A stretch of DNA of 50,355 nt from Candidatus Parvarchaeota archaeon (GTDB lineage Archaea > Nanobdellota > Nanobdellia > Parvarchaeales > Parvarchaeaceae), in assembly GCA_023378865.1 (NCBI GenBank), contig JAMCSP010000017.1:1-50355 (forward strand). Reading direction: 5' to 3'. The notes under the pieces were generated by a model, which was not told the DNA's origin, made no database searches, and worked only from the letters and a program-made list of their open reading frames with translations. The position numbers and the translations under genes are program-made. The stretch's first letter is position 1. Each line of letters opens with the position of its first letter. Positions 1-50,355 of the stretch are shown here, one piece after another.

Positions 1-1
1 T

Positions 2-424
2 GGCCATCAAAAATATGAAAAAATTAATAGAATAATTAATTACATAAAATCTAAAGACAGCTCCTACACTTCTATAGACTTAATGCCCCTAAACAGCAAT
101 TACGTAGAAAACCTATATAAAAAATACTCAAATTACTCCGAATTGAAGGAAAAAGGCATAGAAATAACAAACTACACGAGTGGAAATGAGAATTTTACTG
201 TGGATAGCTTTAACAAATTCTTAAGCGCTATTTCAAATCCAAATAGTGAGGGTACTTTGGAACTACAGAATCTCGTAGAAATTCAAAAAATGTTAGATTA
301 TGTGTACTTCGACAAAATAACAGAGATAGAGGAAACAAAAGGGCCATTTGATGTATATGATGTTGTAACTCCTGAATTTGGCAGCAATTTCATTGGAGGT
401 AACGGTGCGATACTTCTGCATAAC
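2..424 (+). other. C-terminal part of an intein (splice junction ...ILLHN/T) in atpA
   Basis: [25 protein letters not shown] followed by T of the Walker A motif matches intein C-terminal splicing blocks F/G (His-Asn/Thr). Junction after base 424. Confidence 0.92.
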
Positions 425-1465
425 ACTGTAATTCAGCACCAGCTTGCGAAATGGTCTGATGCTGATGTAATAGTTTACGTGGGCTGCGGAGAAAGGGGAA
501 ATGAAATGACAGAGATACTTACGACCTTTCCAGAATTAAAGGACCCTAAGAGCGAAAAACCTTTAATGGACAGGACTATACTGATAGCAAATACTTCAAA
601 CATGCCTGTAGCAGCAAGAGAAGCAAGCATTTACACAGGAATAACGCTTGCAGAATATTACAGGGACATGGGCTACAGTGTAGCTGTAATGGCTGACAGT
701 ACTTCCAGGTGGGCCGAAGCATTAAGGGAACTTTCCGGAAGACTGGAAGAAATGCCTGGAGAGGAGGGTTATCCTGCGTACCTTGGAAGAAGAATAGGTG
801 AATTCTATGAAAGGGCAGGCAGAGCAAGGATACTAAGCGGAAAAATAGGTGCAGCAACCTTAATAGGAGCAGTTTCTCCGCCTGGTGGAGATATATCAGA
901 GCCCGTTTCGCAGAATACTCTCAGAGTTACCAGAGTCTTCTGGGCTTTGGACGCATCACTTGCCAATGCAAGGCATTTTCCATCAATCAACTGGCTTAAT
1001 AGTTACTCGCTTTATACAGATGAACTGGATCAGTGGTATAGGAAAAACATTGCACAGGATTGGCCAGAACTCAGGGATAAATCAATGGCTACACTGCAGA
1101 AAGAAGCAGAAATAAATGAAATTGTACAGCTTGTCGGTTACGATGCCCTCCCGGAATCGGACAAACTTATATTGGATATTGCAAAAATGCTGAGAGAGGA
1201 TTACCTTCAGCAGAATGCTTTCGATGAAACAGATACGTATGCATCAGTAAGTAAACAGTATAAGATGCTCAAAGTTATAAATGAAGTATTCGATGCTGAG
1301 AAAGCTGCACTTGATAGAAACGTGCCAATTGAAAAACTGCAATCCATACAGATAAAACCAAAGATAGCGAGGTTGAGATACACAAAAGAAGAAGAGATTG
1401 ATGATAAATTAAAGGAAATAGAAAAAGACATAGAAGAAATGAAAAAGATGAGCATGGAGAAGTAA
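2..1465 (+). CDS. atpA: A-type ATP synthase catalytic subunit A, C-terminal part, interrupted by an intein; 5' end outside window
   Basis: Frame is open back to base 2 ([17 protein letters not shown]...). The extein resumes with [30 protein letters not shown]...[31 protein letters not shown], diagnostic of A/V-ATPase subunit A. Confidence 0.96.
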
Positions 1466-1466
1466 A

Positions 1467-2846
1467 ATGGAAGAAATAGAATACAAAACAATTGAAAGGG
1501 TAACTAATGTTTTACTCTTTGTAAAAAGCGTAAAGAATGCGGGTTACAATGAGCAGGTTGAAATAGAGCTTGAAAACGGCAAAAAAGTAAGCGGTCAGGT
1601 CCTTGCAACGAATGAAGACGTAACCATAATACAGGTATTCGGTGAAACCACAGGAATGAACACACAAACTACAAAAGTAAGGTTTAAAGGAACCACCTTC
1701 AAAATGCCGGTCAGCGTGGACATGGTCGGTAGAGTATTTGATGGATTGGGTAGACCAAGAGATGGCGGTATACCTATCTTCAGTGATGAAAAGATGGACA
1801 TAAACGGAAGCCCGATAAATCCTTATGCAAGAGAGGAGCCTTCAGAATTTGTACAAACAGGCATATCATCAATAGACTGCATGAACACGCTAGTAAGGGG
1901 CCAGAAACTTCCAATATTCTCAGGTTCTGGTCTTGCACATAATAAGCTTGCTGCACAGATAGTAAAGCAGGCAAAGATACTTGCAGAAAAACAGAACTTC
2001 TACGTAGTTTTCGGTGGTATAGGGATAAACAGTGAGGATGCAAACTTTTTCATAAACGAATTCCAAAACAGCGGCGCACTTGAAAGATCAGTGATATTTC
2101 TTAACCTCGCTGCTGAACCATCAATGGAAAGAGTCATTCTTCCAAGACTTGCATTAACAGCTGCAGAATACCTGGCATATGAAAAAAATGCACATGTAAT
2201 TGTCATACTTACAGACATGACAAATTATGCAGAAGCCCTGCGTGAAATTTCTGCAGCAAGAGACGAAGTACCCGGAAGAAGAGGTTATCCTGGATACATG
2301 TACACAGACCTTGCAAGCCTTTTTGAAAGAGCTGGAAAGGTGAAGGGAAAAGAAGGATCAATAACACAGCTGCCGATACTTACAATGCCCAGCGATGATA
2401 TAACTCACCCAATACCGGATTTAACAGGCTACATTACGGAAGGACAGATAGTACTTAGCAGAGCTTTGGATAAAAGCGGAATTTATCCGGGCGTTGACGT
2501 ACTTCTTTCATTGTCAAGGCTTATGAACCAGGGAATTGGAAAAGATTCAACAAGAGAAGACCACAGAAACGTTTCAGATCAGTTATATGCAGCATATGCA
2601 AAAGGGAAAGAACTTAGAAGCCTGACAGAAATAGTCGGTGAAGACGCGTTAAGCAAGATAGACAAGCAGTACCTGCATTTTGCCGAAGAATTTGAAAACA
2701 GGTTCATAAAACAGGGATTCAATGAAGACAGAAGTATAAATGAGACTTTGGACCTTGGATGGGAGCTTTTAAGTAACATAGATAAAGGCGAAATGAAAAG
2801 AATAAAACCTGAATTTATAGAAAAATACGGCAAATGGAAACAATAA
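1467..2846 (+). CDS. atpB: A-type ATP synthase subunit B
   Basis: [78 protein letters not shown]. Confidence 0.96.
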
Positions 2847-3445
2847 GAGTAACAAGAAGGGAATTGATTGAAACAAAGAGAAAGATAAAAACCGCAGACA
2901 GAGGTTTGCAGCTTCTGAAGATGAAAAGATCCTCTCTTATATTGGAATTTTTTGAGCTGGTAAAGCAGGTCCAAAGCATGAAAACAGATCTTAAAAAGGT
3001 TATGGACAGAAGCAGGGAAAGCATAGAAATAGCTGAGGCCCTAAGCGGCAGAATAACCATAGAGAGAGTGGCGCAGGAGCAAAGTGAAAAGCTTGCTAGC
3101 CTGAAGGCAAGAAATGTCATGGGTTTGCTGATACCAAATATAAATATGAATGAAACTGTTGATGTTCTCAGCAAAAGCGACAGCTTAACCATACCTACTC
3201 CTGTTTATGATGCAAAAAACATGTACTCTTCATTTCTTTCAATGCTTATAGAAATCGCCGAAAAGGAGACTGCAATGAGAAATTTACTAAATGAAATATA
3301 CAAATTAAACAGAAGAACAAATTCAATAGAGAATGTGATAATGCCCAGATGGAACGCCAAAATAAAATACATAAAACAAAGTTTAGATGATATGGAAAGA
3401 GACCGATTAGTATCAATTAAATTCATAAAGAGGCTACACAGCTGA
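2834..3445 (+). CDS. atpD: A-type ATP synthase subunit D
   Basis: Starts [32 protein letters not shown]; conserved subunit D N-terminus; position after B. Confidence 0.92.
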
Positions 3446-3762
3446 TGGAATCGCTTGAAACCCTGCAGAAAATAAGAGAAATAGAGGATTTGTCTGCAAA
3501 GAAAATAGAACAGGCACAGGAGAAAGCAAGCAAATTGATAGAAGAAACAGAAAAGCAAAACGAAGAAAAAATAAAAAAGGCCGAGAAGGAGGCACGCGAA
3601 ACGATTAACAGTGCAATAGATGAAGTAGAGAAGGAAACTGAAAAGCTTAGAGAAGAATCGCTAAAAGAGGCAAGCCAGAAAGCAGCTACTATAAAACCGC
3701 TTGATGAGAAGGATATGCTTAGTATATTTGAAGATGTCTTGAAGGAGGAATTTAAACTATAA
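3445..3762 (+). CDS. Coiled-coil A-type ATPase peripheral stalk subunit H-like
   Basis: 105-aa charged coiled coil (IEQAQEKASKLIEETEKQNEEKIKKAEKEAR) directly upstream of subunit I. Confidence 0.7.
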   Translation: MESLETLQKIREIEDLSAKKIEQAQEKASKLIEETEKQNEEKIKKAEKEARETINSAIDEVEKETEKLREESLKEASQKAATIKPLDEKDMLSIFEDVLKEEFKL

Positions 3763-5693
3763 TGTTTCTGCCAAGTAAGATAGAAAAGATAAGATTGATA
3801 CTGCCTAAAATCTATTATGATAAGGCTATTACATTACTTGGAGAACTTGGATTTTTACAGATAGAGGTACTGGAAAGCGAAAGCAAAAAGATCCTAAAAG
3901 ACTTCAAAGAGATTGAATTCGACAAAATAAACAGGTATGGCCAGAAAATAAGAAGCTTGGAAAACAGTTTGATAAAACAGAAAATTATAAACATGGACAT
4001 AAAAAATCTCCAGCAGGTTTTCCATGAAGCAGACAAAATAAAAATATATGAAGAAGTAAATGAAATAAAAAAAGAGGAAGAAAAGATAAATGCAAGCATT
4101 AAAGAAAGCGATTCCGTAATGAATATTGTAAACCTGATGAAAGATTTTAAACACGATTTTAAGATACTAAATGGTACAAGGATAGACTCTTTTCTAATGC
4201 AGAAAAGCAAGGATAACAATTCCTTTGTTGAATTGGTAAGAAAAGAGATGGACTGCGAATGCATAGAACTTGAAAATGCTTACATATTTACAATAGAAAA
4301 ACACAACAAGGAAAAGCTTGCCAACTTGGCAAACAAAGAAGAGATAAACCTGATAAAAATACCTGAAATGAAGGGCAAAATCCCGGAAATAACAGATGTA
4401 CAGCAGGCCAAAATAAAAAAAGACAGAGAAAGACTTTCAGAATTGAACAAAAAACTTGAAAAGTTGTCAAAGAAATACTATGGGCTTGTAGCCAATCTTA
4501 AAGAATATCTTGACATAGAGATAAAGAAAACTTCTGTAATCCCAAAAGTAGGCTCAACAGATTACATTACAGTAATTGAAGGATGGGTAGAAAGCAAGAA
4601 AATACCAGTACTGAATGAAAATCTAAATAAATTAACTGGAGAGCAGTTCATTCTGGAAAGGATAGAAACCAAAGAAGAAGCTCCGACAAAGATGGAGAAT
4701 CCTGTTTCTTTTAAGCTCTATGAATTTTTTATAAGATTCTATTCCATACCGAAAAGCAGCGAGATTGATCCGACAATATTTTTTGGCATAGCTTTTCCAA
4801 TATTCTTTGGATTAATGGTGGGGGATGCAGGTTATGGTGCAACTTTCCTGTTACTTAGCTTCTGGCTTGTACACAGGATAAAACATCCTCCTAAAAAAAG
4901 CCACATTCCCAGAAAACTTGCAAAATTTGTAAAGACCATAATAAGCAAAAACAGCTTGATGATGATAATGAAAGCAATAATACCGGGGTCTGCAATAGCG
5001 GTTGCTCTGGGAGTTATATTCAACGAGTACTTTGGATTTTCTCTTCCTTACACTCCGCTTTTTGACGTTACTAAAAGGGTTTCGACCCTGCTTCTGATTT
5101 CAGGTTGGATTGGAGTGGCAATGGTATCATTTGGATTTATATTAGGAGCTCTTAACGCTGTATACAATAAGAAAATAAAGAAAGCTATCGGCAGAGTAGG
5201 CTGGCTTTTAGTCGCATGGGGAATTGTAATAGTTGGTTTAGCTGTCCTTCACAAGGAAAGCATAGGTTTCTCTAACCTAGAAGCTGTCGGCAGTTATGCT
5301 GCAATAATAGCAGGAATTATTTTGGTGCTTAGATCAGAAGGAACGCAGTCTTTGATGGAAATCCCATCGGTGATAAGTCATATACTGTCATACACTAGGC
5401 TTGTTGGTATACTGCTTGCTTCTGTAATTCTGGCACAGGTTATAAACTTGATATTCGTTTCCAGTTTAAGCGATTCTATACCTTTTATTATAGGGGGGGT
5501 TGTAATTTTGGTGTTCGGCCAGCTGTTCAACATAGTAATTGCATTGTTTGAAGGAGGTATACAGGGAGCAAGGCTTATCTATGTAGAATTCTTTTCCAAG
5601 TTCTTTGAAGGAAACGGAAACCTATTTAGACCATTCAAAATAGAAAGAAAAAACACAGCAAATGTCTACGTTAAAAACGTAAAGAAAAATTAA
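3762..5693 (+). CDS. atpI: A-type ATP synthase subunit I (a subunit)
   Basis: 643 aa; IAFPIFFGLMVGDAGYGATFLLLSFWL and SVISHILSYTRLVGILLASVILA, typical of V-ATPase subunit a/I. Confidence 0.95.
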   Translation: MFLPSKIEKIRLILPKIYYDKAITLLGELGFLQIEVLESESKKILKDFKEIEFDKINRYGQKIRSLENSLIKQKIINMDIKNLQQVFHEADKIKIYEEVNEIKKEEEKINASIKESDSVMNIVNLMKDFKHDFKILNGTRIDSFLMQKSKDNNSFVELVRKEMDCECIELENAYIFTIEKHNKEKLANLANKEEINLIKIPEMKGKIPEITDVQQAKIKKDRERLSELNKKLEKLSKKYYGLVANLKEYLDIEIKKTSVIPKVGSTDYITVIEGWVESKKIPVLNENLNKLTGEQFILERIETKEEAPTKMENPVSFKLYEFFIRFYSIPKSSEIDPTIFFGIAFPIFFGLMVGDAGYGATFLLLSFWLVHRIKHPPKKSHIPRKLAKFVKTIISKNSLMMIMKAIIPGSAIAVALGVIFNEYFGFSLPYTPLFDVTKRVSTLLLISGWIGVAMVSFGFILGALNAVYNKKIKKAIGRVGWLLVAWGIVIVGLAVLHKESIGFSNLEAVGSYAAIIAGIILVLRSEGTQSLMEIPSVISHILSYTRLVGILLASVILAQVINLIFVSSLSDSIPFIIGGVVILVFGQLFNIVIALFEGGIQGARLIYVEFFSKFFEGNGNLFRPFKIERKNTANVYVKNVKKN

Positions 5694-5797
5694 TAATTGC
5701 AATTATTTTGTATACATTTAATTTTATGATTAAGTTTAGAGTAATCCTACTTTTTATGATTATATAATCTAAAACCTGCCTTTATTATTAATTATAT

Positions 5798-5870
5798 TAG
5801 CCCTGACCGGATTTGAACCGGTGTTTAGGGCTCCAAAGGCCCTCGTGCTTGGCCGCTACACTACAGGGCT
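5798..5870 (-). tRNA. tRNA-Gln(TTG)
   Basis: RC AGCCCTG...AGGGC-CTTTGGA-GCCCT...CCGGTTCAAATCCGG...CAGGGCT-A; 7-bp acceptor, loop anticodon TTG. Confidence 0.93.
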
Positions 5871-5933
5871 ATAACATACACTTATGAATACACCAAATAT
5901 AAAACTTAAATATACCGAAACATAGAGATTTAA

Positions 5934-6971
5934 ATGCTATTAGAAATATTGCTGTCTGCGATAGTTGCAGCGATTGCCACATTTATAAGCGGTAAGTTCA
6001 TAATTCCTTTACTTATAAGAGCAGGGTTAGTAGCACAGGATATCAACAAAGAAAAAAGACCAATACTTCCTTCAAGCGGCGGCTTCCTTTTGATCATAGG
6101 ACTGTTTGCAGGCATAATGTCGCTTATAGCTGCTTATAATTATATCATAAAAGCAGACTTCAACCCTGAAGCTCTTCTTCTTGGTTTGTCGTCAATAATA
6201 ATAATTTCATTAATAGGATTCGTAGATGACTTATCTGGAGGGAAGATAAGAACCTCGATGGCTGATATAAAAAGGATGGCCAAAAATTACTCAATTTTCA
6301 ATGGCGGGATAAGACAATGGCAAAAGCCGCTGCTTACCCTGATAGGGGCAGTACCCTTGATGGTCCTATTTTTTGGGAGTACAGTATATTTCCCAGGAAT
6401 AGGAAACGTTATTATCAATCCTATAATATATATAGTAATTTTAATTCCTATTGCTGTTGTATTTGCATCAAATGCTTATAATATGTTAGAGGGCCTTAAT
6501 GGCATTGCAATACAGATGGGTTTGGTTTTATTTGCAGCCTTCTCCATCCTTTCTTTCCATCTGCAAAATTATGATGGTTTTGCACTTTCCGCTATAATGT
6601 TCTCAGCGTTAGTTGGTTACCTGTATTACGGGAAATACCCTGCAAAGATAATACCTGGAGACAGCCTTACATACCTTATAGGCGGAGCAGTTGCAGCGGT
6701 TGCAATAATAGGAGACATGCAGCTGTTTGCAGTGTTTATTATGATACCATGGATAATAGAATTTTTCTTAAAGGCCAGAAAGAGGTTCCACGCAAGTTCA
6801 TGGGGGATAATCCATAAAAATGGAACATTATCCTCACCTTATGGAAACAAAGTTTACTCTTTAACGCACCTTTTTTTAAGAAAAGAGAGGTATAAAGAAT
6901 GGCAGATAGCACTTATACTTACCTTAATTGAAGTGGTTATATCTGCAGTAGGCCTTGTCATATTCTGGTAG
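5934..6971 (+). CDS. GT4 family (MraY/AglH-like) UDP-GlcNAc:polyprenyl-phosphate transferase
   Basis: RPILPSSGGFL, GFVDDLSGG, SNAYNMLEGLNGIA, polytopic membrane protein. Confidence 0.88.
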   Translation: MLLEILLSAIVAAIATFISGKFIIPLLIRAGLVAQDINKEKRPILPSSGGFLLIIGLFAGIMSLIAAYNYIIKADFNPEALLLGLSSIIIISLIGFVDDLSGGKIRTSMADIKRMAKNYSIFNGGIRQWQKPLLTLIGAVPLMVLFFGSTVYFPGIGNVIINPIIYIVILIPIAVVFASNAYNMLEGLNGIAIQMGLVLFAAFSILSFHLQNYDGFALSAIMFSALVGYLYYGKYPAKIIPGDSLTYLIGGAVAAVAIIGDMQLFAVFIMIPWIIEFFLKARKRFHASSWGIIHKNGTLSSPYGNKVYSLTHLFLRKERYKEWQIALILTLIEVVISAVGLVIFW

Positions 6972-7014
6972 AAATACTGGAAAGAGTTAAATTTAAACAA
7001 AATCTAATTAAAAT

Positions 7015-7485
7015 ATGGAAATAATACCGATGGGTACTACCACTGTCCAGTATGAAGGAGTTTTAGATGATCAGAAGTTCTATAATTTTCTTAGAGATCT
7101 GCTGGTCTCCGCAGGTTATTCCGTAAAGGAAACAAGTTACATACAGTTTTCTGGTACAAATTATGTCATAAAATGGATAGCTATGAAGGTAATAGACGAT
7201 TACATGGCTTATAGAATCACTGTAAACCTGGATTACAGAAACATACAAGAGACGATGGCAGTGAAAGATGGCAAGCAAGTAAAGGCAAAGACCGGAACTG
7301 TACAGGTACAACTTGTTTCTGATATACTGGTAGACTATCTTAATAAGTGGACAAAGGGAGTTTCAAAACTTGTAAGGCCGATATACGACAAAATGAATGA
7401 AGAGGTAGTGACTCAGAGAAAAGCGGCTTTTGAAAGCGACGTTGAAAGCATTAAATCAACTATACAGTCCAACTTCAACCAGTGA
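7015..7485 (+). CDS. Uncharacterised 156-aa protein
   Basis: Complete ORF, short promoter gap, overlaps the start of the downstream NFACT gene. Confidence 0.8.
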   Translation: MEIIPMGTTTVQYEGVLDDQKFYNFLRDLLVSAGYSVKETSYIQFSGTNYVIKWIAMKVIDDYMAYRITVNLDYRNIQETMAVKDGKQVKAKTGTVQVQLVSDILVDYLNKWTKGVSKLVRPIYDKMNEEVVTQRKAAFESDVESIKSTIQSNFNQ

Positions 7486-9251
7486 CCATGCAAAGTTTAA
7501 CATCCCTAGATATATACAAATTACTTGATGAAATTGCATACATAAATGGCGGATTCATAAGAAATATAAAGAGCAAAAAAAATGAATTTTACTTTCTTAT
7601 CTATAAAGGAAAAGAGTATTGGCTTAAGATAGTGCCTGGAAGCTATTTTTGCATAGTTGATGAAAAGCCAGAAGATAGCATTGATTTTGGCTTTACTTTG
7701 CTAGTCAAAAATGCGCTTAAAGGAAAAAGGTTTTCAATCGGTATGCATAACTCTGACCGAATATTGGAAATAAAAACTGACAACAATAAGCTTGTTATAG
7801 AGATGTTCTCTAAAGGGAATGTCATACTTTTGAAGGATGAAAAAATAGAAAGAGCCCTTTTCCAGCGGAAATTCGAAAGCAGGGAGATTTCCAGCGGCGG
7901 TGACTACGCGTATCCTCCTGGAAACAAAAAGTCTTTTAACGACATGTACGGGGGTTTCTATTCAATTTTAAAAGCATCCGACAGGGAAAGCATAGTAAAA
8001 AGCCTTGCAATGGACTTTTCAATGGGGGGCTATTATGCAGAAGAGGCATGTTTTCGCGCAAAGGTTGATAAATCAAAGAAGCCGAGTGAATTAACTCCGG
8101 ACGAAAGTAAAATACTCAGGGAAAAATTCCTGGAAATAGTGAAAGAAAAGAAGCCAAACATAATTGACAGAAATATTCTTTCTGCAATTGAATTAAAACA
8201 TATAGAAGGCCAAAAGGAATATTTTAACAGCATAAACTCTGCAGTCATAGACTTCTTTGAAAAACCTGCGGAAATAGAGCGGAAAAACCCGGTAAAAATA
8301 GAACTTAACAAAGCACAGGACAGGCTAAAAGAATATGAAGAGGATATTGAATTCATAAATTCAAATTATGAAAGAATAGAAAACGCAATAAAAATTTTAA
8401 AGTCATCTGGTAAAAGCATAGGTGAGAGAGAAAAGGAACTAGATAGTCTTGGTTTTATAATAAACGGAAAGAATATAACACCTAAGGAAAGGCAGAAAAT
8501 TAACATAGACATAACACAAAGCCTGAATTATAACCTGTCCAGTTTATATCAAAAGGCAAAGAGACTTAAAAACATAGATACAGAAGCAATAACTTCGAAG
8601 ACAAGGATGATAAAAAGAATAAAAGTGAAGACAGAAAACCAATGGTATTCAAAGTTTAGATATTTTATAACATCTAACGGAAAATTAACAATAATAGGAA
8701 AAGATGTAAACCAAAACGAATCACTTATAGAAAAACACGTGGAAAAGAATGATTTAATTGGCCATGCAGACGTTTTTGGCAGCCCATTCGGGGTGATAAA
8801 GGCCGATGAAAATAATGAAATAAACAGAAAAGACATGGAAGAAGCTGCTGTTATGATAGCATCTTATTCATCTGCATGGAGAGCAGGTGCTGCAAACCTT
8901 GACGTTTATTTCGTAAAGCCTGAACAGGTTACAAAGACACCTCCTTCCGGTGAGTATCTAAAGAAAGGGGCGTTTTACATAGACGGAAAACGGGACTATA
9001 TCAAAAGTGCCCAATTGGGCATTTATATTTCTATAGAGATAAAGGAAGAAGCGGCAGACTTAAAAGTTACACCCTATGAACCCAGCACAACGTTTTTCCT
9101 GATAAAGCCGGGAAACAAAAAAAGAGATGAGATTATAAGAAAAATAAACAGGGCACTTTCACAGAAGTACTCGATACAGATAAATGAGGACTATATAGAT
9201 AGGCTTATTCCACAGGGTAAATCTTCAATAGAGAAAATAAAGCTTATCTAA
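7482..9251 (+). CDS. NFACT (RqcH/Rqc2/Tae2-like) ribosome quality control protein
   Basis: NFACT-N region, central coiled coil, NFACT-R domain (NQWYSKFRYFITSNGKLTIIGKDVNQNESLI...HADVFGSPFGVIK... YSSAWRAGAANLDVYFVKPEQVTKTPPSGEYLKKGAFYI). Confidence 0.92.
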   Translation: MTMQSLTSLDIYKLLDEIAYINGGFIRNIKSKKNEFYFLIYKGKEYWLKIVPGSYFCIVDEKPEDSIDFGFTLLVKNALKGKRFSIGMHNSDRILEIKTDNNKLVIEMFSKGNVILLKDEKIERALFQRKFESREISSGGDYAYPPGNKKSFNDMYGGFYSILKASDRESIVKSLAMDFSMGGYYAEEACFRAKVDKSKKPSELTPDESKILREKFLEIVKEKKPNIIDRNILSAIELKHIEGQKEYFNSINSAVIDFFEKPAEIERKNPVKIELNKAQDRLKEYEEDIEFINSNYERIENAIKILKSSGKSIGEREKELDSLGFIINGKNITPKERQKINIDITQSLNYNLSSLYQKAKRLKNIDTEAITSKTRMIKRIKVKTENQWYSKFRYFITSNGKLTIIGKDVNQNESLIEKHVEKNDLIGHADVFGSPFGVIKADENNEINRKDMEEAAVMIASYSSAWRAGAANLDVYFVKPEQVTKTPPSGEYLKKGAFYIDGKRDYIKSAQLGIYISIEIKEEAADLKVTPYEPSTTFFLIKPGNKKRDEIIRKINRALSQKYSIQINEDYIDRLIPQGKSSIEKIKLI

Positions 9252-9470
9252 TCACTTTGAGGAGTGTTCTATTATAAATTCTTCTATTGCTTTGTCTTTT
9301 GCAAGTTTGGTTATAAATCCGGCTATCTTGTTTCTATTCCTTTTCTGGGCAGTTATAACCTTGTTCAAGGCTTCCTTGTTGTTTTCAAAATCGTCAGTGA
9401 AAAGGGCTTTGTACCTCCTAAGTACTTCTATAGTTGCATTCCTTATTTCTTTGCCTCTTATTCTTCCCAT
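9252..9470 (-). CDS. rps17e: 30S ribosomal protein S17e
   Basis: MGRIRGKEIRNATIEVLRRYKALFTDDFENNKEALNKV...RNKIAGFITKL. Confidence 0.9.
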   Translation of the reverse strand: MGRIRGKEIRNATIEVLRRYKALFTDDFENNKEALNKVITAQKRNRNKIAGFITKLAKDKAIEEFIIEHSSK

Positions 9471-9661
9471 TCGTTATTATAGCTGTATAAGGTATTTAAA
9501 TATTTTCATTTCTGGCCCGTAATTCAAAAATACCTTTTCCGACAACACATAATAAGGGTTAATTTAAAAGTGGTTTTGTCTCATTAAAGTAATTTGATTT
9601 ACTAAAAAAGACATACAACAAAGTTAAATATAAGACACTATTTAAAATTAATTGAAACATT

Positions 9662-9733
9662 GCCTAGGTGGCTCAGTGGCAAAGCGTCTCCTTGGTAAGG
9701 AGAAGATCGCGAGTCCGATTCTCGCCCTAGGCT
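9662..9733 (+). tRNA. tRNA-Thr(GGT)
   Basis: gcctagg/cctaggc acceptor; TCTCC-TTGGTAA-GGAGA anticodon arm. Confidence 0.93.
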
Positions 9734-9740
9734 TATTTTT

Positions 9741-11843
9741 TTATTTATACATGCAATTATTTTGCAGTGAATAGTATATATTTTGCTGGCTTCCGCTTGG
9801 CAATGTTCCATTTCCCATACAGGGATAATATGTGTTTCCATTGTAAACTATTTTAGAACTGTTAAAGAATGAATTTTCATTAGTAGTGCTGAAATTTATT
9901 ATATTTGATGAAGAGGATTTAGCTATCCCTGCATATTTGACTGACCATAACACGCCTGCAGGCAAACCATGTTCTATAAAACTACTTGTGCAATTATACA
10001 CAGGAGAAAATACTATTGATTGTTCACTGCCAGTAGAAAGACTCCCACTGACCACACTTGGAGTATAATTTATTAAACACCCAGTATGAAGGTATTCCAG
10101 TGTAGGATAAAGCACGGTAAAACTGTTTGAACCTGTGGAAGAAAGAAACGTAATGGCAGAAGAATTTGATTCCTTTATATTTCCGTTATAATCTACACTC
10201 CAGTTCAGTCCATACGGTATACCTGTTTCATGGAAAGTAGCAAAACCTAAATTGCATGATGAGCTTGTTGAATACTGTACTTTAAAAATTGAACCTGCGG
10301 CAACGTAGCCGGATAATGGACAGGGGTAGTATGTACTACCTCCATAACTCACAGAATTTGCAGAGAAAGAGTAGTACCCTGGTGAATTAACAAACGTTAT
10401 ATTGGAACTGTATAATTCAGTTTTTTCTACTCCGTTTAATAAAACCGACCATGATGATCCGGAAGGAAGCCCTGCTTCTTGAAATGTTGTATAACATGTT
10501 TCAGATTCCCCATAAAACAAAGGTAGTGATGAACCTGATGAAAGGGTACCTGTAGACTGAACAGAGTACTTGTCAACACAGCCACTTGAATTCACGGATG
10601 GCTGAGCCACTATATATGAATAACTTCCGGTGGCAGTTGTAAAAGATATAAAACTTGACGTTGATGACACATTTGAACCGTCAAAATCTACCCACCACTT
10701 TGTTCCATAAGGTAATTGAAAAGCATCAAATATGGTCGTGCATACATTATTTGAATTGCAACTGTCTTCTGTAATAGCACTGCTCCAGTTTCCTATCTGT
10801 TCTACCGATATATTTGCAGGATTTGCCGGATCATAGGTAATATTGCTATAAGGCAGTATATTTTCTGAACTGTTCTCAGGAGTCCACGCTGTAACGTTCC
10901 AGTAACTAGATACAGGAAGCGCTCCTTTAACATCCAATGCACTTATTCCTCCAGAACAAATATTTGTCCAATCAACTGCTAATTCATACTCTCCGGGGGA
11001 AACATCTTCGGTTATCGGGCCAAAATGGCCTGCCGAATTACCTTCCCATGCAGTATCACCAAATACACTCGTCCATGCACCTCCCGGTAACGGTCTGTAA
11101 AAAACAGTAGTTCCATCATTTGTAAGAATCTCAAAGCTAACACCACTAGATAGGTATACGTCAGTAACGGCTGTATACCCTTGCGTATTATAAGGTTTTC
11201 CGCAGTCTACTAACCCATTATTTAAATCGCTCAATGAATTTGGAAACGGCAACGCAACTTTTCCTATAAAAACTCCGTTTGCATAATATTCCTGCGTTTG
11301 GAAGTTAACACCTATATAGGGGGTTGCGAATGCATACGCCACTGAAAACAAGTTTCTAACCTCCGTTGGTGCAGAACTAAGGTTTCGCGTAAAAATACCA
11401 TAGAGCGTGCCTTGAGCTACACCAGGCTCCTGTAATGCATTGTCAGGCAGATAATAATCTATCGTCATTTTTATACTGTATGTTGAGCCGCCAGTATAGG
11501 GACACGCATTTAACAGTGGAATAAGTAACTGCTCACCGTTTCTTACTGTAAAATCTACATTCCTGGATATAGTAGATCCATTTTGGAGAGTCATATTTAT
11601 TTTATTTATAGTTATAAGATGCCCCTCCGAATTGCCTACTATTATAAATAAACCTATATTCTGAAGGCATGTCTGACTGAGTATTGGCATACCTGCAAAC
11701 CCAGAATAACCGGCTGTAACATTAGCAGACGGATTAAATATTCCAAGATAATAAAGGGTAACGGCAACAATTACAATTATAAATATGGCCCAGCCATAGG
11801 TCATCATGTATTCCAATGCAGACTGTGCTTTGTGTATAACCAT
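9741..11843 (-). CDS. Class III signal peptide (pilin-like) secreted surface protein with four C-terminal ~80-aa repeats
   Basis: N-terminus HKAQSALEYMMTYGWAIFIIVIVAVTLYYLG; repeats with [F]xExG[LI]PxGxxWSVxxxG and terminal Cys; many NxS/T sequons. Confidence 0.88.
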   Translation of the reverse strand: MVIHKAQSALEYMMTYGWAIFIIVIVAVTLYYLGIFNPSANVTAGYSGFAGMPILSQTCLQNIGLFIIVGNSEGHLITINKINMTLQNGSTISRNVDFTVRNGEQLLIPLLNACPYTGGSTYSIKMTIDYYLPDNALQEPGVAQGTLYGIFTRNLSSAPTEVRNLFSVAYAFATPYIGVNFQTQEYYANGVFIGKVALPFPNSLSDLNNGLVDCGKPYNTQGYTAVTDVYLSSGVSFEILTNDGTTVFYRPLPGGAWTSVFGDTAWEGNSAGHFGPITEDVSPGEYELAVDWTNICSGGISALDVKGALPVSSYWNVTAWTPENSSENILPYSNITYDPANPANISVEQIGNWSSAITEDSCNSNNVCTTIFDAFQLPYGTKWWVDFDGSNVSSTSSFISFTTATGSYSYIVAQPSVNSSGCVDKYSVQSTGTLSSGSSLPLFYGESETCYTTFQEAGLPSGSSWSVLLNGVEKTELYSSNITFVNSPGYYSFSANSVSYGGSTYYPCPLSGYVAAGSIFKVQYSTSSSCNLGFATFHETGIPYGLNWSVDYNGNIKESNSSAITFLSSTGSNSFTVLYPTLEYLHTGCLINYTPSVVSGSLSTGSEQSIVFSPVYNCTSSFIEHGLPAGVLWSVKYAGIAKSSSSNIINFSTTNENSFFNSSKIVYNGNTYYPCMGNGTLPSGSQQNIYYSLQNNCMYK
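9753..10739 (-). repeat. Four tandem degenerate ~79-88 aa protein repeats within the pilin-like gene
   Basis: TTIFDAFQLPYGTKWWVDFDG / YTTFQEAGLPSGSSWSVLLNG / FATFHETGIPYGLNWSVDYNG / TSSFIEHGLPAGVLWSVKYAG. Confidence 0.88.
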
Positions 11844-11974
11844 AATACGATTATACAGAGCAATTTATTTAATAATTGCAGCCCAGACCTATATCAACCG
11901 GAAATACGGGTATGCGAATAAAAATAGGCACAATTTCATTACTTACGTAATTATAGCTAACAATGTCTAGTTTT

Positions 11975-12253
11975 TTATATTATATCTTCTTCCGCAACTA
12001 CCACAAAATCCCCTATGGAGATAACTGCACTGTACGGGATCTCTTCAAAGCCATTTTCATCCTTCTCGAACTGAAATGTATTAGCGTATGAGGTAGGATT
12101 CTTGACAGACAGATAAACCAGTTCTCCTGTTCTTACTTCATATATAAGATCCTGTACTATGCCTATCTTCTTTCCGCTCTTTCCTACAATGGTTTTACCG
12201 ACTATTGTTCTTGCATCTATTTTTTCTCCTTTAGTTACACCTGCCATAATCAA
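11975..12253 (-). CDS. PRC-barrel domain protein
   Basis: GKTIVGKSGKKIGIVQDLIYEVRTGELVYLSV...EEIPYSAVISIGDFVVV. Confidence 0.85.
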   Translation of the reverse strand: MIMAGVTKGEKIDARTIVGKTIVGKSGKKIGIVQDLIYEVRTGELVYLSVKNPTSYANTFQFEKDENGFEEIPYSAVISIGDFVVVAEEDII

Positions 12254-12310
12254 CCTCCTGATAGTTTTACTAATATTTTTATATTAATACATAATTAACT
12301 AATTCTTAAC

Positions 12311-12844
12311 TTAAAAAGCTTTTACATTATTAAAGAATATAAAGTACCTATCGTTTTCAATATAGCCACTTTCTACCGGATTTAAGCTGCTTAAATCTAT
12401 ATTCGATGACTTTAAGACTGAAATTATTAAACGGCCGTTTTCAGCAGTTAAATCGAACAGCTTTTTGATTGTACTTTCACGGTCTGTTTCTTCTATATCC
12501 TGCAGAACTGTTATGCAGAAAACAATATCAAACTTTCTATCAGAAGCGAAATCCTGTATCCTTTTCTTTACAACTGAAACGTTCTTAAATCCTTTTTTAA
12601 CAATCATATTAGCCATATCTGACGGCTCAATTGCGGTTATTTCATTTCTTGGCAGCAGTGATTCAAGTATGCCTGTGCCTGCACCAGCATCTAATATTCT
12701 ATCACTTTCTTTCACCTTTATTTTTGACAAAATAAACTGTATCTTGTTTTCCTGCTCCCTTAAATAAAGACTTTCATAGCTTTCACCTATAGAATTGTAA
12801 TAAACTATGGAGTCCATCTTAATATGATTTTGCAAAGTATGCAT
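12311..12844 (-). CDS. Class I SAM-dependent methyltransferase
   Basis: DRILDAGAGTGILESLLP...ITAIEPS...FDIVFCITVLQDI. Confidence 0.85.
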   Translation of the reverse strand: MHTLQNHIKMDSIVYYNSIGESYESLYLREQENKIQFILSKIKVKESDRILDAGAGTGILESLLPRNEITAIEPSDMANMIVKKGFKNVSVVKKRIQDFASDRKFDIVFCITVLQDIEETDRESTIKKLFDLTAENGRLIISVLKSSNIDLSSLNPVESGYIENDRYFIFFNNVKAF

Positions 12845-14252
12845 TTACCTTTGAATCATTTCCGCAAAATATACATTTCTTACTGATTAGTTCTTCATTT
12901 TCCAGAGGTATAAGTCTGGAAGTGGCCCCTGTTTCGTTTTTTATTTTTTCTTCGCATTCCGGAGTACCGCACCATGAAGCCTTTACTACGTATAAACTGT
13001 CTTTAACTTCTTTTACAAAACTTTCTTTTGAATCTTCTTCTTTTATCCTTTTTTTACTGTCTTCCCTGGCATTTTCAAGCATTTTTTCATGTATCTCTTC
13101 AATTTTTTCTTTTAATTTTTCTATTTCATCGAATGCAAGAGAGAACTGTTCATTGTTTATTCTTGTTTTCAAAGACAGGTTCTTTGAGTCCAATTCCCTT
13201 TTACCAATCTGTATTTTCAATGGCACGCCCTTTAGATCATATTCATTAAGCTTCCAGCCTGGAGAGTATTCCTCTCTGCTGTCAAGAAGTACTCTTATAT
13301 TCATTTCTTTTAGCTTGGACTCTATCTGTTTGCAATATTCAATAACAGCGTCTTTTTCCTCTTTGATAATAGGGATAATAACACATTGATAAGGCGCAAT
13401 GTGAGGAGAAAGAACTAGCCCCTTATTATCCCCGTGTACCAATAACATTACACCTATCGAACGCATTGAAATGCCCCATGAGGTTTGAAACGGGTACTGC
13501 AATTCGTTCTTTTCATCCAAAAACTTTATATCAAAAGGCTTTGAAAAATTCTGCCCAAGGTTATGCGAAGTCGCTGCCTGTGACATGAAATTATTCGGCA
13601 GAATCGCTTCTACTGTATAGGTAGTAACCGCACCAGCAAACTTTTCACTCTCGCTTTTTCTACCGGCTAATACAGGAACTGCAAGCATCTCTTCAAGGAA
13701 CTGCTTGTAAAAATTCAAAATATCTCTTGCATTTTTGTCAGCTTCCTCGTTAGTTCTAAAGACACAGTGGCCTTCCTGCCACAGGTTTTCTCTTCCTCTT
13801 AAAAGCAACCTTGTCTCCTTGGTTTCCCACCTGACCATTGTATTCCACTGATTTATAAGTAAGGGTAAATCCCTGTAGCTTTTTATCCACTTTGCATAGC
13901 TATCATACATTATAGTTTCGGAGGTTGGCCTTATGGCAAGCTTTTCATCAAGTTTAGTATCTCCCCCCATTGTTACCCATGCTACCTCTGGATTAAAACC
14001 GGCTATGTGCTCCTTTTCTTTTGACAGTATACTTTCCGGTATTAAAAGCGGAAAATATGCGTTTTTTACGCCTACTGACTTAAACTTGCTGTCTAAGTAA
14101 CTTACACTTCTCTCCCACATTTCATAGCCATAAGGACGATAAACTGCGAAGCCCTTTACTGCTGAGAAATCAAGCATTTCTGATTTAATGACGACTTGAT
14201 TATACCATGAAATTAAATCACTTTCTTTCTTTATTTCTATCCCTTCAGCCAT
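12819..14252 (-). CDS. proS: Prolyl-tRNA synthetase
   Basis: VKGFAVYRPYGYEMWE...AIRPTSETIMYDSYAKWIKSYRDLPLLINQWNTMVRWE...LLLRGRENLWQEGHCVF. Confidence 0.96.
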   Translation of the reverse strand: MAEGIEIKKESDLISWYNQVVIKSEMLDFSAVKGFAVYRPYGYEMWERSVSYLDSKFKSVGVKNAYFPLLIPESILSKEKEHIAGFNPEVAWVTMGGDTKLDEKLAIRPTSETIMYDSYAKWIKSYRDLPLLINQWNTMVRWETKETRLLLRGRENLWQEGHCVFRTNEEADKNARDILNFYKQFLEEMLAVPVLAGRKSESEKFAGAVTTYTVEAILPNNFMSQAATSHNLGQNFSKPFDIKFLDEKNELQYPFQTSWGISMRSIGVMLLVHGDNKGLVLSPHIAPYQCVIIPIIKEEKDAVIEYCKQIESKLKEMNIRVLLDSREEYSPGWKLNEYDLKGVPLKIQIGKRELDSKNLSLKTRINNEQFSLAFDEIEKLKEKIEEIHEKMLENAREDSKKRIKEEDSKESFVKEVKDSLYVVKASWCGTPECEEKIKNETGATSRLIPLENEELISKKCIFCGNDSKVNAYFAKSY

Positions 14253-14355
14253 TAGTTTTTAATGGTGTTTTAATTAATAAATCTTACCGCCTTTACCAAT
14301 AAAAACCGTAGTTGCAAAGAAAGTATAAAAACAAGTAGTTATTACTTTTATCTAT

Positions 14356-17079
14356 ATGTCAAAATATGAATTTGAAGAAATAGAAAAGAAGTGGAGAAAC
14401 ATATACGAAGAAAAGAAGCTTTATGAAGCTGACGCTGACGAAAATAGAGAAAAATTCTTTGTAACTGTCCCTGTTATGTATCCAGATGGAAGACTACACA
14501 CAGGGCATATGTATACATGGACAAGAGCTGACATATTCGCAAGATTCCAGAGGATGAAAGGAAAGAATGTTCTGTTTCCGCAGGGCTTTCACATGACTGG
14601 CGGACCGATGGCAGGAATGTCTCTGCGTCTGAAGAATGGAGATGAAAAGGCAATAAAGATTATGAGAGACCAGGGGGCAACCGAAGAAGACATAAAAAAA
14701 TTTGCAGGCAACCCTCTAGAACTAGGTTTGTTCTTTGGAAAAACGTACAAAAGTGACTTTAATTTAGTTGGAACCTCAATAGACTGGAGAAGAAATTTTA
14801 TATTATCATACACTGAACAATATTCTAAATTCGTAGAATGGCAGTTTCGTAAACTAAGAGAGCTGGGATACATAACGCAGGGCAGCCATCCAGTAATATG
14901 GTGTCCAAGAGAAAATACTTCGTTGGGAGATCACGACAGGGCAGAAGGTGAAGGGGAAAGCCCAATCGAATTCACCATAATAAAATTTAAAGTCGATAAT
15001 TTAATACTGCCGGCAGCGACTTTAAGGCCTGAAACAATATATGGAGTAAGCAATCTTTGGGTAAATGAGAAAGGAGAATACAGGAAAGTAAGATTTTCCA
15101 ATGGTGAAGAATGGATTGTTTCTAAGGAATTCACTGAAAAATTGCCATTTCAAAAGAATGTAGCAGAGAAAATAGAGGACTTTAATATTTCAGAGCTTAC
15201 TGGAAAAAACGCTTTAAACCCAATAGATAATGAAGAAGTTCCGATTCTAAATGCAGAGTTTGTGAAAACGGACAGAAATACCGGCATAGTAATGAGCGTG
15301 CCGATGCATGCTCCTTTTGATTATGTTTATTACAGCAAGAAGAAAACAGAAATAAAACTAAAGGAGCCTCGTAAGATAATAGACGTAAAAACAAACCCTG
15401 ATTTGATGGAAGAAGCGATTAAACGCTTTGGAACATCAGATGAAAAAGAGCTTGAAAACGCAACTAAATACGTGTATAAAACTGAATTTAACTACGGAAT
15501 ATTAAATGAAAGTAATGGCCCATTAAGCGGAAAGCCGGTAAAGGAAGCAAAGGAATATGCAATTGAACTGATAAAAGAAAAAAACGCTTATGACAATTTC
15601 TATGAAACATCTGGTGAGGTTATATGCAGATGCGGTGCAAAAGGACTTATAAAACTTGTTGAAAACCAGTGGTTTATAAGGTATTCCGATAAGCAGCTTA
15701 AGGAAAAGACCATAGACTGGATCCAAAAAATGGATGTAAGGCCTGAAGAAGCAAAGGCGCAGATAATAAACGCTGTTTATAACATGGAGGATAAAGCTGC
15801 AACCAGAAACGGCGGATTAGGCACTCCTTTGCCATGGGACAAGAACTGGCTTATAGAACCGCTTAGTGACTCTACAATCTATATGGCTTATTACACATTT
15901 GCGCACATAATAAAAGAAATGAAGCCGGAAGATATAACGGACGACATATTTGATTACATACTTTTAGACAAAAAACCAGATAAAACCCCTTCAGAAAACA
16001 TTGAAAAAATGAAGAGGGAGTTTGAGTACTGGTATCCATTGGATTTAAGGGTTACAGCCAAGGAATTGATAACGAACCACATTGCTTTCTTTATAATGAC
16101 GCATGTGGCAATTTTCAACAAGGATAAATGGCCAAGAGGCCTGGGAATAAACGGATGGCTTACTGTAAATGGAAAGAAAATGAGCAAATCAAAGGGAAAT
16201 ACAATGACAATAGACTACGTAGTAAACAATTACGGAGCAGATTCTGCCAGACTGATAGCCTCGGCATCAAACGGCATGGATGATGCGGCTTGGGATCTGA
16301 ATAATATAAACGGATTTAAGCAGAAGATAGAGTTCATACTTGAACTTACTGAGATAATAGATAGCTTTTCCGGAGAAAGAAAACTTGTAGACGAATTCTT
16401 GCTGTCAAAGATAAACTACCTCATAGAAAACAGTGAGAAGGAATACAACGCAATGAAATACAAAAACTCATTGAATTATTCCTTCTTTGAATTCATAGAA
16501 AACATAAAAAGCTACATAGATTATGGCGGAAACAACAAAGATACCCTGATGTATGCGATAACCGTTTTTTCAAAACTGAATCATCCTCTTTTCCCGTTCG
16601 TAACAGAAGAAATAAACAATGCCCTTAATAAAGGAGAGCTTCTGGAAAGATATCAAAGCTGGCCTGAAATCAAGGGAGATTACAAAAATGAGCTTGTAGA
16701 AAATGAATTTGAGGTGTTAAAACAGACAGTAAATGACATAAACAACCTTGTAAACCTTATAAACAAAGAACCAAAGGAAATAGTAATAGGAATAGCTGAA
16801 AAAGAAAAATTCGAAGTATACAACAAGATAGAGGAGATAACACACAGAAGCCGGGACTTAAAAGAGATAAGAAAAGAGGTGCCTGTAAATGACTTTGTGA
16901 ATAAACTGCTTAAAAATCCGAAGAGACTACCAAACAAAAAACTTGACTACGAACTTGAGATGAAGATTTTCACTGAATCAAAAGACAAATTAAAAGAGAT
17001 GTATAGTGCAGAAATAAAAATAGAGGAAAGCAAAGAAGACAAGGCCTTTCCCGGAAAGCCTATGCTAATAATAAAATGA
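14356..17079 (+). CDS. leuS: Leucyl-tRNA synthetase (archaeal type)
   Basis: YPDGRLHTGHMYTWTRADIFARFQRMKGKNVLFPQGFHMTGGP; GKKMSKSKGNTM. Confidence 0.96.
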   Translation: MSKYEFEEIEKKWRNIYEEKKLYEADADENREKFFVTVPVMYPDGRLHTGHMYTWTRADIFARFQRMKGKNVLFPQGFHMTGGPMAGMSLRLKNGDEKAIKIMRDQGATEEDIKKFAGNPLELGLFFGKTYKSDFNLVGTSIDWRRNFILSYTEQYSKFVEWQFRKLRELGYITQGSHPVIWCPRENTSLGDHDRAEGEGESPIEFTIIKFKVDNLILPAATLRPETIYGVSNLWVNEKGEYRKVRFSNGEEWIVSKEFTEKLPFQKNVAEKIEDFNISELTGKNALNPIDNEEVPILNAEFVKTDRNTGIVMSVPMHAPFDYVYYSKKKTEIKLKEPRKIIDVKTNPDLMEEAIKRFGTSDEKELENATKYVYKTEFNYGILNESNGPLSGKPVKEAKEYAIELIKEKNAYDNFYETSGEVICRCGAKGLIKLVENQWFIRYSDKQLKEKTIDWIQKMDVRPEEAKAQIINAVYNMEDKAATRNGGLGTPLPWDKNWLIEPLSDSTIYMAYYTFAHIIKEMKPEDITDDIFDYILLDKKPDKTPSENIEKMKREFEYWYPLDLRVTAKELITNHIAFFIMTHVAIFNKDKWPRGLGINGWLTVNGKKMSKSKGNTMTIDYVVNNYGADSARLIASASNGMDDAAWDLNNINGFKQKIEFILELTEIIDSFSGERKLVDEFLLSKINYLIENSEKEYNAMKYKNSLNYSFFEFIENIKSYIDYGGNNKDTLMYAITVFSKLNHPLFPFVTEEINNALNKGELLERYQSWPEIKGDYKNELVENEFEVLKQTVNDINNLVNLINKEPKEIVIGIAEKEKFEVYNKIEEITHRSRDLKEIRKEVPVNDFVNKLLKNPKRLPNKKLDYELEMKIFTESKDKLKEMYSAEIKIEESKEDKAFPGKPMLIIK

Positions 17080-17240
17080 GATGGACTTACCTTTCAGCAA
17101 TAAGCCTTTTGACCTTAATTATAAGTTTGCTGCTTATCTTTGTATTCCATATATTCATATTCATACTGTTTTTATTCTTTCCATTCTTTAGTTTATTCAG
17201 GAGAAAAAATGGAAAAAGGAAGACTAAACAGAGGTTTTGA
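17076..17240 (+). CDS. Small 54-aa hydrophobic (transmembrane) protein
   Basis: ATG overlaps leuS TGA (ATGA). MRWTYLSAISLLTLIISLLLIFVFHIFIFILFLFFPFFSLFRRKNGKRKTKQRF; below the ORF-track length cutoff; overlaps trm5 start. Confidence 0.5.
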   Translation: MRWTYLSAISLLTLIISLLLIFVFHIFIFILFLFFPFFSLFRRKNGKRKTKQRF

Positions 17241-17985
17241 CATTATAGGCGATATAGCCATAGTAAAATTCGATGGCAGGCTTCCAAAAAAGGAAAAGCT
17301 GAAAGCAGTAAGGGAAATCCTGAAAAGAAACAGAAATATCAAAACTGTATTTGAAAAAATAGGAGCTACCCAGGGAGAAGAAAGAGTACCAAAATTAAGA
17401 AAATTGCTTGGGGGAAAAAGCATTACTTTACACAGGGAAAACGGCTGTTCATTTTATGTAGACGTAAAGAAGGTATACTTTTCGCCGAGAATGGGAAGCG
17501 AAAGACTTAGAATCATAGAAAAGGTAAAAAAAAGTGAAAAGGTACTTGATATGTTCTGCGGCGTCGGCCCATTCGCAGTTCCGATTGCAAAAAAAGCAAG
17601 CAAGGTAACAGCAATAGACATAAACAAAAATGCTATAAACCTGCTAAAGAAGAACATAAAATTAAACAAACTATCAAACATTGAATATTACTGCGGAGAT
17701 TCCAGTAAAATCGTCAAAAAGCTAAAAGATAAATTTGACAGAGTGATAATGAATTTTCCGTTATATTCATACAAATTCCTCGGAGAGGCGGTTAAAAAAT
17801 GCAGCGAGAGTTCAGTTATCCACCTTTATTCATTCATAAAGGATGAAGATACTGGCGCTATAGAAGAGAAAATAATGAAAACATGCGGCAGGAAATTCAA
17901 AAAAATAAAAATCGAAAAACACAGGGCAGGAGAAGTTGCTCCATTCCTTGAAAGGATCTGTTTTGATATTTATCTGAACAATTAA
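17209..17985 (+). CDS. trm5: tRNA (guanine37-N1)-methyltransferase, Trm5 family
   Basis: FDIIGDIAIVKFDG...YFSPRMGSERLRI...VLDMFCGVGPFAVPIAKKASKVTAIDINKNAI...DRVIMNFPLYSYKFL. ATG 17209 preceded by AGGAG is preferred over the longer track start at 17140. Confidence 0.9.
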   Translation: MEKGRLNRGFDIIGDIAIVKFDGRLPKKEKLKAVREILKRNRNIKTVFEKIGATQGEERVPKLRKLLGGKSITLHRENGCSFYVDVKKVYFSPRMGSERLRIIEKVKKSEKVLDMFCGVGPFAVPIAKKASKVTAIDINKNAINLLKKNIKLNKLSNIEYYCGDSSKIVKKLKDKFDRVIMNFPLYSYKFLGEAVKKCSESSVIHLYSFIKDEDTGAIEEKIMKTCGRKFKKIKIEKHRAGEVAPFLERICFDIYLNN

Positions 17986-18011
17986 GTTCCGCCAAGCTGT
18001 TTAGCTTTAAA

Positions 18012-18986
18012 TTATGAGTAATACAAATCCCATCTTGGAGCGTAAAAATCAATTTTTGGAAAGCTTGTCTTAAAACCGTAACAACTATAAACCATTATGT
18101 TTTTTACGTATTTTAGGAGGGACCAATTCTGCTTCTTTATTTTATTTAGAACTAGGTCTGCTGCAGCTATAGACTCGAAAAAATGATAGAGTTCTTCTTT
18201 CTTAAGCACCTGAGGCGCTTTTTCGGCTAACCAAATTTCAAAGTTCTTTGCCTCTGTATCTGATGCAAAGTATATTTCTGTGTTTTCTATTTTACCCGAG
18301 AAAACTGCCGTTATTTTTTCAAATATTGAATCATCTGAATTTCTGAAGGTATTTAGATGATTTGAACTTGTTATGCATACTGTATTAAGATCGGTTATTA
18401 CACTGGCTATATTCCCTTTTGCCCCCATTACAATGCTATCAATTAAACTTTCGTTTACTTTAAGCTTATTGTAAACAGCTAGTTTCAAAGCAAAAACCTT
18501 CAATACTCTGTTATTAAGTTTGTAAAATCTTGTAATTTCATAAGCTGAAAGATACTTTTTGTATTTGCTACGGAAGATATCACCAGTTTCAGATTCAAAT
18601 ATTATTATGGAATCGCTTGCTATTGAATTAAGTTTCTGCAATATTGAAGGATCTACTGACAGCAATTTCTCTATGTCTTCAATGTAAATAACCTTCTTAT
18701 TCTGCTGAAAAAGCGATTTAGAAACTGCAACTTTCTTTATGCTTTCCAGCATTAAAGAAGAAACACTCTGCGTGTCATCAACCAATTCATATAGATTTAT
18801 AACTTCAAACGTAGCACCTATCTCATTTGCAATCGCTTCTGCCAAAAAATTTTTTCCAGTTCCCGCCGGGCCATTAAATATAAAGCGAGATTTCCCATTC
18901 TTTATAGCAGTTAATACTTTTGAAGGGATGCTGTTGGAATAATTTTCTACAAACATTTTTATCTCTGGTTTGAAAAGGGACAGCAT
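18012..18986 (-). CDS. Divergent replication factor C large subunit-like AAA+ protein
   Basis: FIFNGPAGTGKNFLAEAIANEIGA; VIYIEDIEKL; immediately downstream of rfcS. Confidence 0.6.
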   Translation of the reverse strand: MLSLFKPEIKMFVENYSNSIPSKVLTAIKNGKSRFIFNGPAGTGKNFLAEAIANEIGATFEVINLYELVDDTQSVSSLMLESIKKVAVSKSLFQQNKKVIYIEDIEKLLSVDPSILQKLNSIASDSIIIFESETGDIFRSKYKKYLSAYEITRFYKLNNRVLKVFALKLAVYNKLKVNESLIDSIVMGAKGNIASVITDLNTVCITSSNHLNTFRNSDDSIFEKITAVFSGKIENTEIYFASDTEAKNFEIWLAEKAPQVLKKEELYHFFESIAAADLVLNKIKKQNWSLLKYVKNIMVYSCYGFKTSFPKIDFYAPRWDLYYS

Positions 18987-18988
18987 AA

Positions 18989-19930
18989 CTATTTTAGACT
19001 GGCCAAAAATGCAAGAAAGGCCTGAAATTGTATAAATGGCGTTGCGCCTTCAACTATCCTGTAATCAGTCTCCGCAAGCTTCTCGAAAACGTAATTTTTT
19101 ACCTTATCATTCACTATATCAGTAGTTGAGATTATGTTAAAAATTGAAATCAAAAGCTCTTTCATGTTTATTCCGCTGTCTATTATTTCCGAAAATATTT
19201 CTCTGGATTTTTTGAAATCTCCAGACAATGCAACTTTTAGCCCTTCCATTGTCTTTGATACGTCCATTAAACCGCTGCTTTGAAGAACCGTTTTTGCGTC
19301 TATCTCTTTGGAAACGTTTGAAAGAGACTGCATAAGATTCACAAGAGTTCTCAAATCTCCTCTTGAAACATAGTCCAATGCATCCATGGCTTCGCTGTCA
19401 ATCTCTAATTTCTCACTTTCTGCAATTCTTTTTATAAATTTGTGTACATCTTCTTTCGAAAGCGGCTGGAACCTCAGAATCGCGCATCTTGACTGTAAGG
19501 GCTCTATTATGTTACTTTGGTAGTTAACGCTGAATATAAACCTGCAGGTTGCACTGTATTCCTCCATCATTCTACGCAGTGCCTGCTGAGCCTCCTGCGT
19601 TAACGAGTCGGCCTCATCAAAAAGAATTATCTTAAACGGCGCATCTATCGGCTTTGTCCTTGCAAATTCCTTCACTTTGCCCTGTATAACGCTTAACTTT
19701 CTGTCATCAGATGCATTTAATTCAATAAAATTCTGATTCCATTCCTGATCAAATACTGCTTTTGCTAACACAACTGCAGAAGTTGTTTTGCCAACGCCAG
19801 GCGGGCCGGATAATATCATGTGCTGTATCTCTTTTTTCTCAGCCATAGCCTTTAATTTCGCTACTATGTCTGCCTGTCCTATTATTTCATCAAAGGACTG
19901 TGGTCTATATTTCTCTATCCAGAGGGCCAT
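18989..19930 (-). CDS. rfcS: Replication factor C small subunit
   Basis: WIEKYRPQSFDEIIGQ, GPPGVGKTT, LFDEADSLTQEAQQALRRMMEEYSATCRFIFSVNYQSNIIEPLQSRCAILRF. Confidence 0.96.
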   Translation of the reverse strand: MALWIEKYRPQSFDEIIGQADIVAKLKAMAEKKEIQHMILSGPPGVGKTTSAVVLAKAVFDQEWNQNFIELNASDDRKLSVIQGKVKEFARTKPIDAPFKIILFDEADSLTQEAQQALRRMMEEYSATCRFIFSVNYQSNIIEPLQSRCAILRFQPLSKEDVHKFIKRIAESEKLEIDSEAMDALDYVSRGDLRTLVNLMQSLSNVSKEIDAKTVLQSSGLMDVSKTMEGLKVALSGDFKKSREIFSEIIDSGINMKELLISIFNIISTTDIVNDKVKNYVFEKLAETDYRIVEGATPFIQFQAFLAFLASLK

Positions 19931-19932
19931 AA

Positions 19933-20643
19933 TTATATATCTGCGAAAAGCTCCGCAGACGGATAAACTACTATGCCAGTTGATTTTATATCCAAAGGTA
20001 TGTATTTTGTCAAATGATCTGTAGCTCTCATTTTTATTATCCTGAGTGCTCTTATAAATGAATTCTGTTTTTCTACCATATAAAGGGCTATTACCCCATC
20101 TGATGCAAACTCTTCAACTCCAAAAGAAGAAAGCTTGTTTTCACCGTAAGGCATCTCTCCTATAAAAATGGCAGTACAGCTCCTTGCTTTTATTATGCTT
20201 GAAAGCTCTATTATCGCCTTTCTTATAGACATTATATCAGAAAAGAACATCTGCAAGTAAGTTATTGAGTCAATTATCAGGCGCTGTGCGCCCATTGCAT
20301 CAAGTTCGGAAGAAACGACTTCCTTCATAGAATCATAATCAACCAAGGGTATGGTTACTATCTTTATTATACCGTTATCAACGTATTCCTTAAGCTTTGG
20401 ATCAAACAGCATAAACTGGGAAACTAAATCCTCAGGACTTTCTTCCAATGTAAAGTAAAGCCCTTTTTCGCCTTTTTTGGCTCCATCCGCTAAAAATTGC
20501 AGCGAAAAAGTAGTTTTACCTGCACCCGGCGTTCCTGTAAGAAACACTACGCTATTCTTTGGAAATCCTCCTTTCAAAGCTTCATCTAATCCAGGTATGC
20601 CCGTAGATTCTCTTTCCACATTGTTTCCGTTTTCCTTTTCCAT
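19933..20643 (-). CDS. KaiC-like RecA-superfamily ATPase
   Basis: GIPGLDEALKGGFPKNSVVFLTGTPGAGKTTFSLQFLADGAKKGEKGLYFTLEESPEDL. Confidence 0.88.
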   Translation of the reverse strand: MEKENGNNVERESTGIPGLDEALKGGFPKNSVVFLTGTPGAGKTTFSLQFLADGAKKGEKGLYFTLEESPEDLVSQFMLFDPKLKEYVDNGIIKIVTIPLVDYDSMKEVVSSELDAMGAQRLIIDSITYLQMFFSDIMSIRKAIIELSSIIKARSCTAIFIGEMPYGENKLSSFGVEEFASDGVIALYMVEKQNSFIRALRIIKMRATDHLTKYIPLDIKSTGIVVYPSAELFADI

Positions 20644-21515
20644 TATCCCTCTAATATCATGTCACCCATCAGCTGATACTTTACTCTTATAAGAGAATTC
20701 TGACTAAGTATCTTAGCCCATTTTTCAATTAAATCTTTGCTAACATTTAAAGATTGCGCAGCCTGTGAAGTTGTAATTGAGTGCTTCTCTTTGACTAATG
20801 AAAGCAGTTTATTCAGAGGGTTATTTAAAATTTCATCTGGTGGTTCTTCTGCCGCTTTTCCAGGCGTTTTACCAAAATTAGTTGTTTCAAATATCTTCTT
20901 CTGCATTTCGGACTGAGAGCTCATTTCGCTTGCCGGAGAAATCGCTTCCAGAGGTGAAATATTCTTTTTTTCTTCTTTGTTAATAATGTTTACCTTGGTC
21001 GGCATTGCAGATTGTATCTTATTTAATTTAGCCTCTTTTTCTTCAATAGAAACCTTATTTTCAGCCTGCTTTTCAGGCTGAGCGACTATTACTTTGCTTT
21101 CTTCTATTTCGCCTGGCTTATAATTTGGCTTAGAAGTCAATTCATGTGCAATTTTATTGATTTTTTCTTCCTGTGCACTTTCTGCTTTTGCAGTTTCTTT
21201 TAAAATTGGGTGTATTACGTTCTGCTTATCAGTGCTTTCCTGTTGCTGCTGAAGTTTTTTGTCTATTCCAAACAAAGGTATCCTTTTCCCTGGCGATAAC
21301 TTTTCCTCTTGATTTACTTTTTGAATTACGGGGCTAACAGTTGCCTTCTCCCTTGTTTCTGCAAGGCTTATCTGTGGTATTTCCGGCAGTTCAACTCCCA
21401 AAGAAGAAGCTGCTCTAAATAAAGAGCTGTTTATCAACGAAACATCAGAATAAATCTTGTAAGATGTGTCTAAGATATTCTGTGCTACCTGCTTTAAGCT
21501 ACTGCTATTGTCCAT
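20643..21515 (-). CDS. Low-complexity/linker protein with C-terminal winged-HTH-like domain
   Basis: C-terminus LLSLVKEKHSITTSQAAQSLNVSKDLIEKWAKILSQNSLIRVKYQLMGDMILEG; overlaps KaiC gene by 1 nt. Confidence 0.65.
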   Translation of the reverse strand: MDNSSSLKQVAQNILDTSYKIYSDVSLINSSLFRAASSLGVELPEIPQISLAETREKATVSPVIQKVNQEEKLSPGKRIPLFGIDKKLQQQQESTDKQNVIHPILKETAKAESAQEEKINKIAHELTSKPNYKPGEIEESKVIVAQPEKQAENKVSIEEKEAKLNKIQSAMPTKVNIINKEEKKNISPLEAISPASEMSSQSEMQKKIFETTNFGKTPGKAAEEPPDEILNNPLNKLLSLVKEKHSITTSQAAQSLNVSKDLIEKWAKILSQNSLIRVKYQLMGDMILEG

Positions 21516-21598
21516 ACTTATTAATGCAAATTAAAGGCTTAAATATATTTATCATTTTTGAAGCCAGGCTAAAAACGTAAAAAATTACAATAATTAAT

Positions 21599-23089
21599 TT
21601 AACTCACTATTTTACAGCTACCTGATAAACAGTATTCATTTGTATAACTCAACGAGTTAATTTTAGACTCCAACTCAGAGATATAAGAAAGACTGCATAC
21701 TGGAGCAGTATTATTTATAACACTACAAATCTGTGCTGTAAGTATGTTTGCCGCACCTAATTCTGTTTCTCCCAATGAACCTGAAGTTGGATTTTCTATT
21801 GAATTAAGTATATCCTGATGAGTACTGTATGCTGGATTTAATACTCCTGTAGAACTAAGATACGTTCCGGCATTAATACTCGCACCATCAAATACATATT
21901 TGTTATTGATATCAAAGAAAGGCACTCCTCCAACAAAGAAATTCTGTATACCGAAACCAGCTCCTGATAAAATATTAGAGCTAGTTGAATTAAAATCGTG
22001 CATTCCCAAAACGTAAACATCTGAATAGATAACTGGATTTATTTGCTCTATACCAGTCGTATTTATTAAAAACGACCCGCCCATTTCATCTAAGGGTTCA
22101 AAATTTATGTACTTTGAAGTGTAATACGCACCGGTTACAAAAGGCTCAGGATTAGCATCCCCATAAGGTGCCTGGCCACCCCCTATAGCAGGTTGTGCAG
22201 TCGACTCTTTAAATATAGAACTCGAAAAATTGAACATTAATGTAGGAACATTTGCATCACTTGTAGCAGATCTGTCATAAAATAACTTTGAAAAGTTTCC
22301 AAATCTTGAAAGAGCGATTGCTATGGCCCAACGCATGCCCGCACAGAATGGGCAACCTTGTGCCCCAATATAAACAAATGTCGGCTTTCCGCCCTGGCTT
22401 ATTGAATAATTGGAAAAATTGGAGGGAACGGTTATGGGGACTATATCGTAATTGCTACCATTATCGTAGACTAAAACATAAAATCCAGGAGACGGACCAC
22501 TATTGCCAACACCTGCTTTTTCGTATATAAAATTGCCCGCAACCTGCTGTGCTCCAATCTTTGCTAATTGACTGCTTAAATCAGATAAACCATTGATGTA
22601 GGTTGATCCCAAAGACTGACCGTCAGGCCCCAAAAAGAATGCACCGGAAGCATTTGCGTTAACAGACGGCTTTAAAGAAGATACTGATGAAGATGAAAAT
22701 ATATGCAAACCAAATACTAAAATCAATAAAACTACTACAATTACTGCCAAACCTATTACAATAAAAGGGAGAAAGCTCCTATTAGAGTTACTTTGTACTT
22801 TTTGCGATGGATTAGAACTACTGCCTTTTAACTTTTCATTTTCCTCTCTTAATCTCTGTAGCTCTTTCAGTCTTTCATTCTCTTTCCTAAGTTTTTCAAG
22901 CTCGTCGTCATTGGAATTGCTGCCGGCATCTACTTTCCTTTCTTCTGTCTTATTTTGAGTATTCTGCTTCAAATCAGAGGTATTCTCACTGTTATTATCA
23001 ACGGCTACTGCCTTTTCCGGCTGCAAATCCTTATTTATGTTCTCATTGCCTGCTGGATTAGCACTGTGTTCTTTGTCTTCATCTGGCAT
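21599..23089 (-). CDS. Membrane-anchored DUF929-like protein with CPFC thioredoxin-like motif
   Basis: Charged coiled coil, one TM segment (FLPFIVIGLAVIVVVLLILVFGL), then GKPTFVYIGAQGCPFCAGMRWAIAIALSRFGNFSKL. Confidence 0.75.
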   Translation of the reverse strand: MPDEDKEHSANPAGNENINKDLQPEKAVAVDNNSENTSDLKQNTQNKTEERKVDAGSNSNDDELEKLRKENERLKELQRLREENEKLKGSSSNPSQKVQSNSNRSFLPFIVIGLAVIVVVLLILVFGLHIFSSSSVSSLKPSVNANASGAFFLGPDGQSLGSTYINGLSDLSSQLAKIGAQQVAGNFIYEKAGVGNSGPSPGFYVLVYDNGSNYDIVPITVPSNFSNYSISQGGKPTFVYIGAQGCPFCAGMRWAIAIALSRFGNFSKLFYDRSATSDANVPTLMFNFSSSIFKESTAQPAIGGGQAPYGDANPEPFVTGAYYTSKYINFEPLDEMGGSFLINTTGIEQINPVIYSDVYVLGMHDFNSTSSNILSGAGFGIQNFFVGGVPFFDINNKYVFDGASINAGTYLSSTGVLNPAYSTHQDILNSIENPTSGSLGETELGAANILTAQICSVINNTAPVCSLSYISELESKINSLSYTNEYCLSGSCKIVS

Positions 23090-23122
23090 TTTTATGTTAA
23101 TACCTGTCTGCTTAAATAAATT

Positions 23123-23419
23123 GCGGTATTGAATAGCCCGTTTTTTGTCATCCCTCTACCTTTGTTCAAAGGCTTCTCAGTTGGATGCAACAACATTCGA
23201 CTAAGCGCCGGAATACCGGTTTGCACCCTGAAGGTCTGCCGTTTCATCCTCTTTTCAGCAATCAGCTTTCGCATCATATCTTTGCACTGAAAACAGGTAT
23301 CGTTTCTGCTCAGTTGCCTGCCTTTTACAGCAATGCATTACTGCACTTCAGTTTTAAAGGTGAACGGACTTCCTCCCTCAACTTATTGAAAGCCAAGGGT
23401 CTGTTGTATACAATACCGC
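23123..23419 (-). ncRNA. rnpB: RNase P RNA
   Basis: P1 closure GCGGTATTG (RC of 23411-23419) / CAATACCGC (RC of 23123-23131). RC contains GGGAGGAAGTCCG (CR-I), CAGAAACGATACCT, AGGGTGCAAACCGG and ACAAAAAACGGGCTA (CR-V-like), in the expected order. Confidence 0.9.
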
Positions 23420-23454
23420 TAATATATATAGCAATCTGCATTTAATAAATTATC

Positions 23455-23745
23455 ATGGAAGTAAAAATCTTAGATGATAAAGACCTTAAGAAAGATGAAA
23501 GGCTTTACATAAAAGGCATAAGACTAATAAATTCGGTGAAAATAGACTATAAAACGCAAAAGCACGTTTCTTTTCTCGTACAGGGAGATAATGAACTGCA
23601 TAACGTAATGTACTTTGACGAAAAACCGCAGGATAAAAAATGGCAATGTGATTGCAAGTGGTATACCCTTCAGGATAAACTATGCTCCCATATAATTGCC
23701 GTAAATCTGGCAATAAAAAACGGAAAATTAAAAATAGATCAGTAA
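23455..23745 (+). CDS. SWIM zinc-finger protein
   Basis: WQCDCKWYTLQDKLCSHIIAVNLAI (CxCx(n)CxH). Confidence 0.82.
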   Translation: MEVKILDDKDLKKDERLYIKGIRLINSVKIDYKTQKHVSFLVQGDNELHNVMYFDEKPQDKKWQCDCKWYTLQDKLCSHIIAVNLAIKNGKLKIDQ

Positions 23746-24473
23746 TACAGAGACATGTAGGAAGGAACATTCAAGCCAGTGCCAAACTTTTCCAGCTTTG
23801 CATCTCCTTCCTTTAATTCATTATCATGCCAGTAATCTACTGCTCTCATGAATGCTATTAATCTTTCATTTTTTATCTTATCTAAATTTTTTAGTTCTCC
23901 TTTATCAAAAAGATATATTCTAGAACCGATTATACTATTCTTGTTTATAGTTTGTCTATAAACTATTGTTATCCCCTTGCCTTCTTTTTCGCTATAGAAC
24001 CTTGCCTTCACCGTTTTATTAATATTTTCCTTCCCTTCTTTTACATTTGGATATTCGAAGTACCTTTCAGATTTTATAAGAGAGTAATTATCAAGATTCC
24101 TTTTAGACAGGCCATCATAAACTGAAACATTAAGAAAGGCTAAATCCGGTATAGAATCTTTTTTAGAGAAATTTTCACTGTAAAGTTCGGATGAAACCAC
24201 GTAGGAATTACTCGTTTCTTTCAGTTTTTCCATGTCTACAAGAAATAGATCTAAAGTGTTATCAAGATACGTAAGGTTTTTACTCCCTTTTTTTGAGATT
24301 ATGTGCTTGCTTTCACCCTTATTTTTATACCAGTTAAAAGTATCCATTGACTGAAGAACAGTTAAATCCTCATTTTCTGAGATAAGAGTCAACAATTCTT
24401 CATCCGAAACTGTTATGTAATTTTGTTTTAGAAGTTCATTTAGATTACTCCTTTCATCTTTTGCTATCATCAA
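23739..24473 (-). CDS. Uncharacterised 244-aa protein
   Basis: Complete ORF; no recognised motif. Confidence 0.7.
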   Translation of the reverse strand: MMIAKDERSNLNELLKQNYITVSDEELLTLISENEDLTVLQSMDTFNWYKNKGESKHIISKKGSKNLTYLDNTLDLFLVDMEKLKETSNSYVVSSELYSENFSKKDSIPDLAFLNVSVYDGLSKRNLDNYSLIKSERYFEYPNVKEGKENINKTVKARFYSEKEGKGITIVYRQTINKNSIIGSRIYLFDKGELKNLDKIKNERLIAFMRAVDYWHDNELKEGDAKLEKFGTGLNVPSYMSLYY

Positions 24474-24503
24474 TAAATTTATGAATAAAACAGCTATAAA
24501 TAC

Positions 24504-24974
24504 CTATTTCAAAGAACCTGTACGCAATACCTTGCATATCCAGTCCTTTGGAGCAGACGCATGCTCTACTTCTTTAAGAAGAAGATCTGCTTGTTTTTGA
24601 CTTTCCAGTTTGTCAAGCTCAAGGTAGATATATCCTTCTTCTGCTTCATTGTGGCCTTTTAAGACCCGCATAACCCCCTGTGTTTTCTTTTTTGCGTCCT
24701 CAATTTCATTTATGGAGAGGAGTCTTTTAACTTCACCCAACAATTTCAGTATAGCCCCATGCTCTGCCTCTAATCCCTGTATCCTCAATTTATTTTCTTC
24801 AAATATCTGGGGAAAAAGATATTCCTCCTCCCAGAACATATGATTTCTAAGGGAAGAAACAATTAAATCGAGCTTATCCAGATCAGGCTTTGAACTTAAC
24901 GAAAGCAGGAAATCATTAAGATGTGCATCGATTCTTTCATGGTCCTTAGTCAAAACGCTGTCAAGCATGTTCAA
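24504..24974 (-). CDS. Hemerythrin HHE-domain protein
   Basis: DHERIDAHL...LRNHMFWEEEYLFPQIFE...LEAEHGAI...LKGHNEAEEGYIY. Confidence 0.9.
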   Translation of the reverse strand: MNMLDSVLTKDHERIDAHLNDFLLSLSSKPDLDKLDLIVSSLRNHMFWEEEYLFPQIFEENKLRIQGLEAEHGAILKLLGEVKRLLSINEIEDAKKKTQGVMRVLKGHNEAEEGYIYLELDKLESQKQADLLLKEVEHASAPKDWICKVLRTGSLK

Positions 24975-25254
24975 TTAATGAAAGCCAAACTATTTAACTT
25001 TTACAGATAAATCGTTATTTTTTTAAAACATAATACTAAAAAACCATAATGTATAATTGATTATACTATAACCAGAAGTATAAAAACAATGGTTCTTGGA
25101 GGATTGGAAGGAGAAGAGCTATTCCTTGTAGATTAACTGATACTGGAAAAGCATGGCTTCATTCAATATCACTTGCACAGATTGCGACAAAGATTAACAG
25201 CAGATAGATTTTGAGAAAATGAATCTATCTTTGAAACTCCCTATAAAATTAATA

Positions 25255-25328
25255 TGCCCTCGCCAGGATTTGAACCTGGGTGCCCGGTTTAGGAAACCGG
25301 TATTCTGTCCAAGCTAAACTACGAGGGC
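25255..25328 (-). tRNA. tRNA-Arg(CCT)
   Basis: RC GCCCTCG...CCGGT-TTCCTAA-ACCGG...CCAGGTTCAAATCCTGG CGAGGGC-A. Confidence 0.93.
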
Positions 25329-25413
25329 TATTCAAAATCTAAAGCTTTTTTAGATTAAATCATTTAGGTTTAAAACTATAAATATTATACTTTATCATAT
25401 CTCTTTATTGTTT

Positions 25414-26076
25414 ATGGCAGGAAATAATCCTTTTATAAGTATAACATACTCGGAAAATGATATCATAGTCGATAGAGTAAATGAGAGAATAGAACTGTTG
25501 ATACTTATAAACGAAGCAATGGAGCATGGCGGCATAGTAGTACTGGAAGGAGCGCCTGGCATGGGAAAAAGCACGTTGCTAAATGCTACTGAAAAAGAGC
25601 TTAAGAAATCAAAGAATATAGATGTTATAAGGGAGGAATTCACCCCTGCGGTTTATAATAAGATAAGAAGCCTGGACATTAATCCCGCAAAAAAGTTAGT
25701 AATAGAACTTGATGATTTCAATAACGTAGAGATGCTTGACAAAATGAGCCAGCAGAGAGTTATCGATCTCTTGTATAATTTAAGCCAGAAAATTGCGGTT
25801 TTAATAGTTGAAAACAGAGAGGATGGCATTGAAAAAGAGCTTAAAGCACAGAGCAAACAATTCAAAAAATATAATCTTGACGGGCTTTCAAAGGAAGACT
25901 TAAAACAGATAATAATAAACAGACTGAATTCAGTAAGATCTACTAAATCCGATTCTCTTGAGCCTTTTACTGAAGTAGAGTATGAAAAGATATACAAGAA
26001 GGCAAGGGGAAACCCAAGGATTGCACTGCTTATATGTTCTGCTTTATACGACCAGAAAACAAATAGTATAATATAA
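25414..26076 (+). CDS. AAA/STAND-type P-loop ATPase (~220 aa)
   Basis: IVVLEGAPGMGKSTLLNATEKEL; KLVIELDDFNNV; ATG 25414 preferred over the TTG at 25408 in the track. Confidence 0.75.
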   Translation: MAGNNPFISITYSENDIIVDRVNERIELLILINEAMEHGGIVVLEGAPGMGKSTLLNATEKELKKSKNIDVIREEFTPAVYNKIRSLDINPAKKLVIELDDFNNVEMLDKMSQQRVIDLLYNLSQKIAVLIVENREDGIEKELKAQSKQFKKYNLDGLSKEDLKQIIINRLNSVRSTKSDSLEPFTEVEYEKIYKKARGNPRIALLICSALYDQKTNSII

Positions 26077-26094
26077 GGAATAATTAAAAGAGGT

Positions 26095-26970
26095 ATGAAA
26101 ACAAACATTAAAATAGCCATGCTGCTCCTGGCTATATTTACAATAGTCCTCATAGCAAGCAGTTTTTTTGCAGGTGTAAATCTGAAATTATTTTCAGTGA
26201 TTTCGCTGCAAACTGGGATAAACTATAATGTAACTTCTCCGGTTTACTATTTAATATATATAATAATCGCGGGTTTGCTGATACCGACTGCAATAATATT
26301 GCTGCTTGTAAAATACAAAAAAATAAAGGTAATAAATATTATTATCATGCTTTTGTTTTTGTTTGTGATGTATGCCTTCTCGGACATGCTCCTTCTGGAT
26401 ATATATGTTTTTCCATTACACGGCAACCTAAATTCTAACGGGAGTTTACTTGCCATTTTTTCGCTATTAGTCTATATTCTGCCGGTCATATTTACAGTGT
26501 ATTACTTTAAATATGCAGGAAAATACGCAAAAGACGTTTTAAATGTAATTTTGTTTGTATCGATCTCTGCGATTATATCATTGTACTTAAACATAATAAC
26601 CGCATTGATACTTATTGCGATAATAAGCGTTTATGATTATATCTCTGTTTTTATAACAAAGCACATGCTGACACTCGCGAAGGCATTTTCCGGTAATTCA
26701 TTCGGAGGCATATCCTTGATGGCTAGAAAGGCAAAGAAACAGGAGATATTTCTTGGAGGTGGTGACATGGCATTTCCCGCAATTCTTGCAGACGAATTCT
26801 TTCTCCATTATAATCTTCTTTCAGGCACATTTGCAATAATCGGCGCAGTAATTGGATTATCAGTAATACTGTTCTTAGGCAAGAAAGGAAAGGCTTATCC
26901 TGCAATGGCTGCTATCGGGCCTATGCAGTTCGCTCTTCTGGGGTTATATTTTCTTATAAGATTTATCTGA
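26095..26970 (+). CDS. Presenilin/signal peptide peptidase-like intramembrane aspartyl protease
   Basis: Polytopic; ISVYDYISVFITKHM (YD), FLGGGDMAFPAIL (GxGD), AYPAMAAIGP (PAL-like). Confidence 0.85.
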   Translation: MKTNIKIAMLLLAIFTIVLIASSFFAGVNLKLFSVISLQTGINYNVTSPVYYLIYIIIAGLLIPTAIILLLVKYKKIKVINIIIMLLFLFVMYAFSDMLLLDIYVFPLHGNLNSNGSLLAIFSLLVYILPVIFTVYYFKYAGKYAKDVLNVILFVSISAIISLYLNIITALILIAIISVYDYISVFITKHMLTLAKAFSGNSFGGISLMARKAKKQEIFLGGGDMAFPAILADEFFLHYNLLSGTFAIIGAVIGLSVILFLGKKGKAYPAMAAIGPMQFALLGLYFLIRFI

Positions 26971-27015
26971 TATAACAGCGTTATATATTTAAACTAGCAT
27001 TGAATTAAAAAACAA

Positions 27016-27321
27016 GTGGAAGTTAACGTAAAAGAAGAAGATGTGATAAAAGGACTAAAACAGTGCTTTGATCCGGAGATACCTGCGAATATCTATGATC
27101 TTGGATTAGTATACAAAATAGAGATAACTGGAACGGAGGTCAAAATAACAATGACCTTAACTTCTCCTTTCTGCCCGGTTACAGATTATCTGGTAGAAGA
27201 TATAAAGGGAAAAGTAATGGACTTTTCCGGTGCTACAAAGGTAGATTTAGATATAACATTCGATCCGCCCTGGACTAAGGACAGAATGACTGATGAAGCA
27301 AGAGCAGAATTGGGGATATAA
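27016..27321 (+). CDS. MIP18/DUF59 family Fe-S assembly protein (GTG start)
   Basis: CFDPEIPANIYDLGLVYKIEI...TMTLTSPFCPVTDYLVEDI. Confidence 0.88.
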   Translation: MEVNVKEEDVIKGLKQCFDPEIPANIYDLGLVYKIEITGTEVKITMTLTSPFCPVTDYLVEDIKGKVMDFSGATKVDLDITFDPPWTKDRMTDEARAELGI

Positions 27322-27354
27322 ACTTTAACTGCTCTTTAATTTATTTTTAAGAGA

Positions 27355-28458
27355 TTAATCCAAAAAATCCTTGTCTTTGAGCTTTTCAGGTAAATATGTC
27401 TCAGTCATAAATGAAAGCCCCTTTGCAGTAAATGCATCTAGCTCAACCTTTGCTCCTAATTTCTCCATCTTACTAAGTTCTTCCATCCATTTTTTATTGT
27501 TTTTAAACCATTCATAATTCTTAATCTGCTTTATCCTTGCTATATCAACGTCCTTGAACTTTATCAGGTGTCTCCTTAATCCGTATTTATCTATGTCCTC
27601 CATTGTCAATCCCATAAACTTTGCTTCCGGTAATGAAAGCTTATCTGAGACATGCGCTAAAGCTATTGAACCAAATTTAATTGCAGAGTAAATGTAAACT
27701 CCCCATATATCCCCGTCGGTTAAAACGTAAACCGGAAGATTGTGCTCTCTGCTAAGCCTTTGAAGCAGCCTTCTTATCCCTCTTGTTGCCTGCCCCTGGC
27801 TTGCTATTATAACACAATGAAGTTTTTTCCATGCTTTGTCTTCATTAAGCCTGTCCCATATAGTTGCCTTCTCCATGTATATTACGAATTTTGCATCGAC
27901 CTTTTTGAATATAATATCCTCTACATTGCTTGGCACGGCCCATCCGCCGCTTCCCATTTTTGACCAGTCTATTACATCTCCCCTGTCTTCTACTATTACT
28001 TCTCCCGCAACTGCGCCATTCTTATTTGCATTTATGTTCAACTGCTCCCTTGTTAGATCCGTTATGAGCTCTAAATCTTCTATTGCCTTATTGGTCTCTA
28101 CCTGATCATCTACTACATCTATTTTAGTCCCGGGTATTGTACGCCTTACCTGGTAAAAGGCTGACCTTAAACTTGTGTGCTTGTCGCTTTTTATAAGCTC
28201 CCTGCTGACTGCAGCCATTGCCATTGTCTGTATGAACTTTCTGACATGGCCAACGTTTAAAAAATACCTTCTGGACAAACCGCTGCCCAATGTAATCATC
28301 CTGCTCTCTTCATCGTATTTTACGTTTGAAAGGCCCCTTACAGGCAGGGTCAAATAAGGATTCTCTCCTTTCTCTATCTGCTGATAAACATCCTTTCCTA
28401 GTTTTTCAAGTACATTTAACCTTTTTTTCCTAGATTCTTCGATTTCCTTGCTATCCAT
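27355..28458 (-). CDS. top6A: DNA topoisomerase VI subunit A
   Basis: VIIASQGQATRGIRRLLQRLSREHNLPVYVLTDGDIWGVYIYSAIKFGSIALAHVSDKL. Confidence 0.95.
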   Translation of the reverse strand: MDSKEIEESRKKRLNVLEKLGKDVYQQIEKGENPYLTLPVRGLSNVKYDEESRMITLGSGLSRRYFLNVGHVRKFIQTMAMAAVSRELIKSDKHTSLRSAFYQVRRTIPGTKIDVVDDQVETNKAIEDLELITDLTREQLNINANKNGAVAGEVIVEDRGDVIDWSKMGSGGWAVPSNVEDIIFKKVDAKFVIYMEKATIWDRLNEDKAWKKLHCVIIASQGQATRGIRRLLQRLSREHNLPVYVLTDGDIWGVYIYSAIKFGSIALAHVSDKLSLPEAKFMGLTMEDIDKYGLRRHLIKFKDVDIARIKQIKNYEWFKNNKKWMEELSKMEKLGAKVELDAFTAKGLSFMTETYLPEKLKDKDFLD

Positions 28459-28460
28459 AT

Positions 28461-30326
28461 TTACTCCTCACCTTCTGCAGACGTATCAGATTCTATCTTG
28501 CTTGATATTACGTCTCCCTTACTAAGACTTTCCTCTACATTTGCTTTAACTTCTTCCTTCTTCTTTTCAAGAAGTCCTTCTATCTTTGCTTTTACCTTTT
28601 TCTCTTCAATGTCGGTTAATTTCGAAAGCGAATATGCCAGTTCTATACCATACTTGTCAAACAGGCTTATCCTCTCCTGGAACAAGCTGCTTTTATGTTT
28701 TCTGTTGAGAAAGACTGAAAGATTCCTGACAAGCTCCTGCAGTGCAAGCTTTATCTCCTTTACTATTATTGGATAACTGGCGACTGAATTCTTGCTTTCA
28801 TTGGTATAAGGCACCCATACTGATGCAATGTGTATTATGAAGACAAGCGGGCCTATAGGCACCTTGCTTTCTACTTTCAGGCCGTAACGTGCATAGTCTA
28901 CACCTAAAAAGCTTTGCGTCAATGCACATGAAGAGGAATCAAACAACAAGGGTATTTTATTTGCAAACCTCATTAAAATTGCCCTATCATTCTGTATCTT
29001 TCCGCCATAAGCTGCAGCAACCTCTATCTGGAAAGGCATTCCCCTGTAAACTTCCGGTTTCCTTGTAACTGATTTGACAAACTCAGGTGAATATTCCTTC
29101 TTTAGGCTCTTTTCCAGTTCTTCTCCTCCTATCGGTGACAAACAATCAGTCTGCGGTCTCATTAAATCTAGGGACTGCAGAGCTTTGAGTATTGAATTTG
29201 CCTGTACTCTATCAATATCCTGTGGTTTAGCCTTGGCATCTATCCCTGCACTTTTCAGTGTCTGCTCTGCAACTGCCCTGCTTACCCTGGACAATTCATT
29301 CTCTAAAACCGATGCAACGGTCCTTTCAGTTGAATTTTTTAGAATCCTCATGAATATACCTATTTCCAGTCCTTCTGGGTGTGGCTTGATTGCCAGAGGT
29401 TCCTTTGGCAGAGAATCTATTACCCTTTTGTATGTAATCTTTTCTCCATTTGGATTTATATAAATTAAAGTTGCATGCGGGTTTACCAAAGCAGTTCTTC
29501 TCACATATTCATCCAACCCCTTATTTCCACTTACATAAAGACCTTCTATCTCCAACTCAATGCTTGTACCGGATTCATAAGGATAATCATCATCGTTTTC
29601 TTCAATAACTTCTGGCTCATTTTTTAGGATATTTATCTGAACTTTCATCATCTTAGCCTTCTTTGCGCTTTTTATCTTAGAAATTATCTTTGCAGGCTTG
29701 CCTGTTGTAAGCTGTGAGTAAAGGACTGCTGAATGGATACCTATTCCCTGCTGGCCTCTGCCCTGCCTCATTGACTGGAATTTGCTTCCATAGAGCATCC
29801 TCCCGAATATGTCGGGTATTTTTGATGGAATTATCCCAGGACCGTTGTCCATTATTTTTATAAGGAATATCGGAGCATTCTTCTTTAACCTAAGCTGCTT
29901 TCCATTCATGAGTACCAAAAGCTTGTCGTTGTTTTCTGATATGTCAAATGTTACATCATCAAATGAAACTGATAACTTGCCGGATCTTATCTGCTTTGAC
30001 TCGCTTTTTCCCTTGTAAAGGACAGTGAACTCATTTTTCCTTACTATCAACTGCCCTACATTCTGTTTTTCGTCAAGTAATTGGTAATTGTCACTCAATG
30101 CCTTTACATCTATAGTTATTTCCGGCAAAGTTACCTTTTCTTTACTTCTTTCCTGCATGTGGCCCATTTCTTCACAAGCATCCAAAGAATTATCAACAGC
30201 CTCCTTCACACATGTAAGCAACGCCTTTTGTTTATTGTCAAAACCTAAAAGATGCCTGTTCTTTTCAAAGAATTCTGTAACACTTATAGCTCTTTGTCCC
30301 TTTGCAAGTTCTTCAGCGATTTCCAT
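28461..30326 (-). CDS. top6B: DNA topoisomerase VI subunit B
   Basis: SVTEFFEKNRHLLGFDNKQKALLTCVKEAVDNSLDACEE; MDNGPGIIPSKIPDIFGRMLYGSKF...RQGRGQQGIGIHSAVLYSQLTTG. Confidence 0.96.
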   Translation of the reverse strand: MEIAEELAKGQRAISVTEFFEKNRHLLGFDNKQKALLTCVKEAVDNSLDACEEMGHMQERSKEKVTLPEITIDVKALSDNYQLLDEKQNVGQLIVRKNEFTVLYKGKSESKQIRSGKLSVSFDDVTFDISENNDKLLVLMNGKQLRLKKNAPIFLIKIMDNGPGIIPSKIPDIFGRMLYGSKFQSMRQGRGQQGIGIHSAVLYSQLTTGKPAKIISKIKSAKKAKMMKVQINILKNEPEVIEENDDDYPYESGTSIELEIEGLYVSGNKGLDEYVRRTALVNPHATLIYINPNGEKITYKRVIDSLPKEPLAIKPHPEGLEIGIFMRILKNSTERTVASVLENELSRVSRAVAEQTLKSAGIDAKAKPQDIDRVQANSILKALQSLDLMRPQTDCLSPIGGEELEKSLKKEYSPEFVKSVTRKPEVYRGMPFQIEVAAAYGGKIQNDRAILMRFANKIPLLFDSSSCALTQSFLGVDYARYGLKVESKVPIGPLVFIIHIASVWVPYTNESKNSVASYPIIVKEIKLALQELVRNLSVFLNRKHKSSLFQERISLFDKYGIELAYSLSKLTDIEEKKVKAKIEGLLEKKKEEVKANVEESLSKGDVISSKIESDTSAEGEE

Positions 30327-30834
30327 TCAGATACACCTCTACTTTCTTTTTATTTATCATTGAAAACACATTATCATGTTTTGCGCCATTTAAAATCATT
30401 TCTATTGCAGACTGTGCAATAGATATATTCTGTATCTGTCCGATAATACTTATAGTTTTCCCATAAACATTTATGTAGCAGGAGGTTGCCTTCATTAGCC
30501 TCTGCTTTATCATTCCTCTAGTTCCTATAACCCTCCCTTTAAGCTGCATTGCCCTTTTCTCAGAATTACTGTAATCCCTTAGACTTATTATAACAAGGTC
30601 ATAATCATCATCCAACAGTAAAGAGGAAATTGCCGCATCAAAGCCTCTGTTAAAGGCATTTATTACATTTTTAGCCGACAAAACCTCAAGAGCACTCTTT
30701 CCGCTTATATAGGCAGTGTTCCCGTCTACTTCGAATGTAACACCGTGCTCCTTTATCTTTTCAAGCAGCTTTTTCTGTCTTACTATCTCTTTTGCCTTTT
30801 TTCCGTTCATCAATACTTCATCTTCCATTTTAAA
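30313..30834 (-). CDS. KH-domain RNA-binding protein (Krr1/Pno1-like)
   Basis: LKGRVIGTRGMIKQRLMKATSCYINVYGKTISIIG; the internal start MEDEVLMNGKK (ATG ~30829) is preferred, since the longer track ORF to 30873 overlaps elp3. Confidence 0.8.
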   Translation of the reverse strand, partial: FKMEDEVLMNGKKAKEIVRQKKLLEKIKEHGVTFEVDGNTAYISGKSALEVLSAKNVINAFNRGFDAAISSLLLDDDYDLVIISLRDYSNSEKRAMQLKGRVIGTRGMIKQRLMKATSCYINVYGKTISIIGQIQNISIAQSAIEMILNGAKHDNVFSMINKKKVEVYLNGNR

Positions 30835-32407
30835 GCTCCTTTGACATGTACCACTTGTATCTTTTGTACCCAAGATTTCTGTAATACTCGCGCACGCCTA
30901 CACCAGATATAACATTTATCTTATTTATTGAATATTCTTCTTTTGTTATTCTTTCAGCTTCAGAAAGCAGTTCCCTGCCGAATCCCCTGTGCTGAAATGC
31001 CTTATCATTGCTCTCGTTTATATTTAAATGTTCGCCGTAAACATGCAATTCTCTTACAAATGCCTCATTCGAATTATCAGGTATCCTTAACCTCAAAAAT
31101 GCAATGATTGCATTGTTGTTATTATCATCCACGCTTAGAAAAACTTCATCCCCGTTTGCAGACCTGTAATTTTCCCTGTTTAATTTTATTTTAACAGGCT
31201 TCGAAATCTTTACATGACCTATCTCCCTGCTTCTTATGTCATTTGCTCTTTTCCCCCTCTCTGCTATTTTCACATCGATAAGCTGCCTTAGATTTGTCAC
31301 TTTTATCCCATTCTCTATAAAAGTAGATGGTATGTCCCTTTCGATCCTCATTATCCTCAGCCATTTTGGCGCATTTATCTCCGCTTCTGCTATTAAATCA
31401 ACAACTTCATCAACAGGATAGGGTTTATAATTTCCTCTTTTCCACATTTCATACAAGCCGGTTCCACGGATAACTAATGTAGGATATATCTTTATGGCAT
31501 CCGGCTTGAAATCCTCATTGTCGTATATCTGTTTAATTGTCTCCCTATCTTTGTCTTTGTCTGAAAACGGAAGATTAAGCATTATATGATAATCAACTTT
31601 GTATCCGTAATTTTTCAGCCTTCTGCTTGCATCAATTACATCTGCTATGTTATGCCCGCGGTTATTTTTAAGCAATACTTCGTCATAGATGCTCTGAACA
31701 CCCATCTCAAGTCTTGTTATGCCGAAATCCAGCATTCTTTCTATGTCTTCATTTGAGCACCTCTCTGGCTTTGTCTCCGCAGCAAATGCAACACACCTTA
31801 TTCCTGCAGTTTCATTAAACTGCTTCTGTGCTTCAATATCACCATCTACCTTTTCACCGTAAAACTCATTCAGTGCCCTGTAAACATTTGTAACATAATC
31901 CTTTACGTAATCTTTAGGTAAAGTCGTAAACGTTCCGCCTATAACTATAATTTCTATTTTCTGGGGGTTGTAACCCATAAAAAGGTAATGCTTCAATCTT
32001 GCAGTTACCTGTTTGTAAGGATCATAAGCATTCATCAATGCCCTTCTGGCAGCAGGCTCAAAGCCAGTGTAACTCTGCGGAGTATTGAATTTTGTACCGC
32101 CTGGACAGAATATACAAGTGCCATGCGGGCAGTCATATGGCTTTGTCATTATCGCAACTACATTTACTCCGGATAGAACCCGTACAGGCTTTGAAACCAT
32201 AATGCCTGCGTATTTTTCCCTTTCATCCTGTGAAAAGTAATTTAATATCTCGCCGTTCTTTGGTATATTGCTCATGCCTATCTGTCTGCATACCTCTCTT
32301 TTTATAGCTAGAAGCTCTTTTCTGTTTCTTATCCTGCCTTCTTCTATCTCTTTTTTGAAAAGAGGCATAAAAGTGGATAAGTTTTCCTGTTTATTGTAAT
32401 AATCCAT
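30830..32407 (-). CDS. elp3: Elp3 family radical SAM/GNAT tRNA U34 modification enzyme
   Basis: TKPYDCPHGTCIFCPGGTKFNTPQSYTGFEPAARRA; C-terminal GNAT HRGFGRELLSEAERI. Confidence 0.95.
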   Translation of the reverse strand: MDYYNKQENLSTFMPLFKKEIEEGRIRNRKELLAIKREVCRQIGMSNIPKNGEILNYFSQDEREKYAGIMVSKPVRVLSGVNVVAIMTKPYDCPHGTCIFCPGGTKFNTPQSYTGFEPAARRALMNAYDPYKQVTARLKHYLFMGYNPQKIEIIVIGGTFTTLPKDYVKDYVTNVYRALNEFYGEKVDGDIEAQKQFNETAGIRCVAFAAETKPERCSNEDIERMLDFGITRLEMGVQSIYDEVLLKNNRGHNIADVIDASRRLKNYGYKVDYHIMLNLPFSDKDKDRETIKQIYDNEDFKPDAIKIYPTLVIRGTGLYEMWKRGNYKPYPVDEVVDLIAEAEINAPKWLRIMRIERDIPSTFIENGIKVTNLRQLIDVKIAERGKRANDIRSREIGHVKISKPVKIKLNRENYRSANGDEVFLSVDDNNNNAIIAFLRLRIPDNSNEAFVRELHVYGEHLNINESNDKAFQHRGFGRELLSEAERITKEEYSINKINVISGVGVREYYRNLGYKRYKWYMSKEL

Positions 32408-32447
32408 ATGCTTTATAATTTATAAAAGCTGGATATATAAATTATGT

Positions 32448-33785
32448 ATGGACAATAAAGGGCAGATGATAACTATATTTTTCTCATTGTTTCTAATACT
32501 TGCAGTTATAACCATACTTGGAATAGAATCTGCGAACCTCAATACAAATGAAAATGTGAATTCGCTGATACAAGCCTATAACCTGCCTAAACTGCAGTAT
32601 TATTTTTTCCTTAATTCGCTTTCAAAAGCTAATTCTCTAACAATATCCAATGGAGTGTACAATATAATTTATTCCACCTTGCAAAAAGTATACTCAAATG
32701 AATTACAAAATATCAACGTTTCAGCGGTATTACTAAATACATCAAACGTTGTAATGCAGCTTCCAAATAAACCGGCAAACATAATAAGCTATATACCGGT
32801 AACCCTATTCAACGTACAAACACAGGCCACCCCTTCTCCTTTCCAGCAGATGATAAACGCCAGTTATACAGTATATGAGAACTATTCAAATGCAGAACTA
32901 AGCAATGTTGAGTTCTTTTATTTCAATGGAACGGTTATACCTTCCTGGCTGGAAAGCCGTACAGGACAGTATGCGGTCTGGTGGATAAAGATAGGAAGCA
33001 TACCGGCAAGTTCGTCTTTTACAGTTTACATGGGTTTTGCCAGTAAAGATGCCAACCTTTTCAATAAGATTACAATAGGGGAGGCACCGGAACTTTCTAC
33101 AACATACGGAGAGTATGATGATGGTGCAGATATATTCAATTACTACACAAACTTTACAGGCCCCTCACTGCCAAGCGGATGGGTCGCTTATTACATAAAT
33201 TCAGGAGCAACCTTGACGGTTAATGACGGTTTAAACTTAACGGCTTCATACTCAGTAAAGGGCCGTACTGAAACATTTGATCAAGTTCTTGTCTATTTTA
33301 CAACAAGCGACAGCACTAACGAGGTATTCGATGCATATAGAGCTCCTACTTCCTATGGCGGTTCATGCACACTATTGGGGTGGACGACCGGCTCTCCAAC
33401 AATTGCTGGGCCAATAAGTGGAACTGCCTATGTCTATTCAATTGGTGATGGTTATTCTGGTTTTGCATGTGTAGGCCAGACAGGAGGTATACTTGAAAAT
33501 GGCGGTTCAATAGCATCGCCAATGAAGATTGAACGACCGACTATTGCAAGCTTTTACTGGGTAAATGGAAAACAGCAATTTTGGCAGAACTATAGCAGTG
33601 AGATAAGCGCATCTAATAATGGATACTCAACTGGTTCAACAAATTCAATATTTTTAGGAGGAGATTGGGCAAGTTCAGCATATCCTACGGCAGGGAATGT
33701 AATAATCTACTATTGGGCCAGATTAAGAGCTTATCCTCCAAATGGGGTGATGCCTTCAATTGGATTTGGCAGTGATTTTCCATAA
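32448..33785 (+). CDS. Secreted/surface protein, class III-like signal and DUF2341-like domain
   Basis: MDNKGQMITIFFSLFLILAVITIL N-terminus; FFYFNGTVIPSWLESRTGQYAVWWIKIGSIPASSSFTVYMGFA. Confidence 0.75.
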   Translation: MDNKGQMITIFFSLFLILAVITILGIESANLNTNENVNSLIQAYNLPKLQYYFFLNSLSKANSLTISNGVYNIIYSTLQKVYSNELQNINVSAVLLNTSNVVMQLPNKPANIISYIPVTLFNVQTQATPSPFQQMINASYTVYENYSNAELSNVEFFYFNGTVIPSWLESRTGQYAVWWIKIGSIPASSSFTVYMGFASKDANLFNKITIGEAPELSTTYGEYDDGADIFNYYTNFTGPSLPSGWVAYYINSGATLTVNDGLNLTASYSVKGRTETFDQVLVYFTTSDSTNEVFDAYRAPTSYGGSCTLLGWTTGSPTIAGPISGTAYVYSIGDGYSGFACVGQTGGILENGGSIASPMKIERPTIASFYWVNGKQQFWQNYSSEISASNNGYSTGSTNSIFLGGDWASSAYPTAGNVIIYYWARLRAYPPNGVMPSIGFGSDFP

Positions 33786-33844
33786 GAAGAATTTGTTAAA
33801 TTTTAAAACGAGCCAAAATTATTTTTGTTTTAATCTACTCAGCC

Positions 33845-34978
33845 CTATTCACTTAATATAAAACTTGCTGTTTTTTCCCTGTTAAAGGGTATTAAATCAT
33901 CATAACCCTGCCCAGTTCCCAAAAAAAGTATCGGCTTTTTAGTAACATAGGATATTGAGAGAACTGCCCCCCCTTTCTTATCAACGTCTGCCTTTGAAAG
34001 TATGTTTGCATCTATTCCTATTTCCCTATTAAACACTTCAGCCTGCTTGACAACATCATTTCCCGTCAAGGCATCCCCTATGAATATAGTAAGATCTGGC
34101 TTGCTAACTCTTTTAACTTTCTTCAATTCTTCGATTAGGTTTTTGTTTATGTCGCTTCTTCCCGCAGTGTCAATCAGTACAACATCCTCTTTTGCTGAAA
34201 CTGCATGCTTTACGGCATCAAATGCAACCGCTGCAGGATCTGCTCCATATGTATGCTTTATTATAGGAACATTCAATCTTTTTGCATGTATTTCAAGCTG
34301 CTCTATTGAGGCTGCACGAAATGTGTCACCTGCTGCAACAACCGGCTTTAAATCATTTGAAAGGAAGAACTTGCAAAGCTTTGCTATCGTAGTGGTCTTT
34401 CCAGCGCCGTTTACGCCTATTATCAGTATTATAAACGGCTTTTTGCTTTTAATGTCAGAAATAAATTTTTCCTTGTCATAAGCAATCAAAACGCCGGCGA
34501 TGCTCTCTTTTATTGCATTTTCCAGATATTTTTTATTTCCAAAAACTGAGATGCTCTGGCCTACAAGTCTGTTTTTCAGTTCCTTTTCTATGCCTTCAAG
34601 TACAGACAATGCAACATTATTTTCCAGAAGAACCGACTTTATTTCTGAATAGATCATTTCAACGTCTTCTTCTGTTACTGTATGTGAAAGAATCGATTTC
34701 TTTTTTACAGGAATTTTCTGCTGTTTTCCCTCTGCCTTTGTTTCCCCCTTTTCAACATCCTTAAGTTCAGAAACTTCCTTCTTTATTTCCCTGACTTCTT
34801 CTTTTATTTCCTTTTTGTCTTCCGGCAGTATGTCTTTTTTAAGTTCAACTTTATCCTGTTGTAGGATATTCTCTTCCTTCTTCTCTTCTTCTAGAATTTC
34901 CTTTTCTTCTTCTTTTGAAAGTTTTTTCTGTATGGAATTTAAGGAATCCTTTATTTTTTTCTTTATGAAGTCAAACAT
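33845..34978 (-). CDS. ftsY: Signal recognition particle receptor FtsY
   Basis: ILIIGVNGAGKTTTIAKLCKF...VVAAGDTFRAASIEQLEIHAKRLNVP...DVVLIDTAGRSDINKNLIEELKKV. Confidence 0.95.
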   Translation of the reverse strand: MFDFIKKKIKDSLNSIQKKLSKEEEKEILEEEKKEENILQQDKVELKKDILPEDKKEIKEEVREIKKEVSELKDVEKGETKAEGKQQKIPVKKKSILSHTVTEEDVEMIYSEIKSVLLENNVALSVLEGIEKELKNRLVGQSISVFGNKKYLENAIKESIAGVLIAYDKEKFISDIKSKKPFIILIIGVNGAGKTTTIAKLCKFFLSNDLKPVVAAGDTFRAASIEQLEIHAKRLNVPIIKHTYGADPAAVAFDAVKHAVSAKEDVVLIDTAGRSDINKNLIEELKKVKRVSKPDLTIFIGDALTGNDVVKQAEVFNREIGIDANILSKADVDKKGGAVLSISYVTKKPILFLGTGQGYDDLIPFNREKTASFILSE

Positions 34979-34979
34979 A

Positions 34980-35402
34980 TTATCTTAATGAGTTTTGGTA
35001 GCTTTCGTAAAGCTTATTTGCCTCTTCTTCTAATTTTGTGCCCCTTTCCTGTAAAACCTGTATTGTCTGCGCTATTGAACTTATATTTGCGCTTACCTCC
35101 TTAAAATCATTCTCCAGCTTTGACTTTAATTCCTTAAATGAGAAGGACTTAAAGATGTTGCTGCCTATGCCAATGATTGCATCATTAAGTTCGTTTACCT
35201 TTCCTCTTATAAAAATATCCTGCGCGTAGGGGAGCAGAACATCGCTGTTCTCTTTTAATGAACTTAATCCGTCTAATGCTCTTGCAATGTTATCCTGTGT
35301 TACCTGCAGGTTATTAAGAACATTTATGTAATTTTCTAGTTCCCTTCTTATATACTCGATTTCCATCAGCTGATTGCTCAGCTTTTCCTCGTCGATTTCC
35401 AT
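34980..35402 (-). CDS. pfdA: Prefoldin alpha subunit
   Basis: Coiled-coil with LLPYAQDIFIRGKV beta-hairpin region; position between ftsY and L31e. Confidence 0.82.
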   Translation of the reverse strand: MEIDEEKLSNQLMEIEYIRRELENYINVLNNLQVTQDNIARALDGLSSLKENSDVLLPYAQDIFIRGKVNELNDAIIGIGSNIFKSFSFKELKSKLENDFKEVSANISSIAQTIQVLQERGTKLEEEANKLYESYQNSLR

Positions 35403-35666
35403 TTACTGGCCCTGTTTTACAAGATTCACTGTGACTATCTTCTTATCGTCTTTAGAACACATTACTCTTATCTTTGTCTTTGGATCTTTCATCCCTCTGC
35501 TGAATATTTCATTGTTGACATCCTGGCTTAATTTGACAGCTTCTGCCTTCATATGCCTTTTTATAAAGGCCCTCAGGTATTTTGAAGCCGCTGCCGCTCT
35601 TTTGTAAGGAGGTACCTTTTCTATTCCCCTCCGCATATTTACCATCAGTATCTTTTGCTCCGCCAT
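35403..35666 (-). CDS. rpl31e: 50S ribosomal protein L31e
   Basis: PPYKRAAAASKYLRAFIKRHMKAEAVKLSQDVNNEIFSRGMKDPKTKIRV. Confidence 0.92.
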   Translation of the reverse strand: MAEQKILMVNMRRGIEKVPPYKRAAAASKYLRAFIKRHMKAEAVKLSQDVNNEIFSRGMKDPKTKIRVMCSKDDKKIVTVNLVKQGQ

Positions 35667-35667
35667 T

Positions 35668-35814
35668 TTACCTACCTACGTTCTTATTCATCCTAGACCT
35701 GTCCATCTTCCTTGTTCCATATTTCCTTATCTGCGCAAATACAGGCGGACGACTGACTTTCCTAGCATGCCTTATCAATGCTCTTTTTTTATTTGCTGAT
35801 TTGTTCCTTGACAT
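35668..35814 (-). CDS. rpl39e: 50S ribosomal protein L39e (48 aa; not in ORF track)
   Basis: Translated by hand: MSRNKSANKKRALIRHARKVSRPPVFAQIRKYGTRKMDRSRMNKNVGR*; basic, next to L31e. Confidence 0.85.
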   Translation of the reverse strand: MSRNKSANKKRALIRHARKVSRPPVFAQIRKYGTRKMDRSRMNKNVGR

Positions 35815-35816
35815 AT

Positions 35817-36106
35817 TTATTTGTTCTCAAACTTTATTTTCTGCTCCTTTTTTGGCTGCGCTATTGTCTGCAGCAATTCCTTTAATCTTTGATCATCTAT
35901 AACTGATTTAAGCCTTCCTGTCAATGCTGACTGGATAAGCATGTTTTCCACTTCTTCTGCTAATTCTGGATGTGCATACCTCAAGTTTCCAAGCCTTTCT
36001 CTTGCTTCTTTTGTAAGGAACTTTACGAGTACCTCCTGCTTCAGCTGCTCCATCTTCTTTCTCTGCTCCGATTCCGATAGATCGTTTTTATTCTGGTATT
36101 CCATAT
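35817..36106 (-). CDS. PDCD5/TFAR19-related DNA-binding protein
   Basis: FLTKEARERLGNLRYAHPELAEEVENMLIQSALTGRLKSVIDDQRLKELLQTI; start probably at MEYQNKN (~36104), with the longer track start at 36131. Confidence 0.85.
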
Positions 36107-36534
36107 TTTTTTGCTGTTTCCTTGGCCGCATTGTCTGTGAAGGCTATGCCTTTTGGAGTAAGAACCCTTCCAAAATGATTCTGAACCTTTACTTTTTTAA
36201 TCAACTCTGCTTTTTCTAGTTCCTGCAGTATATGTCTTATTACCGCACCGCTCGCGGGCTTGAAATGTCTGCCGCTGTATCTGTTCTTTTCCTTGTCTCC
36301 GTAAATGTTCCTCAGACGGCTTACTCCTATAGGTTCTTTATTAGTGTACATTCTTCTCATTATGCTTGCTGCGCGGAGATACCACCAGTTATCCTGCGAT
36401 GGCACTCTGTCTTTTGCTGAACCGGTTTTTACAAACATTGCCCATTCCGGAGGAGGAGTTAACTTTTCTTCCTCAAGCTTCTTTGCAATCTCATTTACCA
36501 ATTCTATTTGATTTACGTCGTATCCTCTTATCAT
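36088..36534 (-). CDS. rps19e: 30S ribosomal protein S19e
   Basis: PPEWAMFVKTGSAKDRVPSQDNWWYLRAASIMRRMYTNKEPIGVSRLRNIYGDKEKN...HFKPASGAVIRHILQELEKAELI. Confidence 0.95.
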   Translation of the reverse strand: MIRGYDVNQIELVNEIAKKLEEEKLTPPPEWAMFVKTGSAKDRVPSQDNWWYLRAASIMRRMYTNKEPIGVSRLRNIYGDKEKNRYSGRHFKPASGAVIRHILQELEKAELIKKVKVQNHFGRVLTPKGIAFTDNAAKETAKKYGIPE

Positions 36535-36865
36535 ATTTTACCTTTCTAACACTTCCACAATTTAAGCATTTATAGGTTAAAAAACCTTGCTTCAACCTTA
36601 CCCTGCAGTTAACTCCAGGTATAAGTAATCTATTACAGCTTCTGCATATTAAAAACTTTTCCTCTTTTGATAATTTTATCTTTTTAGACGTTAATATCCT
36701 TTTAGCTATGTAAGCATACCTGTCTGAGAGAGCATTATTCTCTCTTGCGGCTTTTACAAGATAATCAAAATCTCTTTTAAATCTTTTTTCATCGTTTCTG
36801 TATACTGTCATGCCAGATATTATCACTGATCTTTTATTAATAGTATGATTATTGCCAAAAAGCAA
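36491..36865 (-). CDS. RNase P protein component Rpp21/Rpr2 (component 4)
   Basis: YAYIAKRILTSKKIKLSKEEKFLICRSCNRLLIPGVNCRVRL...TYKCLNCGSVRKV. Confidence 0.85.
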   Translation of the reverse strand: MLFGNNHTINKRSVIISGMTVYRNDEKRFKRDFDYLVKAARENNALSDRYAYIAKRILTSKKIKLSKEEKFLICRSCNRLLIPGVNCRVRLKQGFLTYKCLNCGSVRKVKYDKRIRRKSNRIGK

Positions 36866-36934
36866 ACTTAAAATAATTACAAACTTTCAAATTATAGAAA
36901 TATTTATAAATGATATATATCTCTTAAAAGTAAA

Positions 36935-36952
36935 GCGCTAGGGCAGAAGCGC
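36935..36952 (+). promoter_or_regulatory. Short 5'-leader hairpin (GCGCT...AGCGC) upstream of acidic microprotein
   Basis: gcgct(36935-36939) aggg caga agcgc(36948-36952), between a TATA-like tttataaa (36903-36910) and SD gggaggt. Confidence 0.5.
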
Positions 36953-36975
36953 AGAACAAAACCAGGGAGGTTAAT

Positions 36976-37107
36976 ATGGCCAAAAAGGACAAAAACAAAG
37001 TAGAAGACGACGATGAAATCATCGAAGAAGATGAACTAGATGGATTGGATGACGAAGATTTAGAAGATGACGATTTAGATGATTCAGACGAAGTTGACGA
37101 AGAATGA
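36976..37107 (+). CDS. 43-aa highly acidic microprotein
   Basis: Hand translation MAKKDKNKVEDDDEIIEEDELDGLDDEDLEDDDLDDSDEVDEE*; strong SD GGGAGGT just upstream; T-rich tract follows stop. Confidence 0.82.
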   Translation: MAKKDKNKVEDDDEIIEEDELDGLDDEDLEDDDLDDSDEVDEE

Positions 37108-37144
37108 ATAAAACAAAATAAAAGTTTATTTTTATATTTTTTAT

Positions 37145-37684
37145 TTAATTTAATTTTCTAAGGACAAGAACAAGGTTTTCATTTGCAAATTCTTCCGATA
37201 TTATGCTTTGCTTTTTGTCCCTTCTTACTATTTTTAAATAAAGCTTATCGCCGTTTTTTGCCCTTACTTCTATCGAATTTTCCATCTTTCTTATGTCAAT
37301 ATCGTTTTTTGTTCTTACTCCCGGCAGGGAAATTGCATGTATAACCGTGTCTCCATGCTTTGATATAAGATCTTCCGGTTCTATTACCTCCTTGGCAGAA
37401 AATGACTGTCTTGAACTGCTTTCATGGCTCTGCTGACTATCCTGCCGTTTATCTGTAAATATAGAACCGTTGAAAACGCCATTTAAAACCTGGGGTATAA
37501 GCTCATTTACCATCTTTGTAACGTCTATGTTCAAACCGCTTATGTTTATGCCCTGTGTTCTGAGAGGCCTGCCGCACTGCGGACAGAAACTCCATTCCTT
37601 TTCAACAGGCATTCCGCAAAATAAGCATTTTTTCTTCTGCATAAATTCTTTTGTACGTAATTGAATATATAATTTGCTATGCAT
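37145..37684 (-). CDS. Zinc-ribbon plus Hsp20/CS-like domain protein
   Basis: KKCLFCGMPVEKEWSFCPQCGRPL; C-terminal beta-sandwich-like VIHAISLPGVRTKNDIDIRKMENSIEVRAKNGDKLYLKIVRR. Confidence 0.65.
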   Translation of the reverse strand: MHSKLYIQLRTKEFMQKKKCLFCGMPVEKEWSFCPQCGRPLRTQGINISGLNIDVTKMVNELIPQVLNGVFNGSIFTDKRQDSQQSHESSSRQSFSAKEVIEPEDLISKHGDTVIHAISLPGVRTKNDIDIRKMENSIEVRAKNGDKLYLKIVRRDKKQSIISEEFANENLVLVLRKLN

Positions 37685-37727
37685 TGCAAGAAAAGGTTAA
37701 ATTATGGAAGAATCTATTAAAATATAT

Positions 37728-37947
37728 GATAAAATCACTGTTTTTGATAGGATTGATAATCTTTCTAATAGGAGGGGTATCCTTTTTGGGATTAAATATA
37801 CAGGCCGTAAGCGGGTATATCCATAAGATATTATCGTTCATACCTTTGCAGCAGGAGTACACTTCAATAATCTTTATAGTAATAGGATTGATATTTATGG
37901 GATTGAGCTTCCACTCAAAGATGGGCAAATACTATAAGTATTATTGA
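37728..37947 (+). CDS. Small two-TM membrane protein
   Basis: MIKSLFLIGLIIFLIGGVSFLGLNI...SIIFIVIGLIFMGLSFHSK; start uncertain (track start 37651). Confidence 0.5.
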
Positions 37948-37948
37948 C

Positions 37949-38164
37949 ATGGGATTTGCCGGAACAAGCATAACAAATGAAGATGCAGAGGAGATATTGA
38001 CTTCGCTGGTAAAGGCTTACTCTGCGATACCGCCGATACTAAAAGATTATATTCCTCCTTTAGACAGGATATTAAAGGTATTGCCGGATACAGTAAGGAA
38101 ATATTCTGTAGAGGATGTGATAAAGCTCTTGGACTGGGCCGCAAAGAACGAGATAGTTATTTAA
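37949..38164 (+). CDS. Uncharacterised 71-aa protein
   Basis: MGFAGTSITNEDAEEILTSLVKAYSAIPPILKDYIPPLDRILKVLPDTVRKYSVEDVIKLLDWAAKNEIVI. Confidence 0.55.
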   Translation: MGFAGTSITNEDAEEILTSLVKAYSAIPPILKDYIPPLDRILKVLPDTVRKYSVEDVIKLLDWAAKNEIVI

Positions 38165-38214
38165 ACCAGCGATTATACTATTAACAAAATAACTATTATA
38201 ATATAATAAAATTT

Positions 38215-39495
38215 ATGAGCATAGAAATATTATCCGAATATATCAAAGACAGCTTTGCCATCTTTAACGGTTTTTGGCTATTCGGCAATGTATACAGCCT
38301 TTACCCGTTTATAAAACGCAGTAAAAATGAAGAGGAAGAAGAGAAGAATATTAACGAACCCAAAATATCTGTTCTTGTTCCTGCATACAGGGAAGAAGAT
38401 GTGATAATAGACAATGTTAACAGGATTGAAAAGGCAGATTACAGCAAACTTGAACTTATACTTATAACTGAAAAAGACGATTTTAAAACTGACAGGATGT
38501 CTGAATATTTGTCCAAAAAATACAAAAATGTAAAGCATGTGTCTATTGAAGGAAACAAAAACCGTGGAAAGCCGCGTGCATTGAATGCGGGATTAAGGCA
38601 TGCTGATGGGGAGATAGTTGGAGTACTGGATTCTGAAGATTACATAGATAAAGAACTATTCAAAAAAGTGGCTTATGAATTTTCAAGGTATGGCTATGAT
38701 GCTGTCCAGGGAAAGTTACGCCTAAAAGAATCGCATAATAAATGGCTTGATCACCAGTTTGCAGCTGAGTACAGATACTGGTATGGTAACTACATGGATA
38801 AATTAAATAACTCAAGTTACATATTGCCATTTGGCGGAACCACTAACTTCTTTAAGAAAAGCACCATTGACGAACTAAACGGCTGGGAAAATGGGAACTT
38901 AACAGAAGACTATGAACTTGCGATAAGAATGTATGGCAAACAAAAAATGGGTAAAAAGTATAAAGTCGGGTATATAGACACTGTAACCACCGAAGAAACT
39001 CCAAAGGATATTAAAAGCTGGATCAAACAACGCACCAGGTGGTCACAGGGAAAACTTGACACTACCTTAGAATACATTAAAAAGAAGGATTTAGATAAAA
39101 GAAGCAAGCTAAAAATACTGGCTACAGGACTAAGTTCAGTTATAGGCACGGTAAATCTTGTAGGGGTAGGGATAAGTGCCTATATGTACGCAAGCGGTAC
39201 AAACATGGGCTATTTTGCAGGCCTTGCCTATACAAATCTTTGTTTTGTAGGAGCTTACTGTTATCTGCAAGGCAGGGCCTATTATGAGATACTTAAGGAA
39301 AAAGATGAAAAGCATAAATATTTGAAATCGGCTTTCATAGGAGCAACTACGCCGATTTATTGGGCACTGCAATGGGCTGCTAACACAATTGCATTAGGCA
39401 GAGAAATAAAAGGAAAAAAGAACTGGGAAAAGACAATGCACTTGGGGACAGCATTCAAAACTGATAATGAACAGGAAAGTGAAATACAACGATAG
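38215..39495 (+). CDS. Membrane-bound GT2 family glycosyltransferase
   Basis: ISVLVPAYREEDVI; GVLDSED; LTEDYELAIRM; QRTRWSQG; C-terminal TM segments. Confidence 0.9.
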   Translation: MSIEILSEYIKDSFAIFNGFWLFGNVYSLYPFIKRSKNEEEEEKNINEPKISVLVPAYREEDVIIDNVNRIEKADYSKLELILITEKDDFKTDRMSEYLSKKYKNVKHVSIEGNKNRGKPRALNAGLRHADGEIVGVLDSEDYIDKELFKKVAYEFSRYGYDAVQGKLRLKESHNKWLDHQFAAEYRYWYGNYMDKLNNSSYILPFGGTTNFFKKSTIDELNGWENGNLTEDYELAIRMYGKQKMGKKYKVGYIDTVTTEETPKDIKSWIKQRTRWSQGKLDTTLEYIKKKDLDKRSKLKILATGLSSVIGTVNLVGVGISAYMYASGTNMGYFAGLAYTNLCFVGAYCYLQGRAYYEILKEKDEKHKYLKSAFIGATTPIYWALQWAANTIALGREIKGKKNWEKTMHLGTAFKTDNEQESEIQR

Positions 39496-39528
39496 GTTTA
39501 AATTCAGATATGTATTCTATTTAAGGAT

Positions 39529-39939
39529 ATGATAATTGACGGAAAAGACTCGGTGTTGGGCAGACTTGCAACTTTCGCAGCGAAATCAGCACTGGAAGGG
39601 GAAAATGTCGATATAGTAAATGCAAAAGACATAGTTATAGTGGGGAATAAAAACGACATACTTAATAAATACCTTGAAAGAAGGAGAATTGGTACAATGT
39701 CAAAAGGGCCATTCTTTCCAAGGGATACGAAAGGAATAGTTAGAAGGGCCCTTAGGGGCATGATAAGAAATAAAAGATATCATGGCAGAGAAGCATTCAA
39801 AAGGATAAAGGTATACGAATCCGTTCCGGAAGAATTAAAAGACAAGGAAATGATCAATATTGCAAAGGTAAGAATGGACAAACCTATACACAAAGTTAAA
39901 ATAGGAGAGCTTGCAAATATACTTAAACAGGTAAAATGA
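39529..39939 (+). CDS. rpl13: 50S ribosomal protein L13
   Basis: DGKDSVLGRLATFAAKSALEG...RRRIGTMSKGPFFPRDTKGIVRRALRGMI. Confidence 0.95.
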   Translation: MIIDGKDSVLGRLATFAAKSALEGENVDIVNAKDIVIVGNKNDILNKYLERRRIGTMSKGPFFPRDTKGIVRRALRGMIRNKRYHGREAFKRIKVYESVPEELKDKEMINIAKVRMDKPIHKVKIGELANILKQVK

Positions 39940-40331
39940 AAAAGAACGCAATGATAGTGGCAAAGAGAAAAACGGCCGTTGCAAACGCCGTAATAAAAGA
40001 TGGAAGCGGAAATGTATACATAAACGGAAAATCATTGCATTCTTTCAACGACAAACTTTTCAGAATGCTAGCCTCTGAACCTATTGAATTATCCGATGGC
40101 CTTTACAAAAAATATGACATAACAATAACAATAACCGGCGGTGGTTCGGTTGCAAGAGCTCAGACAATAAGATCTGCAATCGCAAAAAGTCTTGTTAAAA
40201 AAGAGAAAGGGCTCAGGAAAAAGTTCCTGGAATATGACAGAACATTGCTTGTAGACGATAAAAGACAGACTGAAGCCCAGAAACCATACAGGAGTGCAGC
40301 AAGGGCGCTTAAGCAGACAAGCTACAGATGA
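39936..40331 (+). CDS. rps9: 30S ribosomal protein S9
   Basis: KRKTAVANAVIKDGSGNVYINGKSL...GGGSVARAQTIRSAIAKSLV...SAARALKQTSYR. Confidence 0.95.
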   Translation: MKKNAMIVAKRKTAVANAVIKDGSGNVYINGKSLHSFNDKLFRMLASEPIELSDGLYKKYDITITITGGGSVARAQTIRSAIAKSLVKKEKGLRKKFLEYDRTLLVDDKRQTEAQKPYRSAARALKQTSYR

Positions 40332-40371
40332 GCTTAAAGACTTAAATATACCGGGTTTTCTGAATATCCTA

Positions 40372-40926
40372 ATGGAAAGCTTCTATGATTTTTTGAAAAA
40401 GCAGAGCAGATTAGAGCTTCTTTCTGAACAGATTGAAAAGGGAAACAGGGAAAAAGCGCAGAAAACATTGATTGAAATAGTGCTTGAACGTACTTTTTAC
40501 ATGGGCATACAAAAGAAAAACAACCTTGAGAATGAGATAGACCGCCCTTTAAAGATATACATTGCCGGGCCTTATACACCGAATAATGCAAGCTCACATG
40601 ATTCAGCAAGAATTGCGCATGAAAACACTGTAAATGCAATAAACTTCGGGATAGACGCAGCAGACAAAGGGCACCTGCCTTACATACCTCATCTATCGCA
40701 CTTCGTGCATCTATACGGTAAAAAAGTGCTTTCGTATGATTATTATACAAAAGCAGATATTGAATGGCTAAAAGACTGCGATGCTATCCTTTATTATCAT
40801 CACAAGATAGGGGATTCAAAAGGAGCTGACAATGAGCTTAAAATCGCAATAGACAGCGGAAAAACAGTGTTTTTCAGCGTATATGACATTCCAAAGTATG
40901 TACCTGCTAAGAAAGACAGACATTAA
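40372..40926 (+). CDS. DUF4406/nucleoside 2-deoxyribosyltransferase-like protein
   Basis: IYIAGPYT...HENTVNAINFGIDAADKGHLPYIPHLSHF...CDAILYYHHKIGDSKGADNELKIAIDSGKTVFF; start could be GTG 40294 as in the track. Confidence 0.75.
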   Translation: MESFYDFLKKQSRLELLSEQIEKGNREKAQKTLIEIVLERTFYMGIQKKNNLENEIDRPLKIYIAGPYTPNNASSHDSARIAHENTVNAINFGIDAADKGHLPYIPHLSHFVHLYGKKVLSYDYYTKADIEWLKDCDAILYYHHKIGDSKGADNELKIAIDSGKTVFFSVYDIPKYVPAKKDRH

Positions 40927-40931
40927 CTACA

Positions 40932-41387
40932 ATGGAAACGCAGCAGGTAATAGAATTTTTTAAATCAAAGGGCCTGCTTCTTGACTATATTAAAACAGAA
41001 AAAAGCACAGCAAGCTCCAAAGATGCGGCATCTGTTGTAGGCTGCGCTGCAGATGAAATAGCAAAATCCGTAATATTCGAAGGCAATGGAAATGCAATAC
41101 TGGTTCTACTGGAAGGAAATAAAAGAGTCGGCATTGAAAAACTGGAAAAGGTAGTTAAATGCAGCGTTAAAAAGGCAGATCCCGGATTTATAGTGCAAAA
41201 AACAGGTTTTGAAATAGGAGGAGTGGCTCCAGTACCCAATGAAAACACAAGAATATACATAGACAAAGGGATAAATAAACACGAATATATATGGGCTTCG
41301 GCCGGCTCAAAAAATGCAGTAATTAAACTGCGTACCAAAGGGCTTGAAGAAGCATTAAATGCTCAAACTATCTCTGTTTCTTTTTGA
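40932..41387 (+). CDS. YbaK/EbsC-type aminoacyl-tRNA deacylase-like protein
   Basis: AADEIAKSVIFEGNGNAILVLLEGNKRVGIEKLEK...GFEIGGVAPVPNENTRIYID. Confidence 0.88.
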   Translation: METQQVIEFFKSKGLLLDYIKTEKSTASSKDAASVVGCAADEIAKSVIFEGNGNAILVLLEGNKRVGIEKLEKVVKCSVKKADPGFIVQKTGFEIGGVAPVPNENTRIYIDKGINKHEYIWASAGSKNAVIKLRTKGLEEALNAQTISVSF

Positions 41388-41793
41388 ATACTGAAAAGAT
41401 AAAAAGCAGGAATGCAAAAACGATAAAAGCTGCATCTACATACAGATTTATAGGCTGGTAGTAATTGCTCAGGTTATAGTATTGTCCTATGCTTACCAGA
41501 AAATTGGCCTCGTCTGATATGAGACCAACGCCGAAACCGAAAGCAAAGGCAGTAACGCACATTGCCGTATTGTTTCTTCTAAGCTGTTCATCAAGTGCAA
41601 AGAACACTATCCCGCTGACTATCACCAGTATAATGCCTAAGAAGATGTGATGAAATTTTATTCCATCATAGCCTAACCCCAGATTTCCTCCAAGATAAAC
41701 GTAAAGCCTGGCTATAATTATTGCGGAAACTATGCCTAAAAGCAGGTAAATGGATGGCTGTTCTATTAACTTTCTCCCCGAAATTTTTGACAT
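41368..41793 (-). CDS. Uncharacterised 4-TM-like membrane protein
   Basis: Hydrophobic segments ILLGIVSAIIIARLYVYLGG, FHHIFLGIILVIVSGIVFFAL; 3' overlaps the convergent YbaK-like gene. Confidence 0.7.
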   Translation of the reverse strand: MSKISGRKLIEQPSIYLLLGIVSAIIIARLYVYLGGNLGLGYDGIKFHHIFLGIILVIVSGIVFFALDEQLRRNNTAMCVTAFAFGFGVGLISDEANFLVSIGQYYNLSNYYQPINLYVDAAFIVFAFLLFIFSVFKKKQR

Positions 41794-41839
41794 AAATTTA
41801 ATATTATTAATATTAACAAGTGCTATTTATAAAGAGTAC

Positions 41840-41911
41840 GGGCCGGTGGTCTAATGGCATGACGTCACGTTCGCATCGTGAAGGCTCCGAGTTCAAATCT
41901 CGGCCGGTCCA
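41840..41911 (+). tRNA. tRNA-Ala(CGC)
   Basis: gggccgg/ccggtcc acceptor incl. G3:U70; TCACG-TTCGCAT-CGTGA. Confidence 0.94.
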
Positions 41912-41926
41912 GACCATAAACATGGT

Positions 41927-42991
41927 TTACAGAAAAACCCTTTGATGGTTTCCTTTTCCCCATATAAGCTTGTTGGTAAAGAACAGTGAAATAGCCGAAA
42001 CTATAACTATTGAAAACGTGGATATAATTGAAAAATCGGCCCTTCCAAAAGCAAGCATGTACTTTGATATAACGCTAATCATGAATATGTCAAAGGCCAC
42101 TACTGCCAATACAAAGGCATTAAACTTTCCGAAACGGTATGCAGAACTAAGGAAGCCCTTGTTCCTGAAGTTTATCTTCTCATTTACGATAAAATTCGAA
42201 AGCCCGCTTATCTCTCCTCCAAAAAGCACGGCTAAAGGATAGAAAAAGCCGAGGCTAAGGCTTGTGTATACCATAAATAGGTTAACGAGATAGGAAAGCG
42301 AAGAGATTAAACTGTAATTTATTGAAGTCTTATTAAAGCTCTTTATTATTGATTCGGCCATCTCTGACAGGTTTATCCTTTTGTTGTCCTTTCCATACTC
42401 TTCCCTTATTATTTCAGTAGTATGTATACCGTGAGCATTAAGAACGTTTATTGATTCTACAAGAAAAGACTTTCCATTCAGCTTTGTGTCCCTAAGAAGC
42501 AAAGCAGCCTCTTTGGTAAATATCCTGTTAAAAGAGAAATTATTGTATGAATTACCAAATGACAATAAATTAGAAATCTCAGTTACCAGCATTTCCCTAA
42601 AATTCCTTTTCCCGCTTTCAATCATGTTGCCGCCATTCAAGTAATCGGTAAACCATACCGCATTTTCTGTGGAATAACTTTCAAATGTGACTATTTTTTC
42701 AGCGCCAAGGTTCAAGGCCGCTGATAAGCCAAGCCTAAAGCTTTCCCCAAAAAGCCGTGAGTGCGCAAACTTTATGATTATTAGATTTTTCCACCTGTCT
42801 TCATCTGTTTCTACTGAATCCAGTAGCACTATAGACTGCCTGTTTACTGCCGCATTCAGCTTGTCTAAGAACTGCTTCCTCTGTGCAGCTTTTTGACCTA
42901 CAAATGCGGGCAAAAGAAATGCTATGCTCGGACTGTTCATTAATAAATAAACACAGTCCTTTGTATTTAAGCTTAATTTTCTACCTTTCAA
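41927..42991 (-). CDS. Degenerate GT2-like domain fused to GtrA-like membrane domain
   Basis: N-terminal PSIAFLLPAFVGQKAAQRKQFLDKLNAAVNRQ...LGLSAALNLGAEKIVTFESYS; C-terminal four-TM region SLISSLSYLVNLFMVYTSL...FGKFNAF...FTNKLIWG. Confidence 0.55.
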   Translation of the reverse strand: MKGRKLSLNTKDCVYLLMNSPSIAFLLPAFVGQKAAQRKQFLDKLNAAVNRQSIVLLDSVETDEDRWKNLIIIKFAHSRLFGESFRLGLSAALNLGAEKIVTFESYSTENAVWFTDYLNGGNMIESGKRNFREMLVTEISNLLSFGNSYNNFSFNRIFTKEAALLLRDTKLNGKSFLVESINVLNAHGIHTTEIIREEYGKDNKRINLSEMAESIIKSFNKTSINYSLISSLSYLVNLFMVYTSLSLGFFYPLAVLFGGEISGLSNFIVNEKINFRNKGFLSSAYRFGKFNAFVLAVVAFDIFMISVISKYMLAFGRADFSIISTFSIVIVSAISLFFTNKLIWGKGNHQRVFL

Positions 42992-43013
42992 AGGTAACTT
43001 GTTTTAACTTAAA

Positions 43014-44006
43014 CTAAATATCTGTAAATTTTACAAGAATTCCGCCAAAGGAATTTAATTGACTTAACGATTCATCGTTTTCATCAAACAAAACGATCTC
43101 ACAGCCTAAATTATCGAGTTTTTCAATAATTTCTTTATTATTCAGTACATATTCCTTTGAAATAAGGGCCTGCTGTGGCTTTCTTTCAGCTAACTCTTTT
43201 ATTATCTTTTCCTCTCCGTAGACATAGTGCCTGTCAGCTTTTGATATTCCCGATAAATACTCGCTGATCAACTGCCTTTGGATGGAAAGCCTTGCCTTGT
43301 TCAGTGCCTCGTTTATGCTATTCCTTGATAACAGCTCCCTTAAACCAGTATCTGCGTATGAAACTGTCTCATATGTTATGCTTTTGTCTTTAAGATAGTT
43401 TTTTCTTAAATCTTCGTTATCCATTGCCTTTCCTGCAACTATGAAAGCATTGTATCCCTTCTGATATTCTTCGGAAAGCAAGGCCGCAAGCTTTGTGAAA
43501 AATTCTTTCCTGCTCTCGTTTTTGAACCTTTTGCCGCTTACTGCTTTTGCAAAGTCCATCTTTCTCTTTATCCTGTAATTTGATAGCAGGTAAAAGAACG
43601 CCGTGCCTTCTTCATAAACACAGATAAATACCCTTGGAGAAGTTTCCGCAGCCTGCCTGAGAAGCTTAACCTGGAAATGCAGGAGCCTTCTTTTTTTGAG
43701 GATAAAACCTGTTCCCCTCTTTATCTGTATTGTATGATACTTGTGCAATGGAACATTTTCATCAGATGAATAGGTTATTCTGCCGCCGATATCCAAAGAC
43801 GTTTCCGTTAGTTTTACCTTTTCAATTATTACAGTTATCTTTATCGTCTTTATCTCCTGGGATTTGCCCACAACGACTTTTCTTCTGGAATAAGCGGTCA
43901 GCTCATCTCCATTTTCACATATATATTGTAGGAAAATAAGATCGCTGTAGGATTTCACTATTGCCTTTATCAGGTTATTCCTGCTGTCCAACTTTGTAAT
44001 TTTCAT
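43014..44006 (-). CDS. pelA: Pelota (Dom34) mRNA surveillance protein
   Basis: DELTAYSRRKV...IKITVIIEKVKLTETSLDIGGRI...AFFYLLSNYRIK...FTKLAALL...YADTGLRELL. Confidence 0.9.
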   Translation of the reverse strand: MKITKLDSRNNLIKAIVKSYSDLIFLQYICENGDELTAYSRRKVVVGKSQEIKTIKITVIIEKVKLTETSLDIGGRITYSSDENVPLHKYHTIQIKRGTGFILKKRRLLHFQVKLLRQAAETSPRVFICVYEEGTAFFYLLSNYRIKRKMDFAKAVSGKRFKNESRKEFFTKLAALLSEEYQKGYNAFIVAGKAMDNEDLRKNYLKDKSITYETVSYADTGLRELLSRNSINEALNKARLSIQRQLISEYLSGISKADRHYVYGEEKIIKELAERKPQQALISKEYVLNNKEIIEKLDNLGCEIVLFDENDESLSQLNSFGGILVKFTDI

Positions 44007-45112
44007 ATTATTGAATAAACCGTATATGCCAGGCCCAAAAGCATTACTGCAAAGGTAAAGACTATAAGGTATATTCCGCCGGGTACAAGGTACCTGATCT
44101 GATTTTTAGCTTTTCTCCTTCTTTCGATGAAAACGGCAAACAGTATCATCATCGCAAGAAGGGAGATAAACACGCCTCCTGTGACATCCAGGATACTTTC
44201 AAAGTTTAAGCCGAAAAGCGCTATTGCAAAGGGAGCTGCCAGCGATAAGAACATGCTCGGTTTTCTTCCGATTCCAAAATCGTAGGTAAAGGAATCTGCC
44301 AGTACGAGGCTAAGGGCTATGTATGGGGTTAGCAGAAGAAATAAAGTAGTCAAAGAAAACAGTATTTCATAGTAAATTGAATGTATTCCGTCAGTCGCAA
44401 CGGTTGATACTGACTGGCCGAAAGCCCCTACAAATGCGAAGGAGAAAAAAACGTAAAGAAGAATGGAGATTATATAAGAAACAACAATAACGCTTGTAAG
44501 TTTCTTTATTCCGCCGAGCTCTTCCTTTACTTCCGGTATTACAGTGTAGCCAGTAAACGAGAAAAGGATTATTCCAAATGGCCCGAAGAGATTTGTTATA
44601 TTATAAAAATAAAAGTTCGCATCCTTAACTATTGTAAGAACTGACAAAGCCGCTGCAACTATAAGAGCTATCTTTATGAAAAGCAAAGGGGTTTCTGCAT
44701 CCTCAACAAGCTTGTAGCCTTTATATATCAAGGGGAGAGTAAGCAAAAAGACTAAAAGAACGGAAATTGAATAAGGCAAATGAAAAAGGAATACCATCAC
44801 CAATGCTATTCCGGTAAGGTATGCTATCTGTGCCCCGTAAATTGTTAGAACCTGGAATATCAAAATCAAAACCCTTAGTCTTTTGCCTGTGTACTTGCTT
44901 ATTATTACCGGCAATTGATGCAGTTTTTTGAAATGGCTTGAAAGCTCACCGGTATACATTGTTATCAATATAGATGCAAATCCTATCAGTACAAGAAGTG
45001 CGATTCCTTCAAAAAATCCGCTTTTCTCTATCGCATAAGGCAAAGCAAGTATCCCGCCGCCCACTATGGTTCCGACGGTAGTGCTTAATGCCGCTAAGTA
45101 CTTCATATCCAT
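44003..45112 (-). CDS. Amino acid permease (AAAP/HAAAP-like)
   Basis: AALSTTVGTIVGGGILALPYAIEKSGFFEGI...LFGPFGIILFSFTGYTVIPEVKEELGG; ~11 TM segments. Confidence 0.85.
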   Translation of the reverse strand: MDMKYLAALSTTVGTIVGGGILALPYAIEKSGFFEGIALLVLIGFASILITMYTGELSSHFKKLHQLPVIISKYTGKRLRVLILIFQVLTIYGAQIAYLTGIALVMVFLFHLPYSISVLLVFLLTLPLIYKGYKLVEDAETPLLFIKIALIVAAALSVLTIVKDANFYFYNITNLFGPFGIILFSFTGYTVIPEVKEELGGIKKLTSVIVVSYIISILLYVFFSFAFVGAFGQSVSTVATDGIHSIYYEILFSLTTLFLLLTPYIALSLVLADSFTYDFGIGRKPSMFLSLAAPFAIALFGLNFESILDVTGGVFISLLAMMILFAVFIERRRKAKNQIRYLVPGGIYLIVFTFAVMLLGLAYTVYSII

Positions 45113-45203
45113 AGATTTAGTAACACCTTAAGACTAATATATTTGGTGCTGGGCCATTAAATCTATAATTTATTAATACAAGAGCTTTAATACTATTTAT
45201 GCT

Positions 45204-45276
45204 GCTCTCGTAGTCTAGCGGCCAAGGACAGTGGCCTCTCGAGTCACTGACCCGGGTTCAAATCCCGGCGGGAGCA
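45204..45276 (+). tRNA. tRNA-Glu(CTC)
   Basis: gctctcg/cgggagc acceptor; GTGGC-CTCTCGA-GTCAC; CCGGGTTCAAATCCCGG. Confidence 0.93.
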
Positions 45277-45348
45277 ATAATCCTATTTTTTGCTTTAGTT
45301 ATATAACAAAACAAAAACGTTTTTATCTCCAATTAGTGTTATGTTGCT

Positions 45349-46302
45349 ATGTCTGAAATTCCCTTTAAAGGAGAGATACGCAGAGATTACATAACAGGAT
45401 CAGACGTGATATTCACATTCTCAAGGGATAAAAGACCAAAGGATTTTAGAAGCGAAGAAATAATGTATGGCAATGCGGAAAACTGCCCTTTTGAATACGG
45501 AAAGGAAAATCTCAATACAACGATAAAATTTGTTGGAAAGCCGTGGAAATTAAGGCTAATGTACAATAAGTATCCAATCGTAAACGAAGAAGTAACTCCA
45601 TATGAAAGTTCTGATTTTTTCACGAAATACGTAAACTACGGCCACTCCTATGTAATAGTAGATACTCCCGAGCATTTGCAGAAATTTCATGAGATTGAGG
45701 ACAGTGTACTGCAGAAGTGGTTTCATCTTATAGCTGATGGGGAAAAACTTGCATATTCTGACAAAAAAATAAAGCATGTTTATACTTTTAGAAACAGCGG
45801 AAGCATAAGCGGGGGCAGCTTATACCATCCGCATACGCAGATAATAGGATTCACTTTTGTCCTGCCGATAATAAAACAGGAAATTGAGATTATAAAAAAC
45901 AACCGCGGAAAATGCATACTTGAAGAGGCCATGAAAAAGGAAAAAGAGAGAGTTTTAATTGAAGACGAAAGCGCAATTGCATTTGCACCGTATGGCTCAA
46001 GGTTCAGGGGACACTCAATAATAATGCCAAAAAGGCACATTGATTACGTGGGAAAACTTGAAGAAAATGAGATAAAAAGCCTGGCAAAGTTCATAAAAGC
46101 CATACTTGCGAAAAACCAGAAAATATTCGGCAGCCACTCCTATAATCTGATTTTCCATGAGCTTAAAGGCAATAAAGAACTTCATTTCTATGTAGAAATT
46201 ACCCCAAGGTTTTCCAACTTTGGAGCAATGGAGCTTTCCGGCTTATACCTTAATTCATTAAGGCCCGAAGACTACGTTCAAAGATTCAATGAAGCCTATT
46301 AG
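45349..46302 (+). CDS. galT: Galactose-1-phosphate uridylyltransferase-like (HIT superfamily)
   Basis: SGGSLYHPHTQIIGF (HPH); PYGSRFRGHSIIMPKRH; ELHFYVEITPRF. Confidence 0.88.
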   Translation: MSEIPFKGEIRRDYITGSDVIFTFSRDKRPKDFRSEEIMYGNAENCPFEYGKENLNTTIKFVGKPWKLRLMYNKYPIVNEEVTPYESSDFFTKYVNYGHSYVIVDTPEHLQKFHEIEDSVLQKWFHLIADGEKLAYSDKKIKHVYTFRNSGSISGGSLYHPHTQIIGFTFVLPIIKQEIEIIKNNRGKCILEEAMKKEKERVLIEDESAIAFAPYGSRFRGHSIIMPKRHIDYVGKLEENEIKSLAKFIKAILAKNQKIFGSHSYNLIFHELKGNKELHFYVEITPRFSNFGAMELSGLYLNSLRPEDYVQRFNEAY

Positions 46303-47282
46303 CTCTTTGAAAGCAAAGAAAGCAATTCCATAAGATCGGCAGTGTTTCCGTACATTGCAACCCCTCCTACAAAAATTGTTTTGACTGCTGCCTTTGAATT
46401 CTTAACGTAATCAAAGAAATCCTTTCTGTATTTTTCTTCCAGGTTTTCTTTTATAAGAACATCAAAATCGCCTACATCATATGACTTAAACCTGCTTTTG
46501 TCTATAAGGTAACCGTAAACCCCCGTATCTCTGGCCTGCATGTCTATTATATCGGTTATATGGTATTCTCCGCCCGCTCCTTTTTTTACTTTTCCTGCCT
46601 TGCTTCCGCCCTCTTCATTAATGAGGTAAACCCCGCCTGCTACTGATAGCTCGGTTGGATTCTTCTTAACGTATTCCAGAGCAGGCTTCTCCACTATCTT
46701 TTCCAGCCTGTAGACATTATCCCCAAGATAATTGCCATAAGCAGCCGATTTCTCAGTGATTTTATCTATGCTGTTTTTCTTCATAGAAACGAATGTGTTG
46801 CCGTTATACCTTGAAAGCATCTCCTCAAGCAGAGAGCTTCCTCCCGCCATATTCTGCTGCATTACATCTGAAAACATGACGGCGCAGGGCTCATCTCTTA
46901 TGAAACCATTTTTATATGCAACGTTGAGACCCGCCGCAGTTCCTAGAGGTTTGCCTGTTTTCTTATCCACTGGCTGAAAGTCCAGCCCTATATTTATTTT
47001 TCCGTTTTCAATCTCTTTTCTGTATTCGCTTAGGTTCCTTGCAACGTTTTCTTTGCTGAAGTAATCAAGAAGCATATTAAATGTCGATAACCCTTCTTTG
47101 TCATTTCTTGAAACAACAAGTATGTCCCTTATGCCTGCATTTATCATCTGGTATGCAATGATTTTTGACATTGGTATACTGCCGATAGGCAGCATCGGTT
47201 TTGGTATATAGTATGTAGCCGGCCTGGCTCTTGTTCCGCTGCCGGAAGCAAGTATAACTCCTTTAGTTATTTTATTTACCAT
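46299..47282 (-). CDS. Sugar-phosphate nucleotidyltransferase
   Basis: GVILASGSGTRARPATYYIPKPMLPIGSIPM...EPCAVMFSDVM. Confidence 0.9.
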   Translation of the reverse strand: MVNKITKGVILASGSGTRARPATYYIPKPMLPIGSIPMSKIIAYQMINAGIRDILVVSRNDKEGLSTFNMLLDYFSKENVARNLSEYRKEIENGKINIGLDFQPVDKKTGKPLGTAAGLNVAYKNGFIRDEPCAVMFSDVMQQNMAGGSSLLEEMLSRYNGNTFVSMKKNSIDKITEKSAAYGNYLGDNVYRLEKIVEKPALEYVKKNPTELSVAGGVYLINEEGGSKAGKVKKGAGGEYHITDIIDMQARDTGVYGYLIDKSRFKSYDVGDFDVLIKENLEEKYRKDFFDYVKNSKAAVKTIFVGGVAMYGNTADLMELLSLLSKS

Positions 47283-47314
47283 AGCTTAATAGTGATACTA
47301 TTACATTTAAATAG

Positions 47315-48016
47315 CTAACTGGAAGAGACTGCTCTCTTCCTCCTTGACTTGCGCATACCTGCAAGAGCTATGAACACAAGAGGGTAACTTATAATCAACA
47401 CAAAAGAAAAGAAATAGGAGAGATAGGGCAAAAGGCCGATTATTGATAAAACTATGAAGAAAAGAACAAACAATGCAAGCAAATACCACCAATTGCCAAA
47501 TGTGATATTCCAGCTCCTCTTCATAGCATCGACTGGGCTTTTATCCTCTACAACGGCAGAAACGGGTGAAAGGATCAATTTGAAAGCGAGGTAAATTCCA
47601 GGTATAACAAATGCAATAAGGCCCAAAGCTATTATAATTGAGGTTAAAAAGGTAGTTGCAAGCAAAGCCGGGTATCTTTTCACTGCTTTAGTTATTATGC
47701 TATGGAAATTTTTCTTTTTTCCTGCTATCCTAACAAATACAATACCGCTTATGAACGTGCTTGCAAGAAAAATCAGCACCGCATAAATCAAAAGATAATA
47801 CAGGGTAAGTAAATTTATATTTGCACTGCTTATATTTGGAATTTTAATAGAATAGGAGGAATAGGCTGCAAAGACAATGTAAATCACTGCGTATATAACG
47901 GCAAGCGCAAAAAGCAAAGGATCCGTAAAAAGCAGAATAAAACTCTTCTTGAAGACCGCTATTGCATCAAACACCATTTTAATTAGAAAGAAATTATTAT
48001 ATAAATAAAGGAACAC
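47315..48016 (-). CDS. Polytopic membrane protein
   Basis: Several TM helices; IPGIYLAFKLILSPVSAVVEDKSPVDAMKRSWNITFGNWWYLL (YckC/glycerophosphodiesterase membrane-domain-like). Confidence 0.75.
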   Translation of the reverse strand: MFLYLYNNFFLIKMVFDAIAVFKKSFILLFTDPLLFALAVIYAVIYIVFAAYSSYSIKIPNISSANINLLTLYYLLIYAVLIFLASTFISGIVFVRIAGKKKNFHSIITKAVKRYPALLATTFLTSIIIALGLIAFVIPGIYLAFKLILSPVSAVVEDKSPVDAMKRSWNITFGNWWYLLALFVLFFIVLSIIGLLPYLSYFFSFVLIISYPLVFIALAGMRKSRRKRAVSSS

Positions 48017-48048
48017 AGCAATAAATAAATCAAATAACTAATAATAAC

Positions 48049-48399
48049 ATGGAAGAACTGCTTGTAATGATATACGGTACACATCCAAAAAGCAGGAAAC
48101 TTTATGCAGAAGCCGAAAAGATAATAAATTTAATAAGAGAGAGGGGGAGCATAAACAGGGAAGAATTGGCAAACGCACTCAATATAGACATAAATTCGCA
48201 GAACGGCAAGAAGCATTTTTACAACCTTATATCCCCGATGTTTAACACGATACTTGTATCAGAGCACAGGGGAAAAACAGTGTACTACAGGCTTTCATAT
48301 GATTTGTTTAGAGTCTACATAGACGGGATAAGAAGAAAGGCAAAATATTATCTTATAAAGAATGCAGACAGTTTAAAGGAGGATACTGACCAGCAATGA
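48049..48399 (+). CDS. HTH-like small DNA-binding protein
   Basis: IINLIRERGSINREELANALNIDI...ILVSEHRGKTVYYRLSYDLFR. Confidence 0.65.
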   Translation: MEELLVMIYGTHPKSRKLYAEAEKIINLIRERGSINREELANALNIDINSQNGKKHFYNLISPMFNTILVSEHRGKTVYYRLSYDLFRVYIDGIRRKAKYYLIKNADSLKEDTDQQ

Positions 48400-48920
48400 A
48401 ATATTATTCCGGAAAGGGGGATGATGGAAGAACAGACATAGCAGGCAAGAGAATAGAAAAGGATAACAATGTAATCGATTTAATAGGCAGTTTAGATGAG
48501 CTGAATGCATTTTTAGGATATGCTGCATCAAAGATAAAATATGATGACGTAAAAACAGCGATGAAAGAAGTGGAAAGAAAAATCTACGCCATAAGTGCAT
48601 ACGCTTCCGGCTATTCCGGGCTTGTAAAAAGAGAAAACGTGGAAATAAACAGAAAAGACGTGGATGAGCTTGAAAAGATGATAGATTCATTTGCAGGCGA
48701 AACAAAAGACATAATAAGATTTTTGTATCCAAACGGGAGCGAAGCAGGGTGTATAATAAACATATGCAGAACGATAGCCAGAAAGGCCGAACGATCGGCA
48801 ATAAAATGCAAGCTGGAAAACAAAGAAGTACTTGCTTATCTTAACCGGCTGTCTTCTCTTTTATTTGTTTTATCAAGAGTTGTAAACAAAAGGGATGGAT
48901 TCAATGAAGAGTTCTTTTAA
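48396..48920 (+). CDS. PduO/MMAB-type cob(I)alamin adenosyltransferase
   Basis: YYSGKGDDGRTDIAGKRIEKDNNVIDLIGSLDELNAFLGYA...ICRTIARKAERSAI...YLNRLSSLLFVLSR. Confidence 0.9.
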   Translation: MKYYSGKGDDGRTDIAGKRIEKDNNVIDLIGSLDELNAFLGYAASKIKYDDVKTAMKEVERKIYAISAYASGYSGLVKRENVEINRKDVDELEKMIDSFAGETKDIIRFLYPNGSEAGCIINICRTIARKAERSAIKCKLENKEVLAYLNRLSSLLFVLSRVVNKRDGFNEEFF

Positions 48921-48922
48921 AC

Positions 48923-49438
48923 TTAAGCTACTACTACTCTTGTTTGTATCCCCAATTTCTTGCTCATCTTGAATGCTGCATCTTTTGCAGCTGCGAGGTT
49001 TGCCTTGTCAACGTGTATCTCAAATATACGCTTTCCTGCAGAAAGCCTTGCCGCCAACCCTATAGGCTTCCCAAACGATTTCTGCATACCTGAGGAGAAA
49101 CGGTCTGCACCTGCTCCGGTAGCAAGCTTGTGTTCCCTTAGAACCTGGTGCGGATAAGCCACAACAACTATGTGAAAATTCTGGTCAGTTATTCTGTCAG
49201 TAAGGTACTTGTTGGCCACTATTCTTGCAGATTCTATGGCATTATCTCTTAACTGCAATGACTTCTCTGAAAGAAGAAAAACCCTGCTGTCAAATTCCCT
49301 TTTTGGATTGCCGGAATGGTACTGTGTTATCTTGGGTCTTTGAGCAATCTTTATGTAGCTTTTTGTTTTGTATTTGGATTTCCTGGTATAAGGTATCTTT
49401 AATTCCTTGTAAGATCTTCCTGGTCTTAATTTTGCCAT
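48923..49438 (-). CDS. rpl10e: 50S ribosomal protein L10e
   Basis: RPGRSYKELKIPYTRKSKYKTKSYIK...VVVAYPHQVLREHKLATGAGADRFSSGMQKSFGKPIGLAARL. Confidence 0.95.
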   Translation of the reverse strand: MAKLRPGRSYKELKIPYTRKSKYKTKSYIKIAQRPKITQYHSGNPKREFDSRVFLLSEKSLQLRDNAIESARIVANKYLTDRITDQNFHIVVVAYPHQVLREHKLATGAGADRFSSGMQKSFGKPIGLAARLSAGKRIFEIHVDKANLAAAKDAAFKMSKKLGIQTRVVVA

Positions 49439-49439
49439 A

Positions 49440-49640
49440 TTATTTCTTGTCCTCCTTGTGCTTTGAAAGGTCTATCGTTATCTTGCCTGATAATTTTATC
49501 GGTTCCTTTATGTTTGGGAGTTTTATCTCAAAATTATCAAGATCAAATGAAAACTTCTTGTTCCTGCCGCCTAACATGCCGAAAAGCATCTGTGGAAGCA
49601 TACTGAACAGTTTATTGTTTCCATTATCGTTCTTTTCCAT
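49440..49640 (-). CDS. Microprotein, tandem paralogue 1 (66 aa)
   Basis: KKFSFDLDNFEIKLPNIKEPIKLSGKITIDLSKHKEDKK; 1-nt gap to L10e start. Confidence 0.75.
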   Translation of the reverse strand: MEKNDNGNNKLFSMLPQMLFGMLGGRNKKFSFDLDNFEIKLPNIKEPIKLSGKITIDLSKHKEDKK

Positions 49641-49724
49641 AGGATTATTATATACTTACAGACCTTTATAAACGTTTATACGTTAAAATAAAGGCTTTTG
49701 ACAGTAAATAAAAAACTTAAAATT

Positions 49725-49949
49725 TTACTGTTTCTGCGGCTTTTCTTCCTTGCTTTTACCGGAGAAATCGAGGTCGATTTTTGCAGAAAGCTTCACGGGG
49801 TACTTCAAACCTGACATGTTTATTTCAAGCCTGTCCAAGTTTATTGAAACCTTCCTGGGTCTTGCTTTCTGCTCATTCATATTGTCTTTTATGACCTTTG
49901 CTATCCCGGTTATTGCGTTATAAATCGCATTGTCTTCTTTCTTTTCCAT
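49725..49949 (-). CDS. Microprotein, tandem paralogue 2 (74 aa)
   Basis: RKVSINLDRLEINMSGLKYPVKLSAKIDLDFSGKSKEEK aligns to 49440-49640 product. Confidence 0.75.
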   Translation of the reverse strand: MEKKEDNAIYNAITGIAKVIKDNMNEQKARPRKVSINLDRLEINMSGLKYPVKLSAKIDLDFSGKSKEEKPQKQ

Positions 49950-50058
49950 ATCAATACGTTGAATTATTAGAATATATACTTAACTTTATGCAATCAAAAC
50001 AATTTTGAATCATTGAAAGAAAAGCAATTTAACTTGAATTTACAATTAAAAAACAAAA

Positions 50059-50153
50059 CGTCGGGGATGGGGGTTGAACCCATTAAGGCTTGCGCCAACA
50101 TGCTTTCCGTTTCTGGATAGCAGGCATGCACCTTACCGTTCGGTCACCCCGAC
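50059..50153 (-). tRNA. tRNA-Ser(GCT) with probable 13-nt intron (50105-50117)
   Basis: RC GTCGGGG...CATGC-CTGCTA[TCCAGAAACGGAA]A-GCATG, variable arm GGC-GCAA-GCC, ATGGG-TTCAACC-CCCAT, CCCCGAC-G. Confidence 0.87.
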
Positions 50154-50160
50154 TTATTAC

Positions 50161-50179
50161 AGATTAGAGTAGCTAATCT
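50161..50179. repeat. 7-bp inverted repeat between SRP RNA and tRNA-Ser
   Basis: AGATTAG-AGTAG-CTAATCT. Confidence 0.6.
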
Positions 50180-50224
50180 ATTTTAAGTTATTGCTATCGA
50201 TTGCTCTTTAATTCTTTAAACAAA

Positions 50225-50355
50225 GATTAAAGCAAGCGACAGGCCATGGCTTCGAAATAGCTATCCATATAGAGGGTAACAACATTTTCTCCTTACAGTT
50301 TACCTACAAGCACGCTTCAGCTTAATTACAGTTGCTCCCTTCCGGGCCTGGCTGG
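50225..50355 (-). ncRNA. ffs: SRP 7S RNA, 3' part (5' part beyond window; 3' boundary approximate)
   Basis: RC of window end: CCAGCCAGGCCCGGAAGGGAGCAAC...GGTAAACTGTAAGGAG, matching the SRP RNA S-domain helix 8 (CAGGxCCGGAAGGxAGCA) and downstream GGTAAAC. Confidence 0.85.

Follow-up and report, generated by a model that had tools for sequence, protein, structure and literature searches.

Can a protein of 700 residues with a pilin-like start and a long tail of repeats be a pilus subunit, and what would the tail do? The question arises from a 50,355-nucleotide stretch of DNA (the window) from a genome of a Parvarchaeota (ARMAN-4/5-type) genus. The genome measures 0.81 Mb, and the gene lies on its contig 17. 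The lifestyle presumed for Parvarchaeota-family archaea is one of contact with other archaea, and pili-like structures have been described between cells of ARMAN and of Thermoplasmatales (PMC5864196). These structures have been reported for more than a decade; we found no paper that names a protein in them.

The open reading frame at 9741-11843 (minus strand) has no internal stop, and its translation opens with MVIHKAQSALEYMMTYGWA. Sequence comparison and structure modeling show a protein that begins with a predicted pilin N-terminus, helix, and head, continues with a beta domain in its middle, and ends in four Cys-paired beta-sandwich repeats. We interpret it, with a probability of about 0.6, as a modular archaeal type IV pilin, in which a stapled stalk would carry an adhesive subunit for contact with a host or biofilm. 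Its features are these:

9741..11843, minus strand: coding sequence of the modular pilin P0001, 700 aa (ORF translation and relatives of the same layout)
11826..11843, minus strand: short leader MVIHKA with a predicted class III cleavage at A6/Q7 (KA/QSALE, Glu at +5), from sequence
11745..11819, minus strand: N-terminal hydrophobic helix, aa 9-33, the putative filament-core helix (AlphaFold helix 9-33 and identity to a short pilin)
11394..11711, minus strand: pilin beta head, aa 45-150 (AlphaFold strands and Foldseek match 8fk7)
10779..11318, minus strand: middle beta domain, aa 176-355, about 180 aa (46-49% identical segments elsewhere; moderate AlphaFold confidence)
10494..10742, minus strand: repeat 1, aa 368-450, Cys 368/422/450 (leave-one-out profile and AlphaFold, as for repeats 2-4)
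10254..10496, minus strand: repeat 2, aa 450-530, Cys 450/508/530
9990..10256, minus strand: repeat 3, aa 530-618, Cys 530/589/618
9744..9992, minus strand: repeat 4, aa 618-700, Cys 618/675/697

Pilin module, machinery, and sister proteins

The N-terminus, MVIHKA/QSALEYMMTYGWAIFIIVIVAVTLYYLG, has a basic residue, an Ala before Gln, Glu at +5, and a hydrophobic helix, and AlphaFold places that helix at aa 9-33; the class III-type start proposed by the first-pass annotation is thus borne out. The segment QSALEYMMTYGWA is conserved among paralogs. The same genome encodes a short pilin of 159 aa whose residues 1-57 are 65% identical to aa 3-59 of the 700-aa protein. AlphaFold and Foldseek assign the archaeal type IV pilin fold, a helix followed by a beta head, with a match to the Pyrobaculum calidifontis archaeal type IV pilus (8fk7, probability 1.00, target TM 0.45). 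That flagellar-like pilus has a signal of the class III type, a helix, and a beta head as well, but ordinary archaeal type IV pilins are about 130-160 aa long and have no repeat array. The Pfam model PF04021 (Class_IIIsignal) matched nothing genome-wide, whereas it did match a Methanocaldococcus jannaschii control; the protein is accordingly not filed under this model, a point against the pilin reading.

The pilin reading had been made to depend on a class III peptidase, and the genome encodes one Peptidase_A24 (GxGD prepilin peptidase) with a GGGD motif. A single cluster encodes a T2SSE ATPase together with two T2SSF proteins (platform halves), which completes the set of prepilin peptidase, assembly ATPase, and platform expected for an archaeal type IV pilin. 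The prepilin peptidase is present in 30 of 32 Parvarchaeaceae genomes.

The 700-aa pilin gene is solitary. It lies outside the pilus operon, and its neighbors differ among relatives. Full-length relatives that keep the layout occur in four congeners (L002, L003, L004, and L005) at 43-63% identity. The L003 ortholog (1495-3557), at a contig end, has its pilin N-terminus in a different frame, reflecting a frameshift or an assembly error. A broken gene was considered for L002 and dismissed; the reported stop is out of frame before the end of the gene, which is intact. Next to the stop codon in the window, about 8 bases away, is a predicted tRNA-Thr gene (anticodon ggt, 9662-9733, plus strand). 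An AT-rich TATA-like stretch (11864-11875) lies about 20-32 bases upstream of the start codon and is compatible with a leaderless transcript.

Six long pilins were found in the genome (700, 713, at least 870, 1124, 1225, and 1761 aa), all of them with repeats, while the short pilins have none. Two of the six are near the peptidase gene, and of the 30 peptidase genes in Parvarchaeaceae, 12 adjoin a gene for a repeat-bearing pilin. Related giants of 3975 and 1117 aa combine the repeats with an ordinary membrane anchor and have no pilin domain, so the repeats do not require a pilus. Each module also occurs without the other, and the non-pilin module follows the pilin module, as expected of a modular pilin. 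The observation of a large pilin with four Cys repeats was confirmed, and its interpretation is supported in part, by the repeat fold and the peptidase; the label "unusual" fits the lineage and not the gene, since the six long pilins share one plan.

DUF2341 has been proposed as a domain of tip adhesins in archaeal pilus loci, where it occurs on large proteins (PMC4858521). The giant near the peptidase gene has a DUF2341-like domain slightly below the Pfam cut-off, which favors the modular pilin reading. This likeness extends to the sister giants, whereas the 700-aa pilin has no DUF2341. Separately, the 3975-aa membrane-anchored protein (L026:4740-16667) has a DUF2341 domain that scores above the cut-off, in addition to about 32 repeats.

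The middle of the protein had been described as a single region of about 330 aa. We found two parts instead. The first, at about aa 45-150, is the pilin head; the second, at about aa 176-355, is a domain of its own, which also occurs, at 46-49% identity, inside larger repeat proteins of 694-1770 aa. Pfam gave no match to this domain. A PA14-like identity, seen by eye, was dropped for want of Pfam support and because model confidence was just moderate.

Repeat array and cysteine pairing

Four tandem repeats of about 80 aa fill aa 368-700, with each boundary Cys common to neighboring repeats. When profiles were built with one repeat left out, the held-out repeats 1-4 scored 42.5, 46.9, 53.7, and 50.9 bits, against a maximum of 14.1 bits in 1000 shuffles of each. 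This excludes a chance origin and upholds the four repeats originally claimed. The internal Cys is likewise real, but where "most" repeats were said to have one, all four do (422, 508, 589, and 675). The protein has 14 Cys in total. At the DNA level there is no substantial repeat, and the likeness is one of protein sequence.

AlphaFold, the check suggested for the repeat fold, returned confident all-beta modules for the four-repeat array (mean pLDDT 89) in an uncertain mutual arrangement (pTM 0.55). The best Foldseek matches were Gram-positive pilus and adhesin proteins (PitA, CNA B repeats), although whole-array TM-scores were low. Both are tandem beta-sandwich modules, but the Gram-positive stalk modules are sortase-linked and isopeptide-stapled, whereas the 700-aa protein has paired Cys and predicted type IV assembly. 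No credible Pfam or NCBIfam model matched the 700-aa protein, its repeats included; PDB sequence searches returned nothing credible, and no paper on the motif of the repeats turned up in a search of the literature. The repeats belong to an unnamed GLPxGxxW archaeal repeat family by their match to profile A1, which itself includes two of them.

Cysteine distinguishes the Parvarchaeaceae repeats, of which 321 of 335 have Cys and 266 of 335 have two or more. The Thermoplasmata repeats belong to the same family by profile but nearly lack it (2 of 51 have any and 1 of 51 has two or more) and are not on pilins in our sample. The Cys pair is thus essentially specific to Parvarchaeaceae. In a set of 322 distinct Parvarchaeaceae repeats, an internal Cys tends to be accompanied by the Cys that closes the repeat (odds ratio 20, p about 1e-20, a value that overstates the case because mutually related repeats are counted as independent). 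It shows no co-occurrence with the repeat-starting Cys in the same set (p = 0.76). This pattern points to a bond between neighboring last strands, and in most repeats of the family the likeliest staple would join the internal Cys to the repeat-ending Cys. Repeats 2 and 4 depart from this arrangement, both in the 700-aa protein and in its relatives: their internal Cys sits five residues beyond its usual place in the family. Of the disulfide-stapled beta-sandwich modules proposed at first pass, the beta modules are supported by AlphaFold and the staple by Cys co-occurrence rather than by coordinates.

Occurrence of the repeat among archaea

Profile searches found 90 repeat copies in the source genome, and 31 of the 32 Parvarchaeaceae genomes contain matches. 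Across a phylum sample of 194 genomes, 10 matched; seven belong to the same genus as the source, and the other three matches are weak, all with internal stop codons. Beyond the family, the repeat hardly occurs in the phylum. It was found in 14 of 116 genomes of a Thermoplasmata-centered phylum sample and in 40 of 146 of a Micrarchaeota-centered one, and four Thermoplasmata genomes hold 30-88 copies each. The proposed occurrence of GLPxGxxWSV repeats in acidophilic archaea therefore holds for Thermoplasmata and Micrarchaeota. Carriers in Thermoplasmata include thermopsin, beta-propeller, and ice-binding-like proteins; one protein (L066:1504-4284) combines the repeat with a beta-propeller.

Two sequences filed as Micrarchaeota (L109:1-3234 and L041:3-4286) have Cys-type repeats that are 67-91% identical to, and largely collinear with, Parvarchaeaceae giants, more weakly so for the last two L041 repeats. 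Their contigs are probably misbinned, the alternative being a very recent transfer, and we therefore excluded both as evidence of sharing. Sharing across phyla, together with the gap in the rest of the phylum, suggests that the repeat was transferred between cohabiting acidophiles, in whichever direction.

Candidate function and rival readings

Modular type IV pilins are known from bacteria. In Streptococcus sanguinis PilB, for example, a bulky module lies C-terminal to a small pilin module and is expected to be tip-exposed and adhesive; the most extreme case in the bacterial survey is 860 aa long (PMC8179133). The 700-aa protein has its non-pilin module on the same side. It differs in being archaeal, in its graft, a Cys repeat array with no Pfam match, and in having sisters of up to 1761 aa.

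If the protein is assembled as a modular pilin, the prepilin peptidase would remove the six-residue leader, and the ATPase and platform would insert the subunit into a filament alongside short pilins. Its place would most likely be at or near the filament tip, given a C-terminal part about three times as large as a pilin. From there, the repeat array could project as a disulfide-stapled, acid-stable arm that may contact partner cells or matrix. Since the module is nearly absent from the rest of its own phylum and abundant in the kind of archaea that these cells touch, the array probably works as an adhesive arm in cell contact, although the distribution would also fit use in a shared habitat. 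The arm may have a role in host contact, and contact with Thermoplasmatales would fit the pili-like ARMAN-Thermoplasmatales structures (PMC5864196).

The arm of a modular pilin could also serve self-adhesion, biofilm, or S-layer-like scaffolding, with no contact with a host species. We regard this as quite possible, and self-adhesion or a coat function as a serious rival to host binding. The Foldseek resemblance to stalk modules favors it, no ligand-binding domain was identified in the 700-aa protein, and the extreme copy number of 90 per genome suits structural use. What speaks against it is the presence of the repeat in co-occurring acidophiles despite its near-absence from the phylum, a pattern that does not separate host contact from shared habitat. 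The pilin-like helix might, on the other hand, be a permanent membrane anchor that never enters a filament, with the repeats forming a coat or a short arm. The solitary gene, the unrelated neighbors of its relatives, and the repeat giants held by simple transmembrane segments agree with such a surface protein. However, the KA/QSALE processing site is conserved, the N-terminus closely matches that of a short pilin, sister proteins adjoin the peptidase gene, and pilin genes standing alone are common in archaea (PMC4858521), so we consider a permanent anchor unlikely.

A reading of the repeats as CnaB-type pilin domains with isopeptide staples is highly improbable. The Foldseek neighbors of the repeats include CnaB-type pilins, but of the conserved Lys, Asn/Asp, and catalytic acid that define such domains, the repeat profile lacks the Lys column and has a conserved Cys pair instead. 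We give little credence to a more elaborate scenario, in which the module was taken from host acidophiles, stapled, multiplied to about 90 copies per 0.8 Mb, and grafted onto pilins, allowing like-to-like contact with host surface proteins.

Returning to the modular pilin, the long pilins with repeats, along with their membrane-anchored relatives, occur in nearly all Parvarchaeaceae genomes and are candidates for the contact structures. With them, the modular pilins surveyed in bacteria gain an archaeal lineage, and a repeat family with no Pfam model comes to light that unrelated archaea of acid habitats share. The 700-aa protein also contains 19 N-glycosylation sequons, a mild enrichment over shuffled sequences (12.2 +/- 3.0).
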